In this document: positions 1 through 64,000 of the stretch, in pieces | How the letters are laid out: each line of letters opens with the position of its first letter | Position numbering within the stretch: position 1 is the stretch's first letter | Origin: a bacterium c-19 | Lineage (GTDB): Bacteria > Bacillota_I > Bacilli_A > Erysipelotrichales > Erysipelotrichaceae | Length of the DNA: 64,000 nt | Direction of reading: 5' to 3' | Assembly: GCA_009917405.1 (NCBI GenBank) | Contig: QZED01000002.1 | Coordinates: 1 to 64,000, forward strand | Program-made: the position numbers and the translations under genes | The notes under the pieces: generated by a model | Databases searched by the model: none | Told to the model about the DNA's origin: nothing | Seen by the model: only the letters and a program-made list of their open reading frames with translations

Positions 1-1889
1 GCAGTATCAGGTGTCAGTGTCGCATTCACACCACGATAGATCACAATTTCTTTTTCCACATACGCAGGCTCGTAATTATCATTTCCTGTTGCCGGATCAT
101 CATCAGCCGTCGCCCGAATCGTTACCTTGTTAAACACATTATTTCCGTTATAGATTATTTGCCCACTGTCAGAATCAATTTCAATTAAGCTTGAATAACC
201 GCCGCTTTTAGAATACGTAATCTTTGTGCCTGTATTAGGTGTAGCCGTCGCAGTTTCATTCCAAGCAGTTGCCGCATCTGTCATCGATTTTTTGGTCGTA
301 TTGGGATCATCAAAAGCTACAGACAATTTCGTTTTTTCTACTGTAAATGTTGTACACACCTTTGAATTAGAAGTTGCCGCAGTCGGATCACCGTTCGCAT
401 CCACAGCACTTACACAAAACTTATAAGTTCCTGCCTTTAAACCACCATTCACTAAATCAGGTGCATCCGTTTTGATTTTCACATTAAGTGGTGTACTGCT
501 TGAAGCATTATTAGAATCTAAACCATCAACTTCAAAGTTCAAATAAGAATTATCACCATTTGTTTCCAGTGTATATGTTAATGGAGTTACACCTGTTGGA
601 TTCACAGTAACTTTTCCTACTGCCTGACCTGCATTCACATTTTTACTGAATTCATATTCCTTACCGGCACTCGCTCCACTCTGCGGTGTTTTTGTGTAAG
701 TCAGCTTATGCGGTTCAACAATCTCTAACGGCATTAAATTAGATATCGACGAGCTTTCTACCGGCAGTTGTGAACCGGCGTCATATTCCTCATTGATTAC
801 CGCAACCTGATATTTACCTACAGCTATATTATTTAAATCAACAATATAATGATTTGTACCGCTTCTTGTATTTTCTAACATTCTGTAATGAGATATTTCT
901 GTTCCTGCCTCATTATACAGAATAACTGATATCTTATTATTTGTACCAGTATTTGCGTTTACATATAAGTCAACACTTCCGTTCTTTACAATCTTACTTA
1001 TACTTTTTGTTTTACTTTCATTTTTGATATCCTGTAAAGAAGCTGTTAATGATGATTGAATTCTTAGTTTATTAGGATTCAATTCATTATTTTTACTTAG
1101 GTTACTTGTATCTATTGAATAATTATGCCAGTTTCTGTCAGTGTAAGCAGTGTTAGCCGCAAATTCAATTTTTATCTTTTTCACAGTTCCGAACGGTCGT
1201 ATGTTTGAAACATCTGTTGTAAATCCTGAAATGTCATAATAATGTTCAAAAATGCCTATAATGCAATCATCATTTGAAACTTTGCTTCCATTAGGTAAAA
1301 GTAAGTTGAAATCATCTTTAAGAAAACCTTGTACAAAAGTAGTAATGTTGCGTTCCCATCCTATTGACACTGATTTGTCATATGCACCTCTTTCATTGAT
1401 ATAGTAAGTTATATCTTTAAAAGCTCTATCATTTTTTGATAATCCAAGTGTGCCGTTATTTTTAATTTCATTATAAGTAGGAGTAAAAAAATTCCTGTTC
1501 ATAATGGATTGTTCGGTTGTATTTAATGCTATCTTATTAATCTCATTATCAATTAAAGTGTTAGGGCATATATCTGAATACTGAAAAGTGTCGGGATTTC
1601 CGTTCACATAAGATCTTATGCACCCGATAGAATCACTGTATTTTGAAAAATTCTCTTGTATCGGCTTACTGCTCATCAACACGTAATTACCGTTATTATT
1701 GTTATTACCGATATCCCATACAATTTCCTTATTATTATATTTACCTAATACAATCTTAGCCCCTTTAGGCAATTGAAAAGTAGGTGCTGATTGTGCGTTT
1801 AATATATTTCCTATATTATCTTTTGAATACATGTATGCTATAGAAAGACTACTTAATAAGCATATAAATATTATCAAAAACTTTTTCAT
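1..1889 (-). CDS. Secreted multi-domain surface protein, C-terminus beyond the left edge
   Basis: The reading frame is open from the ATG at 1889 to position 1, giving about 629 residues of a longer protein. It begins with a short lysine pair and a hydrophobic stretch (residues about 3-20), a signal peptide. Residues about 35-200 resemble the DUF6273 type of extracellular domain (LGKYNNKEIVWDIG, then a DSIGCIRSYVNG region). The rest is beta-rich with cadherin- or Ig-like repeats (for example AGKEYEFSKNVNAGQ and LKAGTYKFCVSAVD). The start was chosen because AAGGG lies 8 bases upstream; an in-frame ATG at 1898 sits too close to it. It lies 175 bases downstream of an ECF sigma gene on the same strand, so it may be its target or operon partner. 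The cell-wall anchor, if any, is outside the window. Function unknown. Confidence 0.8.
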   Translation of the reverse strand, partial: MKKFLIIFICLLSSLSIAYMYSKDNIGNILNAQSAPTFQLPKGAKIVLGKYNNKEIVWDIGNNNNNGNYVLMSSKPIQENFSKYSDSIGCIRSYVNGNPDTFQYSDICPNTLIDNEINKIALNTTEQSIMNRNFFTPTYNEIKNNGTLGLSKNDRAFKDITYYINERGAYDKSVSIGWERNITTFVQGFLKDDFNLLLPNGSKVSNDDCIIGIFEHYYDISGFTTDVSNIRPFGTVKKIKIEFAANTAYTDRNWHNYSIDTSNLSKNNELNPNKLRIQSSLTASLQDIKNESKTKSISKIVKNGSVDLYVNANTGTNNKISVILYNEAGTEISHYRMLENTRSGTNHYIVDLNNIAVGKYQVAVINEEYDAGSQLPVESSSISNLMPLEIVEPHKLTYTKTPQSGASAGKEYEFSKNVNAGQAVGKVTVNPTGVTPLTYTLETNGDNSYLNFEVDGLDSNNASSSTPLNVKIKTDAPDLVNGGLKAGTYKFCVSAVDANGDPTAATSNSKVCTTFTVEKTKLSVAFDDPNTTKKSMTDAATAWNETATATPNTGTKITYSKSGGYSSLIEIDSDSGQIIYNGNNVFNKVTIRATADDDPATGNDNYEPAYVEKEIVIYRGVNATLTPDT

Positions 1890-2064
1890 AGATTTCATCC
1901 CTTCATTAAATTAAAGCATACTATGGGTTTAATTCAAGAGTTAGAACAATAAGCATCTATAAATGTTCAAATTATTTTCATTTTTTTAGTTTTTTTAAAC
2001 AGCAATAATAAAACAACTATAAAATAATGCGTGAAAAATATTAAAACAATGAAAAAATAAAGCT

Positions 2065-3123
2065 TTAATATACATAAGCTTCAAATAGCGCATTCCAATT
2101 ATTTTCATTTAATTTATTATAATAAATACCTCCGTATGACTTTAAGGCTTCATACAAAGGAAGTATTTCTTTCAATTCACTGTCTTTTTTCGCAGCCATT
2201 TCTACATCACAATGAGCAAAATCAATTAATGCATAATAAACATCTTCGGCTCGATCATATGTAATATTTTGATATACAATTGGGGTAAACGGATACAGCT
2301 TCATCTTTATTTCACTGTCATTATCACTAAATATATCCTGATGAAAATAAGTATAGAATCCAACTCCTGCACATACCGCAATACAGCTAGTGATCAAAAC
2401 CATTTTACCGAATGCAGTACGAATAAAAGCGATCAAACGCTCATGAAATGTTGTTGTAAGTACATTTGATTGAACTACTGAATCACTTTGATATAATGCA
2501 GCCAATGCCGGCACAAGCGCATGACCTTTAAAGGACAGCTTAATATCATTACGTCTCTCATAAGTTGCAATCATATCATTCAGCTTTACCTTCGCCATAT
2601 GAATGCGTGATTTTACCGTACCGATCGGAATATCCATTATTTGAGCAATTTCATTTAATGTATAATGCTCATAATACATCAAAACTAAAGCAGACTGCTG
2701 GTCTATAGGCAGCTGCGAAATAAAATGATCTAATAATTCCTTATCACTTTGAAAATGCATGAAATCATGCGGATTCATATCCATTCGCTCGTCCGCTGCT
2801 AGATCAACGAACACAGAATCATCCGGATCAAAGCTGATAGTTTTATTGCGTGAGAATAATCTGGTCGCTCTTGAAAATGCGATTTTATTTAACCAAACCT
2901 TGAACAGCTTTGGTTCCTTTAGCGATTTTAGGGATAGTTGTGCTTGTATAAAAGTATCTTGTACAATATCTTTCGCATCGGCCTCATTGCGTGCCAGCTT
3001 CAATGCATAATGATAGATTGAAGTAGAAAATCGTTCATACAGCTGTGCAAATGCTAACGAATCATCGTCTATTGCCCGCTGTACCAGTTCCTGTACACTC
3101 ATACTTTTATAATTTTCCTGCAT
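2065..3123 (-). CDS. ECF-type RNA polymerase sigma factor with fused membrane-anchored C-terminal domain
   Basis: Residues about 22-92 form sigma region 2 (AKDIVQDTF core) and about 130-185 form region 4, a helix-turn-helix ending IPIGTVKSRIHMAK, as in group 4 sigma factors. A usual ECF factor ends near residue 190; this one has 352 residues, with one hydrophobic helix at about 240-260 and a roughly 90-residue tail after it. By topology the tail would face outside and could act as a built-in sensor or as a substitute for a separate anti-sigma factor; no anti-sigma gene is adjacent. The GGCGGTG ribosome binding site supports the ATG at 3123. The downstream same-strand gene encodes a secreted surface protein, a reasonable regulatory target. 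The sigma identity is firm, the sensing role is inference. Confidence 0.9.
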   Translation of the reverse strand: MQENYKSMSVQELVQRAIDDDSLAFAQLYERFSTSIYHYALKLARNEADAKDIVQDTFIQAQLSLKSLKEPKLFKVWLNKIAFSRATRLFSRNKTISFDPDDSVFVDLAADERMDMNPHDFMHFQSDKELLDHFISQLPIDQQSALVLMYYEHYTLNEIAQIMDIPIGTVKSRIHMAKVKLNDMIATYERRNDIKLSFKGHALVPALAALYQSDSVVQSNVLTTTFHERLIAFIRTAFGKMVLITSCIAVCAGVGFYTYFHQDIFSDNDSEIKMKLYPFTPIVYQNITYDRAEDVYYALIDFAHCDVEMAAKKDSELKEILPLYEALKSYGGIYYNKLNENNWNALFEAYVY

Positions 3124-3426
3124 AATTACACCGCCTTTATTTTACTTTAGCATAATTATTACAGAAAAGAAAGTGCTTTTTTATAAAAAATCGCATATTT
3201 TTTATAATTTGATCTTTAAATAGCAGCTAAATATAGTAAATGTAGGAAATAACAACGGTAAAAAAAGACAAGATATTTATCTTGTCAGGTAATTCAATGA
3301 AATTTAACTGCTGGATGCGATATATAAAGCATGTATTTATTTACAATCATAAATCATGAACTTAATTCTTCACTTAATGATACGAATAAGTCCAAATAAA
3401 TATACAGAAAATATTTATTGAAATTA
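3124..3426. other. Intergenic region without a gene
   Basis: No convincing reading frame is seen on either strand. It holds the terminator of the cation efflux gene and, next to 3123, the promoter region of the sigma factor gene, in which no clear consensus promoter could be assigned. Confidence 0.5.
3260..3286 (-). terminator. Rho-independent terminator of the cation efflux gene
   Basis: Perfect 8-bp stem GACAAGAT/ATCTTGTC with a 4-base loop, followed on the minus strand by seven T. Confidence 0.8.
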
Positions 3427-4611
3427 TTATTTAGCTTCTTTAATATCACTTGTATAAGCACGATCAAATGTAACAACGACATAATACGTTTTTTCGAGCT
3501 GTGCAACATTTGCTTTAATAGCATCTAAGATCGCTGCATTACTCAAGGTTACCTTATGCGGCACTAAGCAGTCAAAGATTAAGTTAGTATGTGTATTTCC
3601 TCTAACCATACGGAAATCATGAATAGACAATAACGGATCAATCGTCACAATCATCTGTTTTACATAATTGCGCATTTCGTTTATTTCTTCATCATCTACA
3701 TCAATCGGATCCATATGAATGACCATTTGGACACCGAGCTTTTCCTGAATTTCACGTTCCATATTGTCGATCATATCATGAGAAACAAAAATATCCTCAT
3801 TGCCCGATACCTCTACATGAACAGAGCCGAAGCGTTTTTGCGCACCGTAATCATGGATCATCAAGTCATGGATACCCAATACACCCTCATGCCCTTTCAA
3901 CAGTTGTACAATCTTGTTGACATCCTCTTGATTCGGGGAGCTGCCGAGCAATCGATCAAGCGTTTCTTTGACAATTTTTGCGCCCGTCATGATAATAAAA
4001 AATGCGACTGCGATTCCCATATAGCCATCTAAATTAAAATGAATCAACGGTGAAATACAGGTAGATGCCAATACCGCACCGGTAGCCAAACAATCAGAGA
4101 TCGAATCAGCCGCTGTCGCTTCCATTACGGTACTATTTAAAAGTTTTCCGTAATGTCTATTGTAAGAAAACATCCAAAATTTTACAACAATCGATACTGT
4201 TAAAATAATCACCGGAATAACAGAAAAGGTAATTGCTCCCGGATTTATAATTTTATCGACGGAACTGCTTACAAGCTCAATTCCCAAAAATAAGATCAGA
4301 ACCGCTACAAGCATGCTTGCGATGTATTCATAACGCGCATGTCCGAACGGATGTTCTTCATCAGCCGGTTTGCTGGCAAGCTTGAAGCTGATTAATGAAA
4401 TCAGGGAACTTCCTGCATCGGATAAATTATTAATTGCATCGGCACTGATTGATACACTGTTGACAATCGCCGCTACAATAAACTTTCCCAAACATAGAAA
4501 CACGTTGCATAAAATACCGATTGTACTTGTTAGATTGCCGTATTTTTCTCTTACCTTGGAATTTTGAATATCTTGATAATCAGGAATAAAATGTGATATT
4601 AAAAAACGCAT
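3427..4611 (-). CDS. Cation diffusion facilitator (CDF) family metal exporter
   Basis: A proton-coupled exporter of divalent metal ions in the cytoplasmic membrane. The 394-residue protein has the CDF plan: about six membrane helices over residues 28-220 and a cytosolic metal-binding domain after about 225. Visible family features are the second-helix motif D58-AINNLSD65, the HPFGHARYEY loop (residues 87-96) and a DxxxD pair (D169, D173) in the fifth helix. The start at 4611 (MRFLISHF) was chosen because GAGGTG lies 7 bases upstream; a longer frame to 4638 lacks a site. The metal (Zn, Mn, Fe or Co) cannot be read from the sequence. It has a private terminator and appears monocistronic. The C-terminal extension beyond the first cytosolic domain is longer than in FieF. 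Confidence 0.9.
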   Translation of the reverse strand: MRFLISHFIPDYQDIQNSKVREKYGNLTSTIGILCNVFLCLGKFIVAAIVNSVSISADAINNLSDAGSSLISLISFKLASKPADEEHPFGHARYEYIASMLVAVLILFLGIELVSSSVDKIINPGAITFSVIPVIILTVSIVVKFWMFSYNRHYGKLLNSTVMEATAADSISDCLATGAVLASTCISPLIHFNLDGYMGIAVAFFIIMTGAKIVKETLDRLLGSSPNQEDVNKIVQLLKGHEGVLGIHDLMIHDYGAQKRFGSVHVEVSGNEDIFVSHDMIDNMEREIQEKLGVQMVIHMDPIDVDDEEINEMRNYVKQMIVTIDPLLSIHDFRMVRGNTHTNLIFDCLVPHKVTLSNAAILDAIKANVAQLEKTYYVVVTFDRAYTSDIKEAK

Positions 4612-4668
4612 ATAAATACACCTCGCATATTTAATCATTTTATCATAAATTATAGCTTGAAAAAAGAT

Positions 4669-4680
4669 TTTTCATGAAAA
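4669..4680. promoter_or_regulatory. Perfect palindrome TTTTCATGAAAA before the YlbJ-like gene
   Basis: A 12-bp perfect palindrome lies about 35 bases upstream of the 4716 start, next to a possible -35 TTGAAA at 4658. The same core recurs upstream of the IS607-like gene at 9234-9247. An operator role is inference. Confidence 0.35.
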
Positions 4681-4715
4681 TTACGTTAATATCATATGTT
4701 ATATCAGGTGATATC

Positions 4716-5621
4716 ATGAAAAAACGACTGTTTCAATGTTTACTTTTAGCAATATTTTTTTATTTATTGTGGAACGGCAAAATCAATTTTGAAAAAAGCA
4801 GTGAAGCTTTAACATTATGGTTTGAAACATTAGTACCGTCCATGTTTTGTGTGCTTGTACTAGTAAGAGTGATCTTTACCTACGGCGGACTTCAATTATT
4901 AGCGAAGCCGTTTGCCTGCCTCTTCAGCAAGTTGTTAAATATTGACAAAGACAGCTTTGTATATGTGATCGCAATGATGTTGTTAGGATTTCCCGCAGGT
5001 GCTGCCTTCATAAACGGAGAAGTAAAAAACGGAAACCTGAGCAAAGCCGAAGCAAGACGCTTATTATATACTTGTTCTTTTGCGACACCCGGCTTTATTT
5101 TAATGACTTTGGGAAATGTGCTTTTTCATGATACAAGAATCGGTATCTATTTATTTCTAATTCAGATCGGTAGCGGATTGATGCTGTTGATATTGAGCCG
5201 CAATCAGCCGATTCGCGCGAAAACAATTCAGCGTGAGCATCATTTAATGTTTGCCGATGTTTTGGCAAAAGCAATCAAAGACAGCGGAATGACTTTGTAT
5301 ATGATGGGCGGCTATTTAATGCTTTGTATGAGTGTAGTTTCGTTAATCACTCAATATTTACCACACCCTCTTGCGATGGCATTAAATGTGATTTCAGAAT
5401 TTTCCTCCGGCTGTATCCGACTGTATCAGCTTCCTCTTACATCGGAACAGTTGTTAATACTCATCAGTATGTTACTGTCCTTTGGCGGTCTGTGTGTGCA
5501 TATGCAGGTCATCTGTATGAGTGAAGAAGCTGCGCCCATATATCGCAAATACATCAGCTTTCGGTTATTGCAGGTATTACTCAGCGCGCTTTTGTGTTCA
5601 CTGACATTGATGCTTTTCTGA
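4716..5621 (+). CDS. YlbJ-like integral membrane protein
   Basis: A 301-residue protein of about eight hydrophobic helices matching the YlbJ / nucleoside-recognition (Gate) membrane family. Recognisable features are FETLVPSMFCVLVLVRV, the LGFPAGAAFINGEVKNG loop and LLYTCSFATPGFIL. In sporulating Bacillota YlbJ is needed for spore formation; what it transports is not established, and no sporulation genes are near it here. The ATG at 4716 was taken because AGGTG precedes it; a frame extending to 4674 has no site. It is transcribed divergently from the metal exporter, and the next gene (RluA family) starts 72 bases downstream with its own strong ribosome binding site. Function remains open. Confidence 0.75.
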   Translation: MKKRLFQCLLLAIFFYLLWNGKINFEKSSEALTLWFETLVPSMFCVLVLVRVIFTYGGLQLLAKPFACLFSKLLNIDKDSFVYVIAMMLLGFPAGAAFINGEVKNGNLSKAEARRLLYTCSFATPGFILMTLGNVLFHDTRIGIYLFLIQIGSGLMLLILSRNQPIRAKTIQREHHLMFADVLAKAIKDSGMTLYMMGGYLMLCMSVVSLITQYLPHPLAMALNVISEFSSGCIRLYQLPLTSEQLLILISMLLSFGGLCVHMQVICMSEEAAPIYRKYISFRLLQVLLSALLCSLTLMLF

Positions 5622-5693
5622 TAGTATTCATTTTAAAGAATTCTTGCACATTCACTGAAAATCGCTTATCATATAGGAAATAAAGGAGCCTAT

Positions 5694-6614
5694 ATGAAAC
5701 CATTTTCCCTAAGCTATGATGTGAAAAACAAATGCCTCAGCTTTGTAATTCAGCAGGACATCAATGTAGATGAGCTGTTGTGTCATTTTCATATCGGACG
5801 AAAACAGCGTTATTTTTATTATCAACAACGACTGATTCAAAAAAATGATGCGATTATCACGCAGTCCTGCCGCTGTCAAAAAGCCGATATTATTAAAATC
5901 CATTGTATGCATGAGGACTATACAAAGCTTAAAGAATGGGATCAGCCGTTAGATGTTTGTTATGAAGACGAAGTCTGTCTGATTGTAAATAAGCCGAGTG
6001 GTATTTTGGTACACAGTGACGGAAACAATCAAAAACATACGCTTCATAATATTGTACAGGCTTATTACAACCGCCATGAAATCGACGTGCCAGTGCGTGC
6101 CATACATCGCTTAGACATGGATACAAGCGGACTGTTGTTTTATTGTAAGCTGCCGTTTTTTCAAGCCTATTTTGATGCATTGCTTGAAACAAAGCAGATT
6201 GCCCGTGTTTATTATGCATGGGCAGAGGGAGTCATTCAAAAGCCGATCACAATTGAAAAAGCGATCGCAAGAGATCGCCATCAAAATAAAATGCGAGTTT
6301 CAAACAAAGGCGCGAGTGCCGAAACGAAAGTTGTACCGCTTTTGCATCATCAAAACTGCACCTTTGTAGAATGCCATTTAAAAAGCGGACGCACGCATCA
6401 AATCAGAGTGCATCTGTCATCAATTCATCATCCGTTGTTATCCGATCTGCTCTACGGACACATGCATCCTCAGGCAAAGCGTTTGGCTCTCCACGCAGGA
6501 AAGCTGCAATTTACACATCCGATTACAAATAAAACGATCTGTGTCAGTTGTCCGCTGCCGCAGGATATGCCTTATTTAAACATCAGCCGACAAGCACAAT
6601 TAAAGATCGGATAG
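5694..6614 (+). CDS. RluA-family pseudouridine synthase
   Basis: Converts specific uridines of rRNA or tRNA to pseudouridine. The catalytic motif HRLDMDTSG is at residues 138-146 with D141 the nucleophile; the later GRTHQIRVHL motif is also present. Residues about 20-75 look like a degenerate S4 RNA-binding domain, as in RluD and its Bacillus paralogues. The 306-residue length is normal. AAAGGAG directly before the ATG fixes the start. The 3' end overlaps the convergent mnmM gene by 15 bases. The target uridine cannot be decided from the sequence. Confidence 0.93.
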   Translation: MKPFSLSYDVKNKCLSFVIQQDINVDELLCHFHIGRKQRYFYYQQRLIQKNDAIITQSCRCQKADIIKIHCMHEDYTKLKEWDQPLDVCYEDEVCLIVNKPSGILVHSDGNNQKHTLHNIVQAYYNRHEIDVPVRAIHRLDMDTSGLLFYCKLPFFQAYFDALLETKQIARVYYAWAEGVIQKPITIEKAIARDRHQNKMRVSNKGASAETKVVPLLHHQNCTFVECHLKSGRTHQIRVHLSSIHHPLLSDLLYGHMHPQAKRLALHAGKLQFTHPITNKTICVSCPLPQDMPYLNISRQAQLKIG

Positions 6615-7148
6615 CTTTTCAACGGCAAACAGAAACGGCGCATGCGGTTTATTCATCATCGTGATTTTCATAATCCGAGCCGTATAAGCATCCAATGATT
6701 CACACCATTTCGTGATCATTGCCGCTTCCTTTGCCCCCTGTGCATGTCCTGGGTAACAAACCAATATTAACAAAGCGTGTTTTTTACATAATCTGAATGC
6801 TTTTTTGACTGCACTTAAGCTTATTTCAGCATCGGTCGTAATCGTAGTTGATCCGTTCGGCAAATAGCCGAAATTAAATATAGCGGCATCTAATTTATCT
6901 TGTATGTATCGGTCCATAGAAAGATGATTATCCAGAATGAGTCGAACATTTGCCGTATCGTTCAGTAATTTCTTTGTTTGTGTCAGCGCTTCTTCTTGAA
7001 TATCAAAAGCATAAACCGTTCCGGCAGTTGCCCGCTCAGCAAAAAAACGCGTATCATAACCGTTTCCCATTGTAAAATCAGCACATATAGCCGTCTTATG
7101 CACATAGGAGCTTAACAGCTCATGCGCCATATCTGTAATCTTTTTCAT
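6600..7148 (-). CDS. mnmM: tRNA methyltransferase MnmM (YtqB family)
   Basis: A small class I SAM-dependent methyltransferase of the YtqB family, which in Bacillus methylates the aminomethyl group at the wobble uridine of tRNA to give mnm5s2U. The 182 residues contain the SAM-binding motif DFTMGNGYDTRFFAE (about 24-38), the acidic strand end AFDIQEEAL, and the family marks FNFGYLPNG and CYPGHAQG, plus the closing NKPHAPFLFAVEK. Length is typical. It converges on the RluA-family gene with a 15-base overlap and is divergent from cca, so three RNA-modification genes sit side by side. The start at 7148 is preceded by AAAGGA. Confidence 0.88.
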   Translation of the reverse strand: MKKITDMAHELLSSYVHKTAICADFTMGNGYDTRFFAERATAGTVYAFDIQEEALTQTKKLLNDTANVRLILDNHLSMDRYIQDKLDAAIFNFGYLPNGSTTITTDAEISLSAVKKAFRLCKKHALLILVCYPGHAQGAKEAAMITKWCESLDAYTARIMKITMMNKPHAPFLFAVEKLSDL

Positions 7149-7228
7149 AATATCTTTCCTTTATCCACTTAATCATTATATAATAAGGGCAGAATTAACA
7201 CAATAAAAGCATGAAAAGAGGTGATGAT

Positions 7229-8572
7229 TTGTACGAATTACCACAACAAGTACGCTGGCTGCTTCAGCAATTTAAAGCTGCTTCACATTCCTGTTATTTA
7301 GTCGGCGGATGTGTACGTGATTTCCTATCGGGACGAGATGTTCATGACTATGATTTTGCGACTGATGCACTGCCTGAAGAAATGATTCATTTTTTATCCG
7401 AACAGCCGTGTCAATTGATTGATACAGGAATAAAATATGGTACTTTAATCATCATTTATCGATCGCTGCGAATGGAAGTTACTACATATCGAACAGAACA
7501 GGCTTATTATAACCATCGCATGCCGAAGCATTTTCACTTTACCGATGATCTCACAGCCGATTTAGCACGTCGTGATTTCACAATTAATGCGATAGCATAT
7601 CATCCTGATATTGGACTCATTGATCCTTTTCACGGTCAAGCAGATTTACATAAGCAGATTATTCGATGTGTCGGAAACAGTGAACAGCGCATGCAGGAAG
7701 ATGCTTTGCGTATTCTTCGGGCAATCCGCTTTCATTTTACGCTTAATTTTTCACTCGATCCTGCATGTGAAGCAGCCGTAATAAAAAACGCTTCATTGTT
7801 AAAGCATATTTCTCAAGAGCGCATTCAGGCAGAATTTCAGAAAATGTTAATGAGCGACACGTTGGATCTTTTACACAAGCTGCGTAGCTTTCAAGTATTG
7901 TCATACATTGTCCCCGGCATCCGTGAAATTGTGCATATTACTCAAGAAAGCAAGTGGCACTGTTATGATGTGTTTACACACACCGATATTGCTTTAAACA
8001 ACACTTCCGGTTTTTCCTTAATCGAGAAACTGGCAGTCGTATTTCATGATTTCGGCAAGGCACATTGTAAACACCTTGATTCACAAGGAAATGCACATTT
8101 TCCTAATCATCAAGCAGAAAGCTGTTATATGGCAAAGCAAGCATTATATGAAATGAAATATCCCAAGCAGATGATTCAAGAAATTGTGCAGTTGATTGCC
8201 CTTCATGATGATTATATAAAGGCAGATGAAATTTATTTGCGGAGATTACTGGCAAAGCTCGATATGAATTATGAAACAGCCTTTTCCTTAATTCGCATTC
8301 AATATGCAGATGCCTGTGCCAAAAATCCTGTTTATGCCGAAAACCAGCTTCAGATCTTACGACAGTCTCAAAAATTGCTTCATAAGATAAAACAATCCGG
8401 CTTTTCAATCAAACGCAGCGATTTAGCAGTAAACGGAAATGATATGATCAAATTAGGATACCGCGGACATGAAATTAAAGAAGTGCTGGATTGGCTGTAT
8501 GAACAGGTCATAGATCAATGTGTAAACAATCAAAAGAATGCGCTCTTAACGCATTTAAAACTTAAAAAATAG
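7229..8572 (+). CDS. cca: CCA tRNA nucleotidyltransferase with HD domain
   Basis: Adds or repairs the 3' CCA end of tRNA. The N-terminal half is the class II nucleotidyltransferase head: GGCVRD at residues 26-31 and the metal-binding D40-Y-D42, followed by the RRDFTINA motif and the EDALRILRAIRF motif. The C-terminal half carries an HD-type domain (VFHDFGKA) like that in E. coli CCA, which has phosphatase and phosphodiesterase activity. TTG at 7229 is proposed as the start because AGAGGTG lies 5 bases before it; an ATG at 7211 is in frame but has no site. The protein is about 447 residues. Ends in a hairpin terminator shared with the opposite gene. Confidence 0.93.
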   Translation: MYELPQQVRWLLQQFKAASHSCYLVGGCVRDFLSGRDVHDYDFATDALPEEMIHFLSEQPCQLIDTGIKYGTLIIIYRSLRMEVTTYRTEQAYYNHRMPKHFHFTDDLTADLARRDFTINAIAYHPDIGLIDPFHGQADLHKQIIRCVGNSEQRMQEDALRILRAIRFHFTLNFSLDPACEAAVIKNASLLKHISQERIQAEFQKMLMSDTLDLLHKLRSFQVLSYIVPGIREIVHITQESKWHCYDVFTHTDIALNNTSGFSLIEKLAVVFHDFGKAHCKHLDSQGNAHFPNHQAESCYMAKQALYEMKYPKQMIQEIVQLIALHDDYIKADEIYLRRLLAKLDMNYETAFSLIRIQYADACAKNPVYAENQLQILRQSQKLLHKIKQSGFSIKRSDLAVNGNDMIKLGYRGHEIKEVLDWLYEQVIDQCVNNQKNALLTHLKLKK

Positions 8573-8578
8573 AGTTAA

Positions 8579-8600
8579 AAAAGATGCCTTGGCATCTTTT
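8579..8600. terminator. Bidirectional terminator between cca and the IS607-like gene
   Basis: AAAAGATGCC/GGCATCTTTT, a perfect 10-bp stem with a 2-base centre and A/T tracts on both sides, suited to both converging genes. Confidence 0.8.
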
Positions 8601-8601
8601 A

Positions 8602-9192
8602 TTATTGCGCAATAAATTCACGAATTTTTCTTTTTGCCTTATCGGCTCTTTTACCTTCAAAATCATAATTGAAAAACTTAATAATAGAAGCGATATCACT
8701 GCAATAGTCATCACTGTCCACAATATCCTCCATATACTCTACATCACAGCCGTTTGCTTTGCATATCGTCTCGATCAGTTCATAACCGTATCGAACAAGT
8801 GAATCACGGCGCACGGCAATCAGCTTCGCTACCTTATGTTCCAAAACCAAGGAAAGCACCTCACTCAATCCTTTGCGCTTATAATCCAAACCGCTTCCGA
8901 CCTCAGAAATAATTTGATAATTCCAATCCTGATCATCCATATATTCCTTTAATAACTGTACTTGACGTTCAAGCTCATAAGACCTGCTTTTGCGATTAAC
9001 ACGGCAAAATCCGATAACCAAGCGATCTTCATTTTTAATGAATTGATCTAGTTGTTCCTTAGAATACAGCTTTCTTCCATTTTCATTTACGACTGCCGGT
9101 TTTAAGGTACCGTTGCGATCCCAATTACGCAAAGTTTGAGAACTTTTACCGATCAGATTCGCAAACTCCCCGATTCGATAATAATTTGCCAT
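8602..9192 (-). CDS. IS607-type serine recombinase (TnpA-like), active site degenerate; probable DNA-binding relic
   Basis: The 196-residue protein has the two-part plan of IS607 transposases: an N-terminal MerR-like helix-turn-helix (residues 1-55, RIGEFANLIGKSSQTLRNW) and a serine recombinase fold (57-196; ELERQVQLLKEY, VGSGLDYKRKGL, GKRADKAK). Three key positions differ from active relatives. The catalytic serine of the usual RVSS motif is Asn66 (RVNRKS), the first arginine of the DRLxR motif is Ser131 (RDSLVRYG), and the FSxRL arginine is Asp177 (FNYDFEG). Everything else is intact and uninterrupted. No tnpB and no insertion ends are seen. It is therefore probably not an active transposase but a retained DNA-binding protein; this is inference. 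ATG at 9192 has AAAGGGG upstream. Confidence 0.85.
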   Translation of the reverse strand: MANYYRIGEFANLIGKSSQTLRNWDRNGTLKPAVVNENGRKLYSKEQLDQFIKNEDRLVIGFCRVNRKSRSYELERQVQLLKEYMDDQDWNYQIISEVGSGLDYKRKGLSEVLSLVLEHKVAKLIAVRRDSLVRYGYELIETICKANGCDVEYMEDIVDSDDYCSDIASIIKFFNYDFEGKRADKAKRKIREFIAQ

Positions 9193-9221
9193 AATGACCC
9201 CTTTCATGGTAACTTCTACAT

Positions 9222-9254
9222 ATAATAGACCCATTTTTCATGAAAAAAGTTCAA
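9222..9254 (-). promoter_or_regulatory. Possible promoter with palindrome TTTTTCATGAAAAA
   Basis: On the minus strand TTGAAC (9249-9254) and TATTAT (9222-9227) are separated by 21 bases, and a perfect 14-bp palindrome (9234-9247) fills the spacer. Long spacers centred on a palindrome are typical of MerR-type promoters, and the gene downstream has a MerR-like helix-turn-helix. Autoregulation is inference. Confidence 0.4.
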
Positions 9255-9293
9255 TCCTTTATTACCAATATGAAATACAATTTACAAAAATTA

Positions 9294-10607
9294 TCATTTT
9301 TCACTTGTTTCTTTCGGTATTTTATCAACTGTCGCAAAACGATAGCCTTTTTGCTTCATCGCTTTAATAAAGGGATCCATCGCTAAATAATTGCCTTTAT
9401 TAGAAGGGTGCAGAAGATAAATCGCTCCGTTATGATAATGCTTTAACAATGTATTCAGTGCCTGTTCCCCGCTTACATCTTCGGCATAATCATAATACGC
9501 ATGACTCCAAAAATAATTAGAATAACCAAGATCCTGTACAAGCTTTAAACTGCGCTCACTCATCCCGCCCTTGGGAAAACGAAATACCTTTTTCATCGGT
9601 TGCCCCGTAACCTGCATATACGTTTTTTCACATTCCGTAATTTCCGAAACAAAGCGATCGATATCCTTTTCATTCGCAAGAGTCGGCATATCATAATGAT
9701 GCCAAGAATGGTTGCCGATCACATGGCCGTGAGCCACAAGATCATTGATAAATTCTGGATTATCCTTAATATAATTGCGAGTCAGGAAGAAAGTTGCCTG
9801 AACATCGTTGTCATTCAGCACACCGGCAATCTCTTTAATATACGTAATGTCATTCCCGCCCTCATCAAAGGTTAAATAAATTGTTTTGTCATCAGGCCCC
9901 ATCATATAGGCATCATACTTTGCCAAAAGACTTTCTTCGCGGCAACCTGTGGTGCGGTTATTGTTTTCACTCTTATGAAACCACCATTCCTCAGCCTTGT
10001 TATCAAACTGATCATGATTGTAATACAGCTTTTCATCTGTCGGATCTTTACATACCTCAACACTGCGCTTGATCGTTGCCGTATTGCCACTGGTATCATT
10101 AACTGTATAAGTAATTTCATACGTCCCCTGCTTATTCATATCGAGAGCAGAAGCATCGACTTTTACCTGCTTGGTTAAATCGCCGTCATATTGATCACTC
10201 GCTTGAAAACCGGGATCCTTAAAGCTTTCCTTTTCAAATACCCGCATTGGATTTTGACCGTTCAATTTAATCGTCGGAGCCGTTGTATCTACAACCTCAA
10301 CAGTTCTTACCACTGATTTATCATATGTCTCAAATGTGTAGCGAATCTTATATGTCCCGAGCTTAGCAGTATCCAAGCTGCTTTCTACAACAATATTATC
10401 ACTGTAATCATGAAAACGAAAACGCGCTGTTGCGCCGGGATCTTGGAAATCTGTATTTACCTCAACCTGTAAAGTTTGTGAATCATTCAACTTGATTTGG
10501 GGGATAAACAAACCGCTGAAAAACAACAGCTTGATTAAAGCAGCTGCCAAACCAACGCAAACTGCCGCAATAATACCGTATACTACGATCTTACATCGCC
10601 TGCTCAT
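9294..10607 (-). CDS. PdaA-like peptidoglycan/polysaccharide deacetylase with two Ig-like (DUF5011) domains
   Basis: A membrane-anchored NodB-fold deacetylase. One hydrophobic helix (residues about 8-32) is followed by two DUF5011-type domains (about 38-110 and 112-188, both with the KLGTYKIRYTF / KQGTYEITYTV strand) and a NodB domain (about 235-430). The first metal motif reads TFDEGGND rather than TFDDG, the second is HSWHH, and the third is RFPKGGMSE; this pattern resembles PdaA, which removes acetyl from N-acetylmuramic acid. Loss of the second Asp is usual in the PdaA branch. ATG at 10607 is used since AGAGGTGA lies 7 bases upstream. It lies downstream of the cell-wall cluster and a second deacetylase lies on its far side. 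Substrate assignment is by similarity only. Confidence 0.87.
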   Translation of the reverse strand: MSRRCKIVVYGIIAAVCVGLAAALIKLLFFSGLFIPQIKLNDSQTLQVEVNTDFQDPGATARFRFHDYSDNIVVESSLDTAKLGTYKIRYTFETYDKSVVRTVEVVDTTAPTIKLNGQNPMRVFEKESFKDPGFQASDQYDGDLTKQVKVDASALDMNKQGTYEITYTVNDTSGNTATIKRSVEVCKDPTDEKLYYNHDQFDNKAEEWWFHKSENNNRTTGCREESLLAKYDAYMMGPDDKTIYLTFDEGGNDITYIKEIAGVLNDNDVQATFFLTRNYIKDNPEFINDLVAHGHVIGNHSWHHYDMPTLANEKDIDRFVSEITECEKTYMQVTGQPMKKVFRFPKGGMSERSLKLVQDLGYSNYFWSHAYYDYAEDVSGEQALNTLLKHYHNGAIYLLHPSNKGNYLAMDPFIKAMKQKGYRFATVDKIPKETSEK

Positions 10608-10737
10608 CAAATCACCTCTACAACAAAGATACGCAGAAACAGTTTAAAAATTGCCTTATTTTTCAAATTTCAACAAAAGATAAAGAATGAATTGATACAG
10701 TTTTGCGTTATCATACTTGCCGCATTTTTTATTGATA

Positions 10738-10762
10738 CAAAAAAAGTGCTTCACGGAAGCAC
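10738..10762 (-). terminator. Terminator of the murF operon
   Basis: GTGCTTC/GAAGCAC with a 3-base loop followed by seven T on the minus strand, 12 bases after the stop of the FAD protein. Confidence 0.8.
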
Positions 10763-10773
10763 GAATGATTCAT

Positions 10774-12363
10774 TTATTTAATGGTATCATCTGATGCATA
10801 ATACGCAATAACTTTTTCGGCGCAGCGAATTCCGTCAATAGCCGCTGATACGATACCGCCGGCATATCCTGCTCCTTCCGCACACGGATAGAGGTTAGAC
10901 AATGAAAGCGAAGTCAGGCTATCCGGATGACGCACAATACGAAGCGGTGAGCTGGAGCGTGTTTCCACCCCGGTCAGAATCGCATCATCGTGCATAAAGC
11001 CGTGAAGCTGACGATCAAACTGCGGCAGCGACTCTAACAGTGCGTCACTGATGAAGCTTGGAAGAATAGAATGTAGATCACAAAGCGTATAGCCGGGCAG
11101 AATCGACGGCTGAACACTTCCGATCACCGCGGAAGGTTTTTGTTTCATAAAATCCTTAAGCAGCTGGATCGGTGCGAAATAATTACAGCCGCCGAGCTGA
11201 AAAGCTCGCTGTTCCAGTTCCTGTTGAAAATGAATGCCGCTCATCAACTGATTGCCCGTATCCTCAGGATTTACTTGTACAAGCAGTGCACTGTTCGCAT
11301 TTTCCTGATCACGAGCAAACTCACTCATACCGTTGACAACTAAGCCGTTTTCATGCGAGGCGGAATTCACTACAGTGCCGCCGGGACACATACAGAAGGA
11401 ATAGACGCCGCGATTTTGTTTGGTCGTATAGCTTAAGCGATAACTTGCCGCATGAAGCCGCGGATGAGATGCATATTCGCCGTACTGTGCTTGATTGATC
11501 AAATGCTGGGGATGCTCGATTCTGATTCCGACCGCAAATGATTTCTGTTCCATCAGAATCTGCTTTTCATCTAATATCGAAAAAATATCACGCGCACTGT
11601 GACCGACAGCCATTATTAATGCTTTACACAAAATCCATTCCCGATCGGCTTGAATATGCGTAATGCGGTGATTGTCAATTTTTATATCAGTAAGCGGCGT
11701 ACAAAAGCGAATTTCACCGCCAAGACGTAAAATTTCCTTACGAATATTCACCACAATATTGCGCAGCTTATCCGTACCGATATGCGGATATGCTTCATAT
11801 AAAATAGATTTATGCGCTCCGAAACGCACAAGTTCTTCCAATACCTTATGGGAACGCAGATCTTTGGAGCGGCTTGTCAGCTTGCCGTCAGAAAAGGTAC
11901 CGGCGCCGCCTTCACCGAATTGCACGTTACATTGCGGATCCAGTATCCCGTTCTGCCAAAACTGCTGTACCTTTTGAATGCGCTCTTCCATGCAGGCTCC
12001 CTTTTCAAGCACCAAGGGTCGATAACCGCATCGGGCCAAAAGTAAAGCCGCATACATTCCTCCGGGACCGAATCCTGCCACCACAACGCGCCCTTTTTCT
12101 GCGTGTGTTCCCTGCTTCGGCATTTCATAATGATATTCCTGAACCCGTTGAGCATCTTTGTATCTGCATTTTCGCTCGTTTTTTACTTTTACATCTACTG
12201 TATAAGAAAAACAAAACGGCTTTTTGCGCGCATCTAAGCTTTCCTTTACGATCTGAACATCGATAATATCGGTAATCGGAATCTTGAGCTTGTCTGCGCA
12301 TTTTTGTTTTAATGCGGATACTTCCTCATCAAGAGTGAGCTTTATTTGATGAAATCTAATCAT
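10774..12363 (-). CDS. FAD-dependent dehydrogenase of unknown substrate (COG2509 type)
   Basis: A 529-residue flavoprotein. The dinucleotide-binding motif GFGPGGMYAALLLA is at about residues 96-109, after a roughly 90-residue N-terminal domain that is typical of this family. Further family features are the GEGGAGTFSDGKLTSR segment, AVGHSARD, FCMCPGGTVVNS and the C-terminal CAEGAGYAGGIVSAA FAD contact. The family is widespread but its substrate is not known. It is the last gene of a string beginning with murF, 12 bases after the preceding unknown gene, with AAAGGAG before its ATG. A terminator follows. A direct role in cell-wall synthesis is not supported by the sequence. Confidence 0.85.
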   Translation of the reverse strand: MIRFHQIKLTLDEEVSALKQKCADKLKIPITDIIDVQIVKESLDARKKPFCFSYTVDVKVKNERKCRYKDAQRVQEYHYEMPKQGTHAEKGRVVVAGFGPGGMYAALLLARCGYRPLVLEKGACMEERIQKVQQFWQNGILDPQCNVQFGEGGAGTFSDGKLTSRSKDLRSHKVLEELVRFGAHKSILYEAYPHIGTDKLRNIVVNIRKEILRLGGEIRFCTPLTDIKIDNHRITHIQADREWILCKALIMAVGHSARDIFSILDEKQILMEQKSFAVGIRIEHPQHLINQAQYGEYASHPRLHAASYRLSYTTKQNRGVYSFCMCPGGTVVNSASHENGLVVNGMSEFARDQENANSALLVQVNPEDTGNQLMSGIHFQQELEQRAFQLGGCNYFAPIQLLKDFMKQKPSAVIGSVQPSILPGYTLCDLHSILPSFISDALLESLPQFDRQLHGFMHDDAILTGVETRSSSPLRIVRHPDSLTSLSLSNLYPCAEGAGYAGGIVSAAIDGIRCAEKVIAYYASDDTIK

Positions 12364-12375
12364 AGGATCACTCCT

Positions 12376-13326
12376 TTAGCTGCCGAATACTTCATCGGCT
12401 GAATGTGCTTTGAAATAGATATCAGGCAAAGCAGTGATTGCCTGTTCCAAATAAGGGCGGCTTTCGGTTTCCGGAAAAACACGAAAAATGGTCGCTTCAA
12501 ACGTAAAAGCACATGCATGATACTGATAAGCATCGATCAGCTCCTGCAAAATTGTTTGTGCAAACTTACGTGAAAATGATTTTAACAAATAGTTTTTTAA
12601 TTCCTTCATTGCCGGCAACTCTATCGCATAATAGCGGGAAGTTCGCTTGAGCAGCTCATCTTGACTGCACAGCTCATAGGTTAAATCAGGATGTGCGGTA
12701 ATTCCGCGATATGTATTCATAAAATCTAAATCATTCAGGATAATGAAAGAAGCTGTTTGACCACGACGCTGGATTTGTACTCCCTGCAGCACATTTCGTC
12801 TTGATAAACGCCATGTAACAGATGAAAATAAATGCTCAGGATCAATAGTAACACCGTAATTTCTCAGCATCTCGCAGCATTGATTCATTTCCAATAATCC
12901 ATAGGAATAAAATAATCCAAGTATTATATCATCCTGCCGCTTCATTTCTGCCATCAGTGGATCATAATGACGTGTACGAGCAATTCGCTGTGCAAAATCA
13001 TGCGCCTCTTCACGTATTTGATACCAGCCGTAATCCTTTTCTTTCGTCAAACTGGGAATCTCTTCAATAACATTCAGCTCCAACAGCTGTTCAACCGGAT
13101 AATGCGGCAAATGTAGCGGACGATTGGGATGACGAAGCAGACACTTAACGGTCTTATATGCTGATTTATCGCAAAGATAAAAGAAATTGCGCTTTTTCCC
13201 GTGCAGCAGTAAATGCTCCAACTGTGTTCGATTTTTATTTTGGCAGCGCTCAAAATCATACAAATAACCAATGAGATCACGCAATTGTTCTTCGCTCAAT
13301 GCCGCTGCCATTTCGTTCCAATTCAT
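12376..13326 (-). CDS. Conserved-looking protein of unknown function
   Basis: No family was recognised. The 316-residue protein is soluble, with no signal peptide or membrane helix, rich in leucine, arginine and aromatic residues, and predicted mostly helical. It has several cysteines (for example C42, and a QCCEMLRNYG pair near 155) but no obvious metal motif. The central SSVTWRLSRRNVLQGVQI region could be a winged helix, weakly. It begins one base after the stop of the VanT-like membrane protein and is followed 12 bases later by the FAD protein, so it is part of the murF operon by position. AAAGGTG lies about 11 bases before the ATG. Confidence 0.7.
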   Translation of the reverse strand: MNWNEMAAALSEEQLRDLIGYLYDFERCQNKNRTQLEHLLLHGKKRNFFYLCDKSAYKTVKCLLRHPNRPLHLPHYPVEQLLELNVIEEIPSLTKEKDYGWYQIREEAHDFAQRIARTRHYDPLMAEMKRQDDIILGLFYSYGLLEMNQCCEMLRNYGVTIDPEHLFSSVTWRLSRRNVLQGVQIQRRGQTASFIILNDLDFMNTYRGITAHPDLTYELCSQDELLKRTSRYYAIELPAMKELKNYLLKSFSRKFAQTILQELIDAYQYHACAFTFEATIFRVFPETESRPYLEQAITALPDIYFKAHSADEVFGS

Positions 13327-13327
13327 A

Positions 13328-14356
13328 TTACATCAACACCTTTAACTGCGGATAACGCTTTGATAAAACAAGCACTGAGGCAGAAAATACACTTGAACAT
13401 AAAATAGTCAGTATATAAACACTGAAATTTGATAAATGAAGAAGATTCAAAAACAACGTAATAAAATATATATGACTGACATAAATCAAAAGGGACAGCT
13501 TACGCATACACAAAGTCAGTGCATTGCCATTAAAAGAAAACTGCAACAGGAAGATAAACAAGAAAAATACTGTCGGTATCAAGCACAAATACATACTTGT
13601 TAAATCATTACTCATATGTAAGCTGCGATATAAGAAAGCCTCACCGCATAAAGCACAAAAACTGACAGCGAAAGCAATTCCTGCCGGTTTTTTATAGTTT
13701 TGATTCTTAAACTCCTGTGCATACAGACCGAGAATCAAATATAAGGGTGCAAAAAAGATTCCGTTGCGCGCCGTAACAAAGACACTTTCATACAGCTGCA
13801 AAACTGATTGAATTCCTGCGACATTGCCCAGCACGGATCCATAAACATTGCTCAGCATACCGATCACATACAACAGAATGCATACCCACAACGCATGTTG
13901 CTTTTTCAATTTCATTGCCAATAAATACACGATCACAATACCGAGCAGAAGTGCCGGCAAAAACCACAGATGATAATAAGTGCCGTTAAATAAAAAGTCA
14001 CGCAACAGTCGAAGACATGTGGAAACATCAAAACCGCCTTTGATCCAAGATCCGATTAACAGTGGTAAATAAAGTGCACTCCAAACAAGATACAGCTTTA
14101 AAATGCGCATCCAGTAATGCTTCAACATTTGTAGATTGGTTTCATCGCGAATCCCGTTTTTTAAATTGATCTTTTGAAAAAACAGCCAGCCGGATGCCAT
14201 AAAAAAGAACGGCACTGCCAAACGGGCAAATATTTGTACATAGATAAAATTTCCTGTTTCATTTATTTCATAAAACGGGGCGCAGTGAATTGCGATTACA
14301 AATAAGGCACTGATAAATTTCGCAATATCAATGATCCCATAATTCCTTTTCTCCAT
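13328..14356 (-). CDS. Acyltransferase-3-type membrane protein resembling the membrane half of VanT
   Basis: 342 residues with about ten membrane helices of the acyltransferase 3 family. The N-terminus (YGIIDIAKFISALFVIAIHC, then RLAVPFFFMASGWLFF) closely resembles the membrane half of VanT serine racemases, in which such a domain is joined to a cytosolic racemase. Here the racemase is the separate gene just upstream, 41 bases away, so this looks like a split VanT. In VanT the membrane part is thought to bring L-serine into the cell; here that is inference. AGGAAGGG precedes the ATG. A small hairpin between the two genes may lower its expression. An alternative is an ordinary O-acyltransferase acting on wall polymers. 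Confidence 0.82.
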   Translation of the reverse strand: MEKRNYGIIDIAKFISALFVIAIHCAPFYEINETGNFIYVQIFARLAVPFFFMASGWLFFQKINLKNGIRDETNLQMLKHYWMRILKLYLVWSALYLPLLIGSWIKGGFDVSTCLRLLRDFLFNGTYYHLWFLPALLLGIVIVYLLAMKLKKQHALWVCILLYVIGMLSNVYGSVLGNVAGIQSVLQLYESVFVTARNGIFFAPLYLILGLYAQEFKNQNYKKPAGIAFAVSFCALCGEAFLYRSLHMSNDLTSMYLCLIPTVFFLFIFLLQFSFNGNALTLCMRKLSLLIYVSHIYFITLFLNLLHLSNFSVYILTILCSSVFSASVLVLSKRYPQLKVLM

Positions 14357-14377
14357 AAAATTCCCTTCCTGAAATAA

Positions 14378-14399
14378 AACAGCAGAGTTTACTGCTGTT
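14378..14399 (-). terminator. Hairpin at the end of the racemase gene
   Basis: AACAGCAG/CTGCTGTT stem, 6-base loop, then TTTTATTT on the minus strand; it overlaps the racemase stop codon. It may partly uncouple the next gene. Confidence 0.55.
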
Positions 14400-15549
14400 A
14401 TTTATAAATGCGCGGTACACGGGCGCTCAGCCAACATAAAGCTTCGTTATTAATCGTATGCGCGCAGCGAGATAATTCATCAACGCTCAATAATACATCA
14501 TGATCATATCCAAATAAAACAACCTCATCACCGGCATGAACATCATGAACGTGACTGACATCGACCATCATCTGATCCATACAGATATTACCGATGATTT
14601 CACAGCGCTGACCATGAACCAGTACGTGCTTTCCTTGATTGGATACATTACGGGGATACCCGTCGGCATAACCGCAACTGATCGTCGCAATGCGCATCCG
14701 CTGCGCAACGGTATAATGACGCCCGTAACTGACACTGCAGCCACTTTGCACTTCTCGCACATAGGAAATATTTGCTTTCCATGTCATAATTGGATGAAAA
14801 TCCGGTTTCTGGTTTGTTTCAATCGCATTATCGGCTGTCACACCCAAATGTAAAAGACCCGGACGCACATAATCATAGTGCAGTTGCGGATAATTCATTA
14901 TTCCGTAGCTATTCTGTAAATGAGTGATACCTGCTTCAATTCCGGCAGCTTTTAATTCTGCCAATACTTGATCAAAATATTGAATTTGATGCTCGGTAAA
15001 ATCCAAATCTGCCTGATCAATCAAACTGTCACTGACCGAAAAATGTGAAAAAATCCCATCGGTATGAATATACGGAAGCTGATACATTTTCTTTACAGCC
15101 TCTATATTCCAGCACTCCTTTTTACACGGTATTCCCAAACGCGTCATGCCGGTATCCACCTTTACATGAGCATGAATCCACACCTCATGAGCTTTTGCGT
15201 AATCTGAAAGCGCATATGCATATTCCTCTGATATCAAGGTTTGAATGACATGATATTCATGAAGATAGTGAAAATGTTGCTTCGGAGTATAGCCTAAAAT
15301 CAAAATCGAATCATCGATGCCAGCATTTCGCAAATTAATTGCCTCATCAATACTGGAAACGGCAAAAAAATCAACCCCGCAAGCTTTTAATGCTTTACTG
15401 ATGGCAATATCTCCGTGTCCGTATGCGTTAGCCTTTACGACGCCCATAATCTTCGTTGTCGCCGGAATCATTTTACGGATTTCTGCGACATTATGCTTGA
15501 TATAGCTCAAATCCACCTCTGCCCAGCAGCGACTGCTATCCTCTAACAT
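14398..15549 (-). CDS. alr: Alanine/serine racemase, VanT-like catalytic type
   Basis: A PLP-dependent fold III racemase of 383 residues. The PLP lysine is K39 in VVKANAYGHG and the second catalytic tyrosine is in SYGRHYT. Two features point to the VanT branch rather than ordinary Alr. The segment HLQNSYGIMNYPQL matches the VanT form HIQSSYG. The C-terminal motif reads INNE, with Asn368 where Bacillus alanine racemase has Tyr354; VanT of the VanG type has Asn696 there, and the change is linked to serine racemisation. It can plausibly make both D-Ala and D-Ser. It sits between the VanG-like ligase (32 bases upstream) and the VanT-like membrane protein. AGAGGTGG precedes the ATG. Whether it is the only alanine racemase of the cell cannot be seen. 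Confidence 0.93.
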   Translation of the reverse strand: MLEDSSRCWAEVDLSYIKHNVAEIRKMIPATTKIMGVVKANAYGHGDIAISKALKACGVDFFAVSSIDEAINLRNAGIDDSILILGYTPKQHFHYLHEYHVIQTLISEEYAYALSDYAKAHEVWIHAHVKVDTGMTRLGIPCKKECWNIEAVKKMYQLPYIHTDGIFSHFSVSDSLIDQADLDFTEHQIQYFDQVLAELKAAGIEAGITHLQNSYGIMNYPQLHYDYVRPGLLHLGVTADNAIETNQKPDFHPIMTWKANISYVREVQSGCSVSYGRHYTVAQRMRIATISCGYADGYPRNVSNQGKHVLVHGQRCEIIGNICMDQMMVDVSHVHDVHAGDEVVLFGYDHDVLLSVDELSRCAHTINNEALCWLSARVPRIYK

Positions 15550-15581
15550 GGTACTCCACCTCTTTATCTAAAGTATATGCT

Positions 15582-16646
15582 TTATTCCATCGCTAAATCG
15601 ATTAAACGGTCGATTAAATCCGGAAATTCGATTCCCGCTTCCTTCATCATCGACGGATAACGGCTTGTTGCGGTAAAGCCCGGAATCGTATTCAGTTCAT
15701 TAAAGATAATTGTCTGATCCTTTGTCACAAACATATCCACGCGTGTCATACCCTTGCAGTTCATTGCTTGATAAGCACGCAAAGCGAGATCTTGTGCCTG
15801 CGCAAACAATTCCTTGGAAATACGAGCAGGACAATGAATTGCCGAATTAAGCATTTCATACTTACCTTCATAATCAAACAACTCTTGACTTGTTTCAATT
15901 TCATCTACACTGCCGACAAACAGCTCATGATTACCCATGACTGCACAGCCGATTTCAAAGCCTTCAATCGTAGCTTCCAAAATGACCTTGCCCTTGCCGT
16001 CATGATAAAAGGCATCAGTTAAAGCTGTCTGAAATTCTTGAAAGTCATGCACTTTATGAACACCGAAACTGCTTCCGGCATTGCACGCTTTAATAAAGAA
16101 CGGTACCTTTAATTGTTCTGCGGCTTGTTCATACAATGCCTTTTCATCAGTAACCTGATGTTCATATACCGCCATATACGGGGCACACGGCACCCCGGCA
16201 CGCTCACATACAATGTGTGTCATTTCCTTATCCATACAAATTGCGGAACTCATATGACCACAGCCGACATACGGCAGCTGCATCAACTCCAGCATTCCCT
16301 GTAATGTTCCGTCCTCACCGTTTTTACCGTGAAGCACCGGAAATACGCAGTCGATTTCTAACGGTATTGACGGGACATCTTCCTGCAATAAGAAAAAGCC
16401 ATGATGCTTCTTTGTACAGGCAAAGCCGATCGGTCGATTATCTGCGTGCGTCAGCCAGTGATCATGTTCCAAATCGTCGATGGATCCTTGATATAAATAC
16501 CAGTCTCCCGTCTGTGAAATACCGATCATTGTAATATCATAGCGTTCTCTGTTGATCTGTCTCAATAAAGATGCCGTACTATGTAAGGATACCGGATATT
16601 CACTTGATTTTCCACCGAATATCACGGCAAGTTTTATTTTTTTCAT
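15582..16646 (-). CDS. ddl: D-alanine--D-alanine/D-serine ligase, VanG-like subfamily
   Basis: ATP-grasp ligase (354 residues) that joins D-Ala to D-Ala or D-Ser for the end of the peptidoglycan stem. Characteristic segments are VFPVLHGKNGEDGTLQG, ACNAGSSFGV and NELNTIPGFTATSRYP. The N-terminal SSEYPVSL (14-21) has Tyr where D-Ala-D-Ala ligases usually have His or Arg, as in VanC and VanG. The stretch FEIGCAVMGN...GSVDEIE and FDYEGKYEML also follow VanG closely, although the loop has EGKY rather than the TEKY of VanG. D-Ala-D-Ser activity is therefore likely but not proven. AGAGGTAG precedes the ATG; murF ends 13 bases upstream. No VanX/VanXY or VanRS gene is in the window. Confidence 0.92.
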   Translation of the reverse strand: MKKIKLAVIFGGKSSEYPVSLHSTASLLRQINRERYDITMIGISQTGDWYLYQGSIDDLEHDHWLTHADNRPIGFACTKKHHGFFLLQEDVPSIPLEIDCVFPVLHGKNGEDGTLQGMLELMQLPYVGCGHMSSAICMDKEMTHIVCERAGVPCAPYMAVYEHQVTDEKALYEQAAEQLKVPFFIKACNAGSSFGVHKVHDFQEFQTALTDAFYHDGKGKVILEATIEGFEIGCAVMGNHELFVGSVDEIETSQELFDYEGKYEMLNSAIHCPARISKELFAQAQDLALRAYQAMNCKGMTRVDMFVTKDQTIIFNELNTIPGFTATSRYPSMMKEAGIEFPDLIDRLIDLAME

Positions 16647-16659
16647 AAGCTACCTCTGT

Positions 16660-18045
16660 CTATTGAATTAATGCATCGACAACCTCATCCATTTTCATAC
16701 TGCGGCTGCCCTTAATTAAAATCATACATTCTTTATTGCGATACGGCATTAAATACGCAATCAGCTTCGCTTTATCGGCAAAGTGCTGAACATGTAGGGT
16801 ACCGTCGCTTTGATCAATCGCACCTTGTGCAATATAAGCACCCATTTCCCCGTAGGTCAGCACCTCGGAAACACCGTATTCAGCTGTCTGCTTTCCTAAC
16901 TGAAAATGAATTAAATCGCTTTGATCTCCGAGATCCAGCATATCGGCAAATACCGCAATCTTATAAGGAATATCAAATAAGACCAATGTTTCTAAAGCAG
17001 CTATACTGCTTTGCGGATTTGATTTATAGGAATCATTTAAAATCAATGCTTTATTCGCACGCATCAATTCATTGCGCATACCCGTTTTTTCAATCGTATT
17101 CAAGCCGAATTGAATGTCCGTATCCGAAAGCTGAAGCGCTCGTGCCGCAATCATTGCACTGATCGCATTTACGGCTTGATGTTTACCAAGCATATCCATC
17201 GTAAAGCGTGTAGGCTCATCATTCACACTGAAAGTAATGCCGTCTTCCGTCTGCTGCACATAAGATAAATAGACATCATTGCCGGAATTTTCACCAAATG
17301 TTTTAATGCGGATATCACCGTTGATTCCTTCCTTAGTGACCGCATCACGCAGCAGCTTTTGATCACCGTTATAAATTAACATACCGAAAGGTGCCAAACC
17401 ATGAGTGATTTCCAGCTTTGCCTTCGCAATATTTTCCTGAGTTTTTAAATTTTCCAAATGAGCAGTACCGATATTCGTTATTATCGCAATATCTGGACAT
17501 ACCATTTTCGTCAGAAAATCTATTTCATTCAGATTTTCCATTCCCATTTCAATTACCGCAACTTGAGTATTTTCACTCATTGACAACAATGTGAGCGGCA
17601 CGCCGATTTCATTATTGTAATTACCTAATGTCTTTTGCGTAACATAGCGCTGTGACAACATCCCCGCTAAAATATCCTTTGTGCTTGTTTTACCGTTACT
17701 GCCGGTAATCCCTATGACTTTCATCGACAGCTGGCGACGATAAACGGCAGCCAACTTCTGCAGTGCCGCCAATGTATCGTCAACTAATATCACGGTGATA
17801 TTTTCCGGCGGAAACGCTTCATCCCGATTCCAAAGTGTGGCAGCTGCGCCCTTTTGTATCGCCTGCTGCACAAACTCATGACCATTGTTATTGGCGCCCT
17901 TTATAGGAACGTATAAATTTCCCTCAACGACCTTACGGGAATCAATACACACACCGCATACGCGCTTCTGAATGTCATCATTGTCTATATAATCGGCATC
18001 AAGCATACGAATGATGCCGTCTACGGAACGAAGTATCATATACAC
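16660..18045 (-). CDS. murF: UDP-N-acetylmuramoyl-tripeptide--D-alanyl-D-alanine ligase
   Basis: Adds the terminal dipeptide to UDP-MurNAc-tripeptide, the last cytosolic step of the lipid II precursor. 461 residues, normal for MurF. The ATP-binding P-loop GITGSNGKTSTKD is at about 112-124, followed by the central AVIEMGMENLNEI segment and the C-terminal NDSYKSNPQS motif specific to MurF. GTG at 18045 is used (AGAGGA lies 6 bases upstream); an ATG two codons later is possible. It is first in the operon murF-ligase-racemase-VanT-like-unknown-FAD protein, behind an extended -10 promoter. Its pairing with a VanG-like ligase implies it must accept the dipeptide that ligase makes. Confidence 0.95.
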   Translation of the reverse strand: MYMILRSVDGIIRMLDADYIDNDDIQKRVCGVCIDSRKVVEGNLYVPIKGANNNGHEFVQQAIQKGAAATLWNRDEAFPPENITVILVDDTLAALQKLAAVYRRQLSMKVIGITGSNGKTSTKDILAGMLSQRYVTQKTLGNYNNEIGVPLTLLSMSENTQVAVIEMGMENLNEIDFLTKMVCPDIAIITNIGTAHLENLKTQENIAKAKLEITHGLAPFGMLIYNGDQKLLRDAVTKEGINGDIRIKTFGENSGNDVYLSYVQQTEDGITFSVNDEPTRFTMDMLGKHQAVNAISAMIAARALQLSDTDIQFGLNTIEKTGMRNELMRANKALILNDSYKSNPQSSIAALETLVLFDIPYKIAVFADMLDLGDQSDLIHFQLGKQTAEYGVSEVLTYGEMGAYIAQGAIDQSDGTLHVQHFADKAKLIAYLMPYRNKECMILIKGSRSMKMDEVVDALIQ

Positions 18046-18074
18046 AACATCCTCTCATATTCGCATTCTTATTT

Positions 18075-18083
18075 ATTATAGCA
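18075..18083 (-). promoter_or_regulatory. Extended -10 promoter of the murF operon
   Basis: Minus strand TGCTATAAT, about 30 bases upstream of the murF start; no good -35 hexamer is seen, which extended -10 promoters tolerate. Confidence 0.5.
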
Positions 18084-18123
18084 CAACTTTTCCTACTTTT
18101 TCGTATGAACCATAAGTTTTTGA

Positions 18124-19119
18124 TTATTTACTGATGATTCGATTGATATTTTTCAAGCGAATGGAAATTCTGCCTTCTTCCTCATTTATAATTTCTACAT
18201 AATCCGTTGTTTTCATATAATCGATCGGAATAATCAGCTCGATCCCCTTATCCGTTTTAATTCTTTGAACCTGTTCCGCCTTACGCTGTTTCACATGCTC
18301 AATCGCAACTGCTTTTTCCATGCCCTGATCTTTCAGTTCCTGTGTAAATCGTTTTTGAACAAGCGGCTGCGTTTCAAATACCGCTTCGGCAAGCTGCTGG
18401 GGCAATAATGCCTCTTCCCGCTCCACATGTTCCTTAATGACCTGTTTCATTTTCCCTTTGACATCAAAAGCAGGAAGTTCATATTCTTCAATCAAATTAT
18501 CACAAACCTTGTTAATTGCAGAGAGCGCATCATGATAAGAAACCGGCGCATCCAAATGAAAGATGAGATCATTATAAAAACAGCGCTTTTCCGTTTCAAT
18601 TTCGATCTGATGTTCAATTGTACTGACTTCAAAATCACTCAGACAAACCAAAAAAGCCGCATCCTTTTTAATCAGCGATGCAGAAATCATCGAGGCTTGC
18701 CTGATTGATATTTCCGTTTCTGTTTCCGATGTATTCAACTGATGCATATAACCCGAAACATAACTGTTTTCCATCCCCAATATATAACGCTGTTGTTCAT
18801 GGACAATAAGCATCACAATGAAATCACATGGATCATATTGTGCATATTGACGCTTTTTGTTATAAATAAATGTACACAGCTGTTTAGAAAAAGCCGCAAA
18901 GGAAAGCTGCTTCTGTTTTAAGGATACAAGCAGTTCAAGCAATTCATTTGATTCTTTCATTTTTCCGGTTTTTCTCTTCTGACTGTGAAAAAGTTTAGCT
19001 GCCTTTTGTTCCAGCATCTTTACTGTCGCTTCCTCACATTCTGTGCAAACATCGCTGCATATGAAGGAATCTGTGGAAGGATCCATCATATGAGTGATCA
19101 TTTTTTCAATCGTAAGCAT
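18124..19119 (-). CDS. Nucleoid-associated protein of the NdpA/YejK type
   Basis: A 331-residue soluble protein matching the 37-kDa nucleoid-associated protein family in general plan: an N-terminal MLTIEKMITHMMD strand-helix, a central region DFIVMLIVHEQQRYILGMENSY, and a C-terminal KGIELIIPIDYMK beta segment. E. coli YejK binds the nucleoid and interacts with type II topoisomerases; the role in Bacillota is unknown. Two CxxC-like cysteines occur near residue 25 (SDVCTECEEA), which is not general in the family. The ATG at 19119 was chosen over a longer frame because AGGGAGG lies 6 bases before it. It is a single gene between the PdaC-like deacetylase and murF. Confidence 0.75.
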   Translation of the reverse strand: MLTIEKMITHMMDPSTDSFICSDVCTECEEATVKMLEQKAAKLFHSQKRKTGKMKESNELLELLVSLKQKQLSFAAFSKQLCTFIYNKKRQYAQYDPCDFIVMLIVHEQQRYILGMENSYVSGYMHQLNTSETETEISIRQASMISASLIKKDAAFLVCLSDFEVSTIEHQIEIETEKRCFYNDLIFHLDAPVSYHDALSAINKVCDNLIEEYELPAFDVKGKMKQVIKEHVEREEALLPQQLAEAVFETQPLVQKRFTQELKDQGMEKAVAIEHVKQRKAEQVQRIKTDKGIELIIPIDYMKTTDYVEIINEEEGRISIRLKNINRIISK

Positions 19120-19209
19120 TTTGTTCCTCCCTTTTTTCAAACATTATAAACTATTTTTAAATAATTTAACAGCACGGTTGAAAGAAAGGCTTCGAAACAA
19201 AAGATTTTA

Positions 19210-20532
19210 CTACATAATTTTTCCTGCATCATTTTTACCGTATTCATATAATTCCGAAACAGTTACTAATTGAAAACCCATTTCCTGCAGCTTAGGAATC
19301 AAAATGATCGCAGCTTCGGCAGTTGATGCATATAAATCATGCATCAGTATAATGTCACCGTCCTTCACGTCCTTTATCACTTTATTTACAATTGTCTGCG
19401 CATTTCGGGAACGCCAATCCTCACTGTCAATAGTCCATGTCACAAGCTTTTTCCCTTGCGCACATTGCAACACTGTATCATTTTTAGAGCCGTACGGCGG
19501 TCTAATCACCTTCGGATATCGATTGGTGACATCATGGATTGACTCTTGGGTCGCACTGATTTCTTCTTCAATATTTGCCTTGGAAAGCGTAGTTAGCTGT
19601 TTATGCGTAAACGTATGATTTCCGATTTCATTTCCCTCTAATACCATACGCTGTAATAACTGAGGAAAATCATCGGCACGCGAACCGAGAACAAAGAAAG
19701 TGGCGGAAGCTTGATTTTCCTTTAAACAGTCTAATATGGCACTCGTATATTTTAATGTAGGACCGTCATCAAAGGTTAAGGCTACCATCGGTTTATTCTT
19801 ATCTATTTGCTTTACCGGTTCATTCAGCACATCCTGATACGGTACAAATACGCTTTCCTCTTCTTTTTCAATCGAGATCACATCTTTTAACGCCTCATAG
19901 TCAACTTCTACATACGTCCCATGATCCAACACCGTATGCGCATCAAAATAAAAGACGATTTCTCCCTTTCGTAAAATAAACTGATCAAAATTATGTGCAG
20001 CCGGTGCAGTATGAATCGCAAAGGCTTTACTGCCGCATTCCTTAGGGTACTGCGCTTTCAGCTTTTCCTGTACCATCGCACTGATCAAAGCGGTCGCTTC
20101 CTGATCAAATACATCATCATAAGCTAAAAATCGATCTTTTTTCTGATCATAAATTAAGGTTTCAATCACTTCTTTCTGACTTGTTCCGTTCATAAAAATA
20201 TCCAGCTTTACGGAAATATAGCGATCATCTTTTACATAAGACTGATAATCCACATTAAATTCATAGCGATCATCCGATTTCACAAACGGCTGTGCCAGAA
20301 AATCCTTTTTATAGCTGTGAATTATCCTTTGTATTTCTTCATCTAACGCTGTTATATCAGTTTTCGGATAAATCAAATTCATCACATACGTATCCTCATA
20401 TTCCTTTTCATGAACACTTTCACCAAATTCATGATGATCACTTTGATGATTGACTTTTAGTGATTGTGTACTCGCACACGCACCTAAAAAACAAAGTATA
20501 GATATGATTAATAGTATCCTTTTTTTATTCAT
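19210..20532 (-). CDS. PdaC-like polysaccharide deacetylase lipoprotein
   Basis: A secreted, probably lipid-anchored deacetylase: the signal ILCFLGAC gives a lipobox with the cysteine at about residue 19. Residues about 40-225 are the DUF4163/DUF3298 pair found in PdaC, with strands such as YDQKKDRFLAYDDVF. Residues about 245-430 are a canonical NodB domain with TFDDGPT, HTFTH, RPPYGSKND and the closing DIILMHDLY, so all metal and catalytic motifs are present. PdaC removes acetyl groups from N-acetylmuramic acid or chitin-like oligomers, a change that commonly gives lysozyme resistance. CAGGTGA precedes the ATG; the gene is divergent from typA and apparently alone. Confidence 0.92.
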   Translation of the reverse strand: MNKKRILLIISILCFLGACASTQSLKVNHQSDHHEFGESVHEKEYEDTYVMNLIYPKTDITALDEEIQRIIHSYKKDFLAQPFVKSDDRYEFNVDYQSYVKDDRYISVKLDIFMNGTSQKEVIETLIYDQKKDRFLAYDDVFDQEATALISAMVQEKLKAQYPKECGSKAFAIHTAPAAHNFDQFILRKGEIVFYFDAHTVLDHGTYVEVDYEALKDVISIEKEEESVFVPYQDVLNEPVKQIDKNKPMVALTFDDGPTLKYTSAILDCLKENQASATFFVLGSRADDFPQLLQRMVLEGNEIGNHTFTHKQLTTLSKANIEEEISATQESIHDVTNRYPKVIRPPYGSKNDTVLQCAQGKKLVTWTIDSEDWRSRNAQTIVNKVIKDVKDGDIILMHDLYASTAEAAIILIPKLQEMGFQLVTVSELYEYGKNDAGKIM

Positions 20533-20660
20533 TGTATCACCTGTTTTCGTTCTATTATATGGGTAACAACAAAATAAACATGCTTATTTTTGCGGAAAAA
20601 AATTGTATTTATGAGCAAATCGGTATATCATATAGGATGTATTTGAAAGTAGGAATGAAA

Positions 20661-22502
20661 ATGGATAAAGAAAAAATGATTAATATTGCGGTCATCGCCC
20701 ATGTAGATGCAGGTAAATCAACACTGGTTGATGCGTTTTTAAGACAGAGTGATGTATTTCGATCCAATGAAAAAGTTGTGGACTGCATTATGGATTCTAA
20801 CGATCAAGAACGAGAGCGCGGAATTACAATTTATTCAAAAAACTGCAGTGTAATCCATGACGGTGTTAAGATCAATATAGTGGATACTCCCGGACATGCG
20901 GATTTCTCCAGTGAGGTAGAACGCATTATTCGTACCGTCGATACGGTAATTCTGCTTGTGGATTCCAGTGAAGGACCGATGCCTCAGACACGTTTCGTGT
21001 TAAGCAAAAGCTTAGAATTAGGCTTAAAACCGATTTTGTTAATCAATAAGATTGATAAAAAAGATCAAAGAGCGCAGGAAGTTGTCGATGAAGTTTATGA
21101 ATTATTCTTAGATCTGAATGCGAATGATGAACAGCTTGATTTTCCGATTTTATATGGAATTGCTCGTGAAGGAATCGTACAATATGATATGGAAACCCCG
21201 AGTGATTCTATTGAACCGCTGTTTAAAACAATCTTAAAGCACTGTGAAGTATATCCTGATATGGATGAAAAACCACTGCAGATGCAGATTTCAGCACTCG
21301 CCTATGATGATTACATCGGACGTTTGGGAATCGGAAGATTATATCAGGGGATCTTAAAGCCGCAGATGCAGGTACTTGTTTGTGATGATCAAGGAAATGC
21401 ACGCGTCAAACAAACCTCACAGATTTTTGTATACCGTGGGTTATCTCGTGTATCAGTCGAAGAAGCACGCAGCGGCGATATTGTTGTAGTAGCGGGTATT
21501 GCCGATATTTCCATTGGTGAGACACTGTGCTTGAAGGATACACCGCTGCCAATGGCAAGTATTGCGATTGAAGAACCGACCTTAAGCATGAATTTCTTAG
21601 TGAACAAATCACCGTTCGCAGGATTAAGCGGTAAGTTTGTCACCTCAAGAAATATTAAGGAACGTCTGGAAAAAGAATTAGAGGTCAATGTCGGATTAAA
21701 GGTAGAAGCGACCGACAGTGCCGATTGTTTCAAAGTCAGCGGACGCGGAGAGCTACATATCTCGGTATTGATCGAAGAAATGCGTCGTGAGGGCTATGAA
21801 TTAGCGGTTTCCAAGCCGGAGGTCATTCTGCATAAGGATGAAAACGATAAAACCGTAGAACCGATCGAAGAGGTCATTGCGCTTGTTCCTGAGGAATACA
21901 GCGGCACGGTAATTAACAAGCTGAATCTGCGTAAAGGAACAATGATCGATATGACCGAGGAAGGCTGCTATTGCCGCATCACCTATGAAGCACCGACACG
22001 CGGTCTTTTGGGTTATCGCAGTGAATTTATCAATGATACCCGCGGTGAAGGTACACTCGTTCGCCGCATTGCCGGATATACACCGTATAAAGGTGAAATC
22101 CCGCAGCGCGCCAACGGTGCCATGATTTCCACTGAAACAGGTAAAGCCATGACCTATGCACTATGGAATTTGCAGGAACGCGGCTCCTTATTTATCAATC
22201 CGCAGACTGAGGTCTATGAAGGCATGATTATCGGTGAATCGGCACGCAACATCGATTTAGATGTAAATCCTCTTAAAAATAAAAAGCTGACTGCGATTCG
22301 CTCCAGCGGCAATGATGAAGCCATGCGCTTAACTCCGCCGCGAGAAATGACATTAGAAGAAGCATTGGAATGGATCAATGACGATGAATTGGTTGAAATT
22401 ACACCGGATACGATAAGATTGCGCAAAAAAGGCTTAAAACCGCAGGATCGCCGCCAATATTATCGTGAAAAAATGAATGCGGAAACACCGATCGAAGAAT
22501 AA
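20661..22502 (+). CDS. typA: Ribosome-associated GTPase TypA/BipA
   Basis: A translational GTPase of the EF-G/LepA class that binds the ribosome and helps 50S assembly and stress adaptation. The G1 motif AHVDAGKST is at residues 13-21, with the switch segment [15 protein letters not shown] and NKID following; the C-terminal half carries the BipA-specific domain with [12 protein letters not shown]. From the ATG at 20661 it has 613 residues, the family norm. That start was chosen over upstream frames reaching 20532 because GTAGGA lies 7 bases before it and the homologous N-terminus begins there. A strong terminator follows. Confidence 0.96.
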
Positions 22503-22508
22503 TGAAAC

Positions 22509-22544
22509 AAGCTTAACCAAGGAAAGCATTCCGGTTAAGCTTTT
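22509..22544 (+). terminator. Terminator of typA
   Basis: Perfect 10-bp stem AAGCTTAACC/GGTTAAGCTT followed by TTCTT. Confidence 0.8.
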
Positions 22545-22627
22545 CTTATCTTACTCATAGACAAAAAAAGCTTGCACTTTTATTCGCAATGGTATATCAT
22601 AATAAAAGAATATGCGTTAAATAAAGG

Positions 22628-22822
22628 CTTAGTAGGTTGAATCAGCTTCCTTTACAGAGAGTGTGATCAAAGTTGAGAGATCACGCAAAGAGTTCATATC
22701 GAATTGGAACTTTATAGCATGGCATCGTCCCGGCAGTACCGTTATCACTAAGAGCTGTTTTTTACAGAAAACCGGGTGGCACCACGTAGGTAATACGTCC
22801 CAGTAAGGGGCGTTTTTTTATT
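22628..22822 (+). promoter_or_regulatory. T-box riboswitch controlling trpS
   Basis: The conserved T-box core GGGTGGCACCACG is at 22774-22786, followed by the terminator ACGTCCC/GGGGCGT with a T run at 22812-22819. Upstream lies a long stem I region containing the likely specifier triplet TGG (22705-22707, followed by A), matching tryptophan. Uncharged tRNA-Trp would favour the antiterminator and allow trpS transcription. The window 22503-22838 holds nothing else. Confidence 0.93.
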
Positions 22823-22838
22823 TTAAGGAGGTTTTACA

Positions 22839-23831
22839 ATGAAACGAATGTTAAGCGGCGTAAAGCCGTCAGGCAGATTAACTTTAGGAAATTATATCGG
22901 CGCAATCCGTCATTTTGTTTCCTATCAAGAGGACTATGAACTGTTTATCTTTATTGCCAATATGCATGCGATTACCGTTCAAAATGATCCCCAAGAGCTG
23001 AAAAAAAATACTCGAGATTTAATTGCACTATATATGGCATGCGGCTTGGATCCCGAGAAAACAACACTGTTTCTACAGTCGGATTTGCCTCAGCATACGG
23101 AATTAGGTTGGATTTTAACTTGTCATTCCTATATGGGTGAATTACAGCGAATGACTCAGTATAAGGATAAATGCGCAAAGCAGGAAACTGGTATTACTGC
23201 CGGATTGTTTACCTATCCTGCATTAATGGCAGCGGATATATTAATGTATGACGCTGATTATGTACCAGTCGGTGTCGATCAGAAGCAACATGTCGAGCTT
23301 GCCCGCAATTTAGCCGAACGCTTTAATCATCGATACGGAGATACGTTTATCGTTCCTGAACCGGTTGTGGCGGAAGTCGGCGCTAAGATTATGTCCCTGC
23401 AAAATCCGACAAAAAAAATGAGTAAGTCAGAAAACAATCCCAAAGGAACGATTGATTTACTCGATGAACCGAGTGTTGCCCGTAAAAAGATTATGTCGGC
23501 AATCACTGACTCGTTGGGTATCATTCAATATGATCCTGAAAATCAACCCGGTCTTGCCAATTTATTAACGATTTTATCGTCATTAACCAATGAATCGATT
23601 GATTCCATCGTTAAGCGTTATCAAGGGAAAGGATACGGTGATCTCAAAAAGGAAGTCGGACAGGCAGTCTATGATTTCCTAAGTGAGTTACAAGTAAAAT
23701 ACCAAGCAATCATCGCAAGCGGTAAGATTGATGAAATTATACAGAACGGTAATGAAAAAGCCGGCAAAATTGCTTATAAGAAGGTCGCAAAGGTAAAACG
23801 CAAACTGGGGCTCAGCATTCAAAAGCGCTGA
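22839..23831 (+). CDS. trpS: Tryptophanyl-tRNA synthetase
   Basis: Class I aminoacyl-tRNA synthetase charging tRNA-Trp in the cytosol. The 330-residue length is that of bacterial TrpRS. The nucleotide-binding signature appears as SGRLTLGNYIGA (residues 11-22, the HIGH equivalent GN), and KMSKS is present at about residue 193. The motif DYVPVGVDQKQHVELARN is the family's tryptophan and ATP contact region. AAGGAGG lies 7 bases before the ATG. Expression is controlled by the T-box directly upstream, whose specifier agrees with the product. Confidence 0.97.
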   Translation: MKRMLSGVKPSGRLTLGNYIGAIRHFVSYQEDYELFIFIANMHAITVQNDPQELKKNTRDLIALYMACGLDPEKTTLFLQSDLPQHTELGWILTCHSYMGELQRMTQYKDKCAKQETGITAGLFTYPALMAADILMYDADYVPVGVDQKQHVELARNLAERFNHRYGDTFIVPEPVVAEVGAKIMSLQNPTKKMSKSENNPKGTIDLLDEPSVARKKIMSAITDSLGIIQYDPENQPGLANLLTILSSLTNESIDSIVKRYQGKGYGDLKKEVGQAVYDFLSELQVKYQAIIASGKIDEIIQNGNEKAGKIAYKKVAKVKRKLGLSIQKR

Positions 23832-24148
23832 TACAGTGCCGAAGATAGAGACAAAATACGGGGTATCAAAAGGAACAGTCAATAAATTACATCATAACAG
23901 AGGAATCGCTTTATAGAAGAACTCTGTAAGATTTTGAATTGTACGCCCTGCGATATATTGTTCAAAATAAAAAAGAATAAGATATAATCTGTTATATTTA
24001 AATATTGCAGTAATTGCCAGATAAAAAGACAGTAAGTGATATGCTTTACATTGATTAGTCACCTTACTGTCTTTTTTATTTTAACATTTTTATAGTTTGT
24101 CAATTATTTATCAACGGCCTGAGCATACGAAAGTGTGCTTTTTAGTTA
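23832..24148. other. Intergenic region without a recognised gene
   Basis: Just after trpS a 26-codon frame (23836-23916) reads like a helix-turn-helix relic (KYGVSKGTVNKL) but has no ribosome binding site. The rest is AT-rich and ends in a terminator at 24023-24077. Confidence 0.4.
24023..24077 (+). terminator. Probable terminator
   Basis: AAAAAGACAGTAAG pairs with CTTACTGTCTTTTT around a 26-base loop that contains a further TGA/TCA pairing; a T run follows. The stem reads equally on the minus strand and could end transcription from both sides. Confidence 0.7.
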
Positions 24149-24544
24149 TTAAGTGCGTCGATCAAAGCGATGACGGCATTTGATACAAGTAATCGTAATT
24201 TCGCCCTTTCCCTTCGGGACACGAAGTCGCTGATTACAATTCGGGCATGTAAAATAACGATGTGTGCGAAAATCGCGAATGCGTTCTTTTTTATCCTTCA
24301 ACCAGCGTCTTATCGGTCGATAAACAGATAAGAAGCGATCATTTTCTGCTCTGCGTTTACTGATGTTTTTAGAAAAAATGCGAAAGTAACAGATCAATAG
24401 TACGATTCCGTATAAATAAATCATATACGGAAAACGCAGAAATAAATTTAAAACGGTAAGAAAAATATATACACCTAAAAGGAACAGGCTGAATTGATCG
24501 ACACCGTATCGACCATACATAAAACGCCGAAACCATTGTTTCAT
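24149..24544 (-). CDS. Small membrane protein with C-terminal zinc ribbon
   Basis: 131 residues, function unknown. An N-terminal helix and two or so hydrophobic segments (residues about 14-55, rich in Leu/Phe/Tyr) are followed by a basic linker and a C-terminal zinc ribbon: CPNCNQRLRVPKGKG, then CIKCRHRF, two CxxC pairs about 21 residues apart. This plan is common in short Bacillota proteins annotated only as zinc-ribbon proteins. ATG at 24544 was chosen since GGAG lies just before it; a longer TTG start at 24559 is less likely. It starts 70 bases downstream of clpB on the same strand and may be cotranscribed with it. Confidence 0.75.
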   Translation of the reverse strand: MKQWFRRFMYGRYGVDQFSLFLLGVYIFLTVLNLFLRFPYMIYLYGIVLLICYFRIFSKNISKRRAENDRFLSVYRPIRRWLKDKKERIRDFRTHRYFTCPNCNQRLRVPKGKGEITITCIKCRHRFDRRT

Positions 24545-24614
24545 AAGCTCCATCTCCAATCGCTGTTATTATAGCATAGCTGCATTCAGAAAGAAATGAA
24601 TCAATCAAATTCAA

Positions 24615-27176
24615 TTATTCCACATCGTGAAGAATAAGCGCCTCATATTCGCCGTTGTGACAGCGAAGTGAGATGCGATCACCCTTACCCGCATTACCTT
24701 CAATCATCTTGTGGGCGATCACATTTTCAATCGTTCTTTGAATATAGCGCTTCATCGGACGGGCACCGTAAATCGGATCAACACCTTGTTCGGCGATTTC
24801 ATCATATACCTCATCATCCACAAACAACTGAATATCCTTTTGCATTAAGCGCTCCTGCAACTCCTTGATGAACTTATGCGCGATCTGTTTCAACACACTG
24901 TCATTGAGAGCGTGGAACACTATAATTTCATCAATACGATTGACAAATTCTGGTTTGAAAAACTGTTTAACCTCTTTCATATAATTGGCTTCTCTTGATT
25001 TCGGATCATCGAAGGCATATTGTGACCCTAAATTACTTGTCATAATCAGCAGCGTATTTTTAAAATCTACCGTGACTCCCTTAGAATCGGTAATACGTCC
25101 GTCATCCAAAATCTGAAGCAGTACATTGAACACATCAGGATGTGCTTTTTCAACCTCATCAAACAATACAATTGAATAAGGGTTTCGGCGTACTGCCTCA
25201 CTGAGCTGGCCGCCTTCCTCATATCCGACATATCCTGGAGGCGCACCGATTAAACGCGAAACACTGTGTTTTTCCATATATTCACTCATATCAATGCGAA
25301 TGATATGGCTCTCACTGTCAAACAGCTGTTCAGCCAATGCTTTAGCAACCTCGGTTTTACCGACACCGGTAGGTCCTAAGAACAAGAAACTACCGATTGG
25401 ACGGTTTTCATCCTGAATTTGTGCTTTTGAACGCAAGATTGCATCACTTACTAAAGCAAGTGCATGATCCTGACCGATCACTCGTTTGCTTAATGACGCC
25501 TTTAAGTTCAATAACTTAACACGCTCGCTTTCGACTAAACGACTGACTTCAACACCGGTCCAACGTGACACTATTTTGGCAATGATTTCCTCATTAACCG
25601 TCTCTTGAATCAGCGCATCTACCTTTTCTGTTTCCTGTTGCTTTTTAATTAGCTTTTGTAAGTGCGGAATTGTTTCATATTGTAAACGGGCGGCATCCTC
25701 ATAGCGTGCCTCATTTTGCGCCTGTTCCAAATCAAGCCGTGCTTTCTCCAGCTTCATTTTGGCATTTTTTCCTGCTTCTAATTCAGTCTTTTCATCTTCC
25801 CATTTCGTATAGAGTTCATCCTTTTGGGCATTTAATTCAGCCAATTCACGATGAATATCTTCCCGTCTTTCTACAGCCTTTTTATCATCTTCCTGCTTCA
25901 AGGCGGTTTCTTCAATCTGCAACTGCATGATTTTACGCTGTAGTGCATCTAACTCCTGCGGCATCGATTCCATCTCCACACGCAAGGTTGCACAAGCTTC
26001 ATCGATTAAATCAATTGCTTTATCCGGCAAAAAGCGATCGGTAATATAACGATTAGATAACACGGCAGCCGCAATAATGGATTCATCTAAAATCTTCACA
26101 CCGTGATAAGATTCAAAGCGATCTTTTAAACCGCGTAGAATCGAAATCGTATCCTCGACAGTCGGCTCCTTGACCATGACTCGCTGAAATCTGCGTTCCA
26201 ATGCCGCATCTTTTTCAATATATTGGCGATATTCTTGAAAGGTTGTTGCGCCAATACAGCGAAGCTCACCGCGCGCCAGCATCGGTTTCAATAAATTCGC
26301 CGCGTCCATGGATCCTTCTGTTTTTCCGGCACCGACTAAATTATGCAATTCATCAATAAATAAGATGATGCCGCCCTCTGCCTTTTTAACTTCCGCTAAA
26401 ATCGCCTTTAAACGCTCTTCAAACTCTCCGCGATATTTCGCTCCGGCAATCAGCGATCCCATATCCAATTCAATCAATCGCTTTTCCTTTAATGACTGCG
26501 GCACATCACCTTTCATAATCCGCCATGCGATTCCTTCTACTACAGCGGTTTTACCGACTCCCGGCTCACCGATCAATACCGGATTATTCTTGGTCTTTCG
26601 TGATAAAATTTGAATAACACGGCGAATTTCATCGTCACGTCCAATAATCGGATCAATTTTACCGCTTTTCACATCCGCAACAAGATCACGACCGTATTTG
26701 CTTAATGCTTCGATATTGTTTTCTGCATTCGGACTGTCCATTTTCATACCCCCTCTGCGTTTTAATTCTTCCTCTTTACATTGATCTTCCTTTAACTGAA
26801 ATGCTTTAACCAACTGTTTTGATATATATGATTTATTAAACATCAAGGCAATCCATACCGATGCCACACTTAAATACGTCTCTTGAACGGATTCACTCCA
26901 TTGTTCCGCCTTCGCAAAGCTTTGCGCTGCCTCATTCGACAGCTGTGGATTAGCACCGCTGCTTACGGCGATATGAGCCATCTCGTTTTGAATCATACTC
27001 AATGCCTTCTGCTTATCCAGCGAGAGCCGCTGATAAAGTCCGTTCAAAACATCATCTTCAAAAATTGCCTGCAATAAATGAATTGTATCAACCGTTGAAT
27101 GAGAATAGCCGCGACTGATCTCCACACTGCGCATCAGAATCATCTGCAATTTTTCCGACATCTTTTCATAATTCAT
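24615..27176 (-). CDS. clpB: ATP-dependent disaggregase ClpB
   Basis: Hexameric AAA+ chaperone that pulls proteins out of aggregates together with DnaK. 853 residues, normal length. The N-terminal Clp repeat domain covers about 1-145, the first AAA domain has Walker A GEPGVGKT at 203-210, a coiled M-domain lies around 400-520 ([19 protein letters not shown] region), and the second AAA domain has [12 protein letters not shown] at about 590 and the arginine finger region [18 protein letters not shown] precedes the ATG. Two CIRCE boxes flank a consensus promoter, so HrcA (encoded at 45031-46056) is the likely repressor, unlike the CtsR control common in many Bacillota. Confidence 0.97.
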
Positions 27177-27192
27177 ACTAAGACCTCCTTTT

Positions 27193-27219
27193 TTAGCACT
27201 CTTATTACTTGACTGCTAA
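27193..27219 (-). promoter_or_regulatory. CIRCE element 1 of clpB
   Basis: TTAGCACTC-N9-GACTGCTAA, one mismatch from the HrcA operator consensus; lies downstream of the -10 TATACT (27224-27229), in the 5' untranslated region. Confidence 0.9.
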
Positions 27220-27238
27220 ATATAGTATATCACACTTT

Positions 27239-27265
27239 TTAGCAGTGTCAATAGCAGAGTGCTAA
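27239..27265 (-). promoter_or_regulatory. CIRCE element 2 of clpB, over the -35
   Basis: TTAGCAGTG-N9-GAGTGCTAA, one mismatch from consensus. It covers the -35 TTGACA (27246-27251), which is 16 bases from the -10 TATACT. Confidence 0.88.
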
Positions 27266-27374
27266 AATTTAAAAATAGCTTAACTACAATTACAGTATGG
27301 GTATAATCAATCACTTTACACAAAAAGGCATTTAGTATTATGCAAGCAAATGTGTATACAAAAAAAGCGCGAAC

Positions 27375-27690
27375 TAGTTCGACGTTATTAATTTCTTGAC
27401 AATCTCTCTTATGATTGAGCAATATTTGATGAACTTCGGCTCGAGCTGTAAAGGAATGCCGATATGTACGATTTCGAATATAATCACAGCGATCAATTAA
27501 TAACATTGCATTCATATAAAGCCAATAGAAAAAAAAGCAGCGACCGGTAAGACGGCTTCGGATAAAGTAAGTACAAAAAAATGCTGCATCGTCTGATTAC
27601 TGCAAAAAATAACGAATCCAAACTATTCATACATTAACATCAACGCGAAAGCAGCTGCTAAATACAAATTCTTAAGGAAATTACAAAAAC
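27375..27690 (-). pseudogene. Decayed membrane-protein gene fragment (tentative)
   Basis: On the minus strand one frame reads as hydrophobic membrane segments (KNLYLAAAFALMLMYE, then a TAG stop, then FGFVIFCSNQTMQHFF and LSEAVLPVAAFFSIGFI, then TGA). A second frame follows with a protein-like stretch (RHSFTARAEVHQILLNH) up to a TAG near 27375. The composition is that of a coding gene broken by stops and a frameshift. No family was recognised and no start or ribosome binding site is preserved. Confidence 0.3.
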
Positions 27691-27929
27691 AAAACAATCA
27701 TTAAAGCAGGAAAGCCGCATTGTAGATGCATAATCTCATCCTTTCACTTGGTACCTTAAAAGAATAATCTATGCGCTTTGACGCGGATGAAACCACAATC
27801 ATAAATTGCATTTCCGAATACTTATTTATTCATTATAACTATAGCATAGATCGATAATACTAGCTATTTTTTATTCTGCTGTTTTGACTGTTTGCATTTT
27901 TAAGCAAATAATTTATACAAACTAACAAC

Positions 27930-27973
27930 AGTAAAATATCACATTTTACTTTTATAAAAGGCAGTGTTATAAT
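27930..27973 (+). promoter_or_regulatory. gatZ promoter with inverted repeat over the -35
   Basis: -35 TTTACT (27945-27950), 17-base spacer, -10 TATAAT (27968-27973). A perfect inverted repeat AGTAAAAT-N5-ATTTTACT (27930-27950) ends exactly on the -35 and is a good repressor operator candidate. Repressor unknown. Confidence 0.65.
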
Positions 27974-27998
27974 GAAGTTATCAAGGAGGACATAAAAG

Positions 27999-29318
27999 AT
28001 GAACGTGAATCCATTAAAGCAAATTGTAACAAAACAGAAACAAGGTGAAAGCGTCGGTATTTATTCCTGTTGCAGTGCCAATGAATATGTCATTGAAGCC
28101 GCAATCGCCGCTGCGAAAAGAGATCATTCCTGCGTATTGATCGAAGCTACAGCGAATCAGGTAGATCAAAACGGCGGATATACCGGAATGACACCGCAGA
28201 AGTTTAAAGAATTCGTATTCGGCATTGCCGAAAAGGTTGGTTTTACCACAGATCGTATTTTCTTAGGTGGAGATCATTTGGGACCGCTGACATTTGCGTC
28301 AATGAACGAAAAGGAAGCGATGGAAGCTTCAGAAGAATTGGTACGCTGCTATGTAGCTGCCGGGTTTACTAAAATTCATATCGATACAAGTATGAAGGTT
28401 GCGGATGATGATCCGAATGCGCGTTTAAGTGATGAGGTCATTGCACGTCGCGGTGCTCGTTTAGCACGTGTATGTGAGGATACATATCAAGAGTTGGTAA
28501 AAAAAGATCCAAGTGCGATTCGTCCGGTTTATATCGTCGGCAGCGAGGTACCGATTCCCGGCGGTGCTCAGGATCCGAATGCCGGTATGCAAGTTACTCG
28601 TGTTGAAGATTTTAAAGCAACCGTCGTTGCATTCCAAAAGGCATTTGAAAATGAGCATTTAGAATCTACATGGGAAGATGTCATCGGTGTTGTCGTACAA
28701 CCGGGCGTTGAAGAAAAGGATGCCGGATGTACTGAATACGATCGTGCTAAAGCAGCGGAGCTGATGGCTTCAATTAAAGATTTTCCAAATCTTGTCTTTG
28801 AAGGTCATTCTACCGATTATCAAACAAAATACAAGTTGCGTGAGTTGGTAGAAGACGGTGTTGGAATCCTGAAGGTAGGTCCGGGTATGACCTATGCAAT
28901 GCGTGAAGCGTTGTTCGCTTTAAGCTATATGGAAGAAATGATGTTCCACGGTCGAGAAGATGAAGCAAGTCATTTTGTGGAAGTATTAGAAAAAGCAATG
29001 ATGGCAGAGCCGAAAAACTGGCAGAAGCATTATCACGGTGATGACAATGAATTATGGTTCAAGCGTAAATTCTCTTTCTCCGATCGCAGTCGCTACTATA
29101 TGCCGAACCCGGAAGTCGCAGCGGCTAAGGAAAAATTAATTTCAAATCTGCGTAAAGAAGGTATTTCTTTAGCTGTATTATCACAGTTTATGCCGATTCA
29201 ATACACAAAAGTTCGTGAAGGCAAATTAACGAATGATCCGGAAGCATTGATTCTTGATCGTATTACTAATACCATTGATGAGTATTTGTTCGCATCTCAT
29301 CAGGAAGAATTATTCTAA
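27999..29318 (+). CDS. gatZ: D-tagatose-bisphosphate aldolase non-catalytic subunit, GatZ/KbaZ family
   Basis: In enterobacteria GatZ/KbaZ is required for stability and activity of the class II tagatose-1,6-bisphosphate aldolase GatY/KbaY in galactitol or N-acetylgalactosamine use. The 439-residue protein matches the family along its length: GIYSCCSANEYVIEAA at the N-terminus, IEATANQVDQNGGYTGM, LGGDHLGP and GPGMTYAMREALFAL. No GatY/KbaY or PTS genes lie in the window, so it is an orphan here. AAGGAGG precedes the ATG, behind a promoter with an operator-like inverted repeat, and a terminator follows. Since the surface protein at 55343-60220 has a GH123-like (GalNAc-releasing) domain, a link to amino-galactose use is possible but speculative. 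Confidence 0.9.
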   Translation: MNVNPLKQIVTKQKQGESVGIYSCCSANEYVIEAAIAAAKRDHSCVLIEATANQVDQNGGYTGMTPQKFKEFVFGIAEKVGFTTDRIFLGGDHLGPLTFASMNEKEAMEASEELVRCYVAAGFTKIHIDTSMKVADDDPNARLSDEVIARRGARLARVCEDTYQELVKKDPSAIRPVYIVGSEVPIPGGAQDPNAGMQVTRVEDFKATVVAFQKAFENEHLESTWEDVIGVVVQPGVEEKDAGCTEYDRAKAAELMASIKDFPNLVFEGHSTDYQTKYKLRELVEDGVGILKVGPGMTYAMREALFALSYMEEMMFHGREDEASHFVEVLEKAMMAEPKNWQKHYHGDDNELWFKRKFSFSDRSRYYMPNPEVAAAKEKLISNLRKEGISLAVLSQFMPIQYTKVREGKLTNDPEALILDRITNTIDEYLFASHQEELF

Positions 29319-29321
29319 GAT

Positions 29322-29350
29322 AAAGTGAGTCAATTCGACTCGCTTTTTTA
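29322..29350 (+). terminator. Terminator of gatZ
   Basis: GTGAGTC/GACTCGC stem with an AATTC loop and a run of six T. Confidence 0.8.
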
Positions 29351-29413
29351 TACATATTATAAAATTAATCACACAATTCAACATAATAAATTGAAATTTC
29401 AACGATAGCGAAC

Positions 29414-29449
29414 GCTTATACTATAAGCAGATAAGGAAAAACCTTATCT
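29414..29449. repeat. Two adjacent inverted repeats in the gatZ-trxA gap
   Basis: GCTTATA-C-TATAAGC (29414-29428) followed at once by AGATAAGG-AAAAA-CCTTATCT (29429-29449). Both are perfect. Neither is followed by a T run and they lie between two terminators of converging genes, so their role is unclear. Confidence 0.5.
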
Positions 29450-29492
29450 ATACTCCTTTCTTTCTAATTTTCATAACTATTTTCTTTCCTTT

Positions 29493-29532
29493 AAAAAATA
29501 TAGATGTGCAAACATGCACATCTATATTTTTT
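29493..29532. terminator. Bidirectional terminator after trxA
   Basis: A perfect 18-bp stem with a 4-base AACA loop, with A and T tracts as its outer ends, active by appearance on both strands. Confidence 0.85.
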
Positions 29533-29539
29533 TATCTGC

Positions 29540-29851
29540 TTATAATAACGCTTCAATATTGGCTTGAAGTGACGCCGCCGGCTGATATCCCTGAAGCTGC
29601 TTTACCGGCTGCCCGTTCTTAAACAAAATCATTGTCGGTACAGACATGATGCCAAAGCGCATCGCTAAATCAGAGCTTTCATCCACATCAACCTTGATAA
29701 TGCGCGGATTACCACTCCATTTTTGATCCAGTTCTTCTAAAACCGGACCGAGCATTTTACATGGACCGCACCATGTAGCGAAAAAATCTACTAAAACATT
29801 TGTTTCTTGTGAAATAATCTGTTCAAACTCATTACTATTCACTATCTGCAT
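29540..29851 (-). CDS. trxA: Thioredoxin
   Basis: A 103-residue cytosolic disulfide reductase with the active site WCGPC at residues 27-31, the cis-proline segment MSVPTMILF near 70-78 and the conserved GYQPAASL end region. It passes electrons from thioredoxin reductase to ribonucleotide reductase, peroxiredoxins and others. ATG at 29851 is supported by AGGAGG 7 bases upstream; a longer frame to 29890 is spurious. It lies 44 bases downstream of the HAD phosphatase start region on the same strand, so the two may be cotranscribed. Confidence 0.96.
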   Translation of the reverse strand: MQIVNSNEFEQIISQETNVLVDFFATWCGPCKMLGPVLEELDQKWSGNPRIIKVDVDESSDLAMRFGIMSVPTMILFKNGQPVKQLQGYQPAASLQANIEALL

Positions 29852-29895
29852 ATAGTTACCTCCTGTAATTCTGCTTATAGTATACCACAACGAAT

Positions 29896-30795
29896 TTAAA
29901 AAACATCTGATTTGCTCGTAAACGGTAAATATTTCTGTAAAGTTTCCGCAAGACCGTCATTTTGATTAGATGAACATATGATATCCGCATAAGTCTTAAC
30001 CGCCGGAAGTGCGTTTTCCATAACCACGGCAGTACCGACCTTCTTCAGCATATCAATATCATTCTCACCATCTCCGAACGCAATTACATCAGCCATATCA
30101 ATGTTTAACCGCTCACAAAGCTTTGTCAAGGCATTACCCTTTGTGACTCCTTTTTCCATGATTTCCAAATAAGTGGGGCTGGTTAAGCCAAGCCAGTAAT
30201 CATCCTGCAACACTTTTTTTATATCGCTCAGCTTTGATAACAGAACCACTGATTCATGAATTGCCGCTATTTTATTCAGGTGATCGGGAAATTCTTCACC
30301 GCTTTGTATCATATATTGATGCGGATAACCGATGCGATTGTCAAAAACAATTTCAAATGCGCCCGCGGTCCACGGATAATCATCACTTAACTGATGCTTG
30401 CGGCGATATTCCTGCTTGATCGGCATTAATGATTGCGGAATATAATCATACAAGCTATCATCCCCCAATCCCATAATCTCCACTTCAAACGGCTTTAACG
30501 CCTGAAATATTTTAATCGCATCAGCTTTTTTTAATTCATGATAGCGTGTGCGCTTTGCATGCTTTAAATCATAAACTGCCGTACCGTTCACTTCGATCAA
30601 AAAACCGCCGTACTTAGGCATTTCCAGTTCATTTGCGTACTGCATCAGCTTGCGATAACTTCTGCCGCTCGCTAATACAAGCCTTATTCCCTGTTTTTGT
30701 GCCTCTATTAATATATGCTTTGTCTTCGGTGATATTGTATTATCACTTTTTAATAATGTTCCGTCCATATCTGTCGCAATTAATTTAATCGTCAT
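29896..30795 (-). CDS. Cof-type HAD-IIB family phosphatase
   Basis: A 299-residue HAD hydrolase of the Cof subfamily, which dephosphorylates sugar phosphates, pyridoxal phosphate or flavin mononucleotide. Motif I DMDGTLL is at residues 8-14 with the nucleophile D8 and acid D10, motif II is LASGR, the lysine motif is near 213 (KGNALTKL), and motif IV is GDGENDIDML. The C2-type cap domain lies between motifs II and III. GGAGG is 7 bases before the ATG. Substrate cannot be told from the sequence. Confidence 0.92.
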   Translation of the reverse strand: MTIKLIATDMDGTLLKSDNTISPKTKHILIEAQKQGIRLVLASGRSYRKLMQYANELEMPKYGGFLIEVNGTAVYDLKHAKRTRYHELKKADAIKIFQALKPFEVEIMGLGDDSLYDYIPQSLMPIKQEYRRKHQLSDDYPWTAGAFEIVFDNRIGYPHQYMIQSGEEFPDHLNKIAAIHESVVLLSKLSDIKKVLQDDYWLGLTSPTYLEIMEKGVTKGNALTKLCERLNIDMADVIAFGDGENDIDMLKKVGTAVVMENALPAVKTYADIICSSNQNDGLAETLQKYLPFTSKSDVF

Positions 30796-30858
30796 AGTCT
30801 AACCTCCGCTATGATTATACTCGAAAAACAACCTCGAAAAACAACTATTTAGAAAGAC

Positions 30859-30893
30859 TTCACAATAATTTTTGATTATGTTATACTTTCCCT
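30859..30893 (+). promoter_or_regulatory. Promoter placing transcription start at the ybaK ATG
   Basis: -35 TTCACA (30859-30864), 17-base spacer, -10 TATACT (30882-30887). Only six bases separate the -10 from the ATG at 30894, and there is no ribosome binding site, so the mRNA is probably leaderless. Confidence 0.7.
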
Positions 30894-31385
30894 ATGAAAA
30901 AAATGATCAAAACGAACGCGATGCGCATATTAGATCAGGCACAAATCGCATATGAAGTACGTACCTATGATCATCATAAGAATGATCCCATTGATGGTAT
31001 TCACGTGGCAGAACAGCTACAGGAATGTGTCGAATGCGTTTTCAAAACCTTGATTACTGTTTCCTCAGATCATCAATACTATGTCTTTGTGATACCGGTA
31101 AACATGGAATTGGATTTAAAAAAATGTGCAAAGGCAGTAAATGAAAAGCGAGTCGAAATGATTGCGGTGAAGCAGCTTTTGCCCGTCAGCGGATATATTC
31201 GCGGCGGATGTTCTCCAATCGGTATGAAAAAGCATTATCCGACCGTATTTCATCATACTGCCTTGGATTTTAATCGCATTTATTTCAGCGGCGGTAAAAT
31301 CGGTTGCCAAATAGGCGCAGATCCGAAACATATTATTACATTTATTCATGCGAAAACCGCTGATATTGTGAAACAGAAGGACTGA
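30894..31385 (+). CDS. YbaK/EbsC-family aminoacyl-tRNA deacylase
   Basis: A 163-residue protein of the YbaK family, which hydrolyses mischarged Cys-tRNA-Pro (and related mischarged tRNAs). Family marks are the CVFKTLITVSS strand with the conserved lysine, YYVFVIPVNMELDLKK, and SGYIRGGCSPIGMKK in the substrate loop, with the closing IYFSGGKIGCQIGADP. In-frame ATGs lie at 30894, 30903 and later, none with a ribosome binding site; the first fits the promoter spacing. It is a single gene with a terminator that overlaps its stop codon. Confidence 0.92.
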   Translation: MKKMIKTNAMRILDQAQIAYEVRTYDHHKNDPIDGIHVAEQLQECVECVFKTLITVSSDHQYYVFVIPVNMELDLKKCAKAVNEKRVEMIAVKQLLPVSGYIRGGCSPIGMKKHYPTVFHHTALDFNRIYFSGGKIGCQIGADPKHIITFIHAKTADIVKQKD

Positions 31386-31401
31386 TACTCCTTCTGTTTT
31401 T
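31371..31401 (+). terminator. Terminator after the ybaK homologue
   Basis: AAACAGAAGGA/TCCTTCTGTTT, 11-bp stem with a 7-base loop and a T run; converges on mreB. Confidence 0.8.
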
Positions 31402-31419
31402 AATAAAAAAGCTGAAAAA

Positions 31420-32394
31420 TCATAGATTCTCCAGCATTTTCATACATCCGTCAACGACACAGTTCAGCGGTTCTTCGGCAACGTAAACGGGTATGCGCAG
31501 CTCATTTTTTAACAATTCATCAAAATCACGCAACAGCGCTCCTCCACCGGTCAGCACCAAACCTCTTGTCATAATATCGGCAGCCAATTCAGGCGGCGCT
31601 ACATCTAATACGGTTTTACATGCCTTGACAATTTCCATCAAGCTTCCTTCGATACATTTCGCGATTTCATTTGATGTTACTGTTACAGAAACCGGCAATC
31701 CGCTTGTTAAGTCACGACCGCTGACATTAACCGCAATGACATCCTGTTCCCGCTGTAATGCACAACCGATCTCTATTTTCAGCTTTTCCGCACTCATTTC
31801 GCCGATTGACAGCTTCTTTTCGACACGCATAAAATCAATGATATTTTTATTCAGACGATTTCCTGCGACCTTGATTGAAGCCGAGCATACAATATCGCCG
31901 AGAGAAATCACCGCAACATCGGTAGTTCCTCCGCCCATATCCAATACGAAGCTGGCTATCGGCTGTCCGATATCCAAACCTGCACCGACTGCCGCTACTT
32001 TTGGTTCTTCTTCGATATAGACCTTTTTCGCTCCCGCATGGTATGCACAATCTCTAATCGCATTGCGCTCCACACTTGTAATATTTGTCGGGCAACAGAT
32101 TAGAATTACATTTCTTGTGAACATTCTCTTTAAATTACATTTTTTAAAGAAATGTGCAAGCATCATATCGGTAGCTTCATAATCCGCAACCACACCATCT
32201 TTTAAAGGATAGATGGACACCATATTTTTAGGGGTTTTGCCAACCATCGCTTTCGCATCTTGTCCTGCCGCAATACATTTGTTTGAATCCATATCAATCG
32301 TTATCACACTCGGTTCATTAACGATCACGCCTTCTTTTTCGGCACAAATTAATAGATTGGTCGTACCCAAATCAATTCCTATCTTTTTTACCAT
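31420..32394 (-). CDS. mreB: MreB-family rod-shape actin homologue
   Basis: A bacterial actin that forms membrane filaments guiding lateral cell-wall synthesis. 324 residues. Visible motifs are the phosphate-1 loop [12 protein letters not shown], the connector KPKVAAVGAG region, phosphate-2 LDMGGGTTDVAVISLG, and the adenosine segment LTGGGALLRDF. The N-terminal GVIVNEPSVITID is also typical. It may be MreB, Mbl or MreBH; the sequence alone does not decide. It lies 118 bases downstream of the division PBP on the same strand with its own GGAG site. mreC and mreD are not beside it. Confidence 0.93.
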   Translation of the reverse strand: MVKKIGIDLGTTNLLICAEKEGVIVNEPSVITIDMDSNKCIAAGQDAKAMVGKTPKNMVSIYPLKDGVVADYEATDMMLAHFFKKCNLKRMFTRNVILICCPTNITSVERNAIRDCAYHAGAKKVYIEEEPKVAAVGAGLDIGQPIASFVLDMGGGTTDVAVISLGDIVCSASIKVAGNRLNKNIIDFMRVEKKLSIGEMSAEKLKIEIGCALQREQDVIAVNVSGRDLTSGLPVSVTVTSNEIAKCIEGSLMEIVKACKTVLDVAPPELAADIMTRGLVLTGGGALLRDFDELLKNELRIPVYVAEEPLNCVVDGCMKMLENL

Positions 32395-32512
32395 GATGCT
32401 CTCCTTACTATTACCTTATTATCTTTACCATTTGTAAGCATATTATAACACTAAGACTTTATCAATGTCATTTTATTTCCATAATTTATTATCATATCGA
32501 TAAAAATATTGT

Positions 32513-34696
32513 TTATTTCAGTGTCACCTTAATCTTAGATGCCTTATCTATTTTAATTCCGGCTTTAATGCTTTGAGAAGCAACACTGCCGCTTCCCTCA
32601 ATCGTAATCGGAATTTGAGTAATTTCACTGTATTGTTTTACATCCTTTAATGCCCAGCCTTTCATATCAGGCATTGTTATATTAGTTCCATCACTTAATA
32701 AGAATACATTTTGTTTTGTAGATACACTTTCTTGGGATAACGGATATTGCTTGATGATGACAGAGCCGTCACCGATAATCACCTTGTTCACACCGAAGGA
32801 TTTCATTTTTTCATTCACATAATCTAAAGAATGATTCACCAAAGAAGGCATTTCATATTCTTGCCAGTTATTATAAGATGTATCGTTATTGACAGAGCCT
32901 GCTTCTCCTTTTACTCCTGTCGCAATCAATGCCTGACGGAATGCATTTTGATAAGGTCCGCCTGTATAAGTCATATAGTCTGAGCTTTCAAATACATAAT
33001 ACATCATAACTTTCGGATCATCATACGGTGCAGCTCCCAAAAAGGAGTTGGCATACATTCCGCTCGTATATTGTCCGTTTGTCGCAATTTCACTTGTACC
33101 GGTTTTACCGATGACCTCTACATCATCCATATGATAACGATTATAGGCACCACCCATATTTGGATCATTTACTACACGATGCATTAAGTCCTTCATTTTA
33201 TCAGCCGTTTCTTTTGAAATCGGCGTCGCGATAACTTCAGGCGAATACTCTTCAATCACCTCACCGTTATAGCTGTTAATAATTTTATCGATAAAATACG
33301 GCTTCATCATTTTTCCGTCATTAAATAACGCGGTATAAGCCTGAACAATTTGCATCGCAGTTACACTGGAACCTTGACCAAAGCCTGTAGTCAGTTTTTC
33401 AATCGGATAGGTAAAGTTTTTTACACCGGCCGCTTCATTCTCAACTCCAACCAGTTTTACCGGTTGGAAGAAATGGAAACGATCTAAATATTCTTCAAAA
33501 ATATTAGTTGGAAGATATTTTGTCAACAATTCGCTGATACCGACATTACTGGAACGGGCAAAACCTTCCTCAAAAGTAATGGTACCATAGTCTTTTTCCA
33601 ATGCATCTAAAATGACTTCTTCGGCCTGTTCCTTACTGGAAGCACGATATGCCTGTCCGTTTGCGTCGACACCCATATAAAACCGTCCGCTCTGATATGT
33701 TTTTCCGGTCGGATAATTTCCCGAATCAATCGCTGCCGCATAGGTAATTGATTTCATAATCGAACCCGGCTCATATACAGAATCACTCGGTACATTTTGA
33801 TAGCTTTTAATATCACGTTGATTTAAGTCAAAGGTCGGATAAGCTGCGTAACCTAAAATACGCCCCGTCTCCACTTCCATAATAATGCCCCATGCTCGTT
33901 TCGCCTTAAAATCCTTCATCGTGGTCTCCAAGCATTTTTCCAACGCAACCTGAACATTTTTATCCAATGTCAAATACACATCATTGCCATCCACAGCTTG
34001 TGCCGTTACATGCTTTGTTCCGGGCAGTATCGTTCCGCTTGCCGATGCGCTGTAGCGCTCTTCTCCATCTGTTCCCTTTAAATATTTATCCAAAGTATTC
34101 TCAATCCCCATTTTTCCCACAACACGTGACTGCTCCTCATCATATTGTGCGTAGCCGATTAAATGAGAAGCAAACTTACCGTTCGGATAGAAACGCTTAC
34201 TGGATTTATTAAACTCAATACCGGGCAATTCCAACGCATCGATTGCCTCTTTCTGCGTTGTGCTTAAATTTTTTCCCTTTAATCCAAATTCTGTTTGATA
34301 CATATTGCCTGCCTGTGCAATTTCAAAATAATTCATCATTTCATCTACACTCATATTCAGCATCGGCGCCAGTTTTTCGGATGTGAGCTTCGCATCACTC
34401 ACATATTCCGGGGTATCACCGATTCCTGTATGAGAAGGATCTAATATCGCAAAAATCGTGTATGTATCGACATCCTGCGCAACAATTTCTTTATTACGGT
34501 CATATATGATTCCGCGATTCGCACTGAGCGTTCGTGTACGCTCTGCCGAGCTGCTGTAATCAGTTACGACAGTACCACTGCGCAAATGCGTTTTGGTTAC
34601 CATAGTATATATCACATTAGATATAATCAAACACGAAACAACAATGCAGATCATAGCGATCGTAGTTAAGGTTCGATTAGCACGTTTTGGATTCAT
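32513..34696 (-). CDS. Class B penicillin-binding protein with PASTA domains (division transpeptidase)
   Basis: Cross-links peptidoglycan, most likely at the septum given its place in the mraZ-rsmH-ftsL cluster. 727 residues: cytoplasmic start, one membrane helix (about 13-33), pedestal domain, transpeptidase domain with SIMK (S312 nucleophile, K315), SSN (382-384) and KTGTS (531-535), and two C-terminal PASTA domains (about 655-727). PASTA domains place it with the PBP2x/PbpB/SpoVD group. AGGTGA precedes the ATG. An intrinsic terminator lies between ftsL and this gene, so part of its transcription may be damped or independent. In a strain whose precursors end in D-Ser, this enzyme must still accept the remaining stem. 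Confidence 0.94.
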   Translation of the reverse strand: MNPKRANRTLTTIAMICIVVSCLIISNVIYTMVTKTHLRSGTVVTDYSSSAERTRTLSANRGIIYDRNKEIVAQDVDTYTIFAILDPSHTGIGDTPEYVSDAKLTSEKLAPMLNMSVDEMMNYFEIAQAGNMYQTEFGLKGKNLSTTQKEAIDALELPGIEFNKSSKRFYPNGKFASHLIGYAQYDEEQSRVVGKMGIENTLDKYLKGTDGEERYSASASGTILPGTKHVTAQAVDGNDVYLTLDKNVQVALEKCLETTMKDFKAKRAWGIIMEVETGRILGYAAYPTFDLNQRDIKSYQNVPSDSVYEPGSIMKSITYAAAIDSGNYPTGKTYQSGRFYMGVDANGQAYRASSKEQAEEVILDALEKDYGTITFEEGFARSSNVGISELLTKYLPTNIFEEYLDRFHFFQPVKLVGVENEAAGVKNFTYPIEKLTTGFGQGSSVTAMQIVQAYTALFNDGKMMKPYFIDKIINSYNGEVIEEYSPEVIATPISKETADKMKDLMHRVVNDPNMGGAYNRYHMDDVEVIGKTGTSEIATNGQYTSGMYANSFLGAAPYDDPKVMMYYVFESSDYMTYTGGPYQNAFRQALIATGVKGEAGSVNNDTSYNNWQEYEMPSLVNHSLDYVNEKMKSFGVNKVIIGDGSVIIKQYPLSQESVSTKQNVFLLSDGTNITMPDMKGWALKDVKQYSEITQIPITIEGSGSVASQSIKAGIKIDKASKIKVTLK

Positions 34697-34755
34697 GATG
34701 TGTCACCTCATTTTATTATCACGCAAACCCCTGATCAAAAATCCTATCTATAAGC

Positions 34756-34779
34756 GAAAAAAGGAAACGCTTGTTTCCT
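34756..34779 (-). terminator. Terminator-like hairpin between ftsL and the PBP gene
   Basis: AGGAAAC-AAGC-GTTTCCT on the minus strand followed by six T. It would reduce read-through from mraZ-rsmH-ftsL into the PBP gene. Confidence 0.7.
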
Positions 34780-34806
34780 ATTCTTTCTCAGTTTATACAA
34801 AGACTG

Positions 34807-35103
34807 TTATTCACCGCTTAATATTTTCACATTGGATTGATTGGCTTTAATTCCTGCCTTTTCTGCTATACTGACGATATAATCATAATTGGACAGCTGC
34901 TTTACGGCAGCCTCTAAAGTAGCGACCTGAGCCTGTAAATCAACTCGTTGTGCTTCGATGCTTTCTGCCTTTGCCGAAAGGACATAATTATAAGATTTCA
35001 GCATCGTAACCGATCCTAAATATAATAACATGGAAAAGAAGAAAAATAAGGAAGCCAATGCCTGTATTTTTAATTTACGTTTTTTTCTGATGATTTTTGC
35101 CAT
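34807..35103 (-). CDS. ftsL: Cell division protein FtsL
   Basis: A 98-residue bitopic membrane protein: basic N-terminus (KIIRKKRKLK), one membrane helix (residues about 13-35) and an external coiled coil (about 40-80, AKAESIEAQRVDLQAQVATL). FtsL with DivIC/FtsB and DivIB/FtsQ activates septal synthesis. Sequence conservation in this family is low, so the call rests on topology, size and position between rsmH (3 bases upstream) and the class B PBP. AAAGGA precedes the ATG. Confidence 0.85.
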   Translation of the reverse strand: MAKIIRKKRKLKIQALASLFFFFSMLLYLGSVTMLKSYNYVLSAKAESIEAQRVDLQAQVATLEAAVKQLSNYDYIVSIAEKAGIKANQSNVKILSGE

Positions 35104-35106
35104 AAT

Positions 35107-36036
35107 TTATATCCTTTCTATTGTTCTAAGTTTCGCAGAATGCGAACGGTTATTTTCATTTAATTCTGTTTCATCTGCCGTAATCGGCTTTTTATGTACG
35201 ATTTGAAAATCAGTGATCGTTAGTTCCGCAGGTATGATCGGCATGCGTTTATCAAAATAAGGTATACTGCTCGCTGCGACAAATGCTTCCTTGACCATAC
35301 GATCTTCTAAGGAATGAAACGATATCACACAGAAGCGGCCGTGCTGTTTCAATAAATACATGCCGTCCTGAAGCACTTTTTTCAGTTCATCCAATTCATC
35401 ATTAACCGCAATGCGAATTGCTTGAAATACTTTTTTTGCAGGATGCCCTTTTTTATTCAGCACCTTCTGCGGCAGTGCTGATTTAATCACATCAACCAAT
35501 TGAAATGTTGTATGAATCGGCTGTCGTTCGCGTTGTTTTTCGATGGCACGAGCAATTGATTTCGCAAATTTTTCTTCACCGTAGCGATAGAAAATAGATA
35601 CAAGTTCTTCATAGCTCCACGTATTTACGATGTTCTCCGCGGTTAATTCCTGTTCTTGATTCATCCGCATATCAAGCGGCGCATCAAAACGATAGGAAAA
35701 ACCGCGCTCTGCCTCATCAAACTGCGGTGAAGAAACACCTAGATCTAATAAGATACCGTCCACTTTTTCAATTCCGAGTTTTTTTAATTCTTGTTTCATC
35801 ATGGAAAAATTCGCATGAACATAAGTAATACGATCGGATACAGCACTCAAACGCTTTTTTGATTCAGCGATTGCACTGCTATCACGATCAAACGCAATCA
35901 ACATTCCATCATCTAAACGCTTTAAGATTTCAGCACTATGTCCGCCGCGGCCCAGCGTTCCGTCGATATAAATACCGTTTGGCTTGATATCCAACATATC
36001 GATGCTTTCTTTTAATAAGACACTGTAGTGTTTCAT
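35107..36036 (-). CDS. rsmH: 16S rRNA (cytosine-1402-N4)-methyltransferase RsmH
   Basis: Methylates N4 of C1402 in the 16S rRNA decoding site using SAM. 309 residues, normal. Motifs: HYSVLLKESIDML at the N-terminus, the SAM-binding DGTLGRGGHSAEIL, LLDLGVSSPQFDEAERGFSYR and FHSLEDRMVK. Its ATG overlaps the mraZ stop codon by four bases, implying translational coupling; ftsL begins 3 bases downstream. Confidence 0.97.
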   Translation of the reverse strand: MKHYSVLLKESIDMLDIKPNGIYIDGTLGRGGHSAEILKRLDDGMLIAFDRDSSAIAESKKRLSAVSDRITYVHANFSMMKQELKKLGIEKVDGILLDLGVSSPQFDEAERGFSYRFDAPLDMRMNQEQELTAENIVNTWSYEELVSIFYRYGEEKFAKSIARAIEKQRERQPIHTTFQLVDVIKSALPQKVLNKKGHPAKKVFQAIRIAVNDELDELKKVLQDGMYLLKQHGRFCVISFHSLEDRMVKEAFVAASSIPYFDKRMPIIPAELTITDFQIVHKKPITADETELNENNRSHSAKLRTIERI

Positions 36037-36464
36037 AACATAAAATCGCTTAGATTTTCGGCGATTTCTTCAAAGCTTTCATTCGCCTGTTCATCTACTG
36101 CTTCCCATTTTTCCTTTGCCCATATTTCAATGTGATTGGCCGCTCCGATAATCATGCATTCTTTCTGCAGCTGCGCAACCGCAATCAAAGAGGACGGAAT
36201 CAATACACGACCCTGTGCATCGATTTCACATTCAGCCGCCTTGCTTGTCATCATACGTACAAACATGCGGGCATCCTTTTTGGTCGTCGGTAGCTTTAAC
36301 AGCTGATCATAAATAATCTCCCATTGTTGCTTCGTATAAGCATTTAAGCAACCGTCGAGACCTCTGGTGATAATGACCTTCATGTCTAATTCTTCACGAA
36401 ATTTTGCCGGAATAATCATACGCCCTTTTTTATCGATATTGTGTGCGTATTCGCCCATGAACAC
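36033..36464 (-). CDS. mraZ: Transcriptional regulator MraZ
   Basis: A 143-residue AbrB-like DNA-binding protein made of two MraZ repeats, each with a DxxGR motif: NIDKKGRMIIPAKF near residue 10 and EIDAQGRVLIPSSL near 83. It represses its own promoter at the head of the division and cell-wall cluster. GTG at 36464 is chosen since the resulting MFMGEYAHNID start equals that of Bacillus MraZ and GGAGG lies 8 bases upstream; the frame extends further upstream through the ribosome binding site. Four 10-bp-spaced repeats upstream are the probable autoregulatory operator. Confidence 0.95.
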   Translation of the reverse strand: MFMGEYAHNIDKKGRMIIPAKFREELDMKVIITRGLDGCLNAYTKQQWEIIYDQLLKLPTTKKDARMFVRMMTSKAAECEIDAQGRVLIPSSLIAVAQLQKECMIIGAANHIEIWAKEKWEAVDEQANESFEEIAENLSDFML

Positions 36465-36473
36465 AGTCATCAC

Positions 36474-36516
36474 CTCCACTTTCTGCCACTACGTGCTACT
36501 TTCCACCACTATTATA
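36474..36516 (-). promoter_or_regulatory. mraZ promoter and four-repeat MraZ operator
   Basis: On the minus strand a -10 TATAAT (36511-36516) is followed by hexamers GTGGTG, GTAGCA, GTGGCA and GTGGAG starting exactly 10 bases apart (36504-36509, 36494-36499, 36484-36489, 36474-36479). Direct repeats with one helical-turn spacing are the known MraZ binding pattern. The last repeat is also the ribosome binding region. Confidence 0.85.
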
Positions 36517-36966
36517 CCTGTTTTCAGATAATTTGTATAGGAAAACTTTACTTTTTTATTTTCCAATTTTTAGTGTCATTCTACAGTTTTTTATCAGATA
36601 TTCAGACACAGTGTCTTGTATGACAAAAAATCACAATAAGATTGATTGAATTATGAGTTTTTTGTAGAAAAATCTGCTGATTATTGCTTCAACCTTTTTC
36701 TGTTAAATTGATCTGAATAATGATAAAATCAGAATATTAACAGGAATGCTTTAAAACATTGTTTCTTACTATAAACGTAATGTGCTGCGAATGTTGATTT
36801 TATCGTATTTTTTTATCAGACATTAATTCATAATTCACATAAAGCAAAAGTCTGAAGCCCAGTTTCATCACCTGAATCTTTTGTCAAATAACCGTGAAAT
36901 ATAGTTTTATTTGATTTTAGAGTCAAACGAATCAGATAAAAATGAAAACTGCTGCCGCAAATAAAA
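36517..36966. other. Intergenic region without a gene
   Basis: About 450 AT-rich bases between the dap cluster and the mraZ promoter. No coding frame, known RNA motif or repeat was recognised; the left border is the dapH terminator. Confidence 0.5.
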
Positions 36967-37011
36967 AAGAATATGTTGTTTTCTCGCAAAGAAGAAAGCT
37001 TACATATTCTT
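36967..37011 (-). terminator. Terminator of the dap operon
   Basis: AAGAATATGT/ACATATTCTT, a 10-bp stem with a 25-base loop, then TTTTATTT on the minus strand. Confidence 0.7.
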
Positions 37012-37020
37012 ACAACTTCA

Positions 37021-37713
37021 TTATAATTGACGCAGTGCCGCTATCATGGCTGTTTTATTTCGTGATGATTGATCGGGTATTTTCACAACTCTTGCCGGAA
37101 CACCCGCCACAATCGTATTTTTCTCAACATCCTCGATTACCACAGCACCCGCAGCGACGATTGCGCCGGATTTCACACGAACCCCTTCAATGATGACCGC
37201 ATTGGCGCCGATGAGTACATCGTCTTCCACAATAACAGGAACAGCACTGGGTGGTTCTATCACTCCGGCAAGCACAGCGTTAGCGCCGATATGACAACGC
37301 TTGCCAACGATTGCTCTCCCACCGAGTACCGCCCCCATATCAATCATAGTTTCAGATCCGATCATCGCTCCGACATTAATAATTGCGCCCATCATAATAA
37401 CAGCATTTTCTCCGATTTCTACTTGGTCCCGTATAATGGCGCCCGGTTCAACCCTTGCCGATAATGATTTAATATCCAACAGCGGCAAAGCGGAATTACG
37501 ACAGCTTTGTTCAATTTCGATATCAATAATATCCTGTTGATGCTCCTGCAGCACTGCACAAATATCCTCATAGTCACCGAAAACAACTTGATCTTTTCCT
37601 TCGTAAACCTTGGCATTCGGAAAAGACAATGCTCTTTTGCTTTTTACATATACCTTGACCGGTGTCTTTTTAGGCGCATTCTGTATTTTCTTAATGATTT
37701 CATTTGCATCCAT
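37021..37713 (-). CDS. dapH: Tetrahydrodipicolinate N-acetyltransferase
   Basis: Acetylates 2,3,4,5-tetrahydrodipicolinate, the entry to the acetylase branch of diaminopimelate and lysine synthesis. 230 residues: an N-terminal DapH domain ([21 protein letters not shown]) and a left-handed beta-helix of hexapeptide repeats (about 90-205; [31 protein letters not shown]). The ATG at 37713 has GAGGAG upstream; the frame continues to 37728 without support. It overlaps the end of dapB by 14 bases, showing an operon with dapF and dapB. Confidence 0.95.
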
Positions 37714-38437
37714 AAAAATTCTCCTCAATCATTTGATCCAAGTCATAGAAGCCGTTTGGCTTTTGAAGCAACCAGTAAGCCGCTCTTAGCGCACCTTCCG
37801 CAAAGATTTGTCGACTGATTGCCGTATGCTTGATTTCCAGTTTTTCATCGTTTCCCAAATACAATATACTGTGTTCTCCTGCGCTGCTTCCACCGCGCAG
37901 CGAGTGGATTCCAATTTCCTTTTGACGAGTGCCGACCATCCCGCTTCTACCGAAACAGACTTTATATTTTTTATCCGGATCGATCGCTTCCAACATCAAC
38001 TTGGCAGTACCGCTTGGCGCATCCTGTTTTTGATTATGATGCAGCTCCATAATTTCCATATCAAAATCATCGGCTAAAATCGGTGTGACAGAGCGAATCA
38101 TTTTTAACATCACCGCTGTTCCCAAAGAATAATTTACAGAATGTAAAACCCTTGATTTACTGCCCAAGCTTTTTAAATGATCATATTGTGCCGATGAAAA
38201 TCCGGTGGTACCCGACAATAGGGCACAGCCGCTGTATTTTACATATCTGCTTACCATACTGAAATAATCAGGATGAGAAAAATCAAGCATCAGTTCGATC
38301 GGCTGCTTCAACTGATAAAGATCATGCTCATTACAGCGATTTACAATCATTATGATTTCCATATCATGACAATGCTTGATTTTTTGTTGCAGCATCTTCC
38401 CCATATGTCCATATCCGCACAGCGCTACATGTATCAT
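37700..38437 (-). CDS. dapB: 4-hydroxy-tetrahydrodipicolinate reductase
   Basis: NAD(P)H-dependent reductase giving tetrahydrodipicolinate. 245 residues. The cofactor motif is [10 protein letters not shown] (residues 7-16), followed by LLSGTTGF, the catalytic [15 protein letters not shown] segment with the HH pair and lysine, and the [12 protein letters not shown] end. AAGGAAG lies before the ATG. It lies between dapF and dapH in one transcription direction; dapA is not in the window. Confidence 0.95.
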
Positions 38438-38516
38438 CTTTATCCGCTTCCTTTACCATTTGCTTCCCAAAGTGATGCCATTTCTTCAGCTTATGCGTTT
38501 TCCTGCCTCAACATGC

Positions 38517-39338
38517 CTATAGAATCGGGATTGTCACAAACGCATCCACAATTTTTTCAGCACCGCCACGCATAATCAGACACTCCTTTTCATCTATTAG
38601 AATCTGTAGATTCCCTTGCGGCAAACTGATTTGGACCGGCGAATCTACAAGTTTCTGAAGCCACGCTACATATGCCGCCGCGCAACATCCGCTTCCGCAT
38701 GCGAGGGTCATTCCCGCGCCGCGCTCATAGGTACTTACGGATAAATGAGAACGATCGATCACACGGACAAAATTCACATTTGTTTTTTGCGGAAACAAAG
38801 GGTGCTCATGAATTGCCTTTCCGAATTTCTTTAAAACATACACAGGATCATGCTCTACAAACAGTACCGTATGAAGCGTAGTCATAAAAACCGTCGTGAG
38901 ATTGAATAATTGATTTTCAATGCGCAGCGGATAATTAATCAAACGTTGATCCTTAAGCATTGTATCATGTGGATCAAAAGAAGCCTTTCCCATATTTACC
39001 GAAACAGAAAACGGTTGTTTTGAGTGAATATGCAAAGCTTTTATACCTGCTTTGGTATACACATAAAAATCGTTCTGATTGATGATATTTTGATCAAGTG
39101 CATACTTCGCTAAACAGCGAATGCCGTTTCCGCACATGGGTGCCGAAGAACCGTCGCTATTATATATTTCCATTGTCAAAGGATTTCTTTTCAAAAAAAT
39201 CATGCCGTCGGCACCGATACCGATATGCCGTTCACATAGTTTTTTTGCCAATGCGCATTTTTGTGCGGAAGCCAGTCCCTGTTTTTCAGTTATTAAAAAA
39301 TCATTTCCGCAGCCGTGATATTTACTTAGTAAAATCAT
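38517..39338 (-). CDS. dapF: Diaminopimelate epimerase
   Basis: Converts LL- to meso-diaminopimelate with two cysteines. 273 residues. The first catalytic cysteine is in SAPMCGNGIRCLAKYA, the second in MTLACGSGCCAAAY; YHGCGNDFLI marks the N-terminus. It is the first gene of the dapF-dapB-dapH group and is divergent from dapL. The ribosome binding site (GGTGAT) is weak. Its presence indicates a meso-DAP or DAP-derived lysine peptidoglycan. Confidence 0.95.
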   Translation of the reverse strand: MILLSKYHGCGNDFLITEKQGLASAQKCALAKKLCERHIGIGADGMIFLKRNPLTMEIYNSDGSSAPMCGNGIRCLAKYALDQNIINQNDFYVYTKAGIKALHIHSKQPFSVSVNMGKASFDPHDTMLKDQRLINYPLRIENQLFNLTTVFMTTLHTVLFVEHDPVYVLKKFGKAIHEHPLFPQKTNVNFVRVIDRSHLSVSTYERGAGMTLACGSGCCAAAYVAWLQKLVDSPVQISLPQGNLQILIDEKECLIMRGGAEKIVDAFVTIPIL

Positions 39339-39485
39339 ATGATCACCATTTTCATTATATTTGTTTCTGTATGCCTTCTATTTTACGCCGCTTGTTATAA
39401 GGATATGATAAAAATTTCAATTGTATTAAACAGATTAATCAAATACTGATGACACGTTCATATACTGTAAGGAAACGAGGTACTT

Positions 39486-40577
39486 ATGAAACAAACACAA
39501 AGAATCAGACGTGAACTTCATCAAATTCCCGAGCTTGATCATCAGCTGCCGAAAACAATCGCTTATATCAAACAATTTCTTACCGGAATGCAATGTAGGA
39601 TATTTCAACCAATACCGAGTGCTGTCTGTGCTTATTTTGATTTCAATCAATCATCGACTGTTGCCTATCGCAGTGATATGGACGCTTTAGCGATACAAGA
39701 GAGCAATAATATAAGCTATTGCTCAAAGCACATGGGACAAATGCATGCATGTGGACATGACGCCCATATGGCAATCTTGTTGTCCTTCGCAGACTATCTG
39801 AATCGGCGCAAAAACGCAAAGCATAATGTGCTGTTGATTTTCCAGCCGGCTGAGGAAACGACCGGCGGTGCCAAAGAAATCGTTGAGACCGGATTATTTG
39901 CAAAATTTCGTGTCGCAGCACTTTTCGGAATCCATGTAAAACCAGGAATAAAAAAAGGCAATATTGCCTCTAAAAGCGGTTATATGATGGCAAAGTCCGC
40001 TGAAATCACGGTAGATATCAAAGGAAAAGCAGTCCATATAGCACAATATTCAAATGGACGAGATGCACTATGGACTGCATGTTGTTTTATTCAGCGTCTT
40101 TATGAAATATCAAATGCTTATCCCAATAAGGATCACTTGGTGAAGTTCGGTTTTTGTCAAAGCGGACAAGTATGCAACGCACTCAGTGATCATACGGTAC
40201 TGAAAGGAAGCTTACGCGTTTTCGCTGATAATGATTTTTGTTTTTTCCGTCAGCGAATGATGTCACTGGGCGAACAGCTTCAAAAGGAAAACGGCTGTGA
40301 ATTTACATTTCATCTTTCCGAAGGTTATCCGGCTTTATACAACGATGAATGCTTATTTGAGCAAGCACGATCTCTTATACCGGATATGATCGCTTTAAGC
40401 AAACCGGATTTATTAAGTGAAGATTTTGCCTATTACGGAAAAGCCGTAAAAAGTCTGTTTTTTTATTTAGGTATCGGAGATGCTCCTTCCTTGCACAGCG
40501 ATCATTTTGATTTTGACGACAGCTGTTTAATTGAAGGTGTGAATATTTATCGTAAATTACTCGCCATTGATATTTAG
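39486..40577 (+). CDS. dapL: N-acetyl-diaminopimelate deacetylase, M20 family
   Basis: A metal-dependent amidohydrolase of 363 residues in the M20D group. Visible motifs are RRELHQIPELDHQLPKT, AYRSDMDALAIQE with the metal Asp, MHACGHDAHMAILL, and FQPAEETTGGAKEIVE with the catalytic Glu pair; SLHSDHFDFDD closes the metal site. In this family deacetylation of N-acetyl-LL-DAP cannot be told from other N-acyl amino acids, but the divergent dapF-dapB-dapH genes make DAP the likely substrate. GAGGT lies just before the ATG. The aminotransferase of this branch is missing from the window. Confidence 0.87.
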   Translation: MKQTQRIRRELHQIPELDHQLPKTIAYIKQFLTGMQCRIFQPIPSAVCAYFDFNQSSTVAYRSDMDALAIQESNNISYCSKHMGQMHACGHDAHMAILLSFADYLNRRKNAKHNVLLIFQPAEETTGGAKEIVETGLFAKFRVAALFGIHVKPGIKKGNIASKSGYMMAKSAEITVDIKGKAVHIAQYSNGRDALWTACCFIQRLYEISNAYPNKDHLVKFGFCQSGQVCNALSDHTVLKGSLRVFADNDFCFFRQRMMSLGEQLQKENGCEFTFHLSEGYPALYNDECLFEQARSLIPDMIALSKPDLLSEDFAYYGKAVKSLFFYLGIGDAPSLHSDHFDFDDSCLIEGVNIYRKLLAIDI

Positions 40578-40601
40578 TCTGATGAAAGCTTGTGAAGCGT
40601 C

Positions 40602-41243
40602 TTAATATAGATCCTCTTTAGTTGTGATCTTGCGATTTTCATAGCTGCCTTCTACAACATGAACCTTTACCTCTGTACACAGTTCTACGATTTGCGCATC
40701 ATCCGTAGCGCTGATATTTTGAAGCATTGCCTTTTCATATGCAGCTTTAATGACATCAAGATGAAAAGCCTGCGGAGTTTGCGCCTGCATTAATTCCGCA
40801 CGTGGATATGTCTGTGAGATTACACCGTTTTGCACACGTTTAATCGTATCCTTGACCGGTACACATAATAAACAAGCACGATGCTTCTTTAAGCATGCCA
40901 ACAAATCATCAATGCAGGACTGTGAAAGCCACGGGCGAGCGCCGTCATGAATCAGCACAACTGCTTCCTTTACCTGCTGCAATCCGTTATATACAGATTC
41001 CTGCCGTGTTTTACCGCCAAGCACAAATGTAATATCACTTCCTTGAAAAAGCTGTTTCATCTGTTCCGTATCGGCTTCGCTTGTCACAATGATTATTTGT
41101 TTACAGCGCTGATCCCGAATAAATATCGAGGCTGTTTTTTCAATAACCGTTTGTTGCTCAGACAGCGGATATAATAATTTATTATATCCCAATCCCATAC
41201 GAGAGCCGCTCCCTGCAGCTACAATTAAAGCAGTATAATTCAT
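40602..41243 (-). CDS. ispD: 2-C-methyl-D-erythritol 4-phosphate cytidylyltransferase
   Basis: Third step of the MEP isoprenoid pathway, giving CDP-methylerythritol. 213 residues with the nucleotide-binding GSGSRMGLGYNKLLYPL loop, VLIHDGARPWLS and the RAELMQAQTPQAF motif that is specific for IspD-type transferases. The ATG at 41243 is preceded by GGAGTGA; the frame runs 8 codons further without support. It is convergent with dapL. TarI (ribitol-phosphate cytidylyltransferase) is a close relative, but no tarJ is adjacent, so IspD is preferred. Confidence 0.87.
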   Translation of the reverse strand: MNYTALIVAAGSGSRMGLGYNKLLYPLSEQQTVIEKTASIFIRDQRCKQIIIVTSEADTEQMKQLFQGSDITFVLGGKTRQESVYNGLQQVKEAVVLIHDGARPWLSQSCIDDLLACLKKHRACLLCVPVKDTIKRVQNGVISQTYPRAELMQAQTPQAFHLDVIKAAYEKAMLQNISATDDAQIVELCTEVKVHVVEGSYENRKITTKEDLY

Positions 41244-41317
41244 AAGATCACTCCGTTCTTTCATCATTGTATCATATTTTGATCAAGTGTTCTGTAACAT
41301 TTGATTTTTTATTACTG

Positions 41318-41342
41318 AAAAACCGATGCAGTGCATCGGTTT
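41318..41342 (-). terminator. Terminator of the hrcA-grpE-dnaK-dnaJ operon
   Basis: AAACCGATGC/GCATCGGTTT, 10-bp stem with a 3-base loop followed by TTC on the minus strand. Confidence 0.75.
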
Positions 41343-41360
41343 AAAGAATTGTTCATTATA

Positions 41361-42458
41361 TTATCTTAACGATTTTTTAAATTTCGCAAACGGGGATTCG
41401 TGTGCCCCCTTATTGCGAATTTGCTCATAAAGACCTTTTTCTTCACGAGTGATTTTCGTCGGAATTTCTATGACGATTTCAACAAATTGATCTCCTTGTT
41501 GACCGCGGCGAGATTTTACACCTTTACCGCGCAGTCGGAACTGATGTCCGTGCTGTGTACCCGCAGGAATCGTTAATTCCTCTTCTCCGTAGACTGTCGG
41601 AACAGCGATTTTACAGCCGAGTGTCGCATCTACTGCACTGATCGGAACACTGAGGTGAATATCGTTGCCGTCACGAACGAAATGCTTATGACGACTTACC
41701 AAAATTTCAATGTATAAGTCACCGCTTGCGCCGCCGTTGATCCCGCGTTCCCCTTTGTTAGCTACACGAACCTGTTGGCCTGACTGAATGCCCGCCGGAA
41801 TTCGGATATTTAATTTAATCCGTTTATGTTCATAACCGCGTCCGTGGCATTTATCACATTTTTTAGAGATCGTCTTTCCATGACCGCCACAATCAGGACA
41901 AATGCTTTGACTTTGAAATATACCGAACGGTGTGCGTTGTTGAGTCGTTACCTTACCGCTACCGCCGCAGGTTGAACATGTATGAATATCATTCTTTGAA
42001 TAAGCTCCGCTGCCGCCGCAGGCAGTACACTGTTCATCCACATCAACCCCAATTTCTTCATCCTTGCCAAAAATTGCATCCATAAAATCAATGCGCAGCT
42101 GCATAAAGCGGTCATTCCCTTTGCGCGGACCGTTGCTTTGACGCGTTCTGCCACCGAAGCCACCGCCGAAGAAAGATCCGAAAATATCACCGAAATCCTC
42201 AAATCCGCCGAAGCCAGAACCCCCGAAATTCGCCCCATCCATTCCCGCATGTCCAAATTGATCATATGTTGCTTTTTTCTGAGGATCGGACAATACCTCG
42301 TAAGCTTCATTGACTTCCTTGAATTTTTCCTCTGCCCCGCTTTCTTTATTGACATCGGGATGATATTTTTTAGCCATCTTTCGATAAGCTCTTTTTATTT
42401 CATCGTCACTGGCACCCTTACTGAGTCCCAAAACTTCATAATAGTCACGTTTACTCAT
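41361..42458 (-). CDS. dnaJ: Chaperone DnaJ (Hsp40)
   Basis: Co-chaperone that delivers unfolded proteins to DnaK and stimulates its ATPase. 365 residues in the classic order: J domain with HPD (YHPDVNKE, about 32-39), Gly/Phe-rich linker (GGFGGRTRQ region near 100), four CxxCxGxG zinc repeats ([32 protein letters not shown], about 143-210) and the C-terminal substrate domains. Last gene of the heat-shock operon; a 167-base gap with a hairpin separates it from dnaK. Confidence 0.97.
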
Positions 42459-42590
42459 TTACGACCACCTTCCTGATTCAGTGTGATTCAGCTATAAATG
42501 ATCTTTTCAACAGACGCAAAGCAACTTTACATCCCGATTCCATTCAAAATCCCAATCACAGCTTTATCTTATCCGTATAAACTTACGGAA

Positions 42591-42619
42591 AACAGACGAG
42601 CTTATTCAAGCATCGTCTG
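42591..42619 (-). terminator. Attenuating hairpin between dnaK and dnaJ
   Basis: CAGACGA/TCGTCTG stem followed by TTTTCC on the minus strand. The short T run suggests partial termination, which would set dnaJ below dnaK. Confidence 0.45.
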
Positions 42620-42625
42620 ATCCGA

Positions 42626-45021
<2,396 letters not shown>

Positions 45022-45030
45022 AAGTACCTC

Positions 45031-46056
45031 CTATTCTTCGTACTCATCACGATACATCTCCTCGATGACCCTGCTCATATATTCCATCAAAGCAACCACA
45101 CGATTGTACTGCATCCGTGTCGGACCGACAATCATCAGCTGTCCTTCTTCTTCCTCATTTAATTTAAACTTACTGGCAACCACCGCAACATTATTCATAT
45201 GCAGTACTTGATTGGTATTATCTTCACCGATACAAACCATTAAATCACCTTCGTGGTTTGCCAATTCACGCCACACGCTGGAATCCTCAAGCATACTCAT
45301 CAGTTGCTTCAGTTTCTCTATATCAGCAAATTCCGGCTGATACAGCATATTGCTTTGCCCGCTGTAATAGACATTGTCACTTGCGAAGCGAACAAACGCA
45401 TTTACAAAGGCTTGAAACAGAACCTCATGCCTTGTGATATGCGCTTCCAACAGCGGCTGTATCTCCTGCATCCGCTCAACCACGCTGCTAATCGGTGTAC
45501 CACTCAGTTTTTCATTCAAAATCACACAGCAGTTTTGTATATCCTCAACACTGATCTTTTCATCAAATTGGAATGTTTTGTTCTCTGTATGGCCATGATC
45601 AGTAACAAAGATTGCCACGGCACTTCGTTCACTGATCGGTATCAGCTGTACATTCTGAAGACGCTGACATTTTGAATCAGGTCCCAATACCACTGAGGTA
45701 AGATTCGTCATATCAGATAAAATATCACAGCTTTTTTTAACAATCTCATCTAAAGAATAATGTCTTTCCTTGAAAACCTTCTGCAAGGAGTTCTTAACGC
45801 CTTCGTCTAATTCCTTTTCCATAAGGTTTTCCACATAGAAGCGATAGCCTTTGGAACTCGGAATTCTTCCTGAGGATGTATGCGTTTTTTCCAACAATCC
45901 TTCAGCTTCAAGTGCCGCCATTTCATTACGGATGGTCGCCGAAGAACAAGGAAAATCTAACAGTGTCATCAGCGTTTTGGAACCAACCGGTTCAGCCGTT
46001 CTCGTAAATTCATCAACGATTGTTTTAAAGATTACGATTTGCCGGTTTGTCAACAT
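45031..46056 (-). CDS. hrcA: Heat-inducible transcription repressor HrcA
   Basis: Binds CIRCE operators and represses chaperone genes until unfolded protein titrates the GroEL that keeps it folded. 341 residues: winged helix at the N-terminus (SSATIRNEMAALEAEGLLEKT, about 38-58), then the GAF-like and insertion domains, with LIVGPTRMQYNRVVALM near the C-terminus. The ATG at 46056 (MLTNRQ) is chosen since AGAGGTG lies 6 bases upstream; the frame continues to a GTG inside that site. First gene of the heat-shock operon and under its own CIRCE control. Confidence 0.97.
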   Translation of the reverse strand: MLTNRQIVIFKTIVDEFTRTAEPVGSKTLMTLLDFPCSSATIRNEMAALEAEGLLEKTHTSSGRIPSSKGYRFYVENLMEKELDEGVKNSLQKVFKERHYSLDEIVKKSCDILSDMTNLTSVVLGPDSKCQRLQNVQLIPISERSAVAIFVTDHGHTENKTFQFDEKISVEDIQNCCVILNEKLSGTPISSVVERMQEIQPLLEAHITRHEVLFQAFVNAFVRFASDNVYYSGQSNMLYQPEFADIEKLKQLMSMLEDSSVWRELANHEGDLMVCIGEDNTNQVLHMNNVAVVASKFKLNEEEEGQLMIVGPTRMQYNRVVALMEYMSRVIEEMYRDEYEE

Positions 46057-46071
46057 CTGTAACACCTCTTT

Positions 46072-46143
46072 CTAGCACTCTTACTCTGTGTCTGCTAATA
46101 GTATATGCTTTTTCGTTAGCACTGTCAATACCCTAAGTGCTAA
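46072..46143 (-). promoter_or_regulatory. hrcA operon promoter with two CIRCE elements
   Basis: -35 TTGACA (46123-46128), 17-base spacer, -10 TATACT (46100-46105). CIRCE 1 (46072-46098) is CTAGCACTC-N9-GTCTGCTAA. CIRCE 2 (46116-46143) covers the -35 with arms TTAGCACT and AGTGCTAA, but the spacing is one base longer than canonical. The same two-box layout is found at clpB. Confidence 0.9.
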
Positions 46144-46348
46144 AACTATCGATTTTCGACTGATTTATTCAAACTGCTAAATATACTCCACTGCGTTTCA
46201 TCATAAATACCTCTATGGTTTACTATCTCCGAATCATACCATATTATACAAGTTTTCCCATGAAACAGTTGTTCTTCATTCTGCTTTTCGCTTTACTGTT
46301 TCTTCGGCAAATTCATATATGATTTATGCTTCTTCATTCTTATAAAAA

Positions 46349-46380
46349 AACAGGTACATGAAATAAATTCGGTACCTGTT
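46349..46380 (-). terminator. Terminator of pepF
   Basis: AACAGGTAC/GTACCTGTT, 9-bp perfect stem with a 14-base loop and a run of T on the minus strand. Confidence 0.8.
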
Positions 46381-46423
46381 AATTTTTTATAATTGCTTGA
46401 TATGCTTTACGTTTAAAAAACTC

Positions 46424-48202
46424 TTAATCTAACAGCTGTGCAGATAATTCTAAGAATTCATCAATTCGCTGTCTGCAAGTTTCAAGACTTTCCTCCCAAA
46501 ATGAGCGATCCTGCAAATCGATACCAGCCATAGCCGCCACATCCTCCACATGAGAAACAGTGGTAGCTTTCAGCATTTCACGATATTTATCCACAAAAGG
46601 CGCTCCTTCTTTTTCATAACGAGCTACTAAACCGCGGGCAAATAATCCACCGAATGCATAAGGAAAATTATAAAAGCTCAATGAAGATGAGTAATAATGC
46701 GATTTATTGATCCACATAAACGGATGTAAATATTGCGGATCCAAAGCATCACCGTATGCTTCTTTTTGTGCCTTTAACATCATTTCGCATAATTCATCCG
46801 CAAATAAAAATGAAGTTCGCCGTTTTTCAAACACGGCTTTTTCAAAGGAATAGCGTGAATAAATATCACAAATGATCTGAGTCAGATCCTGCAATTGCTT
46901 CTCAATCAAAAGCAGTTTTTGAAGCGGATCGCTTTCCTCTTTTATCGCAGCGTTCATAATAATATTTTCATTAAAGGTAGAAGCTGTTTCCGCCACCGGC
47001 ATTGAATAATCCGTATTCAAAATACGATGATCCTCAATCATCATACCGTGATATGCATGACCTAACTCATGTGCCAAAGTCACAATATCGCCAAGCTCTC
47101 CGTCATAATTCGTAAGAACACGGCTCTGTTTAATAAACGGCAGATTCTCACAGAAAGCACCGCCCACTTTACCCTTGCGCGGATAAAAATCAATCCATTC
47201 CTGATCAAAGGCAGTTTCAATCAAATCAGCCAAATCTTGTGCAAAGGGTGAAAAATGATTCAATAAATATGCTTTTGCGTCCGCAATCGTATATTTTTTT
47301 GAAGTTTGTGTCTTTGATGTTAAAGGAGCGAATAAATCATACCAAGGTAACCCGTTTTGATGTCCCAGTAACTCCGCTTTCCGCTTCAAATAACGATGAA
47401 ACAGCGGCAAGGCATCAGTAATTGCATCCATCATAACGTCAAGCGTCTTACGCTCCATCCGCGAATAATATAGGGTCATATCCAACGGAGTGGTAAACTT
47501 TCGTAAATCACAAATGGTATTCACCTGTGATTTAATATTGTTCAAGGCGAACGCAACACTTTGCTTAATCGCATCATACGCCTTTAATTCAGCCTCATAC
47601 GCAGCCTTTCTGACTGCGGCATCACTGTCATAGGCAAGATTGCGGATTTCACTTAACGTTATTTTTTTATCTTGATACGCTACCTCTAACGTACTCGTTA
47701 AATATTCCTGCAGATTGGACCAAGCATTTCCGGCTGAAATATTCAATTTGGTAATCACTTCTTCCACATCATCTGACAAGCGATATTTTCCGTCTCGTTT
47801 GGTTTCCTTTAATAAATATTCATAGGATTTCAAAAAGTCACTTTGTTGAATCACTTGATCAATATCAGCACAATCTTGAATAAATGCATCCATCTGTGCC
47901 AACGCTTTCGCACCTTCACTTGCGGTTTGATTCAGCTGTCCCAATAAAGCAACCGTTTGTGCATCACTTGTATCCACCGACTGTCTCAAAGATAAATAAC
48001 TTCCGAGCTTCCAACTGCAAACTGCCAGCTGTTCCTGCTTTTGCAAAATATCGGTAATACTGCTTACCTCATGCTCATGGCTCAATTGCTTCACCGATTC
48101 ATTCAGATCATTAATCAACTGCTCTAACTGTGCTTTATCCTGTTGAAAATTAGGGTCATCATAGCCTGTATATAAGGCGTCCAGAGACCATGTATCTTTC
48201 AT
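46424..48202 (-). CDS. pepF: Oligoendopeptidase F (M3B zinc peptidase)
   Basis: A cytosolic metallopeptidase that cleaves peptides of roughly 7-17 residues. 592 residues, normal. The zinc motif HELGHAYHGMM lies near residue 385, with the third ligand Glu in MPVAETASTFNE about 25 residues later, and the HPFMWINKSHYYSSSLSFYNFPYAFGG substrate segment (in two parts) follows. An extended -10 (TGCTATAAT) overlaps 48236-48244 upstream. Single gene with its own terminator, divergent from the sdpR operon. Confidence 0.95.
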   Translation of the reverse strand: MKDTWSLDALYTGYDDPNFQQDKAQLEQLINDLNESVKQLSHEHEVSSITDILQKQEQLAVCSWKLGSYLSLRQSVDTSDAQTVALLGQLNQTASEGAKALAQMDAFIQDCADIDQVIQQSDFLKSYEYLLKETKRDGKYRLSDDVEEVITKLNISAGNAWSNLQEYLTSTLEVAYQDKKITLSEIRNLAYDSDAAVRKAAYEAELKAYDAIKQSVAFALNNIKSQVNTICDLRKFTTPLDMTLYYSRMERKTLDVMMDAITDALPLFHRYLKRKAELLGHQNGLPWYDLFAPLTSKTQTSKKYTIADAKAYLLNHFSPFAQDLADLIETAFDQEWIDFYPRKGKVGGAFCENLPFIKQSRVLTNYDGELGDIVTLAHELGHAYHGMMIEDHRILNTDYSMPVAETASTFNENIIMNAAIKEESDPLQKLLLIEKQLQDLTQIICDIYSRYSFEKAVFEKRRTSFLFADELCEMMLKAQKEAYGDALDPQYLHPFMWINKSHYYSSSLSFYNFPYAFGGLFARGLVARYEKEGAPFVDKYREMLKATTVSHVEDVAAMAGIDLQDRSFWEESLETCRQRIDEFLELSAQLLD

Positions 48203-48399
48203 AGTTACACCTGCTTTCTACTATAGCTTACCCTATTATAGCATAATTTCGTCAATAAAATCATTTTCCTTTTTCTCGATCTGTTCAATATTCCTTTTTC
48301 TGACACAATGCAATACGTAGCACTTCTCTTTGAACATCGATTTATCGTTATCCTCATAGACAGAAATACAAAAAACATTTAGATGTTTATCAAATTGTT

Positions 48400-48449
48400 T
48401 TGACAATCCACAGAATTTGACTATAATATATTTAGATCATTATCTAAAT
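48400..48449 (+). promoter_or_regulatory. sdpR operon promoter and ArsR-type operator
   Basis: -35 TTGACA (48400-48405), 16-base spacer, -10 TATAAT (48422-48427). Right after the -10 is an imperfect 20-bp palindrome (48430-48449) with arms ATTTAGAT and ATCTAAAT, at the expected transcription start; a further half site (CATTTAGATG) lies upstream near 48377. A fit for autorepression by the ArsR-type protein encoded next. Confidence 0.8.
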
Positions 48450-48475
48450 GATAAAAAACAGATAAGGAGGTAATC

Positions 48476-48760
48476 GTGCATATACAAGAAACCTTTCGAG
48501 CGTTGAGTGATCCGACACGCCGAGCAATTATCACATTATTACAAGGTGGGCCGCTCCATGCTCAACAGATTGTCGATCACTTCGATATTACGAACGCAAC
48601 TGTTTCTCATCATTTATCTATTCTGAAAAAAGCAGGATTGATTATCGATGATAAACAAGGGAAATATATTTATTATGAATTAAATACATCGGTCCTAGAT
48701 GAAATTATAGGATGGTTTTCCGCTCTGAACACAAGGAAGGAGGACGGCAATGAAAAATAA
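48476..48760 (+). CDS. sdpR: ArsR-family autorepressor, SdpR type
   Basis: A 94-residue winged-helix repressor. The recognition region HFDITNATVSHHLSILKKAGLI (in the middle) and the opening TFRALSDPTRRAIITLL match SdpR of Bacillus subtilis; there are no metal-binding cysteines, as expected for SdpR, whose activity is controlled by sequestration at the membrane by SdpI. The start is GTG with AAGGAGG 6 bases upstream. It overlaps sdpI by 11 bases. Confidence 0.9.
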   Translation: MHIQETFRALSDPTRRAIITLLQGGPLHAQQIVDHFDITNATVSHHLSILKKAGLIIDDKQGKYIYYELNTSVLDEIIGWFSALNTRKEDGNEK

Positions 48761-49409
48761 ATACAGTTATAAGACATTCGTAATAGCTCTCATATCGTTG
48801 ATTGTCGCTGTTTATACTTTTATACAGGCGAATGATGAAATCATCATCCATTGGGATATCAACGGTAATGCCGACGGATATGCGCCTAAAGAAGTTATCC
48901 TGATGTTGCCCTTTATGATTCCGCTTGTCGATTGTTTAATCGTATGGATCTCAAATATGGATCCGCGAAAGAACAATATGCAAAAATCTGCATCTGGTAT
49001 CCAAGTAGTGCGCTTCATTGTAGCAGCGATTTTATTCGTCTGTACATTACTGACTTGTATTGAAACGCTCTATCCCAAAACGCTGAATATAGAAGTGATT
49101 GTGCCGTGTTTCGTCGGCATCATGATTATGATCATTGGCAATATTCTACCGAAAATCCGCTCAAACTATACGATCGGTATACGTAATCCTTGGACTTTGC
49201 ACAGTGATATTGTATGGCAAAAGACGCAGCGATTCAGCGGCAGACTTTGGTTTGTCTGCGGTATCGCCATCTGTCTGTTCAGCGTCACTCCTTATTTCAG
49301 CCATCTTGTGATGCTGGTCATGATCTTTTTCATTATTATCTTACCAAATCTATACGCCTATTATTTATATCAAAAAATGCGAAAGGAGAACAACTATGAT
49401 AGAAATTAA
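48750..49409 (+). CDS. sdpI: SdpI-family membrane immunity/signal protein
   Basis: 219 residues with about six membrane helices. The N-terminal DUF1648 part has EIIIHWDINGNADGYAPK, and the C-terminal SdpI part has TIGIRNPWTLHSDIVWQKT followed by a FSGRLWFVCG helix. In Bacillus SdpI protects from the SdpC toxin and binds SdpR at the membrane to switch on the operon. No sdpC-like toxin gene is in the window, so the inducing toxin would come from elsewhere. GGAGG precedes the ATG. Confidence 0.9.
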   Translation: MKNKYSYKTFVIALISLIVAVYTFIQANDEIIIHWDINGNADGYAPKEVILMLPFMIPLVDCLIVWISNMDPRKNNMQKSASGIQVVRFIVAAILFVCTLLTCIETLYPKTLNIEVIVPCFVGIMIMIIGNILPKIRSNYTIGIRNPWTLHSDIVWQKTQRFSGRLWFVCGIAICLFSVTPYFSHLVMLVMIFFIIILPNLYAYYLYQKMRKENNYDRN

Positions 49410-50121
49410 GCATGTAACAAAAACCTTTGGAGGAACCAAAAAAGCAGTGGATGATTTATCACTTACGATCAATGACGGAGAAATCATCGGTTTTATCGGA
49501 CCTAACGGAGCCGGTAAAACGACTACGATTAAAATGATTACTGGTATTTTGAATCCTGATGAGGGGGAAATTTTAATCAATCATATTCCGATCACGAAAG
49601 AGCCGCTCAAAGCAAAACAAGAAATTGGTTTTGTTCCCGATCAAGCAGATATCTTTTTACGCTTAAAAGGGATCGAATATTTAAACTTTATGGCAGATAT
49701 GTACGAAGTGAAGCAATCGCTTCGTCCGCAGCGAATCAAAGAATTAGCTGAATTATTTTCTATGGAAAACGCATTAAATGATAAAATATTGTCCTATTCA
49801 CACGGTATGCGCCAAAAGATTGTGATTATGGGCGTATTGATCTGTGACCCTAAAGTTTGGATCTTGGATGAGCCGCTGACCGGATTGGATCCGCAATCAG
49901 CCTTCTGTTTAAAGGAACGAATGCGCGAACATGCAAATCGCGGCAACTGTGTATTCTTCTCTACACATGTGTTAGAGGTTGCCGAAAAGCTTTGTGATAA
50001 GGTCGCAATTATCAATAACGGTAATATTCTCTTTTTCGGCACATTAAAAGATCTTATGGATCAGCATCCGCATTGCGAGTCATTAGAAACACTGTTCTTA
50101 GAGGTAATACAGTATGCATAA
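49396..50121 (+). CDS. ABC transporter ATP-binding protein
   Basis: 241-residue ATPase of the drug or bacteriocin export class (CcmA/EcsA-like). Walker A GPNGAGKTT is at about 35-43, the signature is LSYSHGMRQKI (a variant of LSGGQ), Walker B is WILDEPLTGLDP and the switch His is in STH. It overlaps sdpI by 14 bases and the permease by 8, so it belongs to the sdpR operon and is presumably made under the same toxin-responsive control. AAAGGAG precedes the ATG. Confidence 0.93.
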   Translation: MIEIKHVTKTFGGTKKAVDDLSLTINDGEIIGFIGPNGAGKTTTIKMITGILNPDEGEILINHIPITKEPLKAKQEIGFVPDQADIFLRLKGIEYLNFMADMYEVKQSLRPQRIKELAELFSMENALNDKILSYSHGMRQKIVIMGVLICDPKVWILDEPLTGLDPQSAFCLKERMREHANRGNCVFFSTHVLEVAEKLCDKVAIINNGNILFFGTLKDLMDQHPHCESLETLFLEVIQYA

Positions 50122-51751
50122 ATATCTCTCATTGACAAAAACATTGATGAAAAGCGGTTTTGCATTAGAGGACGGAAAACTTCGTAAAGCCTATCGTTTA
50201 TTGCTGTATCTGATTTTATTGATTGCCATTTTTCCGACACTGGCATCCATTTATTTCTTGATTGAGACCACTTTACCGATGTACAATCAAATCGATCAAA
50301 GTGCATCGTTAATGGGATTGATTCTCTTTATTGTTTGTATTACAACCTTTTTGTTTTCATTGTTTATTATTCCAAGCATCTTTTATTTCAGCAATGATAT
50401 TGATTTTCTACTCGCTTTACCGCTCAAAGGAGATCATATTATTGCATCTAAATTTACCGTATGCTTGATGTATGAATATCTTACGACATTTGCGATTTTA
50501 ATACCTGCCACTACAGCCTATTTAAACGTGTGCGGCTTTTCTGTATCGCTTTGTCTGTTTGCGATTTTGACGGCGCTGTTGATCCCAATCTTCCCGCTTG
50601 TGATCTCAGCCGGCTTAACCATATTGATTATGCGCTTTATGCCTTTTTTCAAAAATAAAGATCATTTTCATTTTATCTCAGGTATCTTATTGGTTGTAAT
50701 CGGAATTTCAATCTCTGTTTATATGAATTCCATACAAACGGGAGATGAAAGCGAAATGCTTAACCTGTTTTTAAACGGAGACAATTCGCTTTTAACCATG
50801 TTTATGAACTTCTTTCCTGTGATCCCTTATTTTGCTCGTGCGGTTGTACAGGGAAGTATGATTGATTTTATAATCGCTGTCGGAATCTGTATTCTGTCCT
50901 TAGTAATTTTGATGGGACTCGGCAGATTATGGTACTTCAAAGGTGCGATCGGAAACAGTGAAGCTTCCGCAAACCATAAAAAGCTGAGTGAACTGTCACA
51001 AAAGGAAATGAAACAGACGAATAAAACAACTGCTTACCTAAAAAAAGAATGGCGTATGTTGTTTCGTACACCGGCTTTTGCGACTAATTGTATCGGTTCC
51101 ACCGTTATCTTTCCTTGCATGCTGCTGTTTATGTCAATCTTTTCCCAAGATCAAAAATTATTATTTTCAATGATCGATACCATTCAATATGATTCAAATT
51201 TCATCTATTATGTGATCATGTTTGGACTTGGAATGGGATTGTTTATAGGATGTGTGAACATGGTATCCGCTACCGCTATCTCACGTGAAGGCAGTAACTA
51301 TATCGTTATGAAATATTTACCGGTTTCATATCGTGAACAGATTCACGCAAAAATGCTATTAGGAATTATCATGGGCATCGCAGGTGATCTTCTCATCATA
51401 TTCGCAATGATGAGTATCTTATCATTTGACTGGTATTATTATGTACTCCTATTCATTTGCATGTGTATCAGTACGATATTATCAAACGAAATATGCATAA
51501 TTGTAGATATGCATAAGCCTAAGCTTGTTTGGGAACAAGAGGCGTCGGCAATCAAACAGAATTTCAGTTCTTTCTTTGCGACGATGATTATGTTGGGATT
51601 ATGCACAGGCATGATTTTGGTAACTCTCCTTATACCTAATGAATACATCCTGTTGGTCACTGCCTTTTTTCTCATTCTTTGTATTGTCGCAAGTATTCTG
51701 GGATATTGGCTGTGCGGTACACTTGCACAAAATGCAATTCATAAATTATAG
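50114..51751 (+). CDS. ABC transporter permease with about twelve membrane helices
   Basis: 545 residues, strongly hydrophobic, with two sets of about six helices separated by a cytosolic segment (about 285-310, rich in Lys/Glu). Topology and the central KKEWRMLFRTPAFATN segment resemble the large exporter permeases found beside CcmA-type ATPases in Bacillota. Substrate unknown. Its ATG overlaps the ATPase stop. The link with sdpR and sdpI suggests export of, or defence against, an antimicrobial peptide; this is inference from context. Confidence 0.87.
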   Translation: MHKYLSLTKTLMKSGFALEDGKLRKAYRLLLYLILLIAIFPTLASIYFLIETTLPMYNQIDQSASLMGLILFIVCITTFLFSLFIIPSIFYFSNDIDFLLALPLKGDHIIASKFTVCLMYEYLTTFAILIPATTAYLNVCGFSVSLCLFAILTALLIPIFPLVISAGLTILIMRFMPFFKNKDHFHFISGILLVVIGISISVYMNSIQTGDESEMLNLFLNGDNSLLTMFMNFFPVIPYFARAVVQGSMIDFIIAVGICILSLVILMGLGRLWYFKGAIGNSEASANHKKLSELSQKEMKQTNKTTAYLKKEWRMLFRTPAFATNCIGSTVIFPCMLLFMSIFSQDQKLLFSMIDTIQYDSNFIYYVIMFGLGMGLFIGCVNMVSATAISREGSNYIVMKYLPVSYREQIHAKMLLGIIMGIAGDLLIIFAMMSILSFDWYYYVLLFICMCISTILSNEICIIVDMHKPKLVWEQEASAIKQNFSSFFATMIMLGLCTGMILVTLLIPNEYILLVTAFFLILCIVASILGYWLCGTLAQNAIHKL

Positions 51752-51759
51752 GTACTCAT

Positions 51760-52302
51760 ATGAAAATTCTTTATTACAGTGTAAGCTATGAAAGCTATCA
51801 AAAAATATCCGCGCTGTTATCTTGCGTAAATATCGATGTTACATGGATTCAACAAAATCAAGGCTGTTTGACAATCGATGAGATCATTAGACAAAAACAA
51901 AAGCCTGCCGATTTGTGTACACTTCCGGATATCAAAGTTATGATTTTTCATGAAATGAATGATGAACAAATCGGCTTTGTAATTGATATTCTGAAACAAC
52001 AAGGAATCAGTGTACCCTATAAGTGTATCGTAACCACGCATAATCAATCATGGCGTTTAATCGATTTATTTCGAGAGCTGATGAAGGAACACGAATACTT
52101 CAGCGCCTATGAACAGCTGAAACAATGTATTGCACAAGTTAGTGAATTACAGGAGTGTGTATACACCGAAGAATCATGGAAACGATATGAAAGTGCCTTT
52201 ATGAACGGCTATTTCCTGCTTCAAAAACAAAGCTCTACTGATGAATTAAAAGCTGCGATTCAAGCAATTAATGATACTAAAGCAAGACTGTGTAAAAAAT
52301 AA
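51760..52302 (+). CDS. DUF3783-domain protein with C-terminal FIVAR-like module
   Basis: 180 residues, no signal peptide. Residues about 66-115 match the DUF3783 pattern (MIFHEMNDEQIGFVIDIL, then CIVTTHNQSWRLIDLFRELM and KEHEYF). Residues about 133-177 (YTEESWKRYESAF, then STDELKAAIQAINDTKARL) match the consensus of FIVAR modules, which are normally found in repeats on secreted proteins, as in the 55343-60220 protein here. It follows the permease by 8 bases with a weak AGGT site, and a terminator ends the operon. Its function and the reason for its place after an ABC exporter are unknown. Confidence 0.75.
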   Translation: MKILYYSVSYESYQKISALLSCVNIDVTWIQQNQGCLTIDEIIRQKQKPADLCTLPDIKVMIFHEMNDEQIGFVIDILKQQGISVPYKCIVTTHNQSWRLIDLFRELMKEHEYFSAYEQLKQCIAQVSELQECVYTEESWKRYESAFMNGYFLLQKQSSTDELKAAIQAINDTKARLCKK

Positions 52303-52315
52303 CAGTTCCTATATA

Positions 52316-52344
52316 AAAAAGTGACTTATAATGAGTCACTTTTT
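52316..52344 (+). terminator. Terminator of the sdpR-ABC operon
   Basis: AAAAAGTGACT/AGTCACTTTTT perfect stem with a TATAATG loop. Confidence 0.85.
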
Positions 52345-52397
52345 AATGTTAAAAGTATTTCCAATTTTATACTGCTTTGATACTAATAAACTCGAAA

Positions 52398-52568
52398 TTA
52401 ACAATAAGAGTCTTTGTGATGCTTTTGATAATGTTCATAAAGTGCAGTTCCCCGTTTACAAGCGCTGCAGCTTCCGCAGCTGCCGTTACAGCCGGAATTG
52501 CTACAGATGGATTGAATACACTTTTTAATAAGCAGAAGCAATAAAACAACAATTATGATGCTTGACAT
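52398..52568 (-). CDS. FeoB-associated Cys-rich membrane protein
   Basis: A 56-residue gene overlapping the end of feoB by 16 bases. One N-terminal membrane helix (SSIIIVVLLLLLI, residues 2-14) is followed by a cysteine cluster (C17, C22, C27, C31, C34, C37) with the core CNGSCGSCSACK and a His-rich tail (YEHYQKHHK). This is the layout of the small FeoB-associated Cys-rich membrane proteins often placed after feoB, proposed to serve like FeoC in iron uptake. The ATG at 52568 has no separate strong site and may be translationally coupled to feoB. Confidence 0.85.
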   Translation of the reverse strand: MSSIIIVVLLLLLIKKCIQSICSNSGCNGSCGSCSACKRGTALYEHYQKHHKDSYC

Positions 52569-54694
52569 TGGCTCACCTGCTTTCCCGCCGCATAGTTACG
52601 TTTCACTCGCAACAGCATATATAACATCCCAATCAGCGTTGCTCCCGCAAAAGCTGTCATCAGCGTAAAAATGCCGCTGTCTAACCAAACCCAAAGCTGA
52701 TATACGATAAAGGAAACCGCATATGCCAAAGCACATTGATAGCTGATTGCGAAGATTGTCCACTTGCGATGATTCATTTCACGTTTTATGGCACCTATTG
52801 CCGCAAAGCATGGAGCACAAAGTAAATTGAATATCATAAATGAATAAGCCGAAGCCATCGTGAAACTCGCCGCCAAGCTTCCCCATATTTCAGCACCGTC
52901 CTCGGCAATCTCTCCGTATCCGTATAAAATTCCAAACGTCGATACTACATTTTCCTTTGCGACAAGTCCAGAAATAGCCGCAACCGTACTTTCCCAATTC
53001 CCCCATCCGAGCGGAATAAACAGAAAGGATAACGCAGAGCCGAGTGCTGCCAAAAAGCTTTGATCTAATTGATCGGTTCCTAGCATTTTGATATGACCGC
53101 TCACCACACCGAAGCTTGATAAAAACCAGATTATCATCGTAGATAATAAAATAACTGTACCTGCCTTTTTCATAAAGCTAAAGCCGCGCTCCCATGTGCT
53201 GCGAAGAACATTATTTACCTTAGGCATATGATATGCCGGAAGCTCCATCAAAAACGGTGTCGCACCTTCAGCAAATAAGCTTGTTTTCTTCAGTGTGATG
53301 CCCGAAAGAATCACAGCCGCAATACCGATAAAGTAAGCCGAAGGACTCACCCACCACGCTCCTTGAAATAATGCGCCGGCAATTAAAGCGATGATCGGAA
53401 GCTTTGCGCTACACGGTATAAAAGATGTCGTAATAACCGTCATTCTTCGATCAGATTCATTTTCGATTGTTCTGCTTGCCATAATCCCCGGAACGCTGCA
53501 TCCGGTTCCGATCAACATTGGGATAAAAGATTTGCCTGATAATCCGAATTTACGAAATAACCGATCTAATATAAAAGCGATGCGTGCCATATAACCAATT
53601 TCCTCTAAAAGCCCCAAGAAGAGAAATAAGACCAGCATTTGCGGGACAAAACCTAATACGGCACCGACTCCGGCAACAATACCGTCAAGAATCAGGGACA
53701 TCAGCCAGTCCGCGCAATGAATTGATATCAGAACATTCTCTATTGCCGGCGGAATAATTTCAGTGAATAGAACATCATTCACCCAATCAGTCGCTATCCC
53801 ACCGATGCCTGTTACAGCCATATAGTAAATAAATGTCATAATTGCGGCAAAGATCGGCAGAGCCAATATACGATGAGTCACAATGCGATCTATGCGGTCT
53901 GATATACTGATACCGCTGTTGAGTGAACGATAGGTCTTTGACAATAGTTCAGTGATATATTCATAGCGAGCTACGGTAATGATACTTTCACTGTCATCAT
54001 CTGTGTCTGTTTCCAAGCGCTCTCTGATTTTACTGATGCTTTCATACTGACTTTGATTTAACAACTGTTGATTCATCAACTCTTCTTCATTTTCCAAATA
54101 TTTTATCGCATACCAATTTTGTTCAAAAGGCTCATAATGCTCACTGATCACTGCTTTTATCTGCTCTATCGCAATTGCAATATTTCCATGATATATATTT
54201 GTATAAGTGGGACGAGGTTGTTGATATAGCTGATATGCATGGGAAATCAACTGCTCCAATCCTTCGTTTTTTAATGCCGATACATGCACAATCGGACACT
54301 CCAGCAACTTAGAAAGCTGATCGGTATCTATTTGATCCTTTTTTAATAAATCGCTCATATTTAATGCGATCACCATCGGTATACCGATTTCTCGCAGCTG
54401 TGTTGTTAAATAAAGACTCCGCTCTAAATTCGTCGCATCTACTAAATTGATAATTATATCAGGTCGTTCATTGATTAAATATTCACGCGCTACACGTTCA
54501 TCTAAAGAATACGGTGAAAGTGAATAAATTCCCGGCAAATCAATTATTTGAATTTCACTGTTTGTCTTTAGTATGCCTGTTTTTTTCTCTACTGTTACTC
54601 CCGGCCAATTACCTACATATTGATTACTGCCGGTTAAGGCATTAAACATCGTTGTTTTTCCGCAATTCGGATTACCCGCTAACGCAATTTTCAT
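52553..54694 (-). CDS. feoB: Ferrous iron transporter FeoB
   Basis: GTP-driven ferrous iron importer of 713 residues. The cytosolic G domain has GNPNCGKTTMFN (G1, residues 7-18), DLPGIYSL (G3) and NMSD (G4), followed by the GDI helical domain (about 170-250). Two Gate repeats make up the membrane part, with LIGTGCSVPGIMASR and CSAKLPI in the first and LLCAPCFAAIG in the second; the Cys residues line the pore. AAAGGAGG precedes the ATG, next to a palindrome. Two feoA genes lie upstream and the small Cys-rich gene overlaps its end. Confidence 0.97.
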   Translation of the reverse strand: MKIALAGNPNCGKTTMFNALTGSNQYVGNWPGVTVEKKTGILKTNSEIQIIDLPGIYSLSPYSLDERVAREYLINERPDIIINLVDATNLERSLYLTTQLREIGIPMVIALNMSDLLKKDQIDTDQLSKLLECPIVHVSALKNEGLEQLISHAYQLYQQPRPTYTNIYHGNIAIAIEQIKAVISEHYEPFEQNWYAIKYLENEEELMNQQLLNQSQYESISKIRERLETDTDDDSESIITVARYEYITELLSKTYRSLNSGISISDRIDRIVTHRILALPIFAAIMTFIYYMAVTGIGGIATDWVNDVLFTEIIPPAIENVLISIHCADWLMSLILDGIVAGVGAVLGFVPQMLVLFLFLGLLEEIGYMARIAFILDRLFRKFGLSGKSFIPMLIGTGCSVPGIMASRTIENESDRRMTVITTSFIPCSAKLPIIALIAGALFQGAWWVSPSAYFIGIAAVILSGITLKKTSLFAEGATPFLMELPAYHMPKVNNVLRSTWERGFSFMKKAGTVILLSTMIIWFLSSFGVVSGHIKMLGTDQLDQSFLAALGSALSFLFIPLGWGNWESTVAAISGLVAKENVVSTFGILYGYGEIAEDGAEIWGSLAASFTMASAYSFMIFNLLCAPCFAAIGAIKREMNHRKWTIFAISYQCALAYAVSFIVYQLWVWLDSGIFTLMTAFAGATLIGMLYMLLRVKRNYAAGKQVSQCQAS

Positions 54695-54708
54695 CTTTAT
54701 CCTCCTTT

Positions 54709-54724
54709 GTTAGCTATAGCTAAC
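54709..54724. promoter_or_regulatory. Palindrome GTTAGCTATAGCTAAC between feoA and feoB
   Basis: A perfect 16-bp palindrome of the form TTAGC-N4-GCTAA, the same type as the two at the feo promoter, 15 bases before feoB. It may be an internal operator for an iron-responsive repressor. Confidence 0.7.
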
Positions 54725-54744
54725 TTTATTATTAAAAAAAATAT

Positions 54745-54966
54745 CTAGATTTCTACATCAATGCCGGCTGCATCTTTTTTACGAATCGTTAATTCATAAC
54801 CGCGCACATGAAGTTCAAGTGGATCCCCTAAGGGAGCAGTCTTTTTCATTATGATAACGGCATTTCTCGTTAGACCTAACTCCATCAATCTTCTTTTTGT
54901 GGCTGCGGCACCTGAAATATTTACTATCTTGGCACTTTGCCCTTGCTTCAATTCATTCAGCTTCAT
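54745..54966 (-). CDS. feoA: FeoA domain protein (second copy)
   Basis: A 73-residue SH3-like protein that binds FeoB and is needed for iron uptake. Family marks are the opening LNELKQGQSAKIVNI, RRLMELGLTRNAV and APLGDPLELHVRGYELTIRK. It overlaps the preceding feoA by four bases and feoB starts 50 bases later. The two FeoA proteins are divergent, suggesting they act as a pair rather than as duplicates. Confidence 0.95.
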   Translation of the reverse strand: MKLNELKQGQSAKIVNISGAAATKRRLMELGLTRNAVIIMKKTAPLGDPLELHVRGYELTIRKKDAAGIDVEI

Positions 54967-55190
54967 TCTGATTCCTCCTGTCTTACAATAATACGATTTC
55001 CTAAGGATTTGTCCAAAGCGATACGTGTATCCTTGATCATTGTGATCAAATTCCCGTTGATTTCATTTACAAGTGCGCATTTCGCTCCAGATACAAACCC
55101 CATACTAGCTAAGCGCAAGCGTATTTCATCGCGACCGATAATCTTGGATACGATAAGCTCCCTTCCTTTAGCTGCCATTGTGAGTGTCAT
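54963..55190 (-). CDS. feoA: FeoA domain protein (first copy)
   Basis: A 75-residue FeoA protein, more divergent than its neighbour: IGRDEIRLRLASMGFVSGAKCALVNE keeps the RLxxMG core in two parts, and LDKSLGNRIIVRQEE closes the SH3 fold. ATG at 55190 is chosen because GAGAGGAG lies 7 bases upstream; the frame extends to a TTG at 55208 inside the ribosome binding region. It is the first gene of the feo operon and follows the promoter with two palindromic operators. Confidence 0.92.
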   Translation of the reverse strand: MTLTMAAKGRELIVSKIIGRDEIRLRLASMGFVSGAKCALVNEINGNLITMIKDTRIALDKSLGNRIIVRQEESE

Positions 55191-55210
55191 AACTACGCTC
55201 CTCTCCAAAG

Positions 55211-55265
55211 GTTAGCCTATGCTAACTTATATATAAATATTAGCATATGCTAACTTTATTGTCAA
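55211..55265 (-). promoter_or_regulatory. feo promoter with two iron-box-like palindromes
   Basis: Minus strand -35 TTGACA (55260-55265), 17-base spacer, -10 TAATAT (55237-55242). Palindrome TTAGCATATGCTAA (55240-55253) fills the spacer and a second, TTAGC-N4-GCTAA (55211-55226 with flanking G/C), lies in the leader. The layout fits repression by a DtxR/MntR-type metal regulator when iron is sufficient; the repressor gene is not in the window. Confidence 0.8.
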
Positions 55266-55286
55266 CACTTTTAGTGTTTTTGTTCT

Positions 55287-55318
55287 AAAAAAAGACAGAG
55301 AACTTATGGTTCCCTGTC
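55287..55318 (-). terminator. Terminator of the large surface protein gene
   Basis: GACAGGGAAC/GTTCTCTGTC stem with one G-T pair, 5-base loop, then seven T on the minus strand. Confidence 0.85.
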
Positions 55319-55342
55319 TATGACAAGCTCTATATATTGTTT

Positions 55343-58300
55343 TTATTCCGATTCTTTTTTCAGTAAGCTGTCTGATTTCTTTACCACGAAAGCCAGCAGC
55401 ATTCCCAGCATTATAACTGCGAAGGTGTTATTACCGATAATCGAGTCCGTAGTTGCTGTATTTACGATCGGACTGTCGCTTGATACGATGGCATAGTAAG
55501 AATTGTGGTTTGTCGTAAAAGTGATAAATCCGTCTTTTACCTTAGATGGAACCATAGTAACTGTTCCGTCATCAGCGATATACACAATTCCTAAATAGCG
55601 CTTAGCCAGTAACTCATCATCAAGTTTGATTTTGATGGTGAAGGCTCCGTCTGGTTTATATTGCATTCCTTTTTGCAACATATAAATATCATAAATTTTT
55701 TCGATATTATACTTTGCCAGATCATTCTTATTGGTAATTTTATTGATGATTTCCGCCTTAGCTGTATCTGTTAAAGTTTCTACAATTAATTGCACATCTT
55801 CAGGGAATCTTCCTAAAACCGTTACCTGATTAATATTATTATGAATTTGATTTACATAGCCCGGAAGATTTGGTTTAATCGGTTTAATCGGTTCATTCGG
55901 TTTAATCGGATTACTCGGTTTCGGTGGCTTAGGTGTAGGCGTCGGAGTTGAAGAATCTGTTTTCACCAACGCTTTGATAGCTGCCGCTAAGGATGCACAA
56001 GCATTATCTATCTCATCCTGTGTTGCATTCGTATCTTGATAAATCGCTTTAGCTTTAGTTAAAGCAGCTTCCAAAACAGCCCAACTATCAGCTTTATAAT
56101 CATCTTTTGTTAAAGCCTCTGCTTTTTTGATTTCAGTTAGTAAATCACCTTTGAATACTTCATCAGGGATTGTCGGATCTACTTTGACCAAAGCTTTTAT
56201 AGCAGAATTAAGCGCAGTGCACGCTGCATCTACTTCGTCTTGATTAGCATCAGCATCTGCTTCCACTTGCTGTGCCGTTCTCAACGCTGCTTCCAACGCT
56301 TTCCAACTGTCTGCCGTATAATGTTCCGCTGTTAAAGACTGTGCTCTGTGAATAGCAGCAGTTAAATCACCTTTATATACTTCATCAGGGATAGACGGAT
56401 CTACTTTAACCAAAGCATTCATAGCTGCATTTAATGCTTTGTATGCATCATCTACTTCGTCTTGATTAGCATCAGCATTTGCTTCCACTTGCTGTGCCGT
56501 TTTTAATACAGCTTCTAAATTTTTCCAGCTTTCTGCCGTATAGTGATCTTCGGTTAAAGACAGTGCTCTTTGTATAGCAGCAGTCAAATCACCTTTATAC
56601 ACTTCATCAGGAGTGGTTGGATCAACTTTAACCAAATTATCTACTGCTTTATTCAATGCAACGCTTGCGTCATCAACTTCCTCTTGGGTCGCATCTGCAT
56701 CTGCTTCTACTCGTTGTGCTTTGTTCAATGCAGCTTCTAATACTCCCCAACTGTCTGCCGTATAATGATCCTTTGTTAAAGACTCTGCTTTATGGATAGC
56801 AGCAGTCAAATCACCTTTATACACTTCGTCAGGGATTGTCGGATCAACTTTAACCAAATCATCTACAGCCTTATTTAATGCATCACATGCATTATCCACT
56901 TCAGCTTGAGTAGCGTCTGCATCTGCTTCTACCTGCTGTGCTGCTTTCAATGCTGCTTCCAACACTTTCCAGCTCGCAGCTGTATAATGGTCTTCGGTTA
57001 AAATCTCTGCTTTATTAATAGCAGTCAGTAAGTCACTTTTATCTACCTCAGGAACAGTCACTAATGCTTTATACGCTGCCTGTAAAGCGGCGCATGCCTT
57101 GTTTACCTCATCCTGTGTTGCATCCGCATCACCATTTACCTGTTGTGCAGCAGTTAAGGCACTTTGTAAATCTGCCCAGCTGTCTGCAGTATAATCTTTT
57201 TCTGTCAATATCTCCGCCTTTGCGATTTCTGCTTCCAAAAGACTCTTATCAACAACTACCTGTGTTGCGGCAAATTCTCTTGCAAGTTCTGTTACCTTAT
57301 CATACATTCTGGCGGTTTCTGAATGGACAAGCATTCTTTGAACCTCATCTGCGTAGGTTGCACTGCCGTGATAAGTTGATTTTACAGGAAGCTTCATTGA
57401 TTTTGTCAATGTCGTTATTTCTGTTTTATACTCATCGCTTTGTTCCATCAAATACTTAGCCTTCGCAACATCACGCATACCCTGCTTCAACATTTCATAT
57501 CTTGGAGTGCTGTAGAAAGAAGCATTATAATCAGCATCTATCTGATCTCGTTCTACCGGATACACATACCATCCATCACCCGGCTCCCAATAACGATAGC
57601 TGGTGTCACCATGCATATCATATACATAATTATCCCATGCCCAGCGCATGAAGCCATCGGTTCCCAGGGTCATCGTATACCAAATGGTCCAATAGTTATC
57701 ACCCGGGTCACTAATCATAAAGTTTGTAGGATAGTCGCCTGTACAAGAATAGAAAGTAGTATTTAAGCCTAATGCTCTTCTGTGCTCTGACAGCTGATTC
57801 AACTGCGTCTGACTCGTTACATTACCTAGGTTGATTGAAATATCATCAACACGGTCGGTTAATGTATACTGATCCGGAGCTGCATAGTTTAAAGCTGATG
57901 AAATTTTAAAGCTATCGCCTTCAGAATCCGTTACAGATTCAATAGTATTGACTGCAGCCGTTAAATCAGGTAATTCACGCTCATCCATTGAAATATAGGT
58001 GATATCAAACCATCCCTTTTCTTTAGAATGCTTCATGAAATCCGTTAAGAATGCAGACCACGCCGCATTACCGGCTGTTGTACCTGCCTTTAATACTTCA
58101 GTTTTATAAGCAGAAGTAGCCTCATTATAATACTTGATTTGATTTCCCCAAGGAACGATACTGAAGCATTTAATTTTACCGATACCGTTTACCGGATCAA
58201 TAACTCCGGAATCGATCATGAAATTAATCCATTTATCATACCAGTCATAATTGAATTCCCATGTACCATCGCTTTTCTTTGTCCATTTAATCATAGACGG

Positions 58301-60220
58301 ATCATTATAATAAGACTGATGACCCCAAGCTTCCTCCACGATGTTTGCTACAATATCATGACCGCCGTTATCCGCATATTCCTTCACGGACTCACGCATT
58401 AGATTAAAGTGCTGTTCAGTGAAGTAAAACGCGTCATTAGAATCATTTGAAATACCGCCGCTCGGAGTAGAACCTAAGCCTAAATAATAATTCGCAACCG
58501 CAAACGGATGTTGCCAAATCTGTAATTCCGTTTTCTCGTTTTCCGGCTGAACAAGATTCAAAACTTCGATTTCATATGTTAATTCAATCGGATTCGCAAG
58601 TTCATCTGCAGTAACGGTAATTTTTCCTGTATAGTTGCCCGGCACTGTTGCCTGAGGAACATTCATACTTACCCATGCGAAGTTTGCGGTATTCTTTGCG
58701 GCATCATGCGCACCGCCCTTATGAATCACATCAGGGAAATCCAATACGGTTCCCGCCAAGTTTCTTCCGTCATTCGCTTTGACATTTTTCAGCCATTTGA
58801 TATCAATATTATCAGCAGCAATCTTGTTGCCGTTATTATCGGTAAAATCAGAAGCTGTAATATTGATATTATGCACATTAGCTTTAGCTAAAATATTAAG
58901 CTTTGAATTTAAGATATCGCCCTTCCAAGCAACACCGCTCCAATTTCTAACGATTTCAGCTGCTAACAGATCATCAAAATCACGTTGAGTTTCCAACAGT
59001 TTTTCATTACCTACGGAAACATTTAAGTCTTTAATAGCAGGATCAACATTAATCGTTACAGACGTAGAAATCGTAGTATCTTTTACAGTCGCAGTAACCT
59101 GCGTTTGTGCCGCCGTTTTACTGACTGCGGTAATATTTCCGTTCGCATCAATAGTAGCCACTGAGGAATCAGCACTGGAGTAAACGATTTCAGGTTCTTC
59201 ATTAAACCAAGGCTCATAAGAAATTGCCGGGAATTCAGCTGTTTGATTGATACCTAAATCAATATCATCTGTATCCGCAAATATTCTTGTAATCGGCATG
59301 TCTTCATGATAAACCTTTAAATAATCTATCTGAAGAGCAGAGCCTGATTTCAATTCAACCTTTAATGTATGCTCTTTATTATCTAATTCAGAGGATTCAA
59401 ACAGCATTTGCTGATGCTGTACACTGCCTGTAGTTGTTGCATCTGCGGTACCTACCTCTGTACCGTCTACACTGATTTTATACACACCATGTCCGCTGTT
59501 CTTAGAACCGATAAGCTGAAATTTGGTTCCGACGAAGCGCATTTCAAAATAGCCGTTGCTTGTATAATGCTCGTATCCGTCATGAAAATAATCAGGATAA
59601 TAAGATTCTCCGCCGCCCCATGTTCCGGTATATTTAATCTTAAACAATTCATCGGTTTCGGTTGCCATCACATCCTCAATCACAGTAAAGCCGGTATCAG
59701 AGTTTCCGAAAACCTTTGCATAAACGAATTGTACACCATAGGTAGTACCACTGCCTGTAGAAGCAGAATTGCGCTTCCCTAATACAGTTACCTTCGCTGT
59801 ATGATCACCCGGGCTCAATTCGGCACTCTCATATAACTTCACATTAGTTTGCGTTGTGCTCGCATAAGCATCATGCTCAGTCGCCGTTCCGCCGTCAATC
59901 GCAACACTGAACATTGCATGATTGGCTGCCTTTTTTCCGTATAATTCCAGTTTTGTACCATTAAATGTTATATCAATGGTAGCGCCTGCCGAATTACTCC
60001 AATGCTCTGTTACATCAGCAGAACTTCCGCCTGTCGTAGGCCAATAGTCCCAACCGCCGTTATTACTGTTACCGCTGGAATAGACAAAGCGTGCGTCATT
60101 ATCATCAATGATTTCGCCTTCATCAGCTGCTTTAATTTCTATAACTTGATTCATAGTAATAACAGAAACAAAGCAGCACGCCGCCAGAAACAGCTTAGTT
60201 AATTTTTGTATAGCTTTCAT
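55343..60220 (-). CDS. Large surface protein with GH123-like catalytic region and six FIVAR repeats
   Basis: 1625 residues. In order: signal peptide (1-31); two galactose-binding-like beta domains (about 35-175 and 180-306, both with a GTKLELYGKK / GTKFQLIGSK strand); a Big_2-type Ig-like domain (310-393); a linker beta domain (395-555); a DUF4091/GH123-like catalytic region (about 560-930) with Asp746-Glu747 in YISMDERELPD, matching the Asp-Glu dyad of GH123 beta-N-acetylgalactosaminidases; six FIVAR repeats (991-1420); a Pro-rich wall-spanning stretch (1426-1454); a beta domain; and a C-terminal hydrophobic helix (1599-1613) with a Lys-rich tail. No LPxTG motif precedes that helix, so it is probably a membrane anchor rather than a sortase signal. 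Likely role: release of terminal GalNAc from host glycans at the cell surface. AGGAGG precedes the ATG. Confidence 0.87.
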   Translation of the reverse strand: MKAIQKLTKLFLAACCFVSVITMNQVIEIKAADEGEIIDDNDARFVYSSGNSNNGGWDYWPTTGGSSADVTEHWSNSAGATIDITFNGTKLELYGKKAANHAMFSVAIDGGTATEHDAYASTTQTNVKLYESAELSPGDHTAKVTVLGKRNSASTGSGTTYGVQFVYAKVFGNSDTGFTVIEDVMATETDELFKIKYTGTWGGGESYYPDYFHDGYEHYTSNGYFEMRFVGTKFQLIGSKNSGHGVYKISVDGTEVGTADATTTGSVQHQQMLFESSELDNKEHTLKVELKSGSALQIDYLKVYHEDMPITRIFADTDDIDLGINQTAEFPAISYEPWFNEEPEIVYSSADSSVATIDANGNITAVSKTAAQTQVTATVKDTTISTSVTINVDPAIKDLNVSVGNEKLLETQRDFDDLLAAEIVRNWSGVAWKGDILNSKLNILAKANVHNINITASDFTDNNGNKIAADNIDIKWLKNVKANDGRNLAGTVLDFPDVIHKGGAHDAAKNTANFAWVSMNVPQATVPGNYTGKITVTADELANPIELTYEIEVLNLVQPENEKTELQIWQHPFAVANYYLGLGSTPSGGISNDSNDAFYFTEQHFNLMRESVKEYADNGGHDIVANIVEEAWGHQSYYNDPSMIKWTKKSDGTWEFNYDWYDKWINFMIDSGVIDPVNGIGKIKCFSIVPWGNQIKYYNEATSAYKTEVLKAGTTAGNAAWSAFLTDFMKHSKEKGWFDITYISMDERELPDLTAAVNTIESVTDSEGDSFKISSALNYAAPDQYTLTDRVDDISINLGNVTSQTQLNQLSEHRRALGLNTTFYSCTGDYPTNFMISDPGDNYWTIWYTMTLGTDGFMRWAWDNYVYDMHGDTSYRYWEPGDGWYVYPVERDQIDADYNASFYSTPRYEMLKQGMRDVAKAKYLMEQSDEYKTEITTLTKSMKLPVKSTYHGSATYADEVQRMLVHSETARMYDKVTELAREFAATQVVVDKSLLEAEIAKAEILTEKDYTADSWADLQSALTAAQQVNGDADATQDEVNKACAALQAAYKALVTVPEVDKSDLLTAINKAEILTEDHYTAASWKVLEAALKAAQQVEADADATQAEVDNACDALNKAVDDLVKVDPTIPDEVYKGDLTAAIHKAESLTKDHYTADSWGVLEAALNKAQRVEADADATQEEVDDASVALNKAVDNLVKVDPTTPDEVYKGDLTAAIQRALSLTEDHYTAESWKNLEAVLKTAQQVEANADANQDEVDDAYKALNAAMNALVKVDPSIPDEVYKGDLTAAIHRAQSLTAEHYTADSWKALEAALRTAQQVEADADANQDEVDAACTALNSAIKALVKVDPTIPDEVFKGDLLTEIKKAEALTKDDYKADSWAVLEAALTKAKAIYQDTNATQDEIDNACASLAAAIKALVKTDSSTPTPTPKPPKPSNPIKPNEPIKPIKPNLPGYVNQIHNNINQVTVLGRFPEDVQLIVETLTDTAKAEIINKITNKNDLAKYNIEKIYDIYMLQKGMQYKPDGAFTIKIKLDDELLAKRYLGIVYIADDGTVTMVPSKVKDGFITFTTNHNSYYAIVSSDSPIVNTATTDSIIGNNTFAVIMLGMLLAFVVKKSDSLLKKESE
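55961..57250 (-). repeat. Tandem FIVAR-encoding repeats, 222-bp period
   Basis: Six units inside the surface protein gene. Units 2-6 keep an exact 74-codon period (starts at residues 1062, 1136, 1210, 1284, 1358), each with a YTAxSW core and the linker VDPTIPDEVYKGDLTAAI. The DNA of units 3-5 is close enough for recombination to change copy number. Confidence 0.9.
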
Positions 60221-60635
60221 CTTTATCCTCCTATCATATATTCAAAACAAAAATATCAGATCACCTTTTTCCGCAACACCTCACTTATGTCTACAAATGT
60301 GTACTTTTGTAAACAATGTGGCAACAATTTAAAATGTCGTTTTATTGAATATAAATCGGCTTTTTTTATGTTTCAGCTGCTAATTTACAAAAGTACAGTT
60401 TTATAAACCAGAACGCATTATATGTATGCGCTTTCTCACAGCTAAAGTATATCACATGTATATTAGATCTTGTTTGTACTTTTTAACAAAAATTTTATAC
60501 TTTTTATTATAATCATAGAAATAAAAGTGACTTTTATTTATCGACGTTTTTGCTTACTAACATTATTAAACTAACCTTTAACTCCTTTATTATCTACCTT
60601 TCAAACGAATAAAAAGCATTCAAATTCAATTACAC
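60221..60635. other. Upstream region of the surface protein gene, no gene
   Basis: AT-rich with no coding frame. It contains the long inverted repeat described next and a small AT-rich hairpin AAATAAAAG/CTTTTATTT at 60519-60539. Presumably holds the surface protein promoter, which could not be placed with confidence. Confidence 0.5.
60301..60396. repeat. Perfect 13-bp inverted repeat 80-180 bases upstream of the surface protein gene
   Basis: GTACTTTTGTAAA (60301-60313) and TTTACAAAAGTAC (60384-60396) are exact inverse copies separated by 70 bases, and a partial third copy (GTACAGTTTTATAAAC read outward) follows. They could bind a regulator in two places or pair in the transcript. Confidence 0.65.
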
Positions 60636-60664
60636 TTGCATTCCTTCTTCAATCGTGAGATAAT
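60636..60664 (+). promoter_or_regulatory. Promoter of the ABC-F leader
   Basis: -35 TTGCAT (60636-60641), 17-base spacer, -10 GATAAT (60659-60664); transcription would start near 60671, just before the leader ribosome binding site. Confidence 0.65.
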
Positions 60665-60691
60665 ACTGTTACATTGAAAAGGAGTGAGAGG

Positions 60692-60715
60692 ATGAAGACT
60701 GTTTCTTACAGATAA
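60692..60715 (+). CDS. Seven-residue leader peptide MKTVSYR
   Basis: An eight-codon frame (including TAA) with a strong AAAAGGAG site 7 bases upstream, placed between the promoter and an intrinsic terminator in front of an antibiotic-resistance type ABC-F gene. Its last codons form one arm of a hairpin (TTCTTACA, 60703-60710). Size and position are those of stalling leader peptides such as those before erm and msr genes. Translation and stalling are inferred. Confidence 0.7.
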   Translation: MKTVSYR

Positions 60716-60823
60716 ATCAGAATTTCTAATACCTATGGGTATTTCATATGTAAGAAGGCAGCACGTCTTTTCCCTTTTAATCTTAATAAACAAAAGCTGT
60801 GAGTTCTTTCTTGTAGCTTTTTT
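60703..60823 (+). promoter_or_regulatory. Attenuator with alternative hairpins before the ABC-F gene
   Basis: Three structures compete. Anti-antiterminator: TTCTTACA (60703-60710) with TGTAAGAA (60749-60756), enclosing the hairpin AATACC/GGTATT (60728-60743). Antiterminator: AAGAAGGCAGC (60752-60762) can pair with GCTG...TTCTT (60796-60808). Terminator: AAAGCTGTGAG with CTTGTAGCTTT (60793-60820) and a T run. A ribosome stalled in the leader would block the first pairing and free the antiterminator, letting transcription reach the ABC-F gene. Confidence 0.75.
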
Positions 60824-60911
60824 ATATGCAATCTATAACCCTACAATTTTTAAGCAGCTTTCATAATGCGAAGTGCTTCTTCTTACAATAACGGGAAGGA
60901 GGCATTTTTAT

Positions 60912-62378
60912 ATGTCGATGATAAAAATAGAACACTTAAGCTTTGCCTATCCGTACAGCTTTGAAGATGTATTTGATGATATTAATTTGATTTTTGATAC
61001 CGATTGGAAAATAGGACTGATCGGCAGAAACGGCAAAGGAAAAACTACGCTGTTAAGGCTGTTAATGGATGAGTATTCATACAGCGGTAACATCTATAAG
61101 AATGCAGAATGCATCTATTTTCCTTATGTAATAGCGGATGAAACGATTACTACACTCACGCTTCTGCAATCGCTGTGTCCGCTTTGTGAGGAATGGCAAT
61201 TCAGACGCGAATTATCCGCTTTACAGTTACCGACAACGATAATGGAACGCACTTTTGAAACACTCTCGGGCGGTGAAAAAACCAAAATCCAATTGGTTGC
61301 CCTATTTCTTCATGAACAGTGCTTTTTATTAATTGATGAGCCAACCAATCATTTAGATGCAGAAGGCAGAGCGGTGCTTGCTGCTTATCTGCGTCATAAA
61401 AAAGGCTTTCTGTTAGTTTCTCATGATCGTCATTTTTTAGATTTATGCATTGATCATGTGATAGCGCTGAATCGCAGTAATATAACGGTACAAAGCGGTA
61501 ATTTTGCAACATGGATGAATGATTTTCAGAAGCAACAGGAATATGAAGTTGCCAAAAGCGCACAATTAAAAAAGGAAATTAAGCAGTTGAAGCAATCGGC
61601 GCAAAGAACTGCAGTTTGGTCCAATCGAATCGAAGCGTCTAAATTTCAAAACGGACCTGTCGATCGTGGTTTTATCGGACATAAAGCTGCTAAAATGATG
61701 AAGCGATCTAAAGCGGCTGCCGCCCGACAACAACACTCTATTAAACAAAAAGCAGCTCTTTTAAAAAATCAGGAAGACACACAGCCGTTAAAGCTGAAAC
61801 CGCTGAAATATCATGCGCAAACACTCGTAGCCTTTCATGAGGTGATACTTGAATATGATCAAAAGCCGATCACTAAAAAGTTAAGCTTTACGATTGAGCA
61901 AGGTGACCATATCATTTTGAACGGTAAAAACGGCAGCGGGAAAAGCACTTTATTAAAGCTGTTAAACAAAGAAGTGATCTCATACAGTGGTGAAGTTTTG
62001 ATCAATGCCCAGCTGAAAATCTCTTATGTGCCGCAGGATTGTTCCTTTCTCAGCGGCAGCTTATCACAATTTATTCATTCTAATCATATTGATGAAAGTC
62101 TGATGAAAGCAATACTGAGAAAGTTGAATTTCTCACGCCTGCAATTTGAGCAGGATATGAGCAGCTACTCTGACGGTCAGAAAAAGAAAGTGCTAATTGC
62201 CAAGAGTCTTTGCGAAAATGCGCATTTGTATTTATGGGATGAACCGTTAAATTACATTGATATTTTTACAAGAATGCAACTGGAAGAATTGCTGCAAAAC
62301 TTTGGCGGTACGATGGTGCTTGTTGAGCATGATCAATACTTTCAAGAGGCTGTCGCTACTAAAATAATTCAGCTGTAA
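60912..62378 (+). CDS. ABC-F ribosomal protection protein, Lsa type
   Basis: 488 residues, two ABC domains and no membrane helices. Domain 1: Walker A GRNGKGKT (38-45), LSGGE (118-122), DEPTNHLD (142-149). Interdomain linker about 205-270 with RGFIGHKAAKMMKRSKAAAARQ-like sequence (shown in part), a mark of the Lsa/Vga group. Domain 2: GKNGSGKST, then SYSDGQKKK and LWDEPLNYID. Lsa proteins bind the ribosomal E site and push lincosamides, streptogramin A and pleuromutilins off their site. The start (GGAAGGAGG upstream) is downstream of the attenuator, which suggests induction by such drugs. Resistance is not proven by sequence. Confidence 0.88.
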   Translation: MSMIKIEHLSFAYPYSFEDVFDDINLIFDTDWKIGLIGRNGKGKTTLLRLLMDEYSYSGNIYKNAECIYFPYVIADETITTLTLLQSLCPLCEEWQFRRELSALQLPTTIMERTFETLSGGEKTKIQLVALFLHEQCFLLIDEPTNHLDAEGRAVLAAYLRHKKGFLLVSHDRHFLDLCIDHVIALNRSNITVQSGNFATWMNDFQKQQEYEVAKSAQLKKEIKQLKQSAQRTAVWSNRIEASKFQNGPVDRGFIGHKAAKMMKRSKAAAARQQHSIKQKAALLKNQEDTQPLKLKPLKYHAQTLVAFHEVILEYDQKPITKKLSFTIEQGDHIILNGKNGSGKSTLLKLLNKEVISYSGEVLINAQLKISYVPQDCSFLSGSLSQFIHSNHIDESLMKAILRKLNFSRLQFEQDMSSYSDGQKKKVLIAKSLCENAHLYLWDEPLNYIDIFTRMQLEELLQNFGGTMVLVEHDQYFQEAVATKIIQL

Positions 62379-62382
62379 AAAC

Positions 62383-62414
62383 AAAAAAGTGATGCCGTCG
62401 GCATCGCTTTTTTT
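62383..62414. terminator. Bidirectional terminator between the ABC-F gene and the ABC exporter
   Basis: GTGATGCC-GTC-GGCATCGC stem flanked by A and T tracts, serving both converging genes. Confidence 0.85.
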
Positions 62415-62421
62415 AACATTA

Positions 62422-64000
62422 TTACGCATTTTCAAACTGTGAATTATAAAGCTGGGTATAGAATCCGTTATCCTTCATTAAATCTTCATGATTGCCAGCT
62501 TCCACAATATCGCCGTCTTTCATTACAAGAATCAGATCGGCATCACGAATTGTGGAAAGACGATGCGCAATCACGAAGCTTGTTCGATTTTCCATCAGCT
62601 TTTCCATGCCCTTTTGAATCAACACTTCTGTTCTTGTATCAACGGAAGATGTCGCTTCATCAAGAATGAGAATTTTAGGATCAGCCAAAAACGCACGTGC
62701 TATTGTCAAAAGCTGCTTTTGTCCTTGTGATACGTTATTAGAATCCTCGTTGATTTCGGTTTGATAACCGTGATCTAAGGTACGAATAAAGTGATCGACA
62801 TAAGCGGCATCCGCTGCCTTCATGACTTCTTCATCTGTAGCATTCAGCTTACCGTAACGCAGATTATCCATAATTGTACCGTTGAATAGCCATGCATCCT
62901 GCAAAACCATACCGAACAATGATCTTAAATCACTTCTGCGCATGTCTGTCGTTTTTATTCCATCGATATAAATCGTTCCGCTATTTAATTCGTAAAAACG
63001 CATTAACAGCTTGACAATGGTTGTTTTTCCGGCACCAGTAGGTCCGACAATCGCAATCTTTTTACCCGGTTTGATATACATGGAAAAATCGTTAATAACA
63101 ATTTTATCTTCTGTATAGCCGAAGTGAACATTTTCAAAGGTAACCTGTCCTTGAATGTTACAGTTCCCGTCTGCGTCATAGATTTCCACTGGATTTTCAC
63201 ACTCTGCAACTTCCTCACTTTCACCTAAGAATTCAAAGACTCGCTCAGCCGCAGCCGCGGTGGACTGCAACATATTCATAACTTGAGCCATTTGAGTAAT
63301 CGGCTGATTAAAGTTGCGCACATATTGAATAAACGCTTGAATATCACCGATTTCAATGCTGCCCGCCGCAGCTAAGTAACCGCCGACGATACAAACACCG
63401 ACATATCCGATATTACCGACAAAGGCGATGACCGGCTGCATTAATCCGGAGAAAAACTGTGATTTCCAACCTACTCCGTAGAGCTTTTGATTATGATACT
63501 CGAATTCTTCGATACTTCGATCTTCACCGTTGAATGCCTTCATTACGATATGACCGCCATACATCTCCTCAATATGACCATTCACATCACCGAGGTAACG
63601 CTGTTGACGGCTGAAATATTTCTGCGTATGCTTCACAATCGACAACACGAGAAACAAGGACAGCGGTACACTGATAAAGGCAACCAGCGTCATTTGCCAA
63701 CTGATAGACAACATCATGATCGTAAATCCGATAATATTCACGACGCTTGTAATTACCGTATTTAAGCTTTGTGACAATGACTGCGCCAAGGTATCGACAT
63801 CATTGGTCACACGAGACAAAACATCACCGTGGGAGTTCGTATCAAAATATCGAAACGGCAGCCGATTGATCTTGGCGGCAATTTTTTGGCGGAGATCATA
63901 AGCGGTACGCTGTGTAACCGTAGACATAATATACTGTTGAATAAAAGAGAAGATACTGCTGGCAAGATAAAGAACCAACATAAACAGAATAATCTGAAGA
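62422..64000 (-). CDS. Multidrug-type ABC exporter half-transporter, N-terminus beyond the right edge
   Basis: The frame stays open to position 64000, so about 526 C-terminal residues are present of a usual 580-620. The membrane part (DTNSHGDVLSRVTNDVDTL coupling region onward) is a type IV exporter fold; the ATPase part has Walker A GPTGAGKTT, signature VSQGQKQLL, Walker B ILILDEATSSVD and the H-loop AHRLSTI. It resembles the YfiC/YheH/LmrA class, which often works as a heterodimer with a second half encoded next door, here probably upstream beyond the window. Substrate unknown. Confidence 0.93.
   Translation of the reverse strand, partial: LQIILFMLVLYLASSIFSFIQQYIMSTVTQRTAYDLRQKIAAKINRLPFRYFDTNSHGDVLSRVTNDVDTLAQSLSQSLNTVITSVVNIIGFTIMMLSISWQMTLVAFISVPLSLFLVLSIVKHTQKYFSRQQRYLGDVNGHIEEMYGGHIVMKAFNGEDRSIEEFEYHNQKLYGVGWKSQFFSGLMQPVIAFVGNIGYVGVCIVGGYLAAAGSIEIGDIQAFIQYVRNFNQPITQMAQVMNMLQSTAAAAERVFEFLGESEEVAECENPVEIYDADGNCNIQGQVTFENVHFGYTEDKIVINDFSMYIKPGKKIAIVGPTGAGKTTIVKLLMRFYELNSGTIYIDGIKTTDMRRSDLRSLFGMVLQDAWLFNGTIMDNLRYGKLNATDEEVMKAADAAYVDHFIRTLDHGYQTEINEDSNNVSQGQKQLLTIARAFLADPKILILDEATSSVDTRTEVLIQKGMEKLMENRTSFVIAHRLSTIRDADLILVMKDGDIVEAGNHEDLMKDNGFYTQLYNSQFENA

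Follow-up and report, generated by a model that had tools for sequence, protein, structure and literature searches.

Transposase-derived DNA-binding proteins are a known kind. The nearest parallel to the case below is TldR, a group of factors whose origin lies in nuclease-dead TnpB. We found no report of a domesticated IS607 TnpA in the literature searched, in which subscription journals are thinly covered. As to the IS607 enzyme itself, the parts of PMC6188088 available to us state that changing the catalytic serine of TnpA to glycine abolishes transposition, and that TnpA as a dimer binds DNA but is chemically inactive. According to the available part of PMC4058570, by Boocock and Rice, the IS607 dimer is held in its inactive state by two acidic residues in contact with the active-site arginines. 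Here we describe a TnpA-like gene from a gut bacterium of the Erysipelotrichaceae in which the active site has been lost and the reading frame has been kept.

The window, which is the whole stretch of 64,000 nucleotides that was analysed, belongs to a 2.24-Mb draft genome (G000), and the related contigs are from uncultured Erysipelotrichaceae or Erysipelotrichales. The initial annotation named no strand; across 8602-9192 the plus strand contains stops, and it is the minus strand that reads open. The gene and its immediate surroundings comprise:

8605..9192, minus strand: catalytically dead IS607 TnpA-like protein of 196 aa, stop codon at 8602-8604 (ORF, Pfam, NCBIfam, HMMER and residue census)
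9034..9192, minus strand: MerR-type winged-helix DNA-binding domain, aa 1-53, whose helix-turn-helix (HTH, aa 4-32) is 86% identical to that of an orthologue with 45% overall identity
8605..9021, minus strand: aa 58-196, with the fold of a serine-recombinase catalytic domain and a lost active site (Pfam, HMMER and model)
9198..9204, minus strand: probable ribosome-binding site AAAGGGG ahead of the ATG at 9192 (sequence)
8577..8600, no strand assigned: AT-flanked palindrome between the TnpA-like gene and the convergent CCA-adding enzyme gene (sequence), a probable two-way terminator

Residues are numbered from the ATG at 9192; an alternative, longer frame from 9234 would place the start codon within the conserved promoter-like element described below. 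The protein has the architecture of an IS607-type transposase, a MerR-like domain followed by a serine-recombinase domain (Pfam MerR_1 at aa 5-50, Resolvase at aa 59-171), and it scores 138.8 bits against the NCBIfam model NF033518 for the IS607 family transposase, where the cut-off is 110. The description in the initial annotation, an IS607-type recombinase with an intact frame and three replaced active-site positions, is borne out. Among solved structures the closest are the IS607-type catalytic domains 3lhk, 3lhf, 3ilx, 6dgc and 6dgb. The AlphaFold model (48 alignment rows, mean pLDDT 82.3, pTM 0.59) predicts the fold of an IS607 catalytic domain plus a MerR domain, with a low-confidence C-terminal helix.

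The replaced positions are encoded as follows:

8995..8997, minus strand: AAT codon of Asn66, which takes the nucleophile position; 5/5 members of the clade described below have Asn here
8800..8802, minus strand: codon of Ser131, which replaces the first Arg in DRLxR; Ser or Thr in the clade, with a synonymous TCA/TCG change between members
8662..8664, minus strand: Asp177 codon at the helix-E Arg/Lys position, Asp or Thr in the clade

N66, S131 and D177 lie at the positions first assigned to them. In the HMMER alignment with 3lhk and the other solved IS607 catalytic domains, N66 falls on the RVS serine and S131 on the leading Arg of DRLxR. R64, D130 and R134 of the active site, and with them the second Arg of DRLxR, are retained. 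The residue census held 93 rows, 88 of them outside the clade; L104 and L109 were left out since they lie on the same contigs as L124 and L101, as were L105, L106, L182, L183 and L184 (partial or weak). In the 88 outside rows position 66 is Ser in 86, Tyr in one and a gap in one, position 131 is Arg in 87 and Asn in one, and position 177 is Arg in 61, Lys in 23 and a gap in four. The row with both the gap at 66 and the Asn at 131 (L181) is a frame full of stops, which was counted nonetheless. Asp or Thr at 177 occurs in the clade only; the earlier statement that Asp177 replaces an arginine holds as to the loss, whereas intact relatives carry Arg or Lys and not strictly Arg. The combined losses at 66, 131 and 177 occur in none of the 88 rows (0/88). 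Diagnostic of the clade is the motif DDYCSD (161-166), in which residues 161, 162 and 166 are acidic. We read the protein as having lost its function in transposition because the single change of Ser to glycine is enough to kill transposition in IS607 TnpA (PMC6188088, in the part available). Two other census members, L096 with Tyr at the Ser position and L095 with Cys at the second Arg, were considered as dead members and rejected, being single copies beside tnpB; in L096 the TnpA frame (1465-2094, minus strand) with Tyr at the catalytic Ser adjoins a full-length TnpB-like frame.

The gene was found in five of the seven genomes of the genus, the window's included, and all five share the losses. 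The four orthologues, in genomes of other species, are 97, 90, 90 and 45% identical to the window protein, with N66 in all five proteins, S or T at 131 and D or T at 177. The two genomes in which the gene is missing are 86 and 66% complete. In a tree of 79 rows (14 of the 93 census rows were dropped: five with stops, L006, whose protein is identical to L007, and eight close copies) the five carriers form one clade with support of 100/99, and the 45% identical protein from genome G002 lies inside it on a long branch. Orthologues with restored catalytic residues, named at the outset as a refutation, were looked for, and the orthologues were found to carry the same or equivalent losses instead.

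Pairwise Nei-Gojobori dN/dS of the TnpA-like gene against the window was 0.040 for G004, 0.035 for G003 and 0.042 for G006, the last two being only rough because dS is 1.2-1.5, and G002 was too distant for dS. In the same comparisons the upstream deacetylase gene gave 0.018-0.047 and a cation-efflux gene 0.040-0.051, and these are the only measurable neighbours that match the low value of the TnpA-like gene; the FAD, CCA, methyltransferase, pseudouridine synthase and other measurable flanking genes gave 0.08-0.24. Protein identities to G003 and G006 follow suit, with 90% for the TnpA-like protein, 89% for the deacetylase, 90% for the cation-efflux protein and 59-74% for the other flanking genes. 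Codons 67, 131, 134, 162, 163 and 165 have changed synonymously with their residues unchanged. Searches of the seven genomes found neither a further IS607 TnpA (at E 1e-3) nor a TnpB (PF07282, 0/7), in agreement with the earlier remark that a tnpB partner is lacking. An active mobile element would be expected in several copies or positions, usually with tnpB, whereas this gene is single-copy at a fixed locus. Fixed-locus orthologues, purifying selection and lost transposition residues are what a domesticated transposase should present, and this gene presents all three; in G002 the pairing with the deacetylase gene is the only part of the locus conserved. The proposal that catalytic loss without a frameshift reflects selection agrees with the shared losses and the dN/dS of 0.035-0.042, and we consider it very probable that the TnpA-like protein has been domesticated in some form and does not recombine DNA.

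Directly upstream of the gene lies its most constant neighbour:

9294..10607, minus strand: PdaA-like polysaccharide deacetylase with Ig-like domains, apparently membrane-anchored, in this place in 5/5 carriers

Its orthologue is present in 7/7 genomes of the genus, and it precedes the TnpA-like gene in each of the five carriers. In G001 and G005 another gene occupies the slot behind the deacetylase gene, from which the TnpA-like gene is missing, and G001 retains the gene order of the window upstream. Three neighbourhoods (L002, L003 and L004) are syntenic with the window, and in G002 the wider locus differs and only the two genes are still paired. We call the enzyme PdaA-like rather than PdaA because its score against TIGR02884 (PdaA) is 201.8 bits, under the cut-off of 298; a PdaA entry of the PDB is the best structure match. 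A second polysaccharide deacetylase-like gene lies at 19210-20532 of the window on the minus strand, about 28% identical to the first over the catalytic part.

Conservation is distributed unevenly over the protein. Between the window and G002 the DNA-binding domain (aa 1-53) is 68% identical and the HTH 86%, while the dead domain is 35.5% identical. Other IS607 TnpA supplied 1332 pairs whose catalytic domains are equally divergent (30-41% identity); their maxima were 57% for the DNA-binding part and 77% for the HTH, and 0/1332 pairs reach the window-G002 values, a comparison that is a description and not a probability because the pairs share members. This pattern points to DNA binding as the common constraint across the clade, and a conserved sequence-specific DNA-binding domain is what a transcription factor should have. 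The claim that the MerR-like part is intact likewise stood, as this part lies above the Pfam cut-offs and is conserved far beyond the dead domain. In the three close orthologues the dead domain (93.5-98.6% conserved) is slightly ahead of the DNA-binding domain (83-96%), which argues that the dead domain has a job too, and the protein may act mainly through its C-terminal domain.

Upstream of the gene a short block is strongly conserved:

9219..9254, minus strand: conserved promoter-like element TTGAAC-TTTTT-N-AAAA-GGGTCTATTATA (conservation in five genomes)

Across the five genomes 27/34 columns at 9221-9254 are invariant, versus 9/42 just upstream and 11/28 just downstream, and the strict pattern occurs exactly once in each carrier genome and not at all in the other two. 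Relaxed patterns place like elements 49-62 bp before the start codons of unrelated genes: site B precedes a protein some 490 aa long whose N-terminus is hydrophobic (7/7 genomes, G001 and G005 among them), site C a 142-aa hydrophobic protein (6/7) and site D an AAA-domain protein (6/7). The sequence of site B closely resembles that of the element ahead of the TnpA-like gene, while sites C and D are weaker and could be coincidental. The relaxed search gave 72 matches in total, fewer than the 118 of the reversed control, so promoter sharing is argued solely from cross-genome conservation at promoter positions. The simplest reading is that of a promoter type shared by few genes, maybe under an ECF sigma factor; ECF promoters have AAC and GTC cores, and an ECF sigma gene is present in G003. 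Sharing of this kind suggests that the TnpA-like gene is co-regulated with envelope genes. As a pattern across the genus, the block AACTTTTT-N6-AAA-NN-G..TCT recurs before three unrelated genes (site B: L204, L207-L210, L212, L213; site C: L211, L215, L217, L221, L233, L234; site D: L218, L224, L226, L235-L237), possibly an ECF-type sigma regulon of envelope proteins. The element is not evidence of autoregulation, because it also stands before unrelated genes, including in genomes that miss the TnpA-like gene at the locus. We also considered that 9219-9254 might be a palindromic promoter of the MerR type whose spacer is overlong. The dyad common to the four distinct versions has 6 pairs against a shuffle mean of 5.98, and 71% of 5000 column shuffles were as good. 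This operator reading was dropped since the dyad is no better than shuffles and the block is shared with unrelated genes in non-carriers; the 9222-9254 palindrome, for which the initial annotation suggested a DNA-binding assay, is likewise not supported as a binding site of the protein, the conserved block being better read as a shared promoter.

We propose that an ancestor of these Erysipelotrichaceae received an IS607 insertion behind its gene for the PdaA-like deacetylase, and that tnpB and the element ends would then have been lost while tnpA was kept as a host gene unable to cut DNA. Its product would most likely act as a dimeric, sequence-specific DNA-binding regulator of transcription, with the MerR-type domain binding DNA and the dead recombinase domain serving in dimerisation or assembly along DNA, as in the chemically inactive form of IS607 TnpA; the deacetylase or other wall genes may be among the targets. 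A control protein is favoured because the cutting residues are lost, the gene is nearly unchanged across related gut bacteria and it adjoins the gene for a cell-wall enzyme. That the protein is a domesticated DNA-binding regulator we hold with moderate confidence, and transcription factor is the most likely description of it. The fuller picture, in which a dead IS607 serine transposase lineage became a dedicated DNA-binding regulator tied to cell-wall deacetylation, expressed from the promoter of a small envelope-related regulon and forming a recombinase-derived counterpart of TldR, is put forward tentatively.

The alternative that survives best is an architectural one, in which the domesticated protein coats or bridges DNA in the manner of RacA, for nucleoid organisation or for origin or polar anchoring. 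It would fit the strong conservation of the dead, oligomerising domain among close orthologues and a neighbouring gene related to a sporulation-type deacetylase, and the available parts of PMC6188088 describe how IS607 TnpA forms a filament that spreads on DNA, and how a RacA-DNA complex helped to dock its DNA-binding domain. Patchy presence (5/7 genomes of the genus, to which the search of the order added no clade member) would, however, be unusual for a core chromosome organiser, and an array of repeated TTATAA sites was not found in the seven genomes, and we regard this role as rather unlikely.

The TTATAA sites were taken from related active IS607-type elements, in which repeats 10 and 20 bp apart lie about 40-85 bp before tnpA and are probably the TnpA binding sites of this subfamily; such loci are L107, L108, L110, L115, L118, L120, L122, L128 and L091. 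Within the genus the array is not enriched, with 12 matches in seven genomes versus 25 for the reversed control, and the ancestral end motif was rejected as the target site of the TnpA-like protein for want of an excess over the control. The same result weighs on the idea of a trans-dominant inhibitor that guards the cell against IS607 by occupying element ends or mixing with the transposase. Such a guard would suit an HTH that still resembles active relatives (L101, for instance, at 79% over aa 4-32) and a genus in which no other IS607 tnpA is left, but the seven genomes offer no substrate element, and the fixed linkage to the deacetylase gene and the conserved promoter are not expected of it, which makes it improbable.

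Recombination or nicking by way of another nucleophile, for which the retained R64, D130 and R134 could speak, is most improbable: near position 66 no Ser, Thr or Tyr is common to the five proteins (NRKSRSYE versus NGHHQKAE), two basic active-site positions are lost as well, and loss of the Ser by itself ends IS607 transposition (PMC6188088, available part). S69, named beforehand as a possible nucleophile, lies outside the motif position and is missing from the 45% orthologue (VNGHHQKAE). An ordinary decaying transposase remnant, of which the family has examples with stops (G175 and G083), is refuted by the full frame in 5/5 genomes over up to 55% protein divergence, dN/dS near 0.04 and the shared losses.

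Further members of the clade were found neither in the search of the order, nor in those of the class and the phylum (395 and 392 genomes, evenly drawn), nor in IMG/VR, nor in plasmids and phages, where only the best hits (H1, H16, H17 and H18) were judged at single residues. In the Enterocloster phage CB457P1 (L091, 3001-4789) an IS607-type TnpA overlaps with a 391-aa frame behind it, and the deposited record labels both as hypothetical proteins. Genes like the one described here are hidden by annotation, because the NCBI model, whose cut-off the protein passes, labels it 'IS607 family transposase'; searching IS607 TnpA for conserved loss of the active site could reveal more of them. TnpB, the partner protein in such elements, gave rise to RNA-guided transcription factors, and this case suggests that the recombinase too can be kept by the host once its chemistry is lost. 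The protein would also serve as a natural, chemistry-free IS607 TnpA for studying how the unusual dimer binds DNA.

Compared with the IS607-family TnpA (NF033518; IS607, IS1535, ISC1926 and ISC1904), the protein is alike in its N-terminal MerR-type winged helix and C-terminal serine-recombinase domain, and against the solved catalytic domains its model reaches 27-33% identity and target TM-scores of 0.65-0.82. It differs in having neither the nucleophile, nor two basic active-site positions, nor tnpB, and in that its gene, present as one copy, keeps a fixed place in the chromosome and is under strong purifying selection. With the MerR-family transcription factors (HspR, CueR, BmrR and Mta) it shares a DNA-binding domain above the Pfam cut-offs (MerR_1 and MerR); unlike them it has a dead recombinase domain instead of a coiled coil and a ligand domain. 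RacA, which is not known to have a recombinase domain, is alike in its MerR-like DNA-binding domain. The RacA-DNA complex also aided the modelling of TnpA on DNA, as the available part of PMC6188088 describes. By analogy TldR is the nearest parallel, since in both cases, as read here, a protein of a TnpB-bearing element would have become a DNA-binding regulator after catalysis was lost; TldR is RNA-guided (PMC13418256, available part), whereas the TnpA-like protein, being derived from a recombinase, should bind DNA through its MerR domain.

Follow-up and report, generated by a model that had tools for sequence, protein, structure and literature searches.

A murF-linked operon of VanG- and VanT-like enzymes and a predicted housekeeping D-Ala-D-Ser wall pathway in Erysipelotrichaceae

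Gene organization of the locus

We analysed a stretch of 64,000 nucleotides (64 kb; referred to as the window). Four adjacent genes on its minus strand (13328-18045) encode, in turn, a MurF, a ligase resembling VanG, a racemase resembling VanT and a membrane protein of the AT3 type, with gaps of 13, 32 and 41 bp between them. The initial annotation had described these genes as consecutive, and we located all four, running in one direction, at the following positions. The MurF (UDP-MurNAc-tripeptide:D-Ala-D-X ligase; 461 aa from a GTG; 16660..18045) was assigned from its Pfam Mur_ligase domains and the NCBIfam murF model (393.6 bits; cut-off 288.6). Translation of this gene could alternatively begin at the ATG of codon 3. 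It is followed by the D-Ala-D-X ligase (354 aa; 15582..16646), the PLP-dependent racemase (383 aa; 14398..15549) and the AT3/TmAT membrane protein, related to the membrane half of VanT (342 aa; 13328..14356).

Directly 3' of the AT3 gene lies a gene for a 316-aa protein of unknown family (12376..13326, minus strand), found there in the same genus only. This protein is outside the conserved module, and its gene is possibly co-transcribed with the operon. A terminator-like hairpin with a T-run (10746..10762, minus strand; from a pattern scan only), beyond the gene that follows, is likely the end of the transcription unit.

Active sites and phylogeny of the encoded proteins

Among 50 NCBIfam models, VanG matched the ligase best (445 bits, just below the NCBI cut-off of 495), and the best PDB match by sequence was VanG 4FU0. 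The motifs previously reported for this protein (SSEYPVSL, FEIGCAVMGN and FDYEGKY) were all present. In alignments including VanG, VanC1, VanN and DdlA, the ligase has Phe257 (codon 15876..15878, minus strand) in the omega loop where Ddl has Tyr. It also has Arg329 (codon 15660..15662, minus strand; NTIPGFTATSRYP) at the position of a Met in Ddl. The loop itself, FDYEGKY, aligns with FDYTEKY of VanG and FDFEEKY of VanC, and the D-Lac ligase signature (VanA/B type; a His-containing omega loop ending in EPEKG) is absent from the ligase. In the tree, the ligase falls in a MurF-linked Van-type clade (support 91/93) apart from Ddl, on a branch of its own beside VanG and sister to it. Thus, the omega-loop Tyr, the Met at the Arg329 position and the grouping with Ddl that mark a housekeeping Ddl were all lacking.

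The Phe257/Arg329 pair was also considered as a D-Ser signature sufficient in itself and was rejected, as the D-Lac ligases VanB and VanM carry both residues. Assignment to D-Ser therefore needs the loop type and the phylogeny as well. Taken with these, the residues predict a D-Ala-D-Ser ligase, in line with the VanG-like D-serine type proposed initially.

For the racemase, the best NCBIfam model was vanT-G-Cterm (438 bits, just below the cut-off of 460), and the closest solved structure, by sequence as well as by fold, was VanTG (4ECL). It retains the catalytic residues of Alr (K39, H169, R229, Y275 and C323-M324-D325) and carries both VanT swaps, the INNE segment with Asn368 and the QNSYG segment being present as first noted. 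Asn368 (codon 14446..14448, minus strand) replaces Tyr354 of Alr; Asn stands at this position in all operon racemases, and Tyr in the Alr controls. Tyr215, in QNSYG (codon 14905..14907, minus strand), replaces Ala205. Both swaps are common to the VanT-G, -C and -N controls and were not seen in the Alr controls. In a quick tree, the enzyme lies in the VanT superclade, in a 69-row Asn-rich clade (SH-aLRT 100), apart from a 32-row Alr group that has Tyr in all but two rows. The operon racemase branch of the window's own family is sister to VanT and is not nested within it. With Asn in place of Tyr354 and a branch separate from Alr, the protein is predicted to be a serine/alanine racemase. Labels reading 'vanT in vanG cluster' in plasmid records were discarded as evidence, as ordinary Alr enzymes bear the same label (Listeria, for example, at 35% identity).

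The alignment with VanG, VanC, VanT and Ddl proposed by the initial annotation thus gave Van-type residues in both enzymes. Its suggestion of D-serine-type residues and VanT grouping in the racemase held, and both enzymes fell inside Van-type clades, not among the housekeeping Ddl and Alr, the placement it had named as contrary to its reading. The Van-type exchanges of the two enzymes were the same in every one of the 33 operon genomes. Outside this set, G032 and G079, two related genomes whose operon is similar, have Tyr/Leu in the ligase and Asp in the racemase, the two enzymes having changed together.

The NCBIfam Ddl and alr models also matched the two proteins above cut-off. This would suit housekeeping lookalikes, namely a racemase acting mainly on alanine and a ligase making mainly D-Ala-D-Ala in an ordinary wall. 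The VanT/VanG exchanges in both active sites, their joint change in G032 and G079, and the tree positions argue against this reading, which we regard as unlikely; the family-wide counts given below also bear on it.

The AT3 protein matches Pfam PF01757, and the NCBIfam VanT models align to it over the VanT membrane half, which bears out its proposed relationship to that part of VanT. TmAT proteins are recognized by DxxR/Kx10H, RxxR/K in TMH3, SxxxY in TMH9 and a 10-helix TmAT fold (PMC12423673). The motifs DxxKx10H, RxxK and SxxxY, near-invariant in the 49 operon and most VanT-type sequences, mark the protein as a member of the AT3/TmAT acyltransferases. A sequence profile search of the PDB gave no match for it; its AF2 model (pLDDT 89) had human HGSNAT as the fold match of highest probability (0.92; TMq 0.48), with an E-value that was not significant. 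The AT3 gene is missing from beside the racemase in 5 of 31 assessable operon loci. As some relatives do without it there, its likely role is that of a membrane partner or an acyltransferase, not of a required subunit.

The idea that a VanT has been divided here found no support. In VanT, membrane and racemase domains form one chain; the window has two genes with the racemase first and the membrane protein second, opposite to the order in fused VanT and in the two-gene VanL, and the racemase branch is sister to VanT, as described above. Nor are separate VanT subunits special, since NCBIfam already holds VanT-L subunits and the membrane and racemase parts of VanL of Enterococcus faecalis are two genes, vanTmL and vanTrL (PMC9404765).

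Gene complement of the genome and distribution in the family

No VanR, VanS or VanXY homologue was found across the 64-kb window, as the initial annotation had stated, and no VanX in the window's genome. Two VanY-family proteins are encoded on other contigs of this genome, one of which best matches LdcB. The search for a second ddl, suggested at the outset, found one ordinary Ddl-type ligase on another contig (C124). With this Ddl in place and VanX not found, the organism should still make some D-Ala-D-Ala precursor. The Ddl-type ligase adjoins a MurF-like protein, an arrangement resembling that of the operon; this protein scores under the cut-off of the NCBIfam murF model. The C124 module differs in that its MurF-like protein is membrane-anchored and its ligase is distant and lacks the Van exchanges. 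In several operon-free family members, this type of Ddl and MurF module is the sole one.

The operon racemase is the only Ala_racemase_C protein of the window's genome; of 24 operon genomes tested, 23 had a single such protein. No D-amino-acid transaminase scored over the cut-off in any of these 24 genomes, and none was found in the window's genome, where the only class IV transaminase is IlvE.

We observed the operon in ∼23 of 58 sampled genera of the family (about 40%). As the best structure matches are VanTG and VanG, and these genera share both the operon and its residues, the likeness to Van systems is not due to chance. In 16 operon genomes from 12 genera (Holdemanella, Faecalicoccus, Catenisphaera, Floccifex and Faecalitalea among them), PF01820 matches no protein other than the operon ligase; of the 16 genomes, 12 have a completeness of 90% or more and a contamination of 5% or less. 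Fifteen fall in a single clade (100/99) whose sister group is the two-ligase genomes (99/97), and the remaining one is a separate lineage. Longicatena caecimuris and Amedibacillus dolichus belong to the two-ligase clade. With one exception, the operon racemase is also the only Alr-type enzyme in these genomes. Most of the sole-ligase clade has a 7-bp overlap between the ligase gene and the racemase gene.

A wide distribution beside murF, with enzymes that are often the only Ddl and Alr, would again fit housekeeping lookalikes; a second D-Ala-D-Ala ligase, however, would be needless where an ordinary Ddl is kept. The sole racemase and ligase could still be bifunctional and make mainly D-Ala-D-Ala, which is a point against the pathway proposed below.

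The operon might also be a decayed or rebuilt VanG-type resistance operon on the chromosome that lost VanRS and VanXY and still serves resistance. Complete VanRS-VanG-VanXY-VanT operons do occur in the same taxonomic order as the window's organism, and fused VanT in a few other genera of its family. The operon enzymes, however, are on their own branches and not nested in VanG types; MurF is always included and the gene order is different; the distribution is lineage-wide with congruent subclades; and Alr, and in places Ddl, has been replaced. We consider this origin improbable.

A candidate wall pathway and its known relatives

D-Ala-D-Ser resistance is usually seen as the work of an extra cassette, in many cases an induced one, alongside the normal D-Ala-D-Ala pathway. 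We favor a different reading for this operon, with a probability of about 0.72, namely a constitutive, chromosomal housekeeping D-Ala-D-Ser wall pathway. The racemase would make D-Ser and, with no other enzyme of this kind encoded in the genome, D-Ala as well; the ligase would couple D-Ala to D-Ser, and the adjoining MurF would attach the dipeptide to UDP-MurNAc-tripeptide. As MurF would add D-Ala-D-Ser, the stems would carry a terminal D-Ser and have a low affinity for vancomycin. The operon pathway would have displaced Alr first and Ddl later: an ordinary Ddl coexists with it in the window's genome, and in the sister clade Ddl is absent and the operon is apparently the sole route.

D-Ser might instead go mainly into D-Ser metabolism or elsewhere into the wall, such as an interpeptide bridge, and unusual peptidoglycan chemistry is known in the order from Erysipelothrix, where alr and murF are at separate loci (PMC9637936). 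The racemase gene, however, directly follows the D-Ala-D-X ligase gene (overlapping it in the sister clade), these two encoding the enzymes of the terminal dipeptide, with MurF ahead of them, and we find this alternative very improbable.

More tentatively, at a little under even odds, the housekeeping reading may extend to a clade of common gut genera that includes the sole-ligase genera named above. These bacteria would lack a D-Ala-D-Ala ligase and an ordinary Alr and build the whole wall from D-Ala-D-Ser stems by Van-type enzymes. Enterococcal and clostridial D-Ser cassettes would share ancestry with that pathway, the separate racemase and AT3 genes possibly being older than the fused VanT.

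The Van-type enzymes look like core wall genes in about 40% of sampled genera and seem to be the sole ones in 12. From this, many commensals are predicted to have an intrinsic vancomycin resistance of low level; if true, this bears on species survival under oral vancomycin. Erysipelothrix, of the same order, is a vancomycin-resistant genus. The operon is a likely wall-pathway relative, and possibly a source, of D-Ser resistance genes. The type strains with a sole ligase offer a test case for bacterial life without D-Ala-D-Ala, and the natural occurrence of the VanT membrane part in a gene of its own is useful for the question of AT3 domain function (PMC12423673).

The ligase, racemase and AT3 part of the window's operon have homologues in the VanG, VanC, VanE and VanN operons, and the active-site exchanges are the same. 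The window's operon differs in lacking VanXY and VanRS, in including MurF, in having the racemase and AT3 part as separate genes in reverse order, in its separate tree branches and in its apparently housekeeping nature. In VanL, the membrane gene precedes the racemase gene within a VanC-like operon, whereas the window has the racemase gene first, and MurF. The AT3 protein shares DxxKx10H, RxxK and SxxxY, and by its model probably an HGSNAT-like fold, with OafB, OatA, HGSNAT and the VanT membrane half; unlike OafB, OatA and HGSNAT, it sits in a wall-precursor operon.

The nearest precedent is Clostridium innocuum, of the same family, in which David et al. (2004) reportedly described two ligases and a racemase. 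To our knowledge, that report described no distribution across the family, no racemase that is the only one of its genome and no sister clade that had lost Ddl. The parallel drawn by the initial annotation agrees with the literature as cited in PMC8888209, where two chromosomal genes are thought to give precursors ending in serine and intrinsic vancomycin resistance. The biochemistry thus appears to have a precedent in C. innocuum, and the family-wide displacement of Alr and Ddl appears to be new.

Gene content and predicted specificity of the operon

The operon consists of four co-directional genes on the minus strand, separated by successive gaps of 13, 32 and 41 bp. These encode MurF (16660–18045; NCBIfam score well over the cut-off), a D-Ala-D-X ligase (15582–16646), a fold-III PLP racemase (14398–15549) and an AT3 membrane protein (13328–14356). 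The best NCBIfam models were VanG for the ligase (445 bits; cut-off 495), the catalytic part of VanT-G for the racemase (438 bits; cut-off 460) and the membrane halves of VanT and VanT-L for the AT3 protein. Between the racemase and AT3 genes, the 41-bp gap contains a pattern match to a terminator-like stem (14378–14399), which could lower AT3 expression. The operon region is flanked by genes for two proteins with a polysaccharide deacetylase domain (9294–10610 and 19210–20532), one of which also has Ig-like domains; both are possible wall modification enzymes. A small protein (8602–9234) with a MerR-like N-terminus and a resolvase-like region resembles, by eye, an IS607-type recombinase.

The motifs and residue numbers quoted in the initial annotation were correct when checked against the ligase and racemase sequences. 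The racemase retains the Alr catalytic set (K39, H169, R229, Y275 and C323-M324-D325) and has Asn368 and Tyr215 in place of the Tyr354 and Ala205 of the alanine racemase controls (C. difficile and Listeria); these exchanges are identical in VanT-G, VanT-C and VanT-N. Its AlphaFold model (pLDDT 92) matched VanTG (4ECL; TM 0.93–0.96) as the top solved structure, and alanine racemases all ranked lower. In the ligase, Phe257 and Arg329 occupy the positions of Tyr and Met in Ddl. As VanB and VanM also carry both residues, this pair marks the enzyme as Van-type rather than as D-Ser-specific. The ligase loop, FDYEGKY, aligns with FDYTEKY of VanG and FDFEEKY of VanC, and the EPEKG loop of D-lactate ligases is absent from the operon ligase. 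On these active-site features, D-Ser specificity is predicted on good grounds.

The AT3 protein has DxxKx10H, RxxK and SxxxY, motifs of the type that define the TmAT acyltransferase fold (PMC12423673). They are near-invariant across 49 operon sequences and mostly retained in 14 VanT-type sequences. The highest-probability PDB match of the AT3 model (pLDDT 89) was human HGSNAT, an acetyl-CoA-dependent acyltransferase (probability 0.92, TMq 0.48; E-value not significant). A VanT membrane part that does more than transport L-Ser would fit these observations.

Distribution in the Erysipelotrichaceae

Racemase surroundings were surveyed in 87 genomes (58 genera) of the family. Of these, 33 (about 23 genera) carry a MurF-ligase-racemase operon in which Asn, Phe and Arg occupy the three positions, and the AT3 gene adjoined it in 26 of the 31 operon loci with enough flank. 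Examples named by a genome-contig scan are Longicatena caecimuris, Amedibacillus dolichus, Merdibacter massiliensis, Holdemanella biformis and Floccifex porci, as well as Faecalicoccus acidiformans, Catenisphaera adipataccumulans, Absicoccus porci, Faecalitalea cylindroides and Traorella massiliensis.

At some loci a single ORF of 784–808 aa encodes MurF fused to the VanG-like ligase (Ileibacterium sp. loci L069 3923–6277 and L122 3641–5995; L070 4231–6657), and MurF-type ORFs of ~812 aa in genomes G014, G015, G069 and G070 are probably such fusions too. Loci L075 (3538–7073) and L080 (2862–6397) carry a similar operon with Tyr/Leu for Phe/Arg in the ligase and Asp for Asn in the racemase, a joint change that may be a return to D-Ala. 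No racemase, Ddl N-domain or MurF match was found in the Erysipelotrichaceae genomes G022 and G061 (98–99% complete), which perhaps represent wall-less or wall-reduced members.

Sole racemase and sole ligase

In the window's own genome (98% complete), no protein except the operon racemase has both Alr domains; the other PF01168 match lies within a 240-aa frame. No D-amino-acid transaminase scored over the cut-off here or in the 23 further operon genomes searched, and the window's genome has a single class IV transaminase, IlvE. Being the sole racemase in such a background, the enzyme would have to supply D-Ala as well, unless D-Ala is imported.

A search for a second ddl revealed an ordinary module on another contig of this genome, C124, in which a distant Ddl lies beside a membrane-anchored MurF-like protein. 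In this housekeeping-type pair (L039 957–3729), the MurF-like protein has 525 aa, and the Ddl carries NTIPGSLSFYLFEP, an unusual motif, where NTxPGFTxxS would stand. Several family members devoid of the operon have Ddl of this type and no other. The operon genomes include 16 with both ligases and 16 (12 genera) with the operon ligase alone; of the latter, 12 have a completeness of ≥90% and a contamination of ≤5%. A tree of MurF, ligase and racemase unites 15 of the 16 sole-ligase genomes in a single clade (100/99), sister to the group of two-ligase genomes (99/97); the remaining one, G047, lies apart. A 7-bp overlap of the ligase and racemase genes is seen across most of the sole-ligase clade. 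The simplest reading is DISPLACEMENT of Alr and Ddl, in which the operon would have ousted Alr first and Ddl later in one lineage, an order of events that we infer.

Relationship to the Van systems

In a racemase tree built by a quick method, all operon racemases grouped with known VanT in an Asn-rich clade (SH-aLRT 100), apart from the alanine-racemase group. Within it, the Erysipelotrichaceae operon racemases formed their own branch (97), except for one lineage standing apart. In a ligase tree built by a careful method, the MurF-linked ligases formed a clade (91/93) adjoining the VanG group and away from Ddl. The alternative raised initially, that both enzymes belong among housekeeping Ddl and Alr, disagrees with these trees. 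Their tree positions instead make the operon enzymes a branch sister to the Van enzymes, neither housekeeping Alr/Ddl nor VanG-operon members proper. Resistance-gene predictors call ordinary alanine racemases (L191 277–1383; Listeria, 35% identity) 'vanT gene in vanG cluster', and such labels may inflate vanT reports.

The initial annotation was right in its observation of the module and only partly so in its interpretation. A VanT 'split in two' is unsupported as history because the racemase-membrane gene order reverses that of VanT and of VanL, where the membrane part precedes the racemase; the trees carry no direction between two genes and a fused VanT. Its statement on VanRS and VanXY held, with zero VanR, VanS or VanXY homologues within the 64-kb window. 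VanX was not found in the own genome, and two VanY-family proteins (best models LdcB, with weak VanY matches) lie on its other contigs, unlinked to the operon. Locus L077 (652–6497), from a genome of a different family in this order, has a complete VanR-VanS-VanG-VanXY-VanT operon in which VanT is made up of two genes, membrane part first and racemase second, whereas the window's operon has the racemase-membrane order and none of VanR, VanS and VanXY.

D-Ala-D-Ser resistance, the VanT residues and a two-gene VanT (VanL) are already known. The intrinsic resistance of C. innocuum is described as due to two chromosomal genes that lead to serine-terminated precursors (PMC8888209). A literature search of partial coverage found no report of the family-wide operon with MurF, of the sole racemase or of the Ddl-less clade, and because of that coverage their novelty is provisional. 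The absence of VanXY and VanRS sets the operon outside the VanG/VanC resistance operon class; it would work like the D-Ser branch of those operons, and the description that suits it best is that of a housekeeping D-Ala-D-Ser wall module, with D-Ser specificity predicted.

Follow-up and report, generated by a model that had tools for sequence, protein, structure and literature searches.

The window, by which we mean the whole stretch of 64,000 nucleotides analysed here, contains on its plus strand, at 60912-62378, a gene for an ABC-F protein of 488 amino acids. This protein matches the NCBIfam model NF000167 (Lsa) over its full length with 665 bits, the next antibiotic-resistance ABC-F family (Sal) reaching 244; since the score is below the cut-off of 750, we call the gene Lsa-type (ARE3-like) and not Lsa by the rule of NCBI. 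The closest solved relative is LsaA from Enterococcus faecalis (PDB 7nhk; E 4.5e-116, 392 bits, the next one at 186), compared with which the linker between the two ATPase domains is about seven residues shorter. Another model, NF000355, was not selective: its cut-off was also exceeded by two other genes of the same genome, and 8 of 14 control genomes gave scores above it. Judged from its sequence, the protein is an Lsa-type (ARE3-like) ABC-F acting in ribosome protection. The upstream neighbour (55343-60220) lies on the minus strand, divergent from the ABC-F gene, and codes for a secreted-looking protein of 1625 amino acids in which 'L-T-x-x-x-Y-T-A-x-S-W' units, each about 70 residues long, are repeated, and which has a hydrophobic segment at its C-terminus. 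Because of this orientation, the terminator described below is not that of the neighbour and can act only on the leader transcript.

All the elements of the leader region are on the plus strand. The promoter (60636-60664) is composed of a -35 box TTGCAT (60636-60641), a 17-nt spacer and an extended -10 box TGA-GATAAT (60656-60664), from which transcription would start near 60671. It is absent from the list given by a consensus promoter scan because its -35 box matches the consensus at only three of six positions, and its support comes from conservation in the genus instead. A ribosome binding site (SD), AAAAGGAGTGAG, at 60677-60688, whose form across the family is (A)GAGGTG(G) or AAGGAGTG, precedes a frame of seven codons, ATGAAGACTGTTTCTTACAGATAA, running from the ATG at 60692 to the TAA at 60715 and encoding MKTVSYR; this frame is supported by its conservation in the genus and by M-x-x-F-S-C-K/R homologues in other families. 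Codons 4-7 contain segment 1, TTTCTTACA (60702-60710), the anti-antiterminator arm, a near-copy of the 3' arm of the terminator. Segment 1 is complementary, with one G-U pair, to segment 2, TGTAAGAAG (60749-60757), and folding of the window gives this pairing a probability of 0.85. The stretch between the leader frame and the terminator contains TGTAAGAAGGCAGC. Further down, the lower part of the anti-antiterminator, GTCTTTTCCC... (60765-60780), pairs with the leader AAGAC and the leader SD in the minimum free energy structure and is kept in the genus.

The intrinsic terminator (60792-60823) has a 12-bp stem followed by a run of six U; its hairpin AAAAGCTGTGAG-TTCTTT-CTTGTAGCTTTT spans 60792-60821, the T-run ends at 60823, and the stem forms with a probability of 0.93-0.95 in the free transcript of the window. 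Its loop and 3' arm include segment 3, TTCTTGTA (60808-60815), the antiterminator partner of segment 2. Finally, a hairpin at 60873-60905 (-10.5 kcal/mol) covers the SD of the ABC-F gene, GGAAGGAGG, upstream of the ATG at 60912, and segment 1 is repeated once more in one of its arms, CTTCTTACA (60879-60887). At the gathering score, Rfam gave no match in the window.

Promoter, SD, MKTVSYR frame, mutually exclusive pairings and terminator had been described in this order by an earlier note on this DNA, and they can indeed be read directly. We scanned both strands for the whole architecture, i.e. an SD, a short frame, a leader pairing and a terminator pairing with the same segment. Exactly one leader was detected in the window, and two were found in 5.1 Mb of dinucleotide-shuffled window, hence about 0.05 expected per window by chance, with a threshold that was lowered after a first, higher one had missed even the window and was set knowing the score of the window. 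Among the four species of the genus, the -35 box (6/6 columns) and the extended -10 box (9/9) are invariant while the spacer and the upstream DNA diverge; 32 of 33 columns are invariant from the SD to codon 6, and 25 of 26 in segment 2 with its flanks (60747-60772). For comparison, a fraction of 0.31-0.45 of the spacer columns and of 0.48 of the third positions of ABC-F codons is invariant in the same four species. The terminator is less strictly kept (0.77), its changes being mostly in the loop and the upper stem. Comparison of orthologous leaders, which the note had proposed as a check, clearly showed that both the small frame and the pairings are conserved among related genomes.

We gathered Lsa-type genes from relatives, from the order and from named genomes, and obtained 131 loci whose upstream DNA was available. 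Of these, 76, counted with a few duplicates left out (62 without the near-identical ones), carry an SD-preceded frame M-x-x-[F/I/V/T/S]-[S/F/L/P]-[C/Y/A/D]. The usual leader is M-x-x-F-S-C-(K/R), as in MINFSCK, MYNFSCK, MFNFSCR, MYKFSC or MRNSSCK, and leaders of the family are 6 to 20 residues long; MKTVSYR, the leader of the window, is a divergent member. The family extends over two classes, from Erysipelotrichales to Clostridia such as Lachnospiraceae and Oscillospiraceae, and in both groups most Lsa-type genes have a leader with a good SD in front of them. Other leaders are present at the Lsa loci of Bacillus, Lysinibacillus and Paenibacillus. Of the 61 other loci left by dereplication, 59 gave a counterpart of the terminator, including loci in which it is far from the gene; a strict first version of the terminator scan had retained 34 loci and a looser one 60, and since the scan chose the SD hairpin for the window, the terminator of the latter was set by hand.

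MINFSCK occurs in the same frame and at the same spacing (about -335 to -337) at L070, L073, L074, L076, L078, L079, L080 and L081, in Anaerostipes, Faecalicatena, Agathobaculum, Fusibacillus, Eubacterium coprostanoligenes and Clostridium vitabionis. That frame and spacing are common to several genera suggests a recent horizontal transfer of this attenuator together with its gene.

At almost all loci, a segment downstream of the leader, UUGCAAGAAAGUU, pairs both with leader codons 3-7 (AAC UUU UCU UGC AAA) and with the terminator, where its partner is the loop with the 3' arm (GAGCUGCAAGAAU..ACUUUCUUGCAGCUC-U). With this shared partner, the RNA that encodes the leader nearly repeats the sequence of the terminator arm. 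Each leader pairs with its own downstream region better than swapped leaders do (21.6 versus 18.6; 0 of 10,000 permutations). So that its choice could not bias the result, segment 2 was also defined from one side only: defined from the terminator and compared with the leader, it gave z = 8.6, and defined from the leader and compared with the terminator, z = 11.4 (0 of 20,000 permutations in each case). The resemblance of leader and terminator arm is also higher within a locus than between loci (z = 7.9). Leader, segment 2 and terminator arm all covary. These permutation statistics and z-values ignore kinship and are inflated by shared ancestry, although the loci were dereplicated to 62. In an alignment of 49 sequences, both partners have changed in 10 of 12 pairs and 86.6% of the cells pair, which none of 500 shuffles reached; in slid registers pairing drops to 41-60%. 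The pairing of the leader codons with a downstream segment, as claimed in the note, is thus upheld by both the computed probability in the window and the compensatory changes, even though the pairing of the window leader (a 9-bp core) is weaker than that of the family.

The recurrence of the M-x-x-F-S-C-K/R pattern over two classes could also be expected from a drug-dependent arrest peptide, with Phe-Ser-Cys (here Val-Ser-Tyr) being read in the exit tunnel or the peptidyl transferase centre and the ribosome stalling at a specific codon. In the same direction, the identity of the vmlR leader matters although lincomycin is not known to be context-dependent (PMC10201436). Several observations make this explanation unlikely. 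Codons 4-6 vary, from F to I/V/T/S, from S to F/P/L and from C to Y/A/D (UCU, UCC, UUU, UUC, CCU and CUU at codon 5; UGC, UGU, UAC, UAU, GCA and GAU at codon 6), and so does the length of the peptide, within the range given above. Conversely, the second and third positions of codon 5 (alignment columns 32 and 33) are unpaired in none of the 48 sequences with letters there, and the C-to-Y change of the genus (G to A) is matched by a C-to-U change in segment 2. Moreover, switching is predicted to be best with stalls at codons 1-4 and weaker towards codon 7. The simplest reading is that the apparent conservation of the peptide is mainly a by-product of RNA pairing. There is some small chance that the leader codons are under double selection, serving as RNA mimics of the terminator arm and encoding a short peptide that would give context-dependent stalling by pleuromutilins, lincosamides or streptogramins A within the first six codons; the leaders in front of Lsa-type genes would then form a widespread, undescribed family.

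We then considered the effect of a ribosome held on the leader, represented by a masked footprint from -15 to +16 around the leader AUG, in folds with increasing exposed 3' ends. In the window, segment 2 pairs with segment 3 with a probability of 0.00 in the free transcript, and of 0.85 and 0.69 when the AUG is masked and the exposed end is at 60812 and 60817, respectively. At 60817, the probability of the terminator falls from 0.93 to 0.10 upon masking. Once the whole hairpin is exposed (60824), the terminator is favoured again at equilibrium despite the mask (0.94), which implies that the switch of the window must be kinetic. In the 59 loci folded with a start-codon mask, the probability of the terminator near the decision point is 0.77 without and 0.13 with the mask, and 42 of the 50 loci that start at 0.5 or more end below 0.5; once the hairpin is fully exposed, the two values are 0.96 and 0.57. 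A control mask placed elsewhere has almost no effect (0.81 to 0.78). By computation, occupancy of the small upstream frame (uORF) by a ribosome favours the antiterminator over the terminator; for the window, this holds only while part of the terminator is still unexposed. Stalls at codons 1 to 4 are alike and best for switching and the effect fades towards codon 7; such a preference for start-proximal stalls fits drugs that hold ribosomes just after initiation.

The logic of antitermination by a stalled ribosome, as put forward in the note, is therefore supported by covariation and by the masked folds, and folding with and without the leader masked, suggested there as a check, gave the expected change in pairing. 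The exact antiterminator had to be revised. The note had paired AAGAAGGCAGC with GCTGTGAGTTCTT, in the 5' arm of the terminator; the probability of this pairing never exceeded 0.06, and the preferred alternative is that of UGUAAGAA (60749-60756) with UUCUUGUA (60808-60815).

Taken together, these results make it highly probable, in our opinion, that the leader is a ribosome-controlled transcription attenuator, in which a stall near the leader AUG frees segment 2 and leads to antitermination into the ABC-F gene. We infer that the leader is translated. When no drug is present, ribosomes would complete the short frame and depart, or never load; leader codons 3-7 would pair with segment 2 as an anti-antiterminator, segment 3 would be kept in the terminator hairpin and RNA polymerase would halt at about 60823. 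A ribosome held at or near the leader AUG would cover the leader SD and codons 1-5 and release segment 2; before the terminator hairpin closes, this segment would pair with its loop and 3' arm, allowing the polymerase to enter the ABC-F gene in vivo. Likely inducers would be drugs freezing the ribosome just after initiation, as lincosamides, pleuromutilins and streptogramins A do (PMC9226507, PMC10201436, PMC12421871).

Segment 2 may play a further role in this genus, where it could later pair also with the arm hiding the SD of the gene. In all four species, segment 2 pairs with the CTTCTTACA arm only when the leader is masked, and a second, weaker, translational layer is therefore possible according to these folds. 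One could go further and consider the SD hairpin (60873-60905) as the switch itself and the terminator as incidental, i.e. a mostly translational attenuation, all the more so as cplR combines both layers (PMC10201436). However, the predicted opening of the main SD upon masking is small (from 0.16 to 0.24 in the window and from 0.02-0.25 to 0.24-0.37 in its relatives), and a terminator of the same layout is present at almost every dereplicated locus, even far from the gene, so that we regard this view as very improbable compared with transcription attenuation.

The SD, the leader and segment 2 were used to build a covariance model, R1, which was trained on many of the loci that it then matches and which gave matches with E <=0.01 in 54 of the 309 genomes of the order. 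At each match with E <=1e-6 for which the DNA behind it was read or the gene had been located before, an Lsa-type gene follows, and the genes behind the readable strong matches include new families in the class; for two R1 matches at contig ends in one genome (G257), the downstream gene is unreadable. A fairer test is provided by a second model, R2, built without the genus of the window. Over the whole genome of the window, R2 ranks this leader first (36.5 bits, E 4e-5), and it also recovers the orthologous sites of the three sister species that have the gene; in the three species without the gene, there was no R2 match better than E 0.03. Several Lsa loci of the order gave no model match. In three genomes (G060, G073 and G075; loci L158, L164 and L169), the attenuator is intact and the Lsa-type frame is split in two, by decay or sequencing error.

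The nature of the downstream genes is also relevant to amino-acid starvation attenuators of the classic trp/his type, which share the same general anatomy of a short frame and mutually exclusive hairpins and could sense here, for example, Cys-tRNA or Tyr-tRNA. The leaders contain no run of regulatory codons, codons 2-7 differ between loci, and the gene at the readable strong matches is always an ABC-F, never a biosynthetic gene; we thus hardly give any credit to a starvation sensor.

Other candidate attenuators were seen near ABC-F genes. At the Bacillus-type Lsa loci L107, L109, L110, L114, L122 and L130 (about -149), a second conserved frame, MSxSDTIVTHVxLRISR, is present, and related IVTH frames occur in some Clostridia (L070, L077 and L104, about -134). 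Three pairings can be seen here: that of CTCCGTATAAGT, the last codons of the IVTH frame, with ACTTATACGGAG, a possible one between ATCCATC and GATGGAT, and that of the gene SD TATACAAAGGAGG with CGACTTTGTATA. By analogy, this frame resembles a translational attenuator of the erm type, placed after the transcriptional one; no paper on it was found in the literature searched. At about -410, the same Bacillus-type loci have leaders of four residues, M-D/N-G-Q, which overlap M-D-N-D and seem to possess an anti-antiterminator and a terminator of their own; these leaders are close to the published LsaA leader MAGN (PMC10201436). At L184 and L188 (about 1518-1575, gene strand), a different ABC-F gene, whose product has about 25% identity to the window protein, is located directly behind the leaders MNRTSF and MDRISF, whose TTC/TTTC stretch can pair with the gene SD GGAGGAAG, as in a compact translational attenuator.

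From the sequences compared here, the switch is shared by dozens of other gut bacteria, which very probably turn on their Lsa-type gene only when an antibiotic blocks the ribosome. By this reading, resistance by ribosome protection would be inducible in many uncultured Erysipelotrichales and Clostridia of the gut, and the covariance model could mark drug-inducible Lsa-type genes in genomes and metagenomes. The apparent conservation of a tiny peptide would be explained by codons copying a terminator arm, and the corrected pairing is the one for bench tests to mutate.

In erm leaders, a ribosome stalled on the leader frame switches RNA pairing, the arrest being macrolide- and nascent-chain-dependent. 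As proposed for the window, a stall on the leader frame also switches RNA pairing in msrD; the msrD arrest depends on a macrolide and on the nascent chain, whereas the signal in the window looks like RNA pairing and start-proximal occupancy (PMC10314930). Attenuation of ABC-F genes by uORFs is established, with the uORFs MIN for vmlR, MR[I/M] for cplR, MK[L/Q] for VmlR2 and MAGN for LsaA (PMC9226507, PMC10201436). LsaA belongs to the same ARE3/Lsa subfamily (Obana et al. 2023, PMC10201436), but its leader MAGN, of which MKTVSYR is not a variant, differs from M-x-x-F-S-C-K/R; the published MAGN consensus was drawn from homologues with at least 80% identity (PMC10201436). The leader sequences that we tried were not found in the literature searched, and an earlier description is possible, as most subscription papers and the supplementary tables were outside the search. 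The class of mechanism is thus known from vmlR and cplR, and the leader family and its pairing layout are apparently undescribed. In Clostridioides difficile, cplR, an ABC-F gene for pleuromutilin, lincosamide and streptogramin A resistance, is likewise preceded by a short uORF and combines transcriptional and translational attenuation; it differs from the window by its uORF MR[I/M], by its ARE1 subfamily and by the main SD being sequestered in the terminator itself (Obana et al. 2023, PMC10201436). The vmlR leader of Bacillus subtilis has a uORF, an anti-antiterminator, an antiterminator, a terminator and an SD hairpin in the same order as in the window, again with an ABC-F gene downstream, and ribosomes arrested at initiation induce it (Takada et al. 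2022, PMC9226507). Its uORF MIN, however, sits in a bulge of the anti-antiterminator, whereas codons 3-7 of the window leader are the paired arm itself, a near-copy of the 3' arm of the terminator.
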